A stretch of DNA of 40,741 nucleotides from Sulfurovum sp. Lineage in GTDB: Bacteria > Campylobacterota > Campylobacteria > Campylobacterales > Sulfurovaceae. The notes below the pieces were generated by a model, which was given only the letters and a program-made list of their open reading frames with translations, had not been told where the DNA came from and ran no database searches. Position 1 is the stretch's first letter. Each line of letters begins with the position of its first letter. The position numbers and the translations under genes are program-made. The stretch is from positions 1 to 40,741 of the forward strand of contig DYLZ01000006.1 in the NCBI GenBank assembly GCA_020721775.1. The letters run 5' to 3'. Below, piece after piece: positions 1 to 40,741 of the stretch.

Positions 1-562
1 TCGTTTCTATATCTATATCAATTAACATTTCTAGATCTCTTTTTTGTGTTTCATTGTTTTTTTGAATCTCTTCTTGAATTTTGGGAGCATTTTTGGTTTT
101 TGCCGGCATTTCTTGTATAGTTTGTTTTTTTGTCGGTATTTTTTCTATTTCTTCACTGCTTAGCTCAAACTCTTTGTAGTTTGTAACATAAGATACAGCA
201 CTCTCTTTTCTTTTTTTTTCTTTACTGTTTTGAGTGCTTGAATCGGGCGCATATTTGCCGATCGCATCATTTGATTTTAGTAATCCAAATTCTTCTATGA
301 TCGATTTTTTGTCATCTTTTTTTCTTTGTGTATCATATTCTTTTTTATTTTCTTTGTTTGAATCAGCCTGATCATTTAGATATTCTGAAATTAAAACTTG
401 CGCCTGACCATAGTTTTTATGTTTTAATAGATCAATAATTTTATCCAACTGTTCATTTTCTTGAAAGTATTCAAGCTTTAAAAGCTGTAGTCTTATAGTC
501 TCGTCGTCAGACATGAAAATTGCAATTTTTATAATTTCCAATCTTCTCTTTATTTGATCCAT
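1..562 (-). CDS. Hypothetical lysine/glutamate-rich protein, C-terminus cut off by window edge
   Basis: The minus strand is open from an ATG at 562 down to base 1 with no stop, giving at least 187 residues. The first 65 or so residues look helical (MDQIKRRLEIIKIAIFMSDD at the start). They are followed by a very polar Lys/Glu/Asp/Gln-rich stretch that is probably disordered. No signal peptide, membrane segment or catalytic motif is visible. An AAGAGAGAAAC stretch just before the ATG can serve as a ribosome binding site, and a minus-strand TATAAT lies at 594-599. The gene is divergent from rsmH. I do not recognise the family. The short helical head could be a TPR-like or protein-interaction module, but that is a guess. 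Reading frame and codon use match the neighbours, so I am fairly sure it is a real gene. Confidence 0.75.
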   Translation of the reverse strand, partial: MDQIKRRLEIIKIAIFMSDDETIRLQLLKLEYFQENEQLDKIIDLLKHKNYGQAQVLISEYLNDQADSNKENKKEYDTQRKKDDKKSIIEEFGLLKSNDAIGKYAPDSSTQNSKEKKRKESAVSYVTNYKEFELSSEEIEKIPTKKQTIQEMPAKTKNAPKIQEEIQKNNETQKRDLEMLIDIDIET

Positions 563-593
563 GTTTCTCTCTTGACAATTCTAGGCTTTTGGT

Positions 594-639
594 ATTATAT
601 CAAAATAACTAATACAATTCATATTTAATTTAATATAAT
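594..639. promoter_or_regulatory. Divergent promoter pair for the 1-562 gene and rsmH
   Basis: A minus-strand TATAAT (594-599) lies 32 bases before the ATG at 562. A plus-strand TATAAT (634-639) lies 46 bases before the TTG of rsmH at 685. Neither has a convincing -35, as is normal for the housekeeping sigma factor in Campylobacterota. AT-rich sequence makes chance matches common. Confidence 0.5.
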
Positions 640-684
640 TGCGTAATAAAATTTTAAAATCAAATCAAATAATAAGGTTGCGCT

Positions 685-1608
685 TTGAATAAGAGTCCAC
701 ATTTGCCTGTTTTGTTGAATGAAGTTGTCAATATTTTTAAAGATATCAAAAGCGGATATTTTGTTGATTGTACACTCGGATATGCAGGCCATAGCAGTGA
801 GATGTTAAAGAAGTTTTTGCACATTAAACATATAGGTATCGATAGGGATATAGAGGCTATAAATTTTTCAAAAGAAAAACTTAAAGATTTTCAAGACAGA
901 AGCACAATATATAAAGGCACTTTTGCTGATATTTTTCCTGCACTAAAAGAAGAGCCGATAGTCGGAGTATTGGCTGATTTTGGAGTTTCTTCGTTGCAGC
1001 TTGATAAGGTTGAGCGCGGTTTTTCTTTTAAGAGCGGGGTTCTTGATATGAGAATGGATAAAGATGCCTCTTTGAGTGCTTATGATGTTGTAAACAGTTA
1101 TAGCAGTGAAAAACTCGAATACATCTTTAAAAACTATGGAGAAATAAGAGAATATAGAGAGTTGACAAATGCTATTGTCGAAAAAAGGTCAATAAAGCCC
1201 ATTACAAGCGCATTTGAATTAAGCAATATCATTTCAAAAGTTGTTCACAGACATGGCAAAATAAATCCTTCGACATTGGCTTTTCAGGCAATAAGAATAG
1301 AGGTAAACGGAGAACTTTCACAGATAGAAAGTTTGCTTGATTCTATCGAGAAAAAGCATTATAGCGGCGAGATCGTGACTTTGATAACATTTCATTCGCT
1401 AGAAGACAGGCTTGTAAAAAATAGGTTTACAAAATGGGCAAAAAATTGTATATGTGATGAAATGGCTTTTAGATGCACCTGCGGGAATAATCACTCAATG
1501 GGCAAGTTGCTAAATAAAAAACCAATAACCGCAAATTTAGAAGAATTGAAGTATAATCCAAGATCAAGAAGTGCAAAGCTAAGGAGTTTTTGCTTCAATA
1601 ATGTATAG
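685..1608 (+). CDS. rsmH: 16S rRNA (cytosine1402-N4)-methyltransferase RsmH (MraW)
   Basis: RsmH transfers a methyl group from S-adenosylmethionine to N4 of C1402 in 16S rRNA, in the decoding centre of the small subunit. The 307-residue length is typical. The SAM-binding loop DCTLGYAGHS is at residues 28-37. The family blocks DFGVSSLQLD (about residue 98), NPSTLAFQAIRIEVNGEL and FHSLEDRLVK follow in order. Translation starts at TTG 685, which directly precedes the conserved NKSPHLPVLLNEV, with AAGG about 8 bases upstream. As in many bacteria the gene is followed by a small FtsL-like membrane protein, here 15 bases downstream, so it keeps the mraW-ftsL pairing of division clusters even though the rest of that cluster is absent. 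Confidence 0.96.
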   Translation: MNKSPHLPVLLNEVVNIFKDIKSGYFVDCTLGYAGHSSEMLKKFLHIKHIGIDRDIEAINFSKEKLKDFQDRSTIYKGTFADIFPALKEEPIVGVLADFGVSSLQLDKVERGFSFKSGVLDMRMDKDASLSAYDVVNSYSSEKLEYIFKNYGEIREYRELTNAIVEKRSIKPITSAFELSNIISKVVHRHGKINPSTLAFQAIRIEVNGELSQIESLLDSIEKKHYSGEIVTLITFHSLEDRLVKNRFTKWAKNCICDEMAFRCTCGNNHSMGKLLNKKPITANLEELKYNPRSRSAKLRSFCFNNV

Positions 1609-1623
1609 TATGTAGGGCTTTTA

Positions 1624-1905
1624 GTGAATAAAAATAATGATTTGTTTTTTGGAATTAAACTGCATAAATTATTGATCTTTTTGGTATTTTTAACCATTTT
1701 GGCATGGTTGAAAATATTTTTAGCAAGTAGAATTTACTATGATAGTAAAATTGTCAATGATTTGCGGCAGGATCTAAGTGTATTGAGAGCTGAAAATGAT
1801 ATGTTGAAACAAGATATTGAAGCTTTAAAATTTAAAACTCAAGTTTCAGATGTTATAATAAAAAGTTCACTAGAGTCCGATGTACTCATAAAACCGGATA
1901 ACTAA
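1624..1905 (+). CDS. Small membrane protein with periplasmic coiled coil, FtsL-like
   Basis: The 93-residue protein has a short cytoplasmic head, one hydrophobic helix at about residues 14-35 (LLIFLVFLTILAWLKIFL) and then a charged heptad-like segment at about 43-72 that should form a coiled coil. This is the architecture of FtsL/FtsB/DivIC, which form the divisome subcomplex that activates septal peptidoglycan synthesis. The position directly after rsmH is where ftsL sits in many genomes, which strengthens the assignment. The primary sequence of FtsL is poorly conserved, so the name rests on topology and context only. The start is GTG at 1624. An internal short coiled-coil protein of another function is possible. 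Confidence 0.72.
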   Translation: MNKNNDLFFGIKLHKLLIFLVFLTILAWLKIFLASRIYYDSKIVNDLRQDLSVLRAENDMLKQDIEALKFKTQVSDVIIKSSLESDVLIKPDN

Positions 1906-1920
1906 TAGCAAGGATGGGAA

Positions 1921-2202
1921 ATGAATATTTTTAACGATGATGATGATTTTTTGGTTAGCACGCCAAGGGATAATTATTTTTCTATAGCAAAGCACGCAAA
2001 TCAAAATATCGTAGAGATGGAATTTGAGAAATTTTTAGAAAGACTTGCAGTAGCAGAGAAAATTATAGAAGACAAAGGTTTAGAAGAAGAGCTTGAAAGA
2101 ACGCTAAGTGCAATGAGAGCCATAAGTGAAGATGATTTAAAGAATAGGGTCAACAGCTTGTTTTTGGAGCTGACCGGCAATATTGTAACACAGTGTGAAT
2201 AG
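1921..2202 (+). CDS. DUF2018 family protein, HP0242-like
   Basis: A 93-residue, acidic, all-helical protein. From residue 38 on it resembles, from memory, H. pylori HP0242 (ELEERL-type helices, then a helix ending in a conserved hydrophobic face). HP0242 is a small protein whose crystal structure is an intertwined, knotted-topology homodimer, and its function is unknown. In H. pylori, HP0242 lies beside ispB (HP0240) and hemA (HP0239), and the same order occurs here. The 3' end overlaps the GTG start of ispB by 8 bases, which suggests translational coupling. There is no signal peptide or catalytic motif. The ribosome binding site AAGGATGGGAA lies just upstream of the ATG. Confidence 0.8.
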   Translation: MNIFNDDDDFLVSTPRDNYFSIAKHANQNIVEMEFEKFLERLAVAEKIIEDKGLEEELERTLSAMRAISEDDLKNRVNSLFLELTGNIVTQCE

Positions 2203-3121
2203 ACTAAAAGCGATAAGGATTAATTTGATCGAAGCAGTTGAGAGAAGATTGGAGCAATATATATGCTCACTGGAACAACCCTTTGTAGCAGAATTGTACA
2301 GAAAATTGCCACATGGAAAAAGACTTAGAGCAAAGTTGATACTTTATATTGCAGGTGAAACGAATGAGGCAATAAAGCTTGCTTCGATCGTTGAGCTTAT
2401 CCATGCCGCAAGCTTACTTCATGATGATGTTATAGACGATGCTATGCTTAGGCGGAGTAAACCTTCTATCAATGCTGTTTATGGCAATAAGATATCTATA
2501 ATGCTAGGCGATATTTTATATTCAAAAGGATTTAGTGAGCTTGCTATGCTTGATAATAAAATAGCCCGGATAGTATCGAACTCTGTTACAAAACTGAGCA
2601 TTGGCGAGCTTTATGATGTTGAAATGTCAAAAGAGTTCAATCCAAATAAAGATAAGTATTTAGATATGATCTATGGCAAAACGGCATCTCTCATTGAAGC
2701 AAGTGCATGGAGTGCCGCATTACTTTGTGGAAAATCAGCCCAAAACTATAAGCTATATGGCAGAAATCTTGGACTTGCATTTCAAATGATCGATGATTTG
2801 CTTGATATTACATCAAGCAGTGAAGTTCTAGGCAAGCCGGCACTCCATGATTTTAGCGAAGGTAAAACAACTTTGCCGTATATATATTTGTACAATGCTC
2901 TAGATCATGAGAAAAAAATAAAATTAAGATCACTCCACAAAAAAACACTCTTAGATAGTCAAACCGACTGGATACTTGAAGAGATGGAAAAAAACGGCAT
3001 CTTGTCAAAATGCTATATGGATGCAAAACTGCTAATTGATGAAGCTGTATCATTGATGTCGTATGAAAACGAACCAAAGCTTATTGCAATTGCCAAAGAG
3101 ATGATCGATAGGAATTTTTAA
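2195..3121 (+). CDS. ispB: Polyprenyl diphosphate synthase (octaprenyl-type)
   Basis: This is a trans-isoprenyl diphosphate synthase. It elongates an allylic diphosphate with isopentenyl diphosphate to make the side chain of menaquinone. Both aspartate-rich metal-binding motifs are present: DDVID at residues 77-81, in LLHDDVIDDAMLRR, and DDLLD at 200-204, in FQMIDDLLDI. The GKPALHDFSEGKTTLPYIY block follows, as expected. The 308-residue length is normal. The start is GTG 2195, inside the end of the previous gene. The stop overlaps the hemA ATG in TAATG. Product chain length cannot be read from the sequence with certainty, so the octaprenyl label is by analogy with the H. pylori and C. jejuni genes at the same position. 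It supplies the quinone pathway that also uses ubiD and ubiX in this window. Confidence 0.9.
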   Translation: MNRLKAIRINLIEAVERRLEQYICSLEQPFVAELYRKLPHGKRLRAKLILYIAGETNEAIKLASIVELIHAASLLHDDVIDDAMLRRSKPSINAVYGNKISIMLGDILYSKGFSELAMLDNKIARIVSNSVTKLSIGELYDVEMSKEFNPNKDKYLDMIYGKTASLIEASAWSAALLCGKSAQNYKLYGRNLGLAFQMIDDLLDITSSSEVLGKPALHDFSEGKTTLPYIYLYNALDHEKKIKLRSLHKKTLLDSQTDWILEEMEKNGILSKCYMDAKLLIDEAVSLMSYENEPKLIAIAKEMIDRNF

Positions 3122-4437
3122 TGTATTATCAAATAATAAGTTTTAACTACAAAAATTGTGAATTGGCTGATAGAGAAAAACTTGCTTTTAAATGCGAGGA
3201 TGATCATAGAAATTTTTTAAGTCGCTTGGTAAGTTTTGACTTTATTGATGAAGCGTTCGTTGTTAATACCTGTAATCGTACAGAAATTATCACAGCAAAT
3301 AAAGATAATTTTTCTACTTATCACACAATACTTGGTATTATGAGCGAGTATAGCTCTATAAACTTTCATAAGTTAAAAGAGAGTTTAGAGAGGTATGATA
3401 ACGAAGATGCTGTCGGTCATATGTTTAGCGTAGTTTCTTCGCTTGAATCATTAGTTATCGGGGAATCTCAGATCACGGGTCAAGTAAAAGAAGCATTTAA
3501 GTTTTCATATAAAAATGGGACTGCCGGAAAAAAATTAAACAGATTACTTTCTCATGCCATCAAGTGTGCTGCTGAAGTTAGGAATGAAACTCAAATTTCA
3601 TCAAATCCCATATCAATAGCTTCAGTTGCAGTATCTCAAGCCAAAGAGATATTGCAAGATACGATGGCGGGCATGACGGGCATAGTTGTCGGCGCAGGTG
3701 AAATGGGCGTATTGACAGCAAAACATCTGTTGAGAGTAGGTTGTGATGTTGTGATGCTTAGTAGAGATACAGAAAAACTTAAAAGTCTTTCAACCTCATT
3801 AGGTGAAAATGTAAAATATGATTCAGTCGAAAATATAGAAAAATATATAAATAGATATAGACTTCTTTTTACCGCTACATCATCCCCATCTCCTATTATT
3901 ACAAATGAAATGATCGATGAGTGCGACTTTAGAAGACTCTGGTTTGACATAGCAATTCCTAGAGACATAGATGATATTGAAGATGATAAAATTACAATAT
4001 ATAGGATCGATGACTTGCAAAATATTTCAAGTGCTAACCATGCGCTTAGACAAGAACAGGCTTTAATGGCTAGTGAAATAGTATCGCGATATACCAAGGA
4101 TTTTTATAGACTTTTACAATCTTTATCGATCGAGCCTATCATAAAAGGTATTCGACTTAAAGCAGATGAAGCAATAACAAAAGAGCTTAGAAGGGCAGTT
4201 AAAAAAGGCTTTATACCAAATGAAAATATAGAAAATATAGAAAAAATGGCAAGACAGATGTTTGATCTGTTTTTGCATCAGCCAACAAAAAAAATGAGAC
4301 TCAATTCACACGAAAAAGACGGAATTTCCCATATTGAATCCATGGGCTATATATTTGATATAGAAATAGAAGATAAAAATAACAATAAAGAACATAAAGA
4401 TATTGTACATCACCATTACAAAGGAAAAGAGTCGTGA
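3121..4437 (+). CDS. hemA: Glutamyl-tRNA reductase
   Basis: The enzyme reduces the glutamate on charged tRNA-Glu to glutamate-1-semialdehyde with NADPH, the first committed step of C5-pathway heme synthesis. The catalytic cysteine is C51 in NTCNRTE. The substrate block [14 protein letters not shown] and the Rossmann segment [18 protein letters not shown] are visible, and a helical dimerisation domain fills the C-terminus. At 438 residues it has normal length, with a His/Lys-rich tail. Its ATG overlaps the stop of ispB and its stop overlaps the GTG of proS (GTGA), so translation of the three is likely coupled. hemC, the third enzyme needed after hemL and hemB, lies further on in the same transcription unit. 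Confidence 0.96.
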
Positions 4438-6140
4438 AATTTTCAAATCTACTTATACCAACATTAAAAGAAGCGCCAAATGATGCCACGCTCCCTTCGC
4501 ATATATATTTGATTCGCGGAGGATTTATTCAAGGAGTCGGCAGCGGATTGTATAACTTTTTGCCTTTGGGAAAAATGGTATTAGATCGTGTTAAAAATGT
4601 TGTAAAAGAGGAACTTGATAATGCGGGGGCGCAAGAGGTGAGTCTTGGCTTTGTCACTCCGGCATCTTTATGGGTTGAGAGCGGAAGGTTTGAAAAATAT
4701 GGCAAAGAGCTGCTTAGATTTAAAGACAGAAAAGAGAATGACTTTGTTTTGGGGCCTACCCATGAAGAGATGATGGTAAATCTTGTTAAACAGACAGTTA
4801 AAAGTTATAAGCAGCTACCGCTAAATTTGTACCAGATAAATTTAAAATTCCGTGATGAGATAAGACCGCGTTTTGGGCTTATGCGAGGGCGTGAGTTTCT
4901 AATGAAAGACGGTTACAGTTTTCATGCTAATGAAGAAGATATGAAACGGGAATTTGCTCTTATGGAAGAGACTTATAAGCGTATTTTTACAAGGCTTGGG
5001 CTTGATTTTCGTGTGGTTGAGGCCGATAGCGGCGCAATAGGCGGAACCGGAAGTAAAGAGTTTATGGTTTTAGCTGATAGCGGCGAGGATACTATCGTGG
5101 TGTGTAAAAACTGTAAATATGGTGCAAATATTGAAGCGGCAAAATCAATGCCTTATGTATGCAAAGATGAACCTCCTGTAGCCGCTTTTGCAAAATTCAG
5201 CACTCCAAATATAAAAACAATAGATGAGCTTAGTAGCTTTTTTAAAGTCAATCCGTATTATATAATAAAAACAGTGGCAAAAAAAGCTTTATATGATGAA
5301 GGCAAGGAAGAGATTGTCCTATTTTTTCTAAGAGGCTCAGATGAGTTACAGGAGACAAAAGCATTAAATAGTTTAAATGCTAATGATTTGATAGATATAA
5401 ATAGTGATGAGTTGGAGCAAATCGGATTAGAAGCAGGTTTTTTAGGACCGCTTAATTTGCCAAATAATATAAAAACCGTTTTTGATAATTCATTAAATAG
5501 CGCAACAAATATGATTTGCGGGGCAAATGAAAAAGATTATCATTATGTCGGCGTAGATCTAAAGTTAGACAAAGATACAATAATTGATGATATTATATCT
5601 GTCAAAGAGGGTGATAAATGTATTCATTGCGGCGGATCCCTTTACTATACAAAAGGGATAGAAGTTGGTCATATATTTCAACTGGGAACTAGATACTCAG
5701 AGCCTTTAAGGGCAGAATTTTTAGATGAGAATGGCAAGAGTAAACCTTTTGTTATGGGAACATATGGCATAGGAGTAAGCAGACTTCTTGCTGCAATTAT
5801 CGAACAGCACCATGATGAAAAGGGATGCATTTGGACAAAAGAGAGCAGCCCATTTGATATTTGTGTTATAGTATCTAATATAAAAGATGAAAAGCAAAGC
5901 GAAATAGCTTTTAAAATATACAATGGGCTAAAAGAAAAAAATATAAATGCTTTAATTGATGATAGAAATGAGAGATTTGGTTTTAAAATGAAAGATTATG
6001 AGCTTATAGGTATTCCTTATGCTGTTATTATTGGAAAAAAAGTTGAAGAAGGCATAGTTGAACTTATAAGCAGAGATGGGCAAGTTGCAAGAGAGGTTAA
6101 TATTTCAAATATCATAGAAATGGTAGCAGATATTGTTTAG
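4434..6140 (+). CDS. proS: Prolyl-tRNA synthetase
   Basis: This class II aminoacyl-tRNA synthetase charges tRNA-Pro. The 568-residue length and layout fit the bacterial type. The catalytic core has motif 1 around residues 30-70 and motif 2 [21 protein letters not shown]. An inserted editing (INS/YbaK-like) domain at roughly 225-380 removes mischarged alanine. Motif 3, [18 protein letters not shown], follows, and then the anticodon-binding domain at the C-terminus (from about 475, FDICVIVSN to NISNIIEMV). Translation starts at GTG 4434, sharing four bases with the hemA stop. The adjacency hemA-proS is known from C. jejuni and H. pylori and links two uses of charged amino acids only by position. 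The end overlaps fxsA by 8 bases. Confidence 0.96.
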
Positions 6141-6579
6141 ATATGCTTTTTTGCTTTTTGTTGCATATTTAATATGTGAAATTTTGGTAACTTCGTATTT
6201 TTATGCCAATTTTCCCCCTGTAGCAATTAGTTTTTTTATTGTTTTTATGATGTTCTTGGGTATATTTATGCTTAAGCGTTCACAGTTTTTTTTAGCCGCT
6301 TCAATGAAAACCTCTTTCTTTTCGCAATTTGATCTTAGAGGTATTGTAAAACAAAATATTTTATATGCCTTAAGTGCTATTTTGTTTATAATTCCCGGCA
6401 TTTTAAGTGATTTTATGGGAGCAGTGCTTATTTTATTTGTTTTATATTTACAATTAAACGGTAAAATATCAAAAAATAAAAATGAATATAATTTTAAAGG
6501 AGAAGAAGATGTTATTGATGCGGAAATTGTTGATAATAGCAGTTATATCGATATTGACGATATCTATAGGAGGATGTAG
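6133..6579 (+). CDS. FxsA family membrane protein
   Basis: This 148-residue inner-membrane protein has three to four hydrophobic segments: about residues 3-25, 28-47, 75-92 and 95-107. The [20 protein letters not shown] block matches the LLxPGxLTDxxG signature of FxsA, named for suppression of F-exclusion of phage T7 in E. coli when overproduced. Its native role is unknown. The acidic C-terminal tail with VIDAEIVD is also family-like. The start is TTG 6133, inside the end of proS. The last 71 bases are also read, in another frame, as the signal peptide of the next gene. C. jejuni has a small membrane protein at the same place between proS and hemC. Confidence 0.82.
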
Positions 6580-7369
6580 TTCAAAATCAGAAGTTTCGAT
6601 CGACAATGCAAAGTTGATGAAATTCATAGAAACAAATGTTGTAAAAAATAGAGAGGTAAAACTTCTCGGTGTCGAGATCGTAGAGCAGAAAAAAGTCGAT
6701 GAACTTCCGGGCTGGGTTGTATTGTTTGTAAATATGAAATTGCAATACAATAATCAGATGATAACTGCGCCTGAGACATTTTTTGTCAGAGACAATGTTA
6801 TTACGCCATTAGTGTTCGATCTGGATAAAAATTTAAATTTAAGAGATGAGATAAAGCCTACCATTAAAGATGAATTGTACAATAAAGAACATTTGGTTGC
6901 CGGTAATAGCGATGCTAAACATAAAATACTGGTATTTAGTGATCCGCAATGCCCGTTTTGTCAAGAAGTGGTTCCGGATCTGCTTAAAAGCGCTAGAGAA
7001 AATCCTGATATTTTAAGCGTATATTATTATCATTTGCCATTAGAGCAGATCCATCCGGTTTCTGTAACACTTACGAAAATAATGGAATTTGCACAGAAGA
7101 GCGGCAAAATGGATATGCTGGAAAAAATATATGCTTTGCAGATAGACCCGGCCTTAAGCGATGAAACAGCTATCATTAATGAAGTTAAAAAGCAAGTTGG
7201 ATTTAGTGTAACGGCTGCTCAAATTAATACAAAAGATATAATTGATGCTTTGAAAAATGATAAAGATATAGCAAACAAAACAATGGTTACAGGAACGCCG
7301 ACAATATATATTGACGGTAAAATAGATAAGCTCAGAGAGGGCTATAAAGATTTAATTACAAAGAAATAA
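6509..7369 (+). CDS. Thioredoxin-fold lipoprotein, DsbC/DsbG-like thiol:disulfide protein
   Basis: The 286-residue precursor has a lipoprotein signal: MLLMRK, a hydrophobic core, then lipobox IGGC with the lipidated cysteine at residue 23. It should be anchored in the periplasm-facing membrane. A thioredoxin-like domain begins near 140 with redox motif CPFC (C148, C151) in FSDPQCPFCQEV. The cis-proline loop TGTPTIYIDG follows near 260. The N-terminal 24-135 part may be a dimerisation domain, as in DsbC/DsbG, which would favour disulfide isomerase or reductase over oxidase activity; this is inference. The start at ATG 6509 is chosen because AAGGAG (6497-6502) lies exactly 6 bases upstream and the signal peptide begins there. 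An upstream in-frame ATG at 6482 would add nine residues and has no site. The gene lies between fxsA and hemC, 2 bases before the latter. Confidence 0.85.
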   Translation: MLLMRKLLIIAVISILTISIGGCSSKSEVSIDNAKLMKFIETNVVKNREVKLLGVEIVEQKKVDELPGWVVLFVNMKLQYNNQMITAPETFFVRDNVITPLVFDLDKNLNLRDEIKPTIKDELYNKEHLVAGNSDAKHKILVFSDPQCPFCQEVVPDLLKSARENPDILSVYYYHLPLEQIHPVSVTLTKIMEFAQKSGKMDMLEKIYALQIDPALSDETAIINEVKKQVGFSVTAAQINTKDIIDALKNDKDIANKTMVTGTPTIYIDGKIDKLREGYKDLITKK

Positions 7370-7371
7370 GT

Positions 7372-8325
7372 GTGGAAAAAATAGTCATAGCAACAAGAGA
7401 AAGTGCATTGGCGCTTTGGCAAGCATATCATATAAAAGAGAAAATAGAAAGTTTATATCCAAACTTAAAAGTAGAGTTGAATAAAATAACAAGCAACGGC
7501 GATAAGATACTTGATCGTCCATTGGCACTCATTGGCGGCAAAGGTCATTTTACAAAAGAACTCGAAGATGCGATGCTAGAAGGCAAAGCGCATATGGCAG
7601 TGCATTCACTAAAAGATGTACCCACATATATCCCTGATGGTCTCTCTTTGGTTGCTATTACACAGAGGCAAGATCAAAGTGATGTGCTATTGTCTCATAA
7701 ATATGCATCACTTGATGAGTTGCCACATGGCGCAGTAGTAGGGACAACAAGCCTGAGACGCAGAATGCAGCTTCTAGCTCAAAGACCTGACTTAAAGGTA
7801 AAAGATTTACGAGGTAATGTAAACACAAGACTTAGAAAACTAAAAGATGGCGAATATGATGCTATTATTTTAGCATTTATCGGGCTTCATAGACTTGATC
7901 TGCTCAAAGATATCCCATATGTAGAGAAGCTAACATTTATGCTACCGCCTATGGGTCAGGCTTCGCTTGGTATTGAGATAATTGATAATAATCCATTTTT
8001 GCACGAGATAGCTATGAGCCTAAATGACGAGTATAGTTCTTTGTGTACCAAACTAGAGAGGGATTTTGTGGCTCAAATCGGCGCAGGATGTTCTGCACCG
8101 GTGGCTGTTAATGCTAAGATGGATGATGATATTGTGAGCATTAAAGCAATGATAGGGTATCCTGACGGAACACATATATTAAAAAAATCCATCGAAGCAG
8201 ATAAGAAGATGTGTCAAAATCTAGGATTTGAATTGGCTAAAGCCATGATAGAATCAGGCGCAAAAGAGATACTGGAGAATGCTGAAAAATTAGCATTCAA
8301 GGATGAGATGCCTCAAAGACTATAA
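7372..8325 (+). CDS. hemC: Hydroxymethylbilane synthase (porphobilinogen deaminase)
   Basis: The enzyme joins four porphobilinogen molecules into hydroxymethylbilane on a dipyrromethane cofactor. The cofactor-attachment cysteine is C240 in GAGCSAPVAV. Other family blocks are ATRESALALWQA at the N-terminus, HSLKDVPT (catalytic aspartate region), GTTSLRRRMQL and DLRGNVNTRLRKL, which carry the arginines that hold the growing chain. At 317 residues the length is normal. GTG 7372 is the start, two bases after the Dsb-like gene. With hemA in the same run, two steps of heme synthesis are co-transcribed; hemB, hemL and hemD are not in the window. Confidence 0.97.
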   Translation: MEKIVIATRESALALWQAYHIKEKIESLYPNLKVELNKITSNGDKILDRPLALIGGKGHFTKELEDAMLEGKAHMAVHSLKDVPTYIPDGLSLVAITQRQDQSDVLLSHKYASLDELPHGAVVGTTSLRRRMQLLAQRPDLKVKDLRGNVNTRLRKLKDGEYDAIILAFIGLHRLDLLKDIPYVEKLTFMLPPMGQASLGIEIIDNNPFLHEIAMSLNDEYSSLCTKLERDFVAQIGAGCSAPVAVNAKMDDDIVSIKAMIGYPDGTHILKKSIEADKKMCQNLGFELAKAMIESGAKEILENAEKLAFKDEMPQRL

Positions 8326-8334
8326 GGATATAAA

Positions 8335-10155
8335 ATGAGAGATGTGATAGAATGGTACAGAGAAAATGGCGGTATCAAAGTCATTGACAATGAACTTGAT
8401 GTCGAGCTTGAAATTCCGCATATCGCTTATCTTGAGACAAAAAAAGAAAATTCAAAACCTCTTCTTTTTACAAATCCTATTTCAAAAAGAGTTGGCATCA
8501 AGTATGATATGCCGGTTTTTATGAATCTTTTTGCAAATAAAGATTTAACAAAAGAGATATTTGGAAACCATCCTGATATTATCGCAAAAGATATCGAATG
8601 GCTGCTCAAAATGAAACCGCCAAAAGGTATTATTGAAAAAATTAAAATGCTGCCAAAACTTTGGAAGCTTAAAAGCGTATTTCCAAAAAGAACAAAAACA
8701 AAAGGCGAGTGTCAAGAGATAGTATTAAAAGGTAATGATATTGACCTAGATAAGCTGCCGATTCTTAAAACATGGGAACTTGACGGCGGCAGATTTATCA
8801 CTATGGGACAAACTTATACAAAAAGCCTAGACGGAAATATTCAAAATTTAGGCATGTATCGTTTACAGCAATATGATAAAAAAAGCCTAGGTATGCATTG
8901 GCAAATACATAAAGACGGCGCTCATTTTTTTAATGATTATGCCAAGGCGGGTAAAAAAATGCCGGTTTCTATTGCAATAGGCGGAGATCCGCTTTATATT
9001 TGGTGCGGACAGGCTCCTATGCCTCACGGCATGTTCGAGCTTATGCTTTATGGTTTGATACGCGGTGAAAATGCAAAACTTGTAAAATCAATAACAAATG
9101 ATATTTATGTGCCAAGAGATGTAGATATTGTCATAGAGGGTTTTGTGGATCCAAGCATAAGAAAAGTTGAAGGTCCTTTCGGAGACCATACAGGATATTA
9201 TACACTGCCTGAAGAGTTCCCTGTGGTTGAAGTTACGGCAATTACAATGAAAAAAAAAGCAGTTTTCCATGCAACGGTTGTTGGTAAACCGCCGCTTGAG
9301 GATAAATATATGGGATGGGGAACAGAAAGGATATTTTTGCCTTTGCTAAAACCTATGGCTCCTGACTTAATAGATTATCATATGCCTGAAAACGGAGTAT
9401 TTCACAATCTTATAATATCTAAGATGAAAACTCTCTATAAAGGTCATGCAATGCAGTTTATGCACGCTTTTTGGGGAGTAGGGCAGATGAGCTTTGTTAA
9501 GCATGCTATATTTGTTGATGAAAATGCACCTGATCTAAATTCATATAAAGAGATCACAAAATATATACTAGACAGGGTGGATAAAAAGAAAATATTTATA
9601 TCCAAAGGAATAGTAGATCATTTAGATCACTCGTCAAATGAGCAGTTCGTTGGCGGAAAGCTTGGTATTGACGCGACAGGTGAGAAAGTTGAGAAAAAAA
9701 TAGATATTCTTAGTGACGAAGATTTGCTTGAAAAAGCAAAAGTTTTTGATAGCCAAATCGTAGATTTAAAACAGTTTTATACAGATAGTGCAAATCCGAT
9801 ATGTGTTATATCTGTAAATAAAAAAGATTCAATGAAAAAACTATTTGATAAATTGGAGCCTCTATCAAAACATATAGCTATTTTAGTTGTCATAGATCAT
9901 AAAAATAACGACCTCAAATATCCATATATGCTTGTTTGGAGGGTAGTGAACAATATTGATGCCGGTCGGGATATTGTATTGGATCCGTTTATAACTATAG
10001 ACGCTACCAATAAAAGCGAAGTTGATGGATTTTATCGCAAATGGCCTGATGATACACTATGTACAAAAGAGGTGCTTGAAAAATTAAAAGTTGATGGTTT
10101 GGTGGAGTATGATGATAAGTTGATAAGAAAATTCGGACTTTTGGAATTTAATTAA
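8335..10155 (+). CDS. ubiD: UbiD family decarboxylase, menaquinone-pathway type
   Basis: UbiD enzymes use prenylated FMN to decarboxylate aromatic precursors. The EGPFGDHTGYY signature starts at about residue 279 and the N-terminal family blocks (GQTYTKSLDGNIQNLGMYR, MHWQIHKDGAHFF) are intact. At 606 residues it is about 100 longer than E. coli UbiD and has an extra C-terminal domain. This is the form associated with the futalosine menaquinone route (SCO4490-like) in Campylobacterota, and that substrate assignment is inference from length and clade. The prenyl-FMN cofactor would come from the ubiX product encoded at 12022-12555. It lies 9 bases after hemC, starts at ATG 8335 and ends exactly where the convergent thiE ends. 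Confidence 0.93.
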   Translation: MRDVIEWYRENGGIKVIDNELDVELEIPHIAYLETKKENSKPLLFTNPISKRVGIKYDMPVFMNLFANKDLTKEIFGNHPDIIAKDIEWLLKMKPPKGIIEKIKMLPKLWKLKSVFPKRTKTKGECQEIVLKGNDIDLDKLPILKTWELDGGRFITMGQTYTKSLDGNIQNLGMYRLQQYDKKSLGMHWQIHKDGAHFFNDYAKAGKKMPVSIAIGGDPLYIWCGQAPMPHGMFELMLYGLIRGENAKLVKSITNDIYVPRDVDIVIEGFVDPSIRKVEGPFGDHTGYYTLPEEFPVVEVTAITMKKKAVFHATVVGKPPLEDKYMGWGTERIFLPLLKPMAPDLIDYHMPENGVFHNLIISKMKTLYKGHAMQFMHAFWGVGQMSFVKHAIFVDENAPDLNSYKEITKYILDRVDKKKIFISKGIVDHLDHSSNEQFVGGKLGIDATGEKVEKKIDILSDEDLLEKAKVFDSQIVDLKQFYTDSANPICVISVNKKDSMKKLFDKLEPLSKHIAILVVIDHKNNDLKYPYMLVWRVVNNIDAGRDIVLDPFITIDATNKSEVDGFYRKWPDDTLCTKEVLEKLKVDGLVEYDDKLIRKFGLLEFN

Positions 10156-10776
10156 TTACTTTAATAGATTACTAAAAAACTTTGCTCTTTCTTTTATATC
10201 ATCAGCATTCCATATATCGCTGATAATTGCTACCATATCAGGTTTGTAAGTCATTATAGTATCTATATTGCTTCTATTGATGCCACCAATTACGCAAACC
10301 GGAATATCCAAAATTTCTTTTGCTTGTTTTATAATATTTAAATTAATAGTAGGCGCATTCGGTTTAGTAGGAGAGGAAAAACAAGCTCCAAATGCTACAT
10401 AATCTGCACCTAATTTTTGCGCTTTTGCAGCGCTATCAAGATTTCCATAGCAAGAAACCCCAATAATACCTTTAAACTTTTCTCTTATCTTGCCAAGGTC
10501 TTCATAATCATCTTTGCCGATATGCAGTCCGTCTAAATTTAGTTTTATGGCAATATCAACTCTATCATTTAAAACAAATAATGCATTATATTTATTGCAT
10601 AGCTCTTGAAGCATTATAGAGAACTTCTCTATTTGTTCATCACTATTTTGCTTGTCTCTGAGTTGTATTATCTTTGCTCCACCCTCCAAGGCTTGCTCTA
10701 CTTGCGTTAAAATTGTATCATTAGGGGTTAAGATATTGTCAGTAATGGCATATATGCCTTTTAATTTATTATACAT
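10156..10776 (-). CDS. thiE: Thiamine-phosphate synthase
   Basis: ThiE couples hydroxymethylpyrimidine diphosphate and the thiazole phosphate to thiamine phosphate. The 206-residue TIM barrel shows the family motifs QLRDKQ, FVLNDRVDIAIKLNLDGLHI, GVSCYG, GADYVAFGACFSSPTKPNA and PVCVIGGI. It is the only thiamine gene in the window and is transcribed against its surroundings. It converges on ubiD with no spacer and diverges from ahpC. The ATG at 10776 is preceded by a perfect minus-strand TATAAT (10783-10788) only six bases away and no ribosome binding site, so the mRNA may be leaderless. No TPP riboswitch core was seen upstream. Confidence 0.94.
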   Translation of the reverse strand: MYNKLKGIYAITDNILTPNDTILTQVEQALEGGAKIIQLRDKQNSDEQIEKFSIMLQELCNKYNALFVLNDRVDIAIKLNLDGLHIGKDDYEDLGKIREKFKGIIGVSCYGNLDSAAKAQKLGADYVAFGACFSSPTKPNAPTINLNIIKQAKEILDIPVCVIGGINRSNIDTIMTYKPDMVAIISDIWNADDIKERAKFFSNLLK

Positions 10777-10782
10777 TTTGTA

Positions 10783-10788
10783 ATTATA
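10783..10788 (-). promoter_or_regulatory. Candidate -10 box of thiE (leaderless)
   Basis: The minus strand reads GGTATAATTACAAAATG: TATAAT, six bases, then the thiE start codon. If this box is used, transcription begins at or within one base of the ATG. Confidence 0.45.
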
Positions 10789-10844
10789 CCTTATTGGATT
10801 ATTTTTTTTCGATAAATTTAATCTTATTTTTATTTTTTTTATGA

Positions 10845-10876
10845 TATACTTTACTTGCTAATAAAAATTATTATAA
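10845..10876 (+). promoter_or_regulatory. ahpC promoter with candidate PerR box
   Basis: TATACT at 10845-10850 follows a T-rich tract and is the likely -10 element. At 10862-10876 lies TAAAAATTATTATAA, which matches 12 of the 14 specified positions of the PerR palindrome TTATAAT-N-ATTATAA recalled from Bacillus-type PerR. It would lie at about +5 to +20, overlapping the run-up to the AAAGGA ribosome binding site at 10875-10880. A Fur/PerR-type regulator is encoded just after ahpC. In DNA this AT-rich a match can arise by chance. Confidence 0.45.
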
Positions 10877-10886
10877 AGGAAATAAA

Positions 10887-11483
10887 ATGTTAGTTACAAA
10901 AAAAGCTCCGGATTTTACAGCAACAGCTGTTTTGGCTGATGGTTCAATTGTTAATGATTTTAATCTATATAAAAATATAGGAGAAAAAGGTGCAGTAGTA
11001 TTTTTCTATCCACTTGACTTTACTTTCGTTTGCCCAAGTGAAATAATCGCATTTTCCCATAGAATAGATGAGTTTACAAGCAGAGGCATAAATGTAATAG
11101 GTGTTTCTGTTGACAGTCAATTTTCTCACTTTGCATGGAGAGAAACTCCGGTAAATAAAGGCGGTATAGGCAAAATCAAATATCCCCTTGTTGCTGACAT
11201 AACTAAACAAATCAGTAGAGATTTCGATGTATTGTTTGGCGATAGTGTTGCTCTTAGAGGCTCATTCTTACTAGATAGTGACGGAACTGTTAGACATGCT
11301 GTGATAAATGACCTACCGCTCGGCAGAAATATAGACGAGATGATAAGAATGGTTGATGCGATGCTGTTTACAAATGAGCATGGTGAAGTATGCCCTGCCG
11401 GTTGGCAAAAAGGAGATGAGGGCATGAAGCCGACAACAGAAGGTGTTGCTGAGTATTTGGCAAAAAATGGTGAGGCTCTATAA
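10887..11483 (+). CDS. ahpC: 2-Cys peroxiredoxin (AhpC/TsaA type)
   Basis: A cytoplasmic thiol peroxidase that reduces hydrogen peroxide, organic peroxides and peroxynitrite. The peroxidatic cysteine is C49 in YPLDFTFVCPSE and the resolving cysteine is C169 in GEVCPAGW; both are required for typical 2-Cys enzymes. The 198-residue length is standard. No ahpF partner is nearby, and in Campylobacterota thioredoxin or another reductase is thought to recycle the enzyme. The GGLG and YF structural motifs linked to overoxidation sensitivity were not clearly seen (GGIGKIKYPL is present). It has its own promoter with a possible PerR box, and a PerR-like gene follows 28 bases downstream. Confidence 0.96.
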   Translation: MLVTKKAPDFTATAVLADGSIVNDFNLYKNIGEKGAVVFFYPLDFTFVCPSEIIAFSHRIDEFTSRGINVIGVSVDSQFSHFAWRETPVNKGGIGKIKYPLVADITKQISRDFDVLFGDSVALRGSFLLDSDGTVRHAVINDLPLGRNIDEMIRMVDAMLFTNEHGEVCPAGWQKGDEGMKPTTEGVAEYLAKNGEAL

Positions 11484-11511
11484 AACCTGTAAATATTGCA
11501 AAGAATATTGA

Positions 11512-11934
11512 ATGAATGATTATATGACTATTTTAAAAGAAAATGGTCTTAAGGCAACTTTTCAAAGAATGCATATACTGGAGGTCATTGGTATGTGCGG
11601 GCATAAAGATGTAGATGAGATTTATGCTGAAGTTGTAAAGACATATCCATCTATATCTTTGGCAACAGTTTATAAAAATATTCTCATAATGACACAAAGC
11701 GGCGTTTTAGTAGAGGTTCCTTTGGTCGGGAGAAAAGCGAAGTTTGAGATCAAAAAAGATGATCATGTTCATCTTATCTGTTCGCATTGTGGAGAGATAC
11801 AAGACGAAGTAATAGATCTTGTGGATGCTGATAAGATGCAAAAAGCCTTATTAAGCAAAAACTTTTTTTATTCTCATCAAGAACTTAACATTTACGGCAT
11901 TTGCGATAGGTGTCAAAAGATAAAAGTATCATAA
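11512..11934 (+). CDS. perR: Fur family transcriptional regulator, PerR-like
   Basis: The 140-residue protein has an N-terminal winged helix (ATFQRMHILEVI to LATVYKNILIM, recognition helix near residue 55) and a C-terminal metal-binding dimerisation domain. C90/C93 (CSHCGE) and C131/C134 (CDRC) form the structural zinc site. The DDHVHLIC histidines and aspartates can bind the regulatory Fe or Mn. PerR rather than Fur is chosen because it directly follows ahpC and has the short form typical of PerR; sequence alone does not settle it. It probably represses ahpC and perhaps itself. The ribosome binding site is weak, so it is probably read from the ahpC transcript. Confidence 0.82.
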   Translation: MNDYMTILKENGLKATFQRMHILEVIGMCGHKDVDEIYAEVVKTYPSISLATVYKNILIMTQSGVLVEVPLVGRKAKFEIKKDDHVHLICSHCGEIQDEVIDLVDADKMQKALLSKNFFYSHQELNIYGICDRCQKIKVS

Positions 11935-11944
11935 AATTATCTAC

Positions 11945-11969
11945 TTTCAAAGAGTAACCCTCTTTGAAA
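11945..11969. repeat. Perfect 10-bp inverted repeat, possible terminator without U-tract
   Basis: TTTCAAAGAG (11945-11954) and CTCTTTGAAA (11960-11969) flank the 5-base loop TAACC just after perR. The plus-strand hairpin is followed by A-rich, not T-rich sequence, so it is not a classical intrinsic terminator in either direction. It may still stabilise the perR 3' end or be a protein site. Confidence 0.45.
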
Positions 11970-11986
11970 AAAAATCTACTTTTCTG

Positions 11987-11992
11987 TATAAT
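11987..11992 (+). promoter_or_regulatory. -10 box of ubiX-coaD-tmk-hisS
   Basis: A perfect TATAAT preceded by TG lies 29 bases before the ubiX start, behind a T-rich upstream stretch. It probably drives the four overlapping genes that follow. Confidence 0.5.
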
Positions 11993-12021
11993 TACTATCA
12001 ATTTTTATTTTTGGAATTTTT

Positions 12022-12555
12022 ATGAAATTAGCTCTAGCTGTTACAGGCGCAAGCGGTGTTGGTCTTGCGAACAGATTTATTGAACATTTACCGGATACAA
12101 TAGAGCTTCATGTGGTAGCTTCAAAAAACTCAGCTATTGTTTCAATATACGAAAATAAAAAGATTTTTTTTCATAATGATGAAAATATCGCTTCATCAAT
12201 ATCATCAGGCTCGTTCGGTATAGATAAAACTATTATATTACCATGCAGCATGAATACATTGGCAAAAATAGCATGCGGAATAGCAGATAATCTGCCAACT
12301 AGAATAGCTTCGGTTGCTTTAAAAGAGAGAAAAACGCTTCTTTTAGCTCCAAGAGAAATGCCATTTTCTACTATTGCATTAGAAAATATGCATAAACTCT
12401 CATCTATGGGCGTAATTATTTCGCCGCCGGTAATAGCATACTATTCTGACATAAAAACTATTGAAGATATGGAAATGTTTTTAGTAGGTAAATGGTATGA
12501 TGCACTCGGAATTGAAAATGATATTTATAAAAGATGGTGCAACAATGACAAATAA
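12022..12555 (+). CDS. ubiX: Flavin prenyltransferase UbiX
   Basis: UbiX attaches a dimethylallyl group to FMN to make prenyl-FMN, the cofactor of UbiD decarboxylases; the UbiD of this window is encoded about 2 kb upstream. The flavoprotein fold is marked by AVTGASGVGLA at residues 6-16, the phosphate-binding PCSMNTLAKIACGIADNL block and the RKTLLLAPREMPFS segment, all characteristic of the family. At 177 residues it is slightly short but complete. ATG 12022 has a weak GGAA upstream. The end overlaps the start of coaD by 11 bases. Confidence 0.94.
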   Translation: MKLALAVTGASGVGLANRFIEHLPDTIELHVVASKNSAIVSIYENKKIFFHNDENIASSISSGSFGIDKTIILPCSMNTLAKIACGIADNLPTRIASVALKERKTLLLAPREMPFSTIALENMHKLSSMGVIISPPVIAYYSDIKTIEDMEMFLVGKWYDALGIENDIYKRWCNNDK

Positions 12556-13033
12556 GATAAAAAGAGCGATATATCCCGGTACTTTTGATCCTATCACCAA
12601 CGGTCATCTTGATATTATCAAAAGAGCTTGTAAAATATTTGATGAGATCATAGTAGCAGTTGCTGCCAGCTATGAAAAAAAACCGATCTTTGATTTGGAC
12701 GCAAGAATAGCCATGATCAAAGCCGTAACTGTAGATTTCCCAAAAATAAAAGTAGTTGGCTTTAATACACTTTTGGTCGATCTTTCCAATGAGTTGGATG
12801 CAAATATTATCGTAAGGGGATTGAGGGCTGTCAGTGATTTTGAGTATGAGCTTCAAATGGGATATGCAAATTCATCATTAAAAAAAGAGATTGAAACTGT
12901 ATATCTGATGCCGAGTCTTGATAATGCTTTTATAAGTTCTTCGGTTGTCAGGTCACTTTTGAAATTTCATGGAAAGATCGACCATTTGGTTCCTGCAGAA
13001 GTTTTAAAACAGATTCAAGCCCAAGGTTTTTAA
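12545..13033 (+). CDS. coaD: Phosphopantetheine adenylyltransferase
   Basis: CoaD transfers AMP from ATP to 4'-phosphopantetheine, the fourth step of coenzyme A synthesis. YPGTFDPITNGHLDII carries the T/HxGH nucleotide-binding motif, and the ISSSVVR block near the end binds ATP phosphates. Starting at ATG 12545 gives 162 residues, the usual length. An in-frame ATG at 12497 would add 16 residues inside ubiX that do not resemble the family. The gene overlaps ubiX by 11 bases and its stop overlaps the tmk ATG (TAATG). Confidence 0.95.
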   Translation: MTNKIKRAIYPGTFDPITNGHLDIIKRACKIFDEIIVAVAASYEKKPIFDLDARIAMIKAVTVDFPKIKVVGFNTLLVDLSNELDANIIVRGLRAVSDFEYELQMGYANSSLKKEIETVYLMPSLDNAFISSSVVRSLLKFHGKIDHLVPAEVLKQIQAQGF

Positions 13034-13617
13034 TGTATATAATATTTGAGGGGATTGATACTTGTGGCAAAAGTACTCAAATAGAACTTCTGAAAAAAAG
13101 CTATAAGGATGCAGTTTTTACTTATGAGCCGGGTGGTACGGCTTTGGGTAAACAGATAAGAGAAATTTTATTAACCGGGCAGCCGGATTCAAGTAGAGCA
13201 GAAATATTACTTTTTTTGGCTGATAGGGCAGAGCATTTTGAAAGCATTGTTAAACCGAATTTATGCAATATCGTAATTTCTGACAGAGGATTTGTTTCAG
13301 GTATGGCATACGCTATGGCAGGTAATGATGATATAAGCTTTGATGAGCTTTTAGAGCTTAATCTTTTTTCTTTGCAAGGTGTGCTGCCTGATAAAATAAT
13401 ACTTTTTGTAATTGATAAAGAAAGTCTTATGCAAAGACTTGGGCAAAAAGGAATGGATAAGATCGAACTAAGAGGCATAGAATATCTTTTAAATGTGCAG
13501 CAATTTATGACAGAGATTATTGAAAAACTTAGGATCCCATTTATAAAAATCAATGCTACAGATGATATTGAAATAATAAACAGACAAATAATAAATTTTA
13601 TATGGGAGCAAAAATGA
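13033..13617 (+). CDS. tmk: Thymidylate kinase
   Basis: This enzyme phosphorylates dTMP to dTDP. The P-loop is GIDTCGKSTQ (residues 7-16), a variant of the common GxDGxGKST with Thr-Cys in place of Gly-Ala; C. jejuni has a similar departure. The DR motif lies in VISDRGFVSGMAYA and the dTMP-binding YEPGGTALGKQIR block is present. The LID region is in the QRLGQKGMDKIELRG segment. At 194 residues the length is normal. The start shares a base with the coaD stop, and the stop overlaps the hisS ATG (ATGA). Confidence 0.94.
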   Translation: MYIIFEGIDTCGKSTQIELLKKSYKDAVFTYEPGGTALGKQIREILLTGQPDSSRAEILLFLADRAEHFESIVKPNLCNIVISDRGFVSGMAYAMAGNDDISFDELLELNLFSLQGVLPDKIILFVIDKESLMQRLGQKGMDKIELRGIEYLLNVQQFMTEIIEKLRIPFIKINATDDIEIINRQIINFIWEQK

Positions 13618-14825
13618 TTAATCCTTTGCGAGGAATGAAAGATCTGATCTTTGATGATAGTAAAAAATATCAATATATAATACAAACAGCATCAAATATT
13701 GCAAAAAACTACGGATATGAATATATCGAAACACCTATACTGGAAGAGACGGCGCTTTTTAAGCGATCTGTCGGTGAGAGCAGTGATATAATAGGAAAAG
13801 AGATGTATCAATTTAGAGATAAGGGTGATAATGATGTTTGTATGAGACCTGAAGGTACAGCCGGAGTGGTGAGAGCATTTATCTCAAACAAGCTTGACCG
13901 TCAAGATGCTAATTACCGTTTTTATTATCATGGCTCTATGTTTAGATACGAAAGACCTCAAAAAGGACGCCTAAGATCATTTCATCAGTTTGGATGCGAG
14001 AGTTTCAAAGAGGCAAGCGTGTATGAGGACTTTATGCTTATTTCTATGATAAAAGATATATTTGATGCTCTAAATATCGACTTTGCTTTGAAGATAAATT
14101 CTCTTGGATGCAAGGAGTGTATGCCGCTATATAGAACTAAACTTGTCTCTTTTTTGGAAAATATCAAAGATGATCTATGTGAAGATTGCAATCGTCGTAT
14201 AGCTACCAATCCAATTAGAGTACTTGACTGTAAAAATGAGAAGTGTCAAGCGCTTTTACAAACATCACCTAAGCTGATTGACAATCTTTGCGATAGCTGC
14301 AATAACGATTTTAATAAACTTCGGCAATTGTTAAATGAAGCAAATATTCCTTACGAAGTCGATACAAATTTGGTGAGAGGACTTGATTATTATAATAAAA
14401 CGGCATTCGAATTTATAAGCAATAATATAGGAAGCCAATCAGCCATAGCCGGTGGAGGCAGATATGACAGGCTTGTTGAGTTTTTAGACGGCAAACCTAC
14501 GCCGGCTGTCGGCTTTGCCTTGGGGATAGAAAGGATCATGGATCTTGTGGCAGTGCCTGAGCTAAATAGAGAAGGCTTATATCTTGGCGGCATGAACGAA
14601 GAGTCTATTAATTTGCTTTTACAGATTGCCAGACGGCAGTTAAAGAGCCAAAAAGTAACAATTCAATACAAGCCAAAAAGCCTAAAAGCTCATCTAAGAT
14701 CAGCAGACAAAGCAGGTGCTAAAGCCATAGGCATAATCGGAGATGATGAATTATTGAGCGGTACTATATGGTTGAAAGATCTGGAAACAAAAGAAGAAAA
14801 AACTATCAAAATAGAAGATTTTTAA
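13614..14825 (+). CDS. hisS: Histidyl-tRNA synthetase
   Basis: Class II synthetase charging tRNA-His. Motif 2 is in YHGSMFRYERPQKGRLRSFH, the histidine-specific signatures are LVRGLDYYNKTAFEF and AGGGRYDRL, and motif 3 is in PAVGFALGIERIM. A cysteine-rich insert (CKEC ... CEDC ... CKNEKC ... CDSC, about residues 162-225) could bind zinc; similar inserts occur in many bacterial HisRS. The C-terminal anticodon domain follows from about 320. ATG 13614 is preferred over an in-frame ATG at 13602 because GGGAG at 13604-13608 is correctly spaced and the product then begins MINPLRGMKDL as in the family. This gives 403 residues. Confidence 0.95.
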   Translation: MINPLRGMKDLIFDDSKKYQYIIQTASNIAKNYGYEYIETPILEETALFKRSVGESSDIIGKEMYQFRDKGDNDVCMRPEGTAGVVRAFISNKLDRQDANYRFYYHGSMFRYERPQKGRLRSFHQFGCESFKEASVYEDFMLISMIKDIFDALNIDFALKINSLGCKECMPLYRTKLVSFLENIKDDLCEDCNRRIATNPIRVLDCKNEKCQALLQTSPKLIDNLCDSCNNDFNKLRQLLNEANIPYEVDTNLVRGLDYYNKTAFEFISNNIGSQSAIAGGGRYDRLVEFLDGKPTPAVGFALGIERIMDLVAVPELNREGLYLGGMNEESINLLLQIARRQLKSQKVTIQYKPKSLKAHLRSADKAGAKAIGIIGDDELLSGTIWLKDLETKEEKTIKIEDF

Positions 14826-14843
14826 CTCTTATTTGGTAAATTT

Positions 14844-14849
14844 TATAAT
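14844..14849 (+). promoter_or_regulatory. -10 box in front of the structured RNA candidate
   Basis: TATAAT begins 19 bases after the hisS stop and its end lies 5 bases before the first base of the outer stem of the structured element. A start about 7 bases downstream would fall at the base of the stem. No -35 is evident. Confidence 0.45.
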
Positions 14850-14854
14850 AATTA

Positions 14855-14965
14855 AATCCTCTGAATAAATCCTGATAGACAATTTTGCCAGGCAGCTCGA
14901 AGGCGTTAGCTAGCGGGGTTCCCGTCGTGGCAAACTCTTGGCTTGAATGGTTTGTTCAGAGGGTT
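14855..14965 (+). ncRNA. Candidate structured small RNA, family not recognised
   Basis: Between the convergent ends of hisS and yggS lies a 111-base element with strong pairing. The outer stem pairs 14855-14872 with 14949-14965 (AATCCTCTGAA against TTCAGAGGGTT, then AAA/TTT and CC/GG past one bulge and two G-U pairs). An asymmetric internal loop (about 11 and 14 bases) follows, then a 7-bp stem TTTGCCA (14884-14890) / TGGCAAA (14928-14934). Inside that are two hairpins: GCAGCT/AGCTAGC around 14892-14914 and CGGG/CCCG at 14914-14924. The core 14887-14931 is about two thirds G+C by my count, in an AT-rich setting. A TATAAT sits just upstream on the plus strand. No ORF fits. The closing stem plus internal bubble recalls 6S RNA, but it is far too short and lacks a known family core. 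The strand is inferred from the -10 box. Confidence 0.5.
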
Positions 14966-14968
14966 CAA

Positions 14969-15649
14969 TTATTCTTGAAACAAAGAAGAACCAATTCTGA
15001 CCATATTTGACCCGCATTTAATGGCAAGTTCGAAATCAGAGCTCATTCCCATAGAACAGATATTTGCGCCGGCTGATTGAAGTTTTTCGTATATTTTATA
15101 AGTTGTTTCAAAACTGTTTTGAATAAGTTTTGTATCATCAGTATGCGCTCCAATGGTCATAACGCCTTGAAGTTTTATATGCGGGCAAATTTCAGTTATT
15201 TGCAGATATGTTTCGATCGCGCTTTGTGGGGAGACTCCACTTTTTGTAGATTCATTTGAGCTATTTATCTCCAATAGACAATTTAATGTTTGATTTTTAT
15301 TTATTAATTTTTTTTCCAGTTCTCTCGCAAGCTCTATGCTGTCCAATGCTTGAAAAAGCGAAGGCTTTATATCTAAAAGTTTATTTATTTTATTTTTTTG
15401 TAATGTCCCTATCATATGCCATTCGAGCGGTAAATTTTCAAGCTCAATTGCTCTAGCTTCAAGCTGTTGAACATGGTTTTCTCCAAATGCTCTTTGGCCA
15501 AGAGAGTAAAGTGTTTTGATATTTTCTACAGTAGTGTATTTACTGACGGCAATCATATGAACTATTTGATGCTCATTTACTTCAAGCCTTGCTTTTTCGA
15601 TCTTCCAAATCACATCATCAAGATTTTTTCTAAGTATCTCTTTGTTCAT
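14969..15649 (-). CDS. yggS: YggS family PLP-binding protein (PLP homeostasis protein)
   Basis: This is a single-domain TIM-barrel protein that binds pyridoxal phosphate and helps keep vitamin B6 and amino-acid pools balanced; no enzyme activity is established. The PLP lysine is K37 in IAVSK, followed by RAFGENHVQQL. The C-terminal phosphate site is in SMGMSSDFELAIKCGSNMVRIG. At 226 residues the length is usual. ATG 15649 is chosen: GGGG stands about seven bases upstream and the protein then begins MNKEILRKNL. A TTG at 15661 would overlap rseP and add four residues. It is the last gene of the pyrD-to-yggS operon, 2 bases after rseP, and its 3' end borders the structured RNA candidate. Confidence 0.93.
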   Translation of the reverse strand: MNKEILRKNLDDVIWKIEKARLEVNEHQIVHMIAVSKYTTVENIKTLYSLGQRAFGENHVQQLEARAIELENLPLEWHMIGTLQKNKINKLLDIKPSLFQALDSIELARELEKKLINKNQTLNCLLEINSSNESTKSGVSPQSAIETYLQITEICPHIKLQGVMTIGAHTDDTKLIQNSFETTYKIYEKLQSAGANICSMGMSSDFELAIKCGSNMVRIGSSLFQE

Positions 15650-15651
15650 TT

Positions 15652-16707
15652 TTAACCCCAAATTCTGTTTATATCATTAAATAAACCTAAAAACATTAGA
15701 CCAAACAATATTATCCATCCCATAACCGTCAATCTATAAACAATCGCTTCGCTTGGCGCTTTTCCTCTTATCATTTCATATAAATTGAACATTATATGTC
15801 CGCCGTCAAGCGCCGGAATGGGGAGCAGATTTAAAACACCCAAATTTATTGATATAAGAGCAGTAAAAAACAATAACGCCAATACTCCCGCATCGCTTGC
15901 TTTGGATGTTGTATCAACAATAGTAATAATGCCGCCTATCTCTTTTGTATCAACAACTCCGGTTATAAGTTTTTCTATACCTGTAAAAATGATAAGAGAT
16001 GTTTGCAATGTTTGCGTTAAAGCATAATTTATCGATTCTCCAAAGCCAAGATGGATAGTTTTTGAAGTTCCTAATGGACTTATACCTATCATCAATCTTT
16101 TTTCATCCTCGCCAAATATATTTTTAGTTGTTAAAATTTTTGGAGTAATAGAAATTATTTTCAATTCATTGTTTCTTTTGATCTTAAATAGAAGAGTTTT
16201 GTTTTGTGAAATTTGTATCTCTTTGCCTATATCTTCCCAAAAAACAATAGGTTTATTGTCTATTGAAAGAATAATATCTTTTGAGTGTAGTCCACTGATA
16301 TTTGCCGGGGAATCAGGAGAGATATCTCCTATTTGCGGCAGTAGTTTCGGTATGCCTATAAAAGAGATAATGATATATATAAAAAAAGCTAATAAAAAGT
16401 TTGATAACGGTCCTGCAAAGAGTATCAATATCTTCTGCCATGGCTTTTTTACGGTGTAGCTGTCTTTGTCAAAACTCACATTTAGAGGATCTGTATCATC
16501 TTGACCTTTCATCTTTACATATCCGCCAAGCGGTATAGCACTCAAGCTCCACTCGGTATCGCCGAATTTTTTTGTAAATAATCTTTTGCCAAAACCAATA
16601 CTAAAAACCTCTACTTTGACACCAAAGAATCTAGCGGCTGTAAAATGACCAAGTTCATGAACAAATATCAAAATAGAAAGAACTAATAATGAAATAAATA
16701 AACCCAT
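15652..16707 (-). CDS. rseP: Site-2 protease RseP (M50 family)
   Basis: An inner-membrane zinc metalloprotease that cuts transmembrane segments, such as anti-sigma factors or leftover signal peptides. HELGH lies at residues 17-21 inside the first membrane helix, followed by FGVKVEVFSIGFG. The third zinc ligand is the aspartate in LLPIPALDGGH near the C-terminus. One PDZ domain (about 115-190) sits in between, against two in E. coli. Four membrane helices are seen and the 351-residue length is typical. The start codon abuts the pgsA stop exactly. No rseA-like target is encoded nearby, so the substrate is unknown. Confidence 0.95.
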   Translation of the reverse strand: MGLFISLLVLSILIFVHELGHFTAARFFGVKVEVFSIGFGKRLFTKKFGDTEWSLSAIPLGGYVKMKGQDDTDPLNVSFDKDSYTVKKPWQKILILFAGPLSNFLLAFFIYIIISFIGIPKLLPQIGDISPDSPANISGLHSKDIILSIDNKPIVFWEDIGKEIQISQNKTLLFKIKRNNELKIISITPKILTTKNIFGEDEKRLMIGISPLGTSKTIHLGFGESINYALTQTLQTSLIIFTGIEKLITGVVDTKEIGGIITIVDTTSKASDAGVLALLFFTALISINLGVLNLLPIPALDGGHIMFNLYEMIRGKAPSEAIVYRLTVMGWIILFGLMFLGLFNDINRIWG

Positions 16708-17247
16708 TTAAGTCCTTGAAGTTTGTTTGAAAAAGTCTCTGGTGTATTCATACCCTGAGTATATTGTTAAAGCCACGGCTATCCAAAGAATTAAGTTTGC
16801 ATATGGCCATTCCATAAGCAAGAAACCGATCGCTATCATTTGAACGACCGTTTTTACCTTCCCGATAAAGGAAGCCGCTATATCCATACCTTGTGATACT
16901 ACCGATACTCTAAGACCTGTTATAAAAAGTTCTCTGGTGAGTATAAGATATATTGCCCAAGGAGATGCACGGTCTAGTATCATAAGTCCTAAAAACCCCG
17001 CAAGAGTTAGCATTTTATCAGCAAGCGGATCTATGATCTTGCCCAAAGTTGTAATTTGGTCAAATGTTCTAGCTATATATCCGTCAAAAAAATCAGTTGC
17101 GCTTGCTATGACAAATATGAATGCTGCAAAATAGTCAAGCCAGCTGTAATGAATGTTGCCAAATATTTCACGGTTTACCAAAAGAAGAAACATCAAAGGT
17201 GCCAATAGCAGTCTAATGAATGCAAGAGTGTTTGGAATATTGAACAT
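16708..17247 (-). CDS. pgsA: CDP-diacylglycerol-glycerol-3-phosphate 3-phosphatidyltransferase
   Basis: PgsA makes phosphatidylglycerol phosphate from CDP-diacylglycerol and glycerol-3-phosphate in the inner membrane. The CDP-alcohol phosphotransferase motif D-x2-D-G-x2-A-R-x8-G-x3-D-x3-D is complete in SATDFFDGYIARTFDQITTL followed by GKIIDPLADKML (about residues 58-90). The protein has 179 residues with four or more hydrophobic helices. It sits 3 bases after fabL and directly before rseP; pgsA-rseP adjacency also occurs in C. jejuni, as I recall. Confidence 0.94.
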   Translation of the reverse strand: MFNIPNTLAFIRLLLAPLMFLLLVNREIFGNIHYSWLDYFAAFIFVIASATDFFDGYIARTFDQITTLGKIIDPLADKMLTLAGFLGLMILDRASPWAIYLILTRELFITGLRVSVVSQGMDIAASFIGKVKTVVQMIAIGFLLMEWPYANLILWIAVALTIYSGYEYTRDFFKQTSRT

Positions 17248-17250
17248 AAT

Positions 17251-18027
17251 TTACCTAAAAGTAGTTCCGCCGTCAACGACTATCGTTTGTCCTGTTATCC
17301 AGCTTGCCTCATCGGTACAAAGAAAATATACAGCTCCGGCAATGTCTTCAGGCCGTCCTATGCGATTCAATGCTGATCTTTTTACAGTTTCAGCTTTTAC
17401 CTCTTCATAGTTTACGAATGCTTTAAGAGCGTCAGTGTCTATTGGTCCTCCACTTACCGCATTTACGCGTATATTCATCTCTCCCAATTCAACAGCGGCA
17501 TATCTGCTCATGGCTTCAACCGCAGCTTTATTCGTCCCATGTCCTGCATAGTTATCAATATATATAAGATTGCCGGTACTGCTCATTGTGACTATGCTTC
17601 CGCCACCGACCTTTTCCATTCTTTTTGCCGCTTCTTGTGAGCCGACTACAAAAGCATTTACTGTCGCAGTGTAGATATTGTTTAATCCTTTTGGCTTAAG
17701 ACGCATAAACTTGCCATATCCGCCAACTACGGCCCTGCCATATATCATCGCATTGCTTACAAAGAAATCAACTCTGTCAAAATCTGCATCTATCGCTTCA
17801 AATAGAGGTTTAAATTTGTCCGTCTCCAAGATATTTAGAGGATAAGCTTTGGCTTTTATGCCATATCTGCTCTCCCATTCGGCAGCCAATCCATTGGCAA
17901 CTTCGAGATTACTATTATATGTAAATGCAATATTTACCCCATTTTGCGCAAATTTTTCAGCTATGGCTTTTCCAATCCCTTTTGTAGCCCCTGTGATAAC
18001 TAGCGTTTTGCCTTTCATATTTGACAT
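17251..18027 (-). CDS. fabL: Enoyl-ACP reductase, FabL-type short-chain dehydrogenase
   Basis: A 258-residue Rossmann SDR with the cofactor loop TGATKGIGKAIA (residues 12-23). The catalytic pair is Y160 and K167 with six residues between (Y-x6-K), the spacing of FabI and FabL rather than the Y-x3-K of ordinary SDRs. The segment VNAVSGGPIDTDALKAF is close to that recalled for Bacillus subtilis FabL, an NADPH-dependent enoyl-ACP reductase relatively tolerant of triclosan. It would do the last reduction of each fatty-acid elongation round. An orthologue labelled oxidoreductase follows dapA in C. jejuni. Whether the genome also has fabI cannot be seen. The stop of dapA and this ATG abut, placing it in a cell-envelope operon. 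Confidence 0.82.
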   Translation of the reverse strand: MSNMKGKTLVITGATKGIGKAIAEKFAQNGVNIAFTYNSNLEVANGLAAEWESRYGIKAKAYPLNILETDKFKPLFEAIDADFDRVDFFVSNAMIYGRAVVGGYGKFMRLKPKGLNNIYTATVNAFVVGSQEAAKRMEKVGGGSIVTMSSTGNLIYIDNYAGHGTNKAAVEAMSRYAAVELGEMNIRVNAVSGGPIDTDALKAFVNYEEVKAETVKRSALNRIGRPEDIAGAVYFLCTDEASWITGQTIVVDGGTTFR

Positions 18028-18927
18028 CTATTTTGCTCCTACAATTTGATAGTTTTTCATTGTTTCTTCGATTTTTTTCATATTCTCCAAGCTTGGCGGC
18101 ACAAGCGGAAGTCTATATTCCAATGTATCTATAAGTCCTGCTATATACATTGCCGCTTTAATAGGTATAGGATTGCTTTCACAAAAAAGAACTTTGTTTA
18201 TAGGCAGCAACTTTTCGTTCAAAGTTCTTGCTTCATCAAATTTTCCTTCCATTGCCAAATGGATCAGTTTTGATTTTAGATCAGGAAGAAGATTTGATGT
18301 TACTGATGTTGTGCCAACTCCGCCTGTTACGATAACGGAAAAGTCTATTGCATCATCTCCGCTAAATATTGCAAGATTTGGACATTTACTTTTAAGCTCA
18401 ATAATTCTCTCTATCGATCCTGTTGCTTCTTTTATCCCAAAAATATTCGGTAACTCATCATGAAGTCTTTTTACCGTATCGGGCAGTATATCCACACCTG
18501 TTCTGCCTGGAACATTGTAAAGCATAAATGGGATATTAACGCTTGACGCTATTGCTTTGTAATGTTGATACAATCCCTCTTGATTTGGTTTGTTATAATA
18601 TGGACTTACTGAAAATATAGCATCAGCTCCGCATTGTTCGGCATATTTTGCTATTTCTATAGCTTCATGCGTTGCATTGCTTCCTGCTCCTGCAAGAACT
18701 TTTGTATTTGTCCCTTTACATACCTCTACCGCTATTTGAATGCATCTTTTATCTTCATCATAGCTAAGCGTTGCGCTCTCTCCCGTAGTGCCAACCGGAC
18801 ATACGGCATCAATGCCGTTATCTATTTGTCTTTTTATGAGTTTTGCATATGCTGCCTCGTCCAATTTTCCATTTTTAAATGGCGTTATAAGAGCTGTAGT
18901 AGCTCCTGCTACCGGATAATTATTCAT
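18028..18927 (-). CDS. dapA: 4-hydroxy-tetrahydrodipicolinate synthase
   Basis: DapA condenses pyruvate with aspartate semialdehyde, entering the lysine and diaminopimelate pathway that feeds peptidoglycan. This TIM-barrel aldolase has GTTGESATL (residues 46-54), the tyrosine of MLYNVPGRTG and the Schiff-base lysine in GIKEATGS near residue 166. The 299-residue length is normal. Its ATG overlaps the stop of the upstream M16 protease (ATGA). It is joined to fabL downstream with no spacing. Confidence 0.96.
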   Translation of the reverse strand: MNNYPVAGATTALITPFKNGKLDEAAYAKLIKRQIDNGIDAVCPVGTTGESATLSYDEDKRCIQIAVEVCKGTNTKVLAGAGSNATHEAIEIAKYAEQCGADAIFSVSPYYNKPNQEGLYQHYKAIASSVNIPFMLYNVPGRTGVDILPDTVKRLHDELPNIFGIKEATGSIERIIELKSKCPNLAIFSGDDAIDFSVIVTGGVGTTSVTSNLLPDLKSKLIHLAMEGKFDEARTLNEKLLPINKVLFCESNPIPIKAAMYIAGLIDTLEYRLPLVPPSLENMKKIEETMKNYQIVGAK

Positions 18928-20237
18928 CTGCTTTTCCTTAGTATAACTGTTGTAGATCTCTCGTTGTCAAAATAACGATTTGCTACTTTTTTTATGTCAT
19001 CTGTCGTAATTTTATCTAATTTATCCTCATATTCTAATAGAGGCTTTATATCTCCCATAGCATAGTAATCTCCAAAAAGATTGGCAACCGAACTTGAACT
19101 TTCCAAAGAGTATATAAATTCGGCTTTCATATTTATCTTTGCGCGGTCTAATTCTTTTTTTGTGATACCATGTTTTTTTATCTCATCTAAAATTGCCAAA
19201 ATATTCTTTTCGCCAATTTCAGGTTTTGTTTTATTGTTAAGCATACCAATTATGATAAATATGCCGGGATCTTTAAGTTCCATATTGTATGCGCTTATTG
19301 CATTGAATAGTCGTTTTTTATCTATAAGTTCACTTTCAAATCTGCTGCTTTTACCGCCGCTTAGTATCTGGCTTATCAAACTAAGCGCATATTGGTCTTC
19401 ATGGGCAAAGTTTGGAATGCTATAAGCGATAGCAAGCGTGTCAACCTTATTGCTCTCTTTTTTAAGTTCAACTCTTTTTGCTCCATCAACTTTCGGTTCA
19501 ACTATTTTTATATTTGGAATTTCATTTTTATTTTCAAGTTTGCCAAAATATTTGTGAGCTTCACTAAAAACAATATCCGGCTCTATATCACCTGCTACAA
19601 CCAAAATAGCATTTTTTGGTTGATAATAACTTTCATAAAACTTTCTAATATCTTCAATTTTCCATGATAATATATCTTCCATAAAACCAATCGGCAACCA
19701 ATGGTACGGATGATATACAAAGTGCGTATTAAACAGTCTAAAGTACAAATACCCCATAGGACTATTGTCTGTTCTTAGGCGTCTCTCTTCTGCTACTACA
19801 TCCCTTTCTTTTTGAAATTCATCGTCTTTTAAAAGCAGATTGTGCATAAGTTCGCTAAAAAGCTCCAATGTTTTAGGAAGATTTTTGGTTGCCGTTTTTA
19901 TATAATAGTGAGTTTTGTCAAATCCGGTAGATGCATTATTAACACCGCCGCCTTTTTTAACGATAGTATCAAATTCGCCTTCCGCTAAATGTTTTGTTGA
20001 TTTGAAGCTTAAATGCTCTAGCATATGAGCCATACCTGTTTTACCTAAGATCTCGTTTTGACTGCCTACTTTGTAATATATGTCAGATGTGATAACCCCG
20101 GATTCATTATGAAGAGGAATCACAACGATTTGCATTCCGTTTTCTAGTGTTTTATGAAAATGTTGCGGCAAAGAATTAGCCATTAATGCTCCTGTTAATC
20201 CAATAAAGAAAAATATAATAAATTTTATTTTTTGCAA
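18924..20237 (-). CDS. Secreted M16 family zinc protease
   Basis: A periplasmic metalloprotease of the pitrilysin/insulinase family. A signal peptide spans residues 1-20, probably cut after ALMA. The inverted zinc motif is HMLEH (H71, H75 with E74 as base), and the third ligand is a glutamate in the ERDVVAEERR segment about 76 residues on. At 437 residues it has one catalytic and one non-catalytic M16 half, like the short bacterial YmxG/PqqL-related proteins. The second-domain signature R/Y pair was not checked. The start is TTG 20237 with AGGTG upstream inside the end of pyrD (13-base overlap). The substrate is unknown. The order pyrD-protease-dapA-fabL matches C. jejuni. Confidence 0.92.
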   Translation of the reverse strand: MQKIKFIIFFFIGLTGALMANSLPQHFHKTLENGMQIVVIPLHNESGVITSDIYYKVGSQNEILGKTGMAHMLEHLSFKSTKHLAEGEFDTIVKKGGGVNNASTGFDKTHYYIKTATKNLPKTLELFSELMHNLLLKDDEFQKERDVVAEERRLRTDNSPMGYLYFRLFNTHFVYHPYHWLPIGFMEDILSWKIEDIRKFYESYYQPKNAILVVAGDIEPDIVFSEAHKYFGKLENKNEIPNIKIVEPKVDGAKRVELKKESNKVDTLAIAYSIPNFAHEDQYALSLISQILSGGKSSRFESELIDKKRLFNAISAYNMELKDPGIFIIIGMLNNKTKPEIGEKNILAILDEIKKHGITKKELDRAKINMKAEFIYSLESSSSVANLFGDYYAMGDIKPLLEYEDKLDKITTDDIKKVANRYFDNERSTTVILRKSR

Positions 20238-21292
20238 TTTGCACCTATCGCTTGTGAAATATGTGTATATCCATCTGCTTTTAAAAGCTCTATAAGTCCA
20301 TTGTTGATATTTTTGATCAGTGAGGGACCTTCGTAAATAAGCATACTATAGATCTGCACCAAAGAGGCTCCATTTTTTATTCTCTCATATGCTTCAGAGG
20401 CGCTATCTATTCCGCCTACCGATATTAGCAATGTTTTGCCGTAAAATTCTTTTCCGATAGCTTTAAATAGGTTTCTGCTTTTAACTTTAAGCAATTCTCC
20501 GCTAATTCCGCCAAAGTCTTTTGCATTAGGAGTTAAAGAATAATCTATCGTAGTATTTGTGGCTATGATACCGTCTGCTCCGGCATCTATGGCTATTTTG
20601 CACAAATTGATCGCTTCATCATTTGTCATATCCGGAGCGATTTTAAGTAAAATAGGTTTGGTTGTAAGTTTTTTTGCCATTTGAAACAGGGATGTTATAA
20701 AATTTTCATTTTGCAGATCTCTAAGCCCCGGTGTATTTGGAGAAGATATATTTATAACTATATAATCTCCGAAACCTCCTAATTTTACTATAAGTTTTTC
20801 ATAATCATTAAGCGCATTATCTTGTGGCGTAAGCTTATTTTTGCCTATATTCACGCCGATTGGAAAGTCTGAGTTTTTATAATGGGATAAAATATTTGCC
20901 ATATATTCCATGCCCTTATTATTAAAACCCATAGCATTTTGTATAGATCTCTCTTCTATCAGTCTAAATAGTCTTGGTTTTGGATTGCCGTCTTGAGGAA
21001 GCGGTGTAACGGTACCGACTTCAGTAAATCCAAATCCGAGCGATTTTATTGCAAGTATATGGTCGCTGTTTTTATCAAAACCGGCTCCAAGACCTATCGG
21101 ATTTTCAAAAGTTTTACCGAATATATTTTGCGCCAGTATAGGGTTGGAAACTCTATAGTATTTTGATAGTAACGATTGCAAAAAAGGTAGCTTTTCTACA
21201 ACTTTTAATGCAAAATTAACAACTTCGTGAGCATTTTCAGGATCCATGAGGAAAAATATTTTTTTAGCTGTTTGATATGAACAAAGTTGCAA
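20225..21292 (-). CDS. pyrD: Dihydroorotate dehydrogenase (quinone), class 2
   Basis: PyrD oxidises dihydroorotate to orotate in pyrimidine synthesis and passes electrons to the quinone pool. The membrane-associated class 2 form is shown by the N-terminal extension (residues 1-50), FENPIGLGAGFDKN, the NISSPNTPGL block with the serine base of class 2, and the GGI motif near the C-terminus. At 355 residues the length fits. Translation starts at TTG 21292, with AGGAG six bases before it. It is the first gene of the seven-gene operon ending in yggS. The respiratory quinone it uses would be menaquinone, whose pathway genes ispB, ubiD and ubiX lie nearby. Confidence 0.95.
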   Translation of the reverse strand: MQLCSYQTAKKIFFLMDPENAHEVVNFALKVVEKLPFLQSLLSKYYRVSNPILAQNIFGKTFENPIGLGAGFDKNSDHILAIKSLGFGFTEVGTVTPLPQDGNPKPRLFRLIEERSIQNAMGFNNKGMEYMANILSHYKNSDFPIGVNIGKNKLTPQDNALNDYEKLIVKLGGFGDYIVINISSPNTPGLRDLQNENFITSLFQMAKKLTTKPILLKIAPDMTNDEAINLCKIAIDAGADGIIATNTTIDYSLTPNAKDFGGISGELLKVKSRNLFKAIGKEFYGKTLLISVGGIDSASEAYERIKNGASLVQIYSMLIYEGPSLIKNINNGLIELLKADGYTHISQAIGANCKK

Positions 21293-21318
21293 TAAATTCT
21301 CCTAATATATATAAATGT

Positions 21319-21324
21319 AGTATA
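21319..21324 (-). promoter_or_regulatory. -10 box of the pyrD operon
   Basis: Minus-strand TATACT lies 26 bases before the TTG of pyrD, in the 50-base gap after msbA. It suggests that pyrD-yggS is transcribed apart from cysS-msbA. Confidence 0.45.
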
Positions 21325-21342
21325 TCCAAAATTTTATAAGAG

Positions 21343-23052
21343 TTATTTTTGAGAGATCTTGCTAAGTTTTTTATATCCGCTGCAATTTTTGATCAACTCT
21401 TCATGTGTTCCGCTGCATTCAACCGTGCCGCTTGCAAAATAAAAGATTTCATCTGCGTTTTGAATACTGCTTAGTCTGTGTGCGATCGCTATTACGATCA
21501 TTTGATCTTTAAGTTCAAATATCGCATCTTTTATCTTTTGTTCGCTTATATTATCTAGTGCCGATGTTGCTTCATCAAGGATAAGTACATCAGGATTTTT
21601 ATAAATAGCGCGCGCTAAAGCTATTCGTTGTCTTTGACCGCCAGATAGATTAGCTCCTCTTTGAGCCAAAATTGTATCTATACCGTTATCAAGTTTTTCT
21701 ACAAATTCAAAAGCATGTGCTTTTTTTAGAGCTTGGGTAACTTTTGCCTTATCGATCTTTTCACCATATGCAACATTTGCGGCTATTGAGTCGTTAAATA
21801 TAAAAATATTTTGCGTAACATAGGCTATTTTTCTATGTAATGACTTTAAAGTAAAGTTTTTTATATTTTGTTCGTTTATAAGAAGTTCGCCTTCCGAGGC
21901 ATCATAAAATCTGACAAGCAGATTAACCAAAGAGCTTTTTCCGGCGCCGCTATCTCCGACTATACCGTAAAACATACCTTTTTTAAAAGATAAATTTATA
22001 TTTTTAAGCGCCACTTTTTCATCATACTTTAAAAAAACATCTTTTAGTGTGATATTTTCTATCTTTTGATCCAGTTTAATTTCTCCGCCTTTTATTTCAG
22101 GTTCTATGTTTAGTATCTCCCTGATCCTCTCATTTGCAGTTACTGCATCTTGTGTTTTGTTGTGCAGTCTGGAGAGAGCTTTGATCGGATCATACAGCAT
22201 AAATAGCGCAGCGCTAAAAGAGAAGAAGTCGCCAACGCTCATTTTGCCATCAATAACTTCTTTTCCACCTATGAAAATCACAACCCCTATTGCTATGGAG
22301 CCAAGTAGTTCCATGATAGGGGATGTTAGATTATTTACTCTGACCTGTTTCATTATATACTTAAAAACCGACAAGTTGTCTATGGCAAACCTATTAAGCT
22401 CAAATTTTTGAGATGAATTTGATTTGATCACTTCTATGTTGGAAAAAACCTCTTCAAGCCTTTTTGTCATATCTCCGGCGCTTTGCTGTGATAATTTTGA
22501 GTATTTTCTCATTTTTTTTGATAGTTTAGAGAGCGGAAAGAGAGCGAGAGGCATTATGATCAGAAAATAAAACGCAAGTTTGGGATTTTGATATATTACA
22601 TATCCTGCTAAAGCTATGACGGTAAATGTATCTCTTATAAGTTCAGGGATTATCTCAGATACAATGCCTTGTATGCGGGATATATCATTTGTAATTCGAG
22701 ATAGCAGTACGCCGGAATGATTTTTTCTAAAAAAATTCATATCAAGTTTTGTTATGTGGGAGAGTAGCTCTTCTCGTAGTCTTCTTAGGATATCTTGCCC
22801 GATGTATGAAGTATAGTATGATTGAATATATCTGCCGATCCCTTTGAGAGCAAAGACAAAAACAAGCATAAATGGTACGATAAAAAGCATTTGAGCATCT
22901 TTTTTTATAAATATATCATCCATTACAGGCTTAATTATATGCGCAGTTCCCGCAGTTCCTGCTGCAACTGCGATCATTCCGAGAACGGCTATAAAAAATT
23001 CTATCTTATACTCTTTAAAATATGGCAAATATGTGATTATGAGTTTTTTCAA
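21343..23052 (-). CDS. msbA: ABC transporter, MsbA-like lipid flippase (fused permease-ATPase)
   Basis: A half-transporter with six membrane helices (residues about 15-310) fused to an ATPase. Walker A is GDSGAGKSS, the signature is LSGGQRQRIALARA, Walker B is DVLILDEATSALD and the H-loop is IAIAHRLSS. MsbA moves lipid A-core across the inner membrane. The family also includes multidrug exporters, but the place beside pyrD, cysS and murJ is the MsbA position in C. jejuni. The start TTG 23052 is chosen because it overlaps the cysS stop as TTGA and GGGAG stands 8 bases upstream. A further TTG at 23067 would add five residues. This gives 569 residues. Confidence 0.88.
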   Translation of the reverse strand: MKKLIITYLPYFKEYKIEFFIAVLGMIAVAAGTAGTAHIIKPVMDDIFIKKDAQMLFIVPFMLVFVFALKGIGRYIQSYYTSYIGQDILRRLREELLSHITKLDMNFFRKNHSGVLLSRITNDISRIQGIVSEIIPELIRDTFTVIALAGYVIYQNPKLAFYFLIIMPLALFPLSKLSKKMRKYSKLSQQSAGDMTKRLEEVFSNIEVIKSNSSQKFELNRFAIDNLSVFKYIMKQVRVNNLTSPIMELLGSIAIGVVIFIGGKEVIDGKMSVGDFFSFSAALFMLYDPIKALSRLHNKTQDAVTANERIREILNIEPEIKGGEIKLDQKIENITLKDVFLKYDEKVALKNINLSFKKGMFYGIVGDSGAGKSSLVNLLVRFYDASEGELLINEQNIKNFTLKSLHRKIAYVTQNIFIFNDSIAANVAYGEKIDKAKVTQALKKAHAFEFVEKLDNGIDTILAQRGANLSGGQRQRIALARAIYKNPDVLILDEATSALDNISEQKIKDAIFELKDQMIVIAIAHRLSSIQNADEIFYFASGTVECSGTHEELIKNCSGYKKLSKISQK

Positions 23053-24446
23053 GATATTTTCTCCCAAACTGTTCCGTTCGGGGTATCCATTATATTTATA
23101 TCCATTCCTTTTAGCTCTTCTCTTATTTTGTCTGCTAAAGCAAAATTCTTCTGCGATTTTGCATCAGTTCTTTGTTTTATAAGGCTATTTATTTTTGCAA
23201 CCAATTCATCATTAAGCCCAAGCTGAAAATAGCTAAATGGATCTTGATAGCCAAAGCCTAGAAGTTCGTTTATAAATTCTATATTTGCCATTATCTCTTT
23301 TTTGACATTTTTGTCATTAGCATTAGTATCAAGCAGTTCGTTTGATTTTGCAATCATTTCATCGATCAGGCTTAGAGCCACGGATATATTAAGATCATCA
23401 CTCATTGCTTCAAGAAGTGATTTTTTAAATTCGACATTCGGTTTGGATACGCTTGCATCAAATACTCTTTTTTTAAGGCGGTATAGTTTGTCAAGTCTTT
23501 TTTTGCTATTTAGCAGATCTTCTTCGTTGAAATTGAAATCATTTCTATAATGAATGCTTGAGAGATAAAATCTCACTATCTCTCCATTGTAAACTTTAAG
23601 AATATCTTTAAGAAAAAAGCTGTTTCCTAGACTTTTACTCATTTTTTCGCCGTCAATCTGCACAAAGCCGTTGTGCATCCAATATTTCGCAAGTTCATGA
23701 CCTGTAGCACATCTGCTCTGACTTGCTTCATTTTCATGATGCGGGAAAAGTAGATCGGCTCCGCCTCCGTGTATATCAATACTGTATCCGCCGATCGGTT
23801 TAGTGTGCTTTTCTATCATTGCCGAGCACTCTATATGCCATCCCGGTCTTCCTTTGCCAAAGCTTGCATCAAAACATACAGTATCATTTTCATGGCATGC
23901 TTTCCAAAGCGCGAAATCTTTATCGCTTCTTTTTTCGCTCACCCTTTCTATTCTGCTTAGCGTTTCATCGCTGACTTTGTTTGAGAGTTTGCCGTAAAGT
24001 TTATCTTTTGCCGTATCAAAATATATATCGCCATTTGAAATTTTATAGGCTATATTTTTGGATAGAAGGTTTTTTATCATATCTTGCATCGCTTCAAGAT
24101 TCTCTGTTGCTTTTGGAGTTAGAGTAGGGCGTGTAATATTGAGAGCATCCATATCTTCATTGTATCTTTGTATATAATACTCTGTGATATCTTTTAGGCT
24201 TTTACCCGACTTTTGCATTTTTTTGATGATCTTGTCATCTACATCGGTAAAGTTTCTTATAAAGTTTACACTATACCCAAGAGATTTTAGTGTGCGAAAA
24301 AGCATATCAAAACTAAGAGCGCTTCTTGCATGCCCCAAGTGAGCATCATCATAAACCGTTGGACCGCATACATACATTGTCACCGCATTAGGAACCAAAG
24401 AGACAAACTCTACCTTCTCTTTTTTTACACTGTCAAAAATATACAT
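23049..24446 (-). CDS. cysS: Cysteinyl-tRNA synthetase
   Basis: Class I synthetase charging tRNA-Cys. HLGH is the HIGH motif in CGPTVYDDAHLGHARS, and KMSKSLGN is the KMSKS loop. The zinc ligands that select cysteine are the Cys in CGPTVYD, the Cys in GWHIECSAM and the His pair in PHHENE. At 465 residues it is complete, with the DALR-type helical domain at the C-terminus. It begins at ATG 24446, 7 bases after the murJ stop, and ends inside the msbA start. Confidence 0.96.
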   Translation of the reverse strand: MYIFDSVKKEKVEFVSLVPNAVTMYVCGPTVYDDAHLGHARSALSFDMLFRTLKSLGYSVNFIRNFTDVDDKIIKKMQKSGKSLKDITEYYIQRYNEDMDALNITRPTLTPKATENLEAMQDMIKNLLSKNIAYKISNGDIYFDTAKDKLYGKLSNKVSDETLSRIERVSEKRSDKDFALWKACHENDTVCFDASFGKGRPGWHIECSAMIEKHTKPIGGYSIDIHGGGADLLFPHHENEASQSRCATGHELAKYWMHNGFVQIDGEKMSKSLGNSFFLKDILKVYNGEIVRFYLSSIHYRNDFNFNEEDLLNSKKRLDKLYRLKKRVFDASVSKPNVEFKKSLLEAMSDDLNISVALSLIDEMIAKSNELLDTNANDKNVKKEIMANIEFINELLGFGYQDPFSYFQLGLNDELVAKINSLIKQRTDAKSQKNFALADKIREELKGMDINIMDTPNGTVWEKIS

Positions 24447-24453
24447 TCATATC

Positions 24454-25860
24454 CTATCTTATCATATCTATTAAAAATTTATTTATAAAATACAGTATTG
24501 TACCAAAAGTTATCATTGTTATTATAAACATAGGCATTGTTTTGCTTTTTACAATATTCCAAAACTTATCAAAACCAACCTCTTTGATAGTTAAAAATAG
24601 CTGTGCAAATCCTCCTATGCTTCCCGAAAGAGCCAATCCGGCAGCGCCCATACTTTGCATTAGAATTATTGAAAATATGACATTTATCACAAGTGAAATT
24701 ACAGCTATTTTTGCAGCTTTTAAATGTTTATGCATTGCGTAAAGATATAAAGAGAAAAGCTTGGCTAGCCCAAAAGGAATTAACCCCACCATATACATTT
24801 GAAGCACATAAGCCGTATTTTTAGTATCTTCAAGATCAAATGCTCCTCTTTCAAAAAGAAGCCATACGATAGGTTCACTTAGTAGTATTCCGCCTAGTAC
24901 CGATGCCCCAAGAAGTATGCTAAGAAGCCAAAATGCTTTGCTGAGGTTTGCAAATGCCGCTTCTTCATTGCTGTTTTTGATAGCCTTTGAAATGGCAGGA
25001 AAAAGAGCTGTTGTTATAGCAAGGGCGATAATGGCAAACGGAAGTTGAAATACTCTGTTCGCATAAAATAGATAACTGACCGATCCTGCCACTAAAAATG
25101 AAGCGAGACTGGTGTCTATAAAAGATGCTATTTGAGCCGTTGAGTTGCCGATGACGGATGGTAAAAAGAGTTTATTGAAGCTTTTTTCTTCTTGTTTTAC
25201 ATCTTTGGTTTTTCTATATTTCCATCCGCCTATAAGTATCTTTGCAAGTCCTTTTTTGCGTATAGCGATCATATGTGTTGCTACCTGAAGAAGACCTCCG
25301 GCAAGTATCGAAAAGCTTAAAGCATATACGATAGTTTGCGGTTCGCTTTTGGCATAGAACATAAGCGTAGCTATCATGGCGATATTTAGCCAAACCGTAG
25401 AAAAAGCAGTGGTAAAAAAATGTTCTTTATGTTGTAGTATCGTTCCTAAAAATGTAACTATAAATATAAGATCCAAATACCAAAAATTTATAATCGTAAG
25501 AGGCGCTGTTTTACCGATGAGGTCATCGTTCCAATCCCACGCAAGAGCTTTTGTAAAAGTTTCAGGAAAAAGCGTAACTATGAGAGAAAACCCAACTATT
25601 ATAAGCATAAATCGCATAAAAATGGCGACTGCAAATACCCCTTTTTGTTTTGAAGCTACATAAGAAGGCATAAAGCTTTGAGTGAATGAACCTTCAGCAA
25701 AAATGCGGCGAAATAGATTTGGAAATTTGAATGCCATCAAAAATATATCACTCCATATACTTGCGCCCAACGCAGATGTCATGAGTATATCTCTAAGAAG
25801 TCCTGAAACTCTTGATATTAGTATTCCAAATGAGTTTGAAAATATAGATTTAAGTCGCAT
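24454..25860 (-). CDS. murJ: Lipid II flippase MurJ (MviN)
   Basis: A polytopic inner-membrane protein of the MOP superfamily with about 13-14 helices, which flips lipid II for peptidoglycan synthesis. The N-terminal block SNSFGILISRVSGLLRDI and the GSFTQSFMPSY segment are MurJ hallmarks. ATG 25860 gives 468 residues beginning MRLKSIFSN. A TTG at 25896 would put the start upstream of the -10 box (25886-25891) and is rejected. It heads the murJ-cysS-msbA unit and diverges from ruvA. Confidence 0.95.
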   Translation of the reverse strand: MRLKSIFSNSFGILISRVSGLLRDILMTSALGASIWSDIFLMAFKFPNLFRRIFAEGSFTQSFMPSYVASKQKGVFAVAIFMRFMLIIVGFSLIVTLFPETFTKALAWDWNDDLIGKTAPLTIINFWYLDLIFIVTFLGTILQHKEHFFTTAFSTVWLNIAMIATLMFYAKSEPQTIVYALSFSILAGGLLQVATHMIAIRKKGLAKILIGGWKYRKTKDVKQEEKSFNKLFLPSVIGNSTAQIASFIDTSLASFLVAGSVSYLFYANRVFQLPFAIIALAITTALFPAISKAIKNSNEEAAFANLSKAFWLLSILLGASVLGGILLSEPIVWLLFERGAFDLEDTKNTAYVLQMYMVGLIPFGLAKLFSLYLYAMHKHLKAAKIAVISLVINVIFSIILMQSMGAAGLALSGSIGGFAQLFLTIKEVGFDKFWNIVKSKTMPMFIITMITFGTILYFINKFLIDMIR

Positions 25861-25885
25861 TATATTCTTTGTATTTGTTTTTAAA

Positions 25886-25891
25886 ATTATA
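25886..25891 (-). promoter_or_regulatory. -10 box of murJ-cysS-msbA
   Basis: A perfect minus-strand TATAAT lies 25 bases before the murJ ATG. It fixes the start codon because the longer frame would begin inside or upstream of the promoter. Confidence 0.5.
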
Positions 25892-25956
25892 TCCAAAACT
25901 CTATTTGGTTAAAGTGTATGACAATTTGACATATTTTTTTGTTCTTTTTTGTGATT

Positions 25957-25966
25957 TTGATATACT
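25957..25966 (+). promoter_or_regulatory. Extended -10 promoter of ruvA
   Basis: TTGATATACT is an extended -10 (TGN plus TATACT at 25961-25966) behind several T-runs. GGAG at 25983-25986 is a good ribosome binding site for the ATG at 25993. Confidence 0.5.
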
Positions 25967-25992
25967 CATAAAAATAAAACGCGGAGTAGTAT

Positions 25993-26553
25993 ATGATAGT
26001 AGGCATTCAAGGAAGTATAGAACGCAAAGAGCCGACATTTTTGCATATTAATACAGGCGGACTTATATATGAAGTTTTTGTCTCTTTAAATACTTCATCG
26101 CAAATAGACTCAAAAGAGATAAAGCTTTTTGTTTCTCAAGTAATCAGAGAAGATGCAAATTTGCTTTTTGGTTTTTTAACCTTGGATGAAAAAAAGATGT
26201 TCGATACACTGCTTAAAATTAACGGTATAGGTCCAAAAGTAGCCATCGCCATATGTTCTACCTTTTCTCCTGATACATTTGCTAAAGTTATAAACTCGAA
26301 AGATGTAAGTATGCTTAAGCGAGTTCCCGGCATAGGACCAAAGGCTGCTAGCAGAATATTGGTAGAACTTGCAGATTTTATAGTTGACGGCAGTGGCAGT
26401 GGTGATCATTTAAGCAATTCTCTCATTGAAGCGGCTATGGCGCTTGAGAGTCTTGGATTTAAAAAAGATGAGGTCAAAAAAGCCCTATCAGGACTTAGCG
26501 GAGATACCGCAACTTTGGTTAAAGAGGGGCTTAAGAAATTGCAGAGATTGTGA
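25993..26553 (+). CDS. ruvA: Holliday junction DNA helicase subunit RuvA
   Basis: RuvA binds four-way DNA junctions as a tetramer and loads the RuvB motor in recombinational repair. The order is an OB-fold (residues 1-62, [12 protein letters not shown]), two helix-hairpin-helix motifs ([15 protein letters not shown] and [16 protein letters not shown]) and a C-terminal RuvB-binding helical domain (about 140-186). At 186 residues it is normal. ruvB and ruvC are not in the window. It is a single-gene unit followed by a repeat region; in C. jejuni ddlA lies next to it, and no ddl is present here. Confidence 0.95.
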
Positions 26554-26583
26554 CTTTGTCATTCTCAATTATGCGAGAATACA

Positions 26584-26735
26584 GTCATTGCGAGATGAAA
26601 AGCAGTAATAAACGACAAATGCTTGTCGTTTAACGGTTTGAAACCGAAGGCGATGTCTCTCAAAGAGACCGCCGAAGGCAAGACGAAGCAATCCATAAAA
26701 AAGAGTGGATCGCCACACTTTGTTCGCGATGACAG
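26584..26735. repeat. Hairpin-rich dispersed repeat (GTCATTGCGAG ... GAAGCAATCCA type)
   Basis: The element starts ACAGTCATTGCGAG (to 26594) and ends CGCGATGACAG (to 26735), which are imperfect terminal inverted repeats. GCAATCCA (26688-26695) pairs with TGGATCGC (26706-26713), one mismatch. Between them lie nested hairpins: a 10-bp stem at 26609-26618/26623-26632 (TAAACGACAA), CGGTTT/AAACCG at 26634-26646, and GTCTCT/AGAGAC at 26655-26669 inside GGCG/CGCC. No ORF is convincing. A shorter relative stands at 40671-40705. Elements with this motif are scattered in several unrelated bacterial genomes as I recall. It may terminate ruvA and NlpC/P60 transcription. A non-autonomous mobile or REP-like origin is inference. 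Confidence 0.65.
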
Positions 26736-26772
26736 CTGCCTTATACCCACACTCAAATAACTAAACATTATG

Positions 26773-27435
26773 TTAGGACGGAAGTACCCTTTTTGCGCCA
26801 ACAAAACAATTGGCGTATGACCCTTGATGCAGCGGTGATACTATAATGCCTCTCTCTTTTGAAGCAGCATGAATGAATTCGCCGTTGCCAAGATATATGC
26901 CGACATGAGTTACAGGAATGCCTCTATTTTTATCAGTCAAGAAAAATAGCAGGTCTCCAGCCCTTAAATTGCTTTTGTCAATAGTCTTTCCTATTTTTGA
27001 TTGTTCAAGCGCCGTACGAGGCAATTTAATACCGTGTTTGTTGTAAATATACTGCACATATCCGGAACAGTCAAAACCACTTGGTCGTGTTCCACCCCAA
27101 ACATATTTTCCACCCTTGAACTGTTTGGCACTTTGTGTTATTGAGCCTATGTCTGCATTGCAATATGTTTGTTCCTCTTGCATTTTTGTCGGTTGTTTGG
27201 CTTTTAGACCATTTTCTCTAACATTTGCCATTTGCGCCTGAAGAGCTGCAATTTTCTCTTTTTGAAGATCTGCATAAAATGCCTGATAAGAATACTCTTT
27301 AACATTTTGATTTAACGATTCGTTATACCGATGTTTGATTCTTTTCTGGATAGCTCTTCCATTACCATCGGTAAATGTAAAAGAGTTTGAAGCATAAATA
27401 ATAGAAAAAATCGATATAAACCAAATAATTCTCAT
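26773..27435 (-). CDS. Secreted NlpC/P60 family peptidoglycan endopeptidase
   Basis: A 220-residue protein with a signal peptide (residues 1-15, cut near IYASN) and a C-terminal NlpC/P60 cysteine peptidase domain (about 95-215). The nucleophile is C123 in GFDCSGYVQYIY, the general-base histidine is in VTHVGIYLGNGEF and the third polar residue is in the FIHAAS segment. Such enzymes cut D-glutamyl-diaminopimelate bonds in peptide stems. The region before the domain (30-90) is helical and charged. It is transcribed alone, convergent with ruvA across the repeat and divergent from the BaiN-like gene. The ribosome binding site is weak. Confidence 0.92.
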   Translation of the reverse strand: MRIIWFISIFSIIYASNSFTFTDGNGRAIQKRIKHRYNESLNQNVKEYSYQAFYADLQKEKIAALQAQMANVRENGLKAKQPTKMQEEQTYCNADIGSITQSAKQFKGGKYVWGGTRPSGFDCSGYVQYIYNKHGIKLPRTALEQSKIGKTIDKSNLRAGDLLFFLTDKNRGIPVTHVGIYLGNGEFIHAASKERGIIVSPLHQGSYANCFVGAKRVLPS

Positions 27436-27461
27436 TTTTTTAGACCAATATATTTTTTGAT

Positions 27462-27467
27462 ATTATA
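27462..27467 (-). promoter_or_regulatory. -10 box of the NlpC/P60 gene
   Basis: Minus-strand TATAAT lies 26 bases before the ATG at 27435. The same few bases read TGATATTAT on the plus strand, an extended -10 candidate for the divergent BaiN-like gene. Confidence 0.4.
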
Positions 27468-27491
27468 ACATAAATTGGCTATAATCGCTAT

Positions 27492-28639
27492 ATGGATAAT
27501 TTTTTTTGATGTAGTTATAGTTGGCGGAGGGGCAAGCGGTTTAATGCTTGCTTCATTGATAAAAGATAAAAAAACCGCATTGATAGAGCATAATCAAAAG
27601 CTTGGTGCAAAGATACTGATAAGCGGCGGCGGCAAGTGCAATATTACAAATGAGTTTGTTACAGATAAGCATTTTTTTGGGAGATGCGAACTTTATTAAA
27701 AGCACAATAAAGAGTTTTGACCAAAATGTCACTTTGAGATATTTTCAAAGTAGAGGATTAAAAACCGTAAAGCTAAAAAATAACCAATTTTTTTGCGATA
27801 AAAGTGCTAAAGAGTTAGTTGATATACTATTAAAAGAGTCAAATCTTTATACTATGTTAACAGGCGAAGAATTGCTTGATATTGATAAATATGACGATAT
27901 TTTTACGCTTAAAACTTCTAAGAGAGAATTGCACGCAAGACATGTTGTCATAGCGTCCGGTGGACTTAGCTATGCTGCTTTGGGCGCCGGAGATATTGGT
28001 TATAAAATAGCTAAAAAGTTTGGACACTCTATCGTTAAAACAGCTCCTGCATTGGTTGGACTTACTCTTCAAAAAGAGCAGTTTTTTTTCAAAGAGCTAA
28101 GCGGCATATCGTGCGATGTAGTGATAAAAGCCGGCGAGCATATATGTAGAGGATCGCTTTTGTTTGCGCATAAGGGTATAAGCGGTCCTGCTGTTTTGGA
28201 TGCATCTTTGTATTGGGAGAAGGGTGAAATATCTATAGATTTTTTGCCAAATATCAAACTTGAAGATCTTAGAAATTCCAATAAAAATATAAGTACGGTT
28301 TTACCTATACCAAAAAGACTCGCATCTGCGCTTTTAAACCATTTAGGCATAGAAGATAAAAAGTTTTTATCATTATCTAAAAGTGAATTTGAAAAGCTTA
28401 AAATAATCAAAGAATATCATTTTGCGCCTGCAGGTACTTTTGGATATAATAAGGCAGAAGTCACCAAGGGTGGTGTGGATACAGGAGAGATAAGCCAAAA
28501 AAATATGATGAGTGCAAAATGTGAAAATCTATATTTTATAGGTGAAGTTCTTGATGTTACAGGCAGAGTTGGCGGGTATAATATTCAATGGGCATTTTCA
28601 TCGGCTTTTGTATGCGCAAACAGTATCAATAAGGAGTAG
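27492..28639 (+). pseudogene. HI0933/BaiN family FAD-dependent oxidoreductase, frame broken at two T-runs
   Basis: Two reading frames, 27475-27699 and 27650-28639, together encode one flavoprotein of the HI0933/YhiN/BaiN family, about 385 residues. The FAD-binding VVIVGGGASGLM and the family block GAKILISGGGKCNITNE lie in the first, and GDANFIKS through GRVGGYNIQWAFSSAF in the second. The frames join at a T7 run (27672-27678); with six Ts the product would read KHFLGDANF in one frame. Near the start, the natural ATG at 27492 is thrown out of frame by a T8 run (27500-27507); with seven Ts it would read MDNFFDVVIVGGG. The only in-frame start otherwise is a TTG at 27475 with no ribosome site. 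Either a pseudogene, a phase- or slippage-controlled gene, or assembly errors. The function of the family is not settled (reductase or oxidase of unknown substrate). Confidence 0.8.
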
Positions 28640-28641
28640 CT

Positions 28642-28860
28642 ATGTTAGAGTATAAAGCGGTAATTTATCAAGAAGGTATGCTTGGATCTTTGCTTCTCGG
28701 GCAATCAAAGATAAATCCTATAAGATTTAGCGAATTTTTAAATGCCAATGCCAAAGAGGGCTGGGAAGTGGTAACGATGGAAAAAGATATTAGACGCATG
28801 CTTCTTTTTTGGAGCAGAGAAGGATATGTTGTGATAATGAAGAGAGAGAAAAAAGTATGA
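28642..28860 (+). CDS. DUF4177 domain protein
   Basis: A 72-residue protein of one DUF4177-like domain: a YKAVIY beta strand, a middle helix, the motif NAKEGWEVVTM and a final strand GYVVIMKREK. The function is unknown, and the small alpha-beta fold is common near membrane and transport genes. AAGGAG at 28631-28636 lies directly before the ATG, overlapping the end of the BaiN-like frame. Its stop overlaps the ATG of the next gene (ATGA), so the pair is probably co-translated. Confidence 0.82.
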   Translation: MLEYKAVIYQEGMLGSLLLGQSKINPIRFSEFLNANAKEGWEVVTMEKDIRRMLLFWSREGYVVIMKREKKV

Positions 28861-29078
28861 AAAGTATAAAGATAGCCAGCATAATAGTCGGTATCATTTT
28901 TGTTCTATATGCGATCATGGGTATTTTGCAATTGTGGTTCAATATAATTGAATGGAGTACATTTGTTAAACTTTCTATCACTGCCATGACCGTGATAATT
29001 GTTACATTTGGTGTGGCAATGCTTTATAGGGAGTATATAGACGAAAAGAAAATGAAAGAGGATAAGTATATAGACTAA
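28857..29078 (+). CDS. Small two-helix membrane protein
   Basis: A 73-residue protein with hydrophobic helices at about 6-26 (IASIIVGIIFVLYAIMGILQ) and 40-58 (LSITAMTVIIVTFGVAMLY), and a charged C-terminal tail YREYIDEKKMKEDKYID. I do not recognise the family. The ATG at 28857 overlaps the DUF4177 stop and is preceded by AGAGAG. An in-frame start at 28809 would lie within the previous gene and is rejected. The stop overlaps the start of the hydrolase gene (TAATG). It may anchor or assist a partner in this operon. Confidence 0.75.
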   Translation: MKSIKIASIIVGIIFVLYAIMGILQLWFNIIEWSTFVKLSITAMTVIIVTFGVAMLYREYIDEKKMKEDKYID

Positions 29079-29806
29079 TGGCACAAAGAGAGATTATTTA
29101 CGATAAAAACAAGTTTAGTATAGCATATGATATAGTAAATTTGGCAATGGAGGATTGTATTGTAATTTTGCATGGCTGGGGAAGCAATAAAGAGATCATG
29201 AAGCAGGCGTTTGCTAAACAGATGAGCGACCTTAAACACATATATATAGATATGCCCGGCTTTGGCAAAAGTACCAATCCGGTCGTTTTGACAACTGATG
29301 ACTATGCCCGCATTTTGCAAATATTTTTTGACGATATAGGAATCAAGCCTTTGATGATAGCAGGGCACTCATTTGGGGGCAAAGTCGCAACATTACTAAA
29401 TCCTGCGTGTCTAATACTTCTTTCAAGTGCTGGAATTTTGGTACCGAAACCTTTTAGTGTGAGAGCCAAGATAGCAGCTTTTAAAATACTAAAACCTCTC
29501 GGATTTGGTAAAATGAGAAGGTTTTTTGCAAGCCGCGATGTAGAGGGCATGAGCCATGAGATGTATGAGACTTTTAAAAATGTAGTAAATGAAGATTTTA
29601 GCGGAAGTTTTGCGCAATTTGAAGGTGATGCGCTTCTATTTTGGGGAAAAAGCGATACTGCAACACCGCTTTGGACTGCCCAAAAAATAAATTCTATTAT
29701 AAAAAGATCAAAGTTATATCCGCTTGAAGGAGATCACTATTTCTTTTTAAAACACTCGAAATTTATTTCCGATACTATCATGCAATACTACAAGGAGCAT
29801 AAATAA
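29078..29806 (+). CDS. Alpha/beta hydrolase
   Basis: A 242-residue hydrolase fold protein. HGWGSNKE forms the oxyanion region, S98 in AGHSFGGKVAT is the nucleophile, the acid is probably the aspartate in GKSDTATP, and the histidine is in EGDHYFF near the end. There is no signal peptide, so it is cytoplasmic. The substrate is unknown. A hydrolase of this type precedes murF in C. jejuni as recalled, so a link to cell-wall precursors is conceivable but not shown. It overlaps the gene before and shares a base with the murF start (TAATG). Confidence 0.9.
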   Translation: MAQREIIYDKNKFSIAYDIVNLAMEDCIVILHGWGSNKEIMKQAFAKQMSDLKHIYIDMPGFGKSTNPVVLTTDDYARILQIFFDDIGIKPLMIAGHSFGGKVATLLNPACLILLSSAGILVPKPFSVRAKIAAFKILKPLGFGKMRRFFASRDVEGMSHEMYETFKNVVNEDFSGSFAQFEGDALLFWGKSDTATPLWTAQKINSIIKRSKLYPLEGDHYFFLKHSKFISDTIMQYYKEHK

Positions 29807-31209
29807 TGGTCGAATTTTTAAGTTTTTTAATATTTGTAAGCGCAAGCGGTTATTATTTGATCACAAACTTGCAATGGTATAGCTATAAGCTCTCAAGAGT
29901 TCTTTTTCATCATACAAAGCCGATGTGGAATGTGGTTTATTTTATAATTCCTCTTATTGCCTTTATTATTGCTTCTAAAATGTTCAAGCTAGATATCGTG
30001 ATTTCTCTTGTTTATATAGTATTGTTGTATTTTTGGTATAAAAAACTTGATAAGCCCTTAGTGTGGACCGGTAGGATCAAAAGATTTTTTGCGCTCCTTG
30101 TTATCTTCACTCTTTATTTATGGTTCATAGCAAAATGCACTTTTGTGTTAGCTCCGTTCATATTGGCCTTTGTTGCCTCACTGTTGGTAGAGAAAGTACT
30201 TTTTTGGGGCTTTAAAGCAAAAGCAAAAGCAAAAATTGAAAATGCAAAAGAGATGATAGTAGTCGGAATCACGGCAAGTTATGGCAAAACAAGTATCAAA
30301 AATTTTTTAAACCATATCTTGGAGGGAAGTTTTAAAACATATGCGACGCCAAGATCGGTAAATACGCTTGGCGGTATTATGAAAGATATAAATGATGATC
30401 TGCCTGATAATACGCAAATTTATATAGTTGAAATGGGTGCAAGAGTAAAAGGTGATATAGCCGAGATCACAACATTTGTAAATCCTCATTATGCAGTAGT
30501 AGGCAAGATAGGACCGGCTCATATAGAGTATTTTAAAACAATAAAAAATATAATTGCAACAAAGCTCGAGATACTTCAAAGTTCACGCCTAAAAGAAGCC
30601 TGGCTTCATGAAAGCGCAAAACAAGAGCCTAGCGAGAAAATACATATCTATGGAAGCAATATAACAAATGTGACCGCCACTTTAGATGGAACATCTTTTG
30701 AATTGGATGGCGAAAAATACGAAGTTCCGATCTTAGGAGAGTTTCACGCTATAAATTTAGCCGGCGCTATCAGTGTTGCTATTGCCTTAGGAGTGGATAA
30801 AGAGACTATTAAAAAACGACTAAAAACACTCAAAGCAACACCTCATAGGCTGCAAAGAATTGATGCTGGCGGAAAATTGATCCTTGATGATAGTTTCAAT
30901 GGAAATATAGATGGAATGCTTGGTTCATTTGATCTAGCTTCTACTTATAAGGGCAGAAAAGTCGTTATTACCCCGGGTCTTGTAGAAGCTGACGATGAAC
31001 TAAATATGCAAATTGCTAAAAGAGCAAATGAGGTTTTTGATCTAGTGATAGTAAGCAGTAATTTAAACTGGGATATATTTAAAAGTCAAGTCGATGAGGA
31101 TAAGCTTCTTAAAATGGAGCAAAAATCACAAATGCAAGATATGCTTATCGAGCATACTAAAGCGGGTGATTTGATACTCTTTGCAAATGATGCGCCAAGC
31201 TTTGTGTAG
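29806..31209 (+). CDS. murF: UDP-MurNAc-tripeptide:D-Ala-D-Ala ligase MurF with N-terminal membrane domain
   Basis: MurF adds D-Ala-D-Ala to the UDP-muramoyl tripeptide. The ligase begins near residue 148: ATP loop GITASYGKTS (154-163), then NTLGGIM, the VEMGARVKGDIAEI block, and DDSFNGN with the Mur-ligase asparagine, all in order. The first 135 residues form about five hydrophobic helices (3-21, 42-58, 62-78, 93-109, 112-132), an extension that E. coli MurF lacks but that is known in Campylobacterota. The fusion should hold the last cytoplasmic step of UDP-precursor synthesis at the membrane, near MraY. It is 467 residues, with ATG 29806 sharing a base with the previous stop, and the next gene starts directly after its TAG. 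Confidence 0.9.
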   Translation: MVEFLSFLIFVSASGYYLITNLQWYSYKLSRVLFHHTKPMWNVVYFIIPLIAFIIASKMFKLDIVISLVYIVLLYFWYKKLDKPLVWTGRIKRFFALLVIFTLYLWFIAKCTFVLAPFILAFVASLLVEKVLFWGFKAKAKAKIENAKEMIVVGITASYGKTSIKNFLNHILEGSFKTYATPRSVNTLGGIMKDINDDLPDNTQIYIVEMGARVKGDIAEITTFVNPHYAVVGKIGPAHIEYFKTIKNIIATKLEILQSSRLKEAWLHESAKQEPSEKIHIYGSNITNVTATLDGTSFELDGEKYEVPILGEFHAINLAGAISVAIALGVDKETIKKRLKTLKATPHRLQRIDAGGKLILDDSFNGNIDGMLGSFDLASTYKGRKVVITPGLVEADDELNMQIAKRANEVFDLVIVSSNLNWDIFKSQVDEDKLLKMEQKSQMQDMLIEHTKAGDLILFANDAPSFV

Positions 31210-32031
31210 ATGAGTAGCGGATATATTTGGAGGGTTATTGTTCTTGTAGTTTTTACAACCCTCTCTCTCTTGGCAGATGCAAAAATAACTAAAGAGCAAG
31301 CAGATTATATAGCAAAAAAAGTTTGGCAAAACGAAGGCGCTCTGCAAGACAAATATTTGGTTCATTGGAATGATGGAGAAGATTTTGCATCACTTGGGAT
31401 CGGTCATTTTATATGGTTTCCAAAAGGGCATACGGAAAAGTTTAGAGAAGTTTTCCCTCTAGTGCTTGGCTTTATGGAAGAAAATAATGTAACTATGCCA
31501 AAATGGCTAAGCAGTAAAACGCCTTGTCCATGGAATAGCAAAACAGAGTTGTTCTTGGCAAAAGCAAAAAATGATAAGCAATACCTTGAGCTTTTTGATT
31601 TCTTGAAACAAAATATGCCTTATCAAGCAATGTATATGAGCAAAAGAGCCTTTGATGCTTTGCCGCTTATGCTTTCAACCCTAAAAGATGAAAAGAAAAA
31701 AGAGATAATTCGTCATAGATACAATCAAATTCTTTATAATAGAGACGGAAGTATAAATGAACACGGGTTGTATATACTTATAGATTATGTTAATTTCAAA
31801 GGTGAAGGCACGCTTGAGAGCGAGAGATACAACTCTCAAGGATGGGGACTGCTTCAAGTTTTAGAAAATATGGATGATAAAGAAAAAGATAGATTTAAGG
31901 CATTTAGCAAAAGCGCAAAAGAGATACTAAGCCGCAGAATTGCAAATTCGCCAAAGGCTAGGGGCGAAGAGAGATGGCGGATAGGCTGGAATAAAAGACT
32001 TGATACATATTTATTAAAAGAGTATGAGTGA
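31210..32031 (+). CDS. Secreted protein with T4-lysozyme-like motif, possible muramidase
   Basis: A 273-residue protein with a signal peptide at residues 1-22 (cut near LADA). A stretch from residue 26 resembles the active-site end of T4 lysozyme: NEG with E42 for the catalytic glutamate, D55 for D20, S61 for T26, then LGIGHF (62-67) for the IGIGH of T4. The spacing from D to GIGH is identical, and that from E to D is four residues longer. The rest (70-273) has no motif I recognise, though helices with FDALPLML and LYILIDYVNFKGEG resemble the helical body of lysozymes. It is plausibly a periplasmic peptidoglycan hydrolase. It directly follows murF with no gap, which supports a cell-wall role. 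The assignment rests on one motif. Confidence 0.75.
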   Translation: MSSGYIWRVIVLVVFTTLSLLADAKITKEQADYIAKKVWQNEGALQDKYLVHWNDGEDFASLGIGHFIWFPKGHTEKFREVFPLVLGFMEENNVTMPKWLSSKTPCPWNSKTELFLAKAKNDKQYLELFDFLKQNMPYQAMYMSKRAFDALPLMLSTLKDEKKKEIIRHRYNQILYNRDGSINEHGLYILIDYVNFKGEGTLESERYNSQGWGLLQVLENMDDKEKDRFKAFSKSAKEILSRRIANSPKARGEERWRIGWNKRLDTYLLKEYE

Positions 32032-32095
32032 ATATATTTAAAAAATGGGCAAAAGATATACTAAAGAACTCAAAGCAAGATTAAAATTAATAGAG

Positions 32096-32101
32096 TAAAA
32101 T
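32096..32101 (+). promoter_or_regulatory. Candidate -10 box of the YjdM/PhnA-like gene
   Basis: TAAAAT precedes the ATG at 32131 by 29 bases, in the 99-base gap after the lysozyme-like gene. AAAGGAAAAAC just before the ATG is the ribosome binding site. The rest of the gap holds only short, unsupported reading frames. Confidence 0.35.
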
Positions 32102-32130
32102 ACGCTCTAAAATATAAATAAAGGAAAAAC

Positions 32131-32478
32131 ATGCAAGCTTTGCCAAAATGCCCAAAATGCGGCAGTGAGTACACATATGAGGATGGCAATCTTTATATTT
32201 GCCCTGAGTGCGCCTTTGAATGGAGCAAAGAAGGGGATAATGAAGTGGCCCAAACAGGCTTAATTGTAAAAGATGCAAATGGAAATATTTTACAAGATGG
32301 CGATACTGTTACAGTTATCAAAGACCTCAAAGTCAAAGGAAGCAGTGACGGGATCAAAGTAGGTACTAAGATAAAAGGTATTCGTCTTGTTGAAGGTAAC
32401 GATGGACACAATATTGACTGTAAAGTACCAGGAATCGGCGCTATTAAACTAAAACAAGAATTTGTAAAAAAAGCATAA
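32131..32478 (+). CDS. yjdM: YjdM/PhnA family zinc-ribbon protein
   Basis: A 115-residue protein with an N-terminal zinc ribbon, C7/C10 and C24/C27 (CPKC and CPEC), followed by a small beta domain with [18 protein letters not shown] and [11 protein letters not shown], the classic PhnA/YjdM signature. Despite the name, E. coli YjdM has no proven part in phosphonate breakdown, and no phn genes are present here. It is transcribed alone, and its stop lies 10 bases from the convergent stop of recO. Confidence 0.9.
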
Positions 32479-32488
32479 ATTATTAATA

Positions 32489-33106
32489 TTAAAAGCCCTT
32501 CATAATAATATTATATAGATACTCTATCTCATCATCTTCGAGTCGGAGTGTCGATCTTGTTTTAAAAAAATCTATAATTTTACTCTTTTGTATGGATGCA
32601 CCATATATGCATTCGCTGTGAGCAGGTAAAAAAGAGTGCATAAGCGATATTTTTTCTCCAAGTTCAAGTTCGCATATATAGCATTTATCCGGATAATGCA
32701 ATCTACCTTCACATTCAAGAATTTCAAGATAACTTTCACAAATTATCCTTTTTGGATTTTGCTTATCCCATTTTTTTGCAGATTCTAAGATGATGTCAAA
32801 GTAGAAACTATCAATATCATCTATGCCTTTCAAATGGGTTCCAAACAACATTATAAATTTGTGCCATAAAAGCAATCTGTTTTTATCAAATATCCAAGAA
32901 AACGGTATATGAGACAAGTTTCTAAGTCTTGGCATAAAACTGCTATGCTTATCTTCAAGTTCAAAATCTATGAGGTATCCAATTTGAAGTATTGAATGTC
33001 TTGCGCCAAAAAAACGGTAATATGAGCTGATGCTGTCTTTGGTTAAAATGCGCGCTATCATATCCTCATTTTTTGCTTTTTTCAAATCAACTACGAAACC
33101 TTTGAT
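32489..33106 (-). CDS. recO: Recombination mediator RecO, Campylobacterota type, apparent ATC start
   Basis: RecO helps load RecA onto single-stranded DNA. The frame matches my recollection of the short (about 205-residue) epsilon RecO: KAKNEDMIARILT, YYRFFGARHS, IGYLIDFELE, ESYLEILECEGRLH and a CYICELE zinc-like pair with a later cysteine. The family begins MKGF or similar. Here the frame reads KGFVVDLKKAKNED, but the codon before KGF is ATC (33106-33104), with AAAGGA six bases upstream. The first standard start is a TTG at 33085, which would cut the conserved N-terminal strand and has no ribosome site. I therefore place the start at ATC, 205 residues. A mutated ATG or a base error is an alternative. 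Confidence 0.8.
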   Translation of the reverse strand: MKGFVVDLKKAKNEDMIARILTKDSISSYYRFFGARHSILQIGYLIDFELEDKHSSFMPRLRNLSHIPFSWIFDKNRLLLWHKFIMLFGTHLKGIDDIDSFYFDIILESAKKWDKQNPKRIICESYLEILECEGRLHYPDKCYICELELGEKISLMHSFLPAHSECIYGASIQKSKIIDFFKTRSTLRLEDDEIEYLYNIIMKGF

Positions 33107-33137
33107 GCTTATTCCTTTGAAAAAAAATAGTGAAATT

Positions 33138-33143
33138 ATTATA
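33138..33143 (-). promoter_or_regulatory. -10 box of recO
   Basis: Minus-strand TATAAT lies 31 bases before the proposed ATC start. A transcript from here would include the AAAGGA ribosome site, which supports translation beginning near 33106 rather than far inside the gene. Confidence 0.45.
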
Positions 33144-33206
33144 CCAAAGAGAGTGTTAATAAGTAGTTATTTAGTGTATTTTAAATATAATGAGGCATAC
33201 TAGATA

Positions 33207-33212
33207 TATAAT
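33207..33212 (+). promoter_or_regulatory. -10 box of gltB
   Basis: TATAAT 38 bases before the gltB ATG; another TATAAT lies at 33186-33191. AAGG at 33240-33243 is the ribosome binding site. Confidence 0.45.
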
Positions 33213-33250
33213 TTTACTAGTGCTATCAAAAATAAACTTAAGGTTGGCTT

Positions 33251-36200
33251 ATGCAAAATTTGTTTACCTCTTTTAAAGATAACTGTGGATTTGGTTTGTT
33301 GGCTTCCATAGACAATAAACCGACACACAAAAATTTAGAAGATGCAATTACTGCGCTTTCTCGTATGATGCACAGGGGTGCTATCGCAGCTGATGGAAAA
33401 ACCGGAGACGGAAGCGGACTGCTTTTGTCAATTCCTAAAAAGTTTTTTTCTAAAGTCGCGAAAAAAGAAGGCATTGTATTGCCTGAAACATATGCTGTTT
33501 GTATGGTTTTTAGTAAAAATGATAGCGATCTTGATATTATCGGCGAGATATGTAAAAATAATGATCTAAGAGTAGTTTTTACAAGAGAAGTTCCGGTGGA
33601 TACTGAAGCTTTGGGCGTTCAAGCGCTTGAGATGCTGCCAAATATAAAACAAGTTTTTGTAGCACCAAATTCACTCATTGGCGCGAGAAGATTTGATGCG
33701 CTTGTTTATCTTTCCAGAAGAGAGATAGAGGCAAGATTGAAAGAAAACAAAGATTTTTATATTCCGTCGTTTTCAACTTCTGTGGTCTCTTATAAAGGAC
33801 TTGTTATGCCTACGCATATCAAAGAGTTTTATAAAGATCTTGCAGATAAGGATTTTGAAATATCTTTCGGACTATTCCATCAAAGATTTTCGACAAATAC
33901 ATTGCCGCAATGGAAACTTGCCCAACCGTTTAGAATGATAGCCCACAATGGAGAAATAAACTCTATTGAAGCAAATAGATTTAATGTTGCAGCTAAAAGT
34001 GAGTTCATTAAGAGTGAAATATTTTCAGATGATGAGATAAAAAGACTATTGCCTATCATTCAAGACGGGATGAGTGATAGCGCAAGTTTGGATAACTTTT
34101 TTGAATTTTTGATAGTAAATGGTGTTGATTTCTTCAAATCGGCAAGATCGCTTCTTCCTGCACCTTGGCAAAATGCGCCTCATATGGATCCAAAGTTAAG
34201 AGCATTCTATGAGTATGTAAGTACATGTTTTGAAGCATGGGACGGACCGGCGGCTGTTAGTATGACAAACGGAAGATATATCGGTTGTGTATTAGACAGA
34301 AATGGACTTAGACCTGCAAAATATATAATTACAAAAGATAACAGACTTATCATTTCTTCAGAATATGGCGTACTTGATATAGCAGAAGACGATATAGTAG
34401 AAAGAGGCAGACTCCAATCCGGTGAAATGATGGGCGTTGACCTAAAATACGCAACTATTCTTAAAAATTGCGATATAGACAACTATCTAAAAAATAGAAA
34501 GCCGTACGATAAATGGCTTAATGAAAATATGACATATCTTCAAGAACATATGACAGATCCGTTTTCTCATATAGATATCCCGCAAAAAGAGGAAATGGAA
34601 GCAAGACAGAGATTTTTTAATATTACACTTGAAGTTCAAGACCAAGTTTTGGCATCAATGGCAGAGGAAGGTAAAGAGACAACCGCATCTATGGGTGACG
34701 ATACTCCTCTTGCCGCATTTTCAAATACTCAAAGAAATTTTTCTGACTTCTTTAGAGAAAAATTTGCTCAAGTTACCAATCCTCCGATAGATCCGATCAG
34801 AGAAAAAGTCGTAATGAGCTTAAATACAGGCTTTGGAGAGGTTAGAAATATATTGACAGATGATGCTCTTCATGCAAAAAGACTAAAAACTGTTTCTCCT
34901 ATTTTGTCTTTAGAAAAATTAGAAATTTTAAAAGCTTTCGGTAATGAAAAAGATGCAAGATATGACGCCAACTATAAGGCAAAAACATACAGCACCACAT
35001 TTACATCTGATCTAAGAGGTTCGTTACAGAAGTTGATCAGTGATATAGCCGATGATGTTAAAAATGAAGGCATTAGAATAATCTTTTTAGATGATAGAGG
35101 TTTAGATAAAGACAATAATGTAATGCCGATGCTTATGGTTGTTGGTGCATTAAATAAAAAACTACTCAAAACAGGCTCTAGACATCTTACAAGTGTGGTT
35201 GCAATCACAGGAGAGGTTTATGATTCGCATATGGCTGCCTGTATGATAGCTTTTGGAGCAGCGGCAATATATCCTTATATGCTTTACCAAACCATTGCGC
35301 TAATGGAAAAAAGAAAAGATGAAAGTGTAGATTTTGCGCCGATATTAAAAAAAGTAAGAAAAGCTATAAATGCAGGTCTCTTAAAAATTATGTCAAAAAT
35401 GGGTATCTCTACTATCGCAAGTTATAGAAACTCAAGTTTATTTGATGTTATAGGTTTGTCAAAAGAAATAGTAGAAGAGTGTTTTAACGGTGCTTATTCT
35501 TTGCTTCATGGATTAAGCTACGAAGATATAGAGCAAAGGCTTACAAAAACGCATAAAGAGGCTTTTTGTGAAAATACAAAATATAGATTATATCCGCTAA
35601 ATATAGGCGGATTCTATAAATACTTGGATGGTGCGGAGTATCATGATTTTGCACCCTCGACTGTTCATGCTATTCATGCCTTGGCAAAAAGCGGGAAGAG
35701 AGAAGATTTCGAGAAGCTTAAAAATATTATCAATAAAAGAGATAAAAAATTCATTCGTGACTTTTTTGTTTTAAAAAGTGACAGAAAACCTATTGATATA
35801 AAAGATGTTGAGCCAAAAGAAAGTATTTTTGCAAGATTTTCTACTGCTGCTATGAGTCTTGGCTCTATTTCTCCGGAAGCCCACGAATGCTTGGCGATCG
35901 CTATGAACACCATAGGCGCAAAAAGCAACTCAGGAGAAGGCGGGGAAGATGAAGCAAGATTTGGAACCATTAAAAATTCAAAGATCAAACAAGTTGCGTC
36001 GGGTCGTTTTGGTGTAACTCCGGCATACCTTAGATCTGCCGAAGAGCTTCAGATAAAAGTAGCTCAAGGCGCAAAACCGGGTGAGGGCGGTCAGCTGCCC
36101 GGGCATAAAGTAAGTCCGTTGATCGCGAGACTTCGTCATACAATGCCGGGCGTTACGCTTATATCTCCTCCTCCTCATCATGATATTTATTCGATCGAAG

Positions 36201-37672
36201 ATCTAGCGCAGCTTATTTTTGACCTTAAGCAAGTAAATCCGGAAGCAAAGATTGCGGTTAAGCTTGTTTCAACAGCAGGTGTCGGTACGATTGCGGCAGG
36301 TGTTGCAAAAGCATATGCAGACAAGATCATTATATCAGGTGCAGATGGCGGAACCGGAGCCGCACCTATCGGATCCATCAAATTTGCAGGCAATCCTTGG
36401 GAGCTTGGTCTTATTGAAGCGCATAATGCCTTAAAAGCAAACAATCTAAGAGGACAGGTTGAGATAGAAATAGATGGCGGACTTAAAACGGGTCTTGATG
36501 TAGTAAAAGCGGCAATTTTCGGCGCAGAGAAATTTGCATTTGGAACAAGTGTGCTAACGGTTGTAGGCTGTAAAATACTTAGAATTTGTCACTTAAACAA
36601 ATGCAGTGTAGGTATAGCAACTCAAGATGAAAGACTCAGAGATCATTATGAGGGAACTATACAGAGAGTTATAAACTACTTTACATTGCTTGCTGAAGAT
36701 GTTAGAGAGATACTTGCAAGCCTTGGATATAATTCGCTTGAAGAGATTATCGGCAAAAATGAACTTTTAGAAGTAATTGATGATAATTTTGCAAAAAAAT
36801 TCTCTTTTGAAAGTTTAATACATAGACTAGATGGTCCAAACAGTTGTCAAGTAGAGTCCAATGAGCCATATGACAAAAATGAGTTTGAAAAAGAGATACT
36901 ATCTCAAGTTATGGGTGCGATCAAAAACCCTAATGAACCTGTCGTTATAGAAAGTGAAATATCAAATCTAAATAGAAGCTTTGGGGCTAGGATCTCGGGT
37001 GAAATTGCAAAATATTACGGCGATAAAGGATTGCCTGATAAGACTATTGATATCAGACTAAAAGGCACAAGCGGTCAGTCTTTGGGTGCATTTTTGATAA
37101 ACGGCGTTTCTATACATGTAAACGGCGCCGGTAATGACTACATCGGTAAAGGTATGAACGGCGGCAGGATCGTCATTACTTCAGACAAGGCAAGAGAAGG
37201 ATATTCTCTTGGAGGCAATACATGTCTTTATGGCGCAACAGGCGGAAAGTTATATATCAGCGGCTTAGTAGGCGAGAGATTTGCAGTTAGAAACTCAGGG
37301 GCAATTGCTATAGTTGAAGGAACAGGAGATCATCCTTGTGAATATATGACAGGCGGCGTTGTCGTAATTCTGGGCAAAACAGGCGTAAACTTTGGTGCCG
37401 GAATGACAGGCGGTGTTGCATTTGTATATGATAAAGCTCATGATTTTGTGGAAAATATAAATCAAGAATTGGTTGAACCAAGAAGAATAGATACTGACGA
37501 AACGGATATAGAAAGATATTATCTTAAAAAATTACTAAAAGATTATTACAATGAAACAAAGAGTGTTGTAGCTAAAGAGATAATTGATAATTTTAGAGTA
37601 GAGATCAGAAACTTCTGGATAGTAAGACCAAAAGATATGAAGGGTCCGTTGAAGATAGGAGCAGGAGAGTAA
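33251..37672 (+). CDS. gltB: Glutamate synthase (NADPH) large subunit
   Basis: GltB transfers the amide of glutamine to 2-oxoglutarate, making glutamate; with glutamine synthetase it is the main ammonia-assimilation route. The 1473-residue protein has an N-terminal glutamine amidotransferase whose nucleophile C12 (CGFGLLA) becomes the N-terminus after an 11-residue propeptide is removed. A central domain and the FMN-binding synthase barrel follow (about 830-1210; SGEGGEDEARFG, GGTGAAPIGS). The 3Fe-4S cysteines are C1107, C1113 and C1118 (CKILRICHLNKC). The C-terminus is the GxGxG beta helix (about 1230-1440). Its partner gltD starts 2 bases after its stop. Confidence 0.97.
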   Translation: MQNLFTSFKDNCGFGLLASIDNKPTHKNLEDAITALSRMMHRGAIAADGKTGDGSGLLLSIPKKFFSKVAKKEGIVLPETYAVCMVFSKNDSDLDIIGEICKNNDLRVVFTREVPVDTEALGVQALEMLPNIKQVFVAPNSLIGARRFDALVYLSRREIEARLKENKDFYIPSFSTSVVSYKGLVMPTHIKEFYKDLADKDFEISFGLFHQRFSTNTLPQWKLAQPFRMIAHNGEINSIEANRFNVAAKSEFIKSEIFSDDEIKRLLPIIQDGMSDSASLDNFFEFLIVNGVDFFKSARSLLPAPWQNAPHMDPKLRAFYEYVSTCFEAWDGPAAVSMTNGRYIGCVLDRNGLRPAKYIITKDNRLIISSEYGVLDIAEDDIVERGRLQSGEMMGVDLKYATILKNCDIDNYLKNRKPYDKWLNENMTYLQEHMTDPFSHIDIPQKEEMEARQRFFNITLEVQDQVLASMAEEGKETTASMGDDTPLAAFSNTQRNFSDFFREKFAQVTNPPIDPIREKVVMSLNTGFGEVRNILTDDALHAKRLKTVSPILSLEKLEILKAFGNEKDARYDANYKAKTYSTTFTSDLRGSLQKLISDIADDVKNEGIRIIFLDDRGLDKDNNVMPMLMVVGALNKKLLKTGSRHLTSVVAITGEVYDSHMAACMIAFGAAAIYPYMLYQTIALMEKRKDESVDFAPILKKVRKAINAGLLKIMSKMGISTIASYRNSSLFDVIGLSKEIVEECFNGAYSLLHGLSYEDIEQRLTKTHKEAFCENTKYRLYPLNIGGFYKYLDGAEYHDFAPSTVHAIHALAKSGKREDFEKLKNIINKRDKKFIRDFFVLKSDRKPIDIKDVEPKESIFARFSTAAMSLGSISPEAHECLAIAMNTIGAKSNSGEGGEDEARFGTIKNSKIKQVASGRFGVTPAYLRSAEELQIKVAQGAKPGEGGQLPGHKVSPLIARLRHTMPGVTLISPPPHHDIYSIEDLAQLIFDLKQVNPEAKIAVKLVSTAGVGTIAAGVAKAYADKIIISGADGGTGAAPIGSIKFAGNPWELGLIEAHNALKANNLRGQVEIEIDGGLKTGLDVVKAAIFGAEKFAFGTSVLTVVGCKILRICHLNKCSVGIATQDERLRDHYEGTIQRVINYFTLLAEDVREILASLGYNSLEEIIGKNELLEVIDDNFAKKFSFESLIHRLDGPNSCQVESNEPYDKNEFEKEILSQVMGAIKNPNEPVVIESEISNLNRSFGARISGEIAKYYGDKGLPDKTIDIRLKGTSGQSLGAFLINGVSIHVNGAGNDYIGKGMNGGRIVITSDKAREGYSLGGNTCLYGATGGKLYISGLVGERFAVRNSGAIAIVEGTGDHPCEYMTGGVVVILGKTGVNFGAGMTGGVAFVYDKAHDFVENINQELVEPRRIDTDETDIERYYLKKLLKDYYNETKSVVAKEIIDNFRVEIRNFWIVRPKDMKGPLKIGAGE

Positions 37673-37673
37673 T

Positions 37674-39056
37674 ATGCAAAAGTTTGTAGATATAGATAGA
37701 GTTGATGCTAAAAAAAGAGATGTTGTTGAAAGGATAAAGGACTTTGATGAAATTTATGAAGTTTTTGTTCCGGAAAAAGCCGCAGAGCAGTCAGTAAGAT
37801 GTATCCAGTGCGGTGATCCGTATTGTCACAATGGATGTCCTTTGCACAATCTGATCCCCCAATGGCTTAGCGCTACTGCTTCTAAAGATTTAGAACTTGC
37901 CTTTATGTTGTCCAATGAATTTTCTCCATTTCCTGAAGTAATGGGAAGGGTTTGTCCGCACGATAGACTTTGCGAGGGCGCATGTACGCTAAATGACGGA
38001 TATGGAGCTATCACGATAGGCTCTGTCGAAACTTTTATAAATGAAGAAGGTTTCAAAAAAGGTTTAAAACCTAAATTTGCTCAAACGAAAGTAGGCAAAA
38101 AAGTCGCTATCATAGGTGCAGGTCCTGCCGGACTCTCTGCCGCTACATTTTTGCTTAGATACGGTATAGATGTTGAGATATTTGATAAACAAGCAAGAGC
38201 CGGCGGTTTACTTACATATGGGATTCCGGGATTTAAACTCGATAAAAATATCGTATCGAGAAGAGTAAAACTGCTTGAAGAGGCGGGATGTCTCTTTCAT
38301 CAAAATGTTGAAGTCGGTAAAGATGTAAGTTTTGAAGAGTTACTTGAAAATTTTGATGCAGTATTTATAGGTGTTGGAGCTACTAAAGGCAAAAAAGCTT
38401 CTATTGCAAACGAAAATGCCGAGAATGTATATCTTGCTATGGAATTTTTGACAAATATACAAAAAACTCTTTTTGGAGAGAAAGTTTCTAAAACTATTGA
38501 TGTAAAAGATAAAAATGTTATTGTAATAGGCGGCGGAGATACTGCAATGGATTGTGTTAGAACCGCGCTTAGAGAAAAAGCAAAAAGTGTAAAGTGTCTT
38601 TATAGAAGAGATGCCGCTCATATGCCCGGAAGTAAAAAAGAGTATATCAATGCTAAAGAAGAGGGTGTAGAATTTGAGTTTTTCGTAGCGCCTAAAAATT
38701 TGATCATCAACGACAGATCAGAAGTTATAGGCATTGAAATGGTAAAAACAAAACTAACTGTTTCAGAAGCTGACGGCAAACAAAAAATAGAAGAGATCAG
38801 TGGCAGCAATTTCAATGTTGAAGCAGATGTTGTTATATTCGCGCTTGGATTTGATATGCAAGATTATAACTTTTTGTCATCAAACGGCATTGAAACCGAC
38901 AAGTGGGGTCAGATATTGGTAGATGAAAACTATGAAACAACAAAACCGGGCGTTTATGCAGGAGGCGATTGCACCAAAGGAGCAGATTTGGTGGTAACAG
39001 CCGTTAAAGACGGACGAGATGCTGCTAAGGCAATTATCAAAAAACTTTTGAAATGA
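37674..39056 (+). CDS. gltD: Glutamate synthase (NADPH) small subunit
   Basis: GltD takes electrons from NADPH and passes them through FAD and iron-sulfur clusters to GltB. The two cysteine clusters CIQCGDPYCHNGCP (from residue 44) and CPHDRLCEGAC (from about 94) lie in the N-terminal ferredoxin-like domain. The FAD fold is GAGPAGLSAA and the NADPH fold GGGDTAMDC. The GGDCTKGADLVVTAVKDGR segment closes the FAD site. At 460 residues the length is typical. It is joined to gltB by a 1-base gap, so the subunits are made together. Confidence 0.96.
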   Translation: MQKFVDIDRVDAKKRDVVERIKDFDEIYEVFVPEKAAEQSVRCIQCGDPYCHNGCPLHNLIPQWLSATASKDLELAFMLSNEFSPFPEVMGRVCPHDRLCEGACTLNDGYGAITIGSVETFINEEGFKKGLKPKFAQTKVGKKVAIIGAGPAGLSAATFLLRYGIDVEIFDKQARAGGLLTYGIPGFKLDKNIVSRRVKLLEEAGCLFHQNVEVGKDVSFEELLENFDAVFIGVGATKGKKASIANENAENVYLAMEFLTNIQKTLFGEKVSKTIDVKDKNVIVIGGGDTAMDCVRTALREKAKSVKCLYRRDAAHMPGSKKEYINAKEEGVEFEFFVAPKNLIINDRSEVIGIEMVKTKLTVSEADGKQKIEEISGSNFNVEADVVIFALGFDMQDYNFLSSNGIETDKWGQILVDENYETTKPGVYAGGDCTKGADLVVTAVKDGRDAAKAIIKKLLK

Positions 39057-39060
39057 TAAA

Positions 39061-39798
39061 ATGAATGATTTTTTAAAGACAGCATTGAAAGCCAACAGAG
39101 AAGTTTTTAAAGCGATCAATTCAGTTGATAAAAAATCAATGTGTCAAAAGCATACAAAGGGTGCAGGCGGAGACATAAGCAGCGGTTTTGACCTTGTTGC
39201 AGAAAAGATATTTTTTGAACATTTGAGCAGGTTTGGGAGTATTGAATCAGAAGAGTCAGGTGTAATGAATGATGGTAAATGTAAAATTATCATCGATCCT
39301 ATAGACGGAAGCGACAATATAGCTTCAAATTTCAGCTATTATGGAACTTCTGTTGCTATTTTGAACAGTGATGGCATATTGGAAGATGCGATAGTTTGCA
39401 ATCTTGCGACAAGTGAAGTTTTTTGGATATCCGAGGGCGAAGCGCCGATGTATGGCAAATTGTTTGATGATAAATGGGAAAGAGTAGAAAATAATAACTA
39501 CAGCAAAATAGGTATTTTTGAAAGAGCTTATGACAATCCAAAAATAGTACAGCTTCTTAAAGAAAATAAGATCAAATTCAGATCACCCGGAGCCGTTGCT
39601 CTCTCTTTAGCTTATGCCCACTGGGTAGATTTTGTCATTTTTGTAGGTCCTGTCAGGATATATGATGTCGTGGCAGGATTGGCGCTTTGCAAAGATCTTG
39701 AAGTAATAATACAAGAAGATTTTGCTATAGTTTCAAAAGAGAAAGAAATTGCCGCCAAGCTATTTGGCATAATAAGCAAAAATTTTGCAGGAGAATAA
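39061..39798 (+). CDS. Inositol monophosphatase family phosphatase
   Basis: A magnesium-dependent sugar-phosphate phosphatase of the IMPase/FBPase superfamily, 245 residues. The metal ligands are in ESEESG (residues 60-65), DPIDGSDN (79-86) and a late VRIYDVVAGL segment. Possible substrates include inositol phosphate, fructose-1,6-bisphosphate and 3'-phosphoadenosine 5'-phosphate (CysQ), and the sequence does not decide among them. It starts 4 bases after gltD and ends directly at the accD ATG, so it is part of the gltBD-accD run. It is slightly shorter than the usual 260-270 residues. Confidence 0.88.
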   Translation: MNDFLKTALKANREVFKAINSVDKKSMCQKHTKGAGGDISSGFDLVAEKIFFEHLSRFGSIESEESGVMNDGKCKIIIDPIDGSDNIASNFSYYGTSVAILNSDGILEDAIVCNLATSEVFWISEGEAPMYGKLFDDKWERVENNNYSKIGIFERAYDNPKIVQLLKENKIKFRSPGAVALSLAYAHWVDFVIFVGPVRIYDVVAGLALCKDLEVIIQEDFAIVSKEKEIAAKLFGIISKNFAGE

Positions 39799-40653
39799 AT
39801 GAAGTTTAGCAATCTATTTAAAAATATGTACAACAAAGTTGCGCATAAAGAAGAAGCACAGACTAGCGTTCACAATCAATGGATAAAATGTCCAAATTGC
39901 TTGTCTTTAGTTTATTATAAAGAGATAGAAGCAAAAAATGAAGTATGCCCAAAGTGTCATCATCATTTTAGGATAAGTGCTGATAAAAGAATTTCTATTC
40001 TTGCCGACGAGGGAACTTTTGTAGAGTTTGATGCAAACTTAGCGCCAACCGATCCGCTTGAGTTTTCTGATAAAAAAAGTTATAAAAAAAGATTAGAAGA
40101 GAGTAAAGAAAAAACAGGCAAAACATCATGTGTTGTTAGCGGAAGCTGTAAGATAAATGGAGAGAGTACAGAACTAGTGGTGTTTGATTTTGCTTTTATG
40201 GGGGGAAGCCTTGGGTCTGTTGAGGGTGAAAAGATAGTCAGAGCTGTAAATAGAGCCATTGAGAATAGAACAGGCGTTATTATCATAAGCGCAAGCGGGG
40301 GTGCAAGGATGCAAGAAAGTACATACTCGCTTATGCAAATGAGCAAAACTTCTGCAGCTTTAAATCATCTTGCTGCCGCAAAACTGCCTTTTATATCTGT
40401 TCTTACTGACCCTACGATGGGCGGCGTAAGCGCCTCTTTTGCTATGCTTGGAGATATCATTATGGCTGAACCGGGAGCCTTGGTTGGTTTTGCAGGCGCA
40501 AGAGTTATAAAACAAACGGTCGGCGTTGATCTGCCCGAAGGATTCCAAAGATCAGAATTTTTACTTCAACATGGGCTCATAGATATGGTTGTAAACAGAT
40601 TTGAGATGAAAAAAACCATATCAGATTTTCTGAAATTCTTTAACAATAAATAG
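39799..40653 (+). CDS. accD: Acetyl-CoA carboxylase carboxyltransferase subunit beta
   Basis: AccD, with AccA, transfers carboxyl groups from carboxybiotin to acetyl-CoA to make malonyl-CoA, the first step of fatty acid synthesis. The N-terminal zinc ribbon is C31/C34 (CPNC) and C50/C53 (CPKC). The crotonase-fold carboxyltransferase domain shows FMGGSLGSVEGEK, ISASGGARMQES, TDPTMGGVSASFA and GFAGARVIKQT. At 284 residues it is complete. Its ATG follows the preceding stop without a gap. accA is not in the window; fabL elsewhere here is a later step of the same pathway. Confidence 0.96.
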   Translation: MKFSNLFKNMYNKVAHKEEAQTSVHNQWIKCPNCLSLVYYKEIEAKNEVCPKCHHHFRISADKRISILADEGTFVEFDANLAPTDPLEFSDKKSYKKRLEESKEKTGKTSCVVSGSCKINGESTELVVFDFAFMGGSLGSVEGEKIVRAVNRAIENRTGVIIISASGGARMQESTYSLMQMSKTSAALNHLAAAKLPFISVLTDPTMGGVSASFAMLGDIIMAEPGALVGFAGARVIKQTVGVDLPEGFQRSEFLLQHGLIDMVVNRFEMKKTISDFLKFFNNK

Positions 40654-40670
40654 CATTATGACTTTTTTGT

Positions 40671-40705
40671 GTCATTGTGATGAATAAAATGAAGAAGCAA
40701 TCCAT
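40671..40705. repeat. Short relative of the repeat after ruvA
   Basis: GTCATTGTGA (40671-40680) is followed after 13 bases by GAAGCAATCCAT (40694-40705), the two key blocks of the 26584-26735 element, without its roughly 80-base hairpin insert. It lies just after accD. The window ends before a far half could be seen, so it may be a partial or degenerate copy. The remaining bases to 40741 show nothing I recognise. Confidence 0.5.
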
Positions 40706-40741
40706 ATTTGATCAGAAGTTTCAGCCAAAACACCAATCACG

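Follow-up and report, generated by a model that had tools for sequence, protein, structure and literature searches.

A dispersed MITE of probable IS5 type with a structured core in Campylobacterales

The hairpin between hisS and yggS in the window, by which we mean the whole analysed stretch of 40,741 nucleotides from Sulfurovum sp., is one of 22 dispersed, near-full-length copies of a mobile element in its own genome assembly (G000; 1.2 Mb in 67 contigs). We hold with good, though not complete, confidence that this element is an IS5-type MITE in which the arms of the outermost helix (P1) act as terminal repeats and enclose a conserved structured core (P2–P5; Table 1). The element unites two categories that are usually separate, namely the MITE, in which normally only the ends matter, and a strongly covarying structured nucleic acid. 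A new MITE family alone is an ordinary find; what sets this one apart is the order-wide structured core, the shifting ends, the orientation bias in prophages and the inversion in place. It raises the testable question of whether the core of a MITE can be under selection as a functional module and persist beyond its own terminal repeats. Additionally, the covariance model of the element is now usable for annotation, and the case warns that hairpins found in single genomes of this phylum may be mobile repeats. In the open-access literature searched, we found no account of an element of this kind from the phylum, an absence that is not proof of novelty.

Table 1. Parts of the element copy between hisS and yggS (positions in the window)
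Feature	Position	Strand	Basis or remark
Whole mobile element	14854–14966 (113 bp)	+ (core orientation)	Sharp edges in 22-copy alignment; covariance-model matches span positions 1–112
Left target site duplication AATT	14850–14853	.	Perfect 4-bp direct repeats in 16 of 22 copies
Right target site duplication AATT	14967–14970	.	Overlaps yggS stop codon (14969–14971)
Left terminal inverted repeat, P1 5' arm AAATCCTCTGAATAAATC	14854–14871	+	Copy alignment; IS5-type ends
Right terminal inverted repeat, P1 3' arm GGTTTGTTCAGAGGGTTC	14949–14966	+	Copy alignment, covariation
P2 5' arm GACAA	14878–14882	+	Partner 14938–14942; double changes in 4 of 5 pairs in 40 relatives
P2 3' arm TTGGC	14938–14942	+	Covariation in 40 relatives
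P3 5' arm TTTGCC	14884–14889	+	Partner 14929–14934 (GGCAAA)
P3 3' arm GGCAAA	14929–14934	+	Covariation
P4 5' arm	14890–14896	+	Partner 14921–14927; 4 of 7 pairs form in window copy
P4 3' arm	14921–14927	+	Covariation
Apical hairpin P5, CGA..GGC GTTA GCT..GCG	14898–14915	+	Relatives' alignment, covariation
TATAAT	14844–14849	+	Flanking target DNA, outside repeated unit

The hisS–yggS hairpin and its copies

The intergenic gap measures 143 bases, with hisS (forward strand) ending at 14825 and yggS (reverse strand) at 14969. The predicted fold of positions 14830–14975 reached −48.9 kcal/mol, compared with −32.0 ± 3.5 for shuffled sequences (z −4.79; 0/200), which supports the hairpin proposed by the sequence-only reading, and the reverse strand of the region folds too, though more weakly (−36.7, z −3.81). 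The proposed layout stood as a hairpin and was slightly off in its apical part, where P4 is partly lost in the window copy and kept in relatives. Searches against Rfam 15 at the gathering score assigned no family to the element in the window or at 20 other loci, so that its description as unrecognised was borne out, and a copy in a second genome (G255, introduced below) likewise gave no credible match. When E values up to 10 were allowed for the window, only eukaryotic and archaeal snoRNA/scaRNA families were listed. The judgement that the structure is not a riboswitch was also right.

The same reading had raised the possibility of a trans-acting small RNA gene, 6S-like or otherwise regulatory, transcribed from the TATAAT motif. 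Its attractions are the position of TATAAT five bases ahead of the stem, the stable fold and the strong covariation described below. However, conservation among the 22 copies does not extend to the flanks or to the promoter within them, and TATAAT lies within 40 bases upstream of only three copies; the motif falls outside the repeated unit and is insertion-target DNA and no part of the element, so that its interpretation as the structure's own promoter is not supported. The resemblance to 6S RNA (RF00013) consists of a long closing stem with an internal loop, but the element, at about 113 nt and in dispersed mobile copies, gave no match to that family even at E = 10, leaving the 6S-like interpretation unsupported. 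Nor is it a conserved hisS-linked RNA of the lineage, since searches did not find it in any of the ten congeners; in these, the hisS neighborhood is rearranged and hisS–yggS is not syntenic, and no exact empty site was seen. The 22 dispersed copies, most of them flanked by perfect target duplications, imply that the window structure is not a gene at one locus and rule out the single-copy small RNA gene originally suggested, and a trans-acting gene transcribed from TATAAT is, in our estimation, highly improbable.

The G000 copies are spread over many contigs, exhibit 86–100% identity and range from 103 to 115 bp, with no transposase inside. Their alignment has sharp edges (GAATCCTCTGAATAAA...TTTGTTCAGAGGGTTC) beyond which the flanks are otherwise unrelated, and GAAYCCTCTGAAYAAA is present at both termini as terminal inverted repeats; in the window copy, the first base of the left arm is mutated from G. 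The perfect 4-bp duplications found at 16 of the 22 copies compare with a mean of 4.85 and a maximum of 12 for permuted flanks (0/20,000), and no other duplication length was enriched in this set. The duplicated sequences comprise AATT, AAAT, AATA, AAGT, AAGA, AATC and TATT, of which the non-palindromic ones (all except AATT) are direct and not inverted.

Some weaker matches were set aside. Those in G052, G055 and G036 are short and attributed to chance, at least two of them lying inside the end of a conserved oxidoreductase gene, and a match on contig C33 covers only 16 bases, within a small hairpin that follows a gene. At a separate locus (L024:2117–2272), a match to the Rfam family HPnc0260 (68 bits) and a tRNA gene overlap on opposite strands; the match adjoins a copy of the element.

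Terminal repeats and their IS5-family relatives

Complete IS5-family insertion sequences in related families have inverted repeats that match the ends of the element (GAAYCCTCTGAAYAA). A terminal-repeat search revealed a 1.21-kb insertion sequence in G420 that carries the repeat at both ends and encodes a 326-aa transposase, with matches to the NCBIfam IS5 family NF033581 (E = 3.7e-77) and to Pfam DDE_Tnp_1 (PF01609). Relatives in G200 and G249 are 60–68% identical to it and share its ends, and the complete elements in these three genomes measure 1.21–1.24 kb; two G249 copies are bordered by the duplications TATT and AATT. The element thus resembles IS5-family insertion sequences (NF033581, transpos_IS5_4) in its near-identical terminal repeats (GAACCCTCTGAAWAA, the IS5-type ends found at L204–L208) and in its 4-bp AT-rich duplications, and differs from them in having no transposase and no visible similarity past the ends. 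Elements that share this terminal repeat (GAACCCTCTGAATAA) but have a diverged core were also found in f6, another family of the order, with the 4-bp duplications CATT, GATA, AATA, AATT and AAAT. Because its IS5 counterparts share both the ends and the 4-bp duplications, the window element is best read, on this comparison, as a MITE of IS5-type elements, presumably moved by a transposase absent from the assembly.

Within the G000 assembly, no IS5-type transposase with the element's ends was found, none of the insertion sequences bears its terminal repeats, and all terminal-repeat sites lie within element copies, except for one two-mismatch site on contig C30. The insertion sequences on contig C15 were considered as a parent and rejected, given that their ends differ from those of the element. 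One of them (L045) is bounded by GGGTCTGGTAAACTTTA repeats, has a reading frame split in two and adjoins an IS1182-like transposase, and neither has the ends of the MITE. Terminal-repeat pattern matches in G242, G232, G337, G086 and G324 lie inside genes and were dismissed as chance. In the mechanism that we propose, the P1 arms would serve as terminal inverted repeats for an IS5-family transposase, which would make cuts staggered by 4 bases in AT-rich intergenic DNA and thereby generate the 4-bp duplications; because none was found in the G000 assembly, this enzyme probably worked in trans or has since been lost.

Distribution, covariation and polarity of the core

An order-wide BLAST search with the G000 element returned one other genome, the uncultured Nitratiruptor MAG G255 (CAJXMB01), which harbors about nine copies with a related core. 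The G000 and G255 copies together were used to build a covariance model (R1), which yielded full-length matches in many further genomes, and the refined model (R2) detected the core in 73 of 399 Campylobacterales genomes, about one-fifth, spread through 22 of 87 genera and ten families (f1, f6, f8, f9, f10, f15, f16, f17, f18 and f20). The earlier characterization as lineage-specific therefore holds for the copies in G000 only and not for the core. An inspected sample of the weaker R2 matches conserves the same architecture as the stronger ones, consisting of the P1 outer arms, an internal loop, P2 (about 5 bp), P3 (6 bp), P4 (7 bp) and the P5 hairpin. The blocks GAAACAA, CGAUGGG..CCCAUCG, GUG and CUCUUGUUGAG are conserved across families, and the P3 helix of relatives takes forms such as UUUGUUC/GAACAA, UUAUCC/GGAUAA and UUUGAGC/CUCAA.

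A Helicobacter-like match in G139, 68 nt long in the first search, was lost with R2 at E 0.001, and a 46-nt core-like match on the viral contig L175 lies inside a GC-rich coding region and was taken as chance. BLAST of the window copy against phages and plasmids gave nothing useful, and neither the prophage version nor the f20 version yielded anything. Among the accepted copies, a 168-nt variant of f10 (L140:5078–5245, in G251) bears an extra, very stable hairpin within the core, and in an f8 genome (G398:C1:2407325–2407548; L193) two copies lie in opposite orientation five bases apart.

In an alignment of 40 sequences, both sides change in at least one sequence for 36 of the 42 pairs. The double-change cells numbered 373, whereas shuffles gave 108.5 ± 10.1 (0/500) and slid controls no more than 97, and the covariation among relatives that the sequence-only reading had proposed as a check is accordingly strong. 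When P1 was left out, the core retained 150 such cells, against 44.8 ± 6.8, with slid controls at 30 or fewer. The core covariation within G000 and G255 alone was not significant, and hence the covariation claim rests on the wider set. In P1, turnover of the terminal repeats or repair templated by the hairpin, and not selection on RNA, may account for the covariation.

A further asymmetry lies in the wobble pairs. On the core-sense strand, counted per independent locus, 45 G-U were found against 15 A-C (p = 1.3e-4), a difference possibly inflated by the collection of copies with a G-U-tolerant covariance model. The ratio is the same whichever way the element points relative to the mRNA (31:9 and 13:4), a pattern more in keeping with a fixed-polarity folded strand that is the element's own than with one of the host mRNA. 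These data also bear on the possibility that the core is a chance palindrome or plain MITE loop without function, its pairing kept only by strand-switching hairpin repair. Strand switching keeps arms complementary and would also flip the element, and flips were indeed seen (next section). However, a neutral loop should drift, whereas the four conserved blocks and the wobble asymmetry persist across families, and we regard a functionless core as quite unlikely.

The arms and the core follow different patterns of similarity. Compared with the G000 arms, similarity amounts to 0.93 for the G420 insertion sequence, 0.90 for the f6 elements and 0.76 for G255, and compared with the G000 core, to 0.80 for G255 and 0.60 for f6; the f8 and f20 loci exhibit unrelated P1 arms, even within one genome. 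The simplest reading, drawn from similarity and not from trees, would be that core and ends have separate histories, the core presumably comprising a module retained through changes of terminal repeat. We think it most probable that the core is a hairpin of fixed polarity that serves the element; as a folded single strand, of RNA or of single-stranded DNA that becomes exposed, it would help to maintain or move the element itself. Only tentatively do we extend this to a structured core that is order-wide and older than its ends, recruits the terminal repeats of successive transposases, rides Campylobacter prophages and has its own function, as a regulatory RNA or single-stranded DNA signal, on one fixed strand.

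Genomic context, orientation and inversion in place

Outside G000 and G255, 37 of the 43 scored chromosomal copies are located between co-directional genes, for example at grpE-dnaK, priA-ispG, guaB-metX and mnmE-purL (names read from translations), and many f20 species keep the element at orthologous positions in operons. An apparent association with methionine and cysteine genes was suggestive and was discounted, as few orthologous loci were counted many times. In prophages, all 29 scored copies likewise lie between co-directional genes. Nine copies occur within 34 kb of a G548 prophage that encodes an integrase, a primase, a portal and a major head protein, and 24 more in 68 kb of the viral contigs L176–L183; the host genus of these prophages is probably Campylobacter. 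Relative to the flanking genes, every one of the 29 scorable prophage copies is antisense (p = 4e-9, copies of the same prophage not being independent).

These positions could indicate a cis-acting operon hairpin, in which the transcribed element processes or stabilises polycistronic mRNA (by RNase III cutting of P1 or by attenuation) and selection on the mRNA keeps both structure and position. The co-directional settings on chromosomes and in prophages and the conservation of positions across species speak for it. On the other hand, the orientation of the 37 chromosomal copies relative to the mRNA is not conserved (21 antisense, 16 sense) and flips at orthologous loci, the better-folding strand is outside the mRNA in 29 of 29 scored prophage copies and 10 of 12 scorable G000 copies (10 antisense to 2 sense, p = 0.04), and five G000 copies, that of the window among them, sit between convergent genes. 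Selection on the mRNA thus seems a possible but rather doubtful explanation. Under the preferred reading of a hairpin that serves the element, the operon copies would be tolerated transcribed hairpins with a possible effect on mRNA processing, as has been described for the ERIC and Correia repeats (PMC2229807, PMC10969869). Their retention at orthologous operon positions, together with the uniformly antisense prophage copies, is nevertheless a hint of host or phage selection beyond that on a plain MITE.

Comparison of orthologous 10-kb loci revealed elements inverted in place between collinear flanks. This was observed upstream of metE (L127 vs. L128/L133), at guaB-metX (L131 vs. L144) and at a sulfite-reductase locus (L148 vs. 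L157/L159 and L151 vs. L154), all named from translations. Upstream of metE, the whole element is inverted (L127:5030–5140 vs. L128:5021–5131) between species with about 88% identity in their flanks, which suggests that the flip rate may be fairly fast. Such flips could come about if the P1 arms recombine with each other or if strands are switched between them.

The inversions, the abundance and uniform orientation of the element in prophages and a strand polarity fixed whatever the direction of transcription would also fit a single-stranded DNA recognition structure, used by a phage or host recombinase or in replication or packaging, with RNA irrelevant. No linked enzyme was found, however, and the 4-bp duplications and terminal repeats already account for movement in G000 and f6; we consider a purely DNA-level role unlikely.

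Several known repeats provide a comparison. The ERIC/IRU repeats of enterobacteria (127 bp) are similarly intergenic, multi-copy and palindromic with target duplications, and are cotranscribed with neighboring genes and affect mRNA stability (PMC2229807, PMC10969869). On the published description of ERIC (PMC2229807), we judge the present element distinct in its terminal repeats, in the length of its duplications and in its host range. The terminal repeats of ERIC are short, with TA ends, whereas those of the element are of IS5 type and 15–18 bp long; the element also has duplications of 4 bp, and its core is conserved although the terminal repeats around it differ. The Correia/NEMIS element of Neisseria is a MITE with terminal repeats of about 24 bp, and its transcripts form folds that RNase III can cleave (PMC2229807); the present element differs from it in size, ends and duplication, and in being an order-wide family with a structurally conserved core.

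Some further features were observed around the copies. In L129 and L130 (G548) and in L176–L183, many copies are located between structural and replication genes and possess short flanks that are conserved (CTTTCCAA / ACCTAAA), along with pieces of other palindromes. The P3 region of the prophage copies and of some f10 copies (L130, L135, L137, L176–L183) contains TTATCCACA, which we take to be the classical DnaA-box consensus; the likeness is probably a coincidence with a variable helix. Finally, a palindrome, TTTACATGTAAA or TTACATGTAA, occurs a few dozen bases from many f20 copies and one f10 copy (L121, L126, L131, L137, L142, L144, L147 and L150) and often adjoins a ribosome-binding site.
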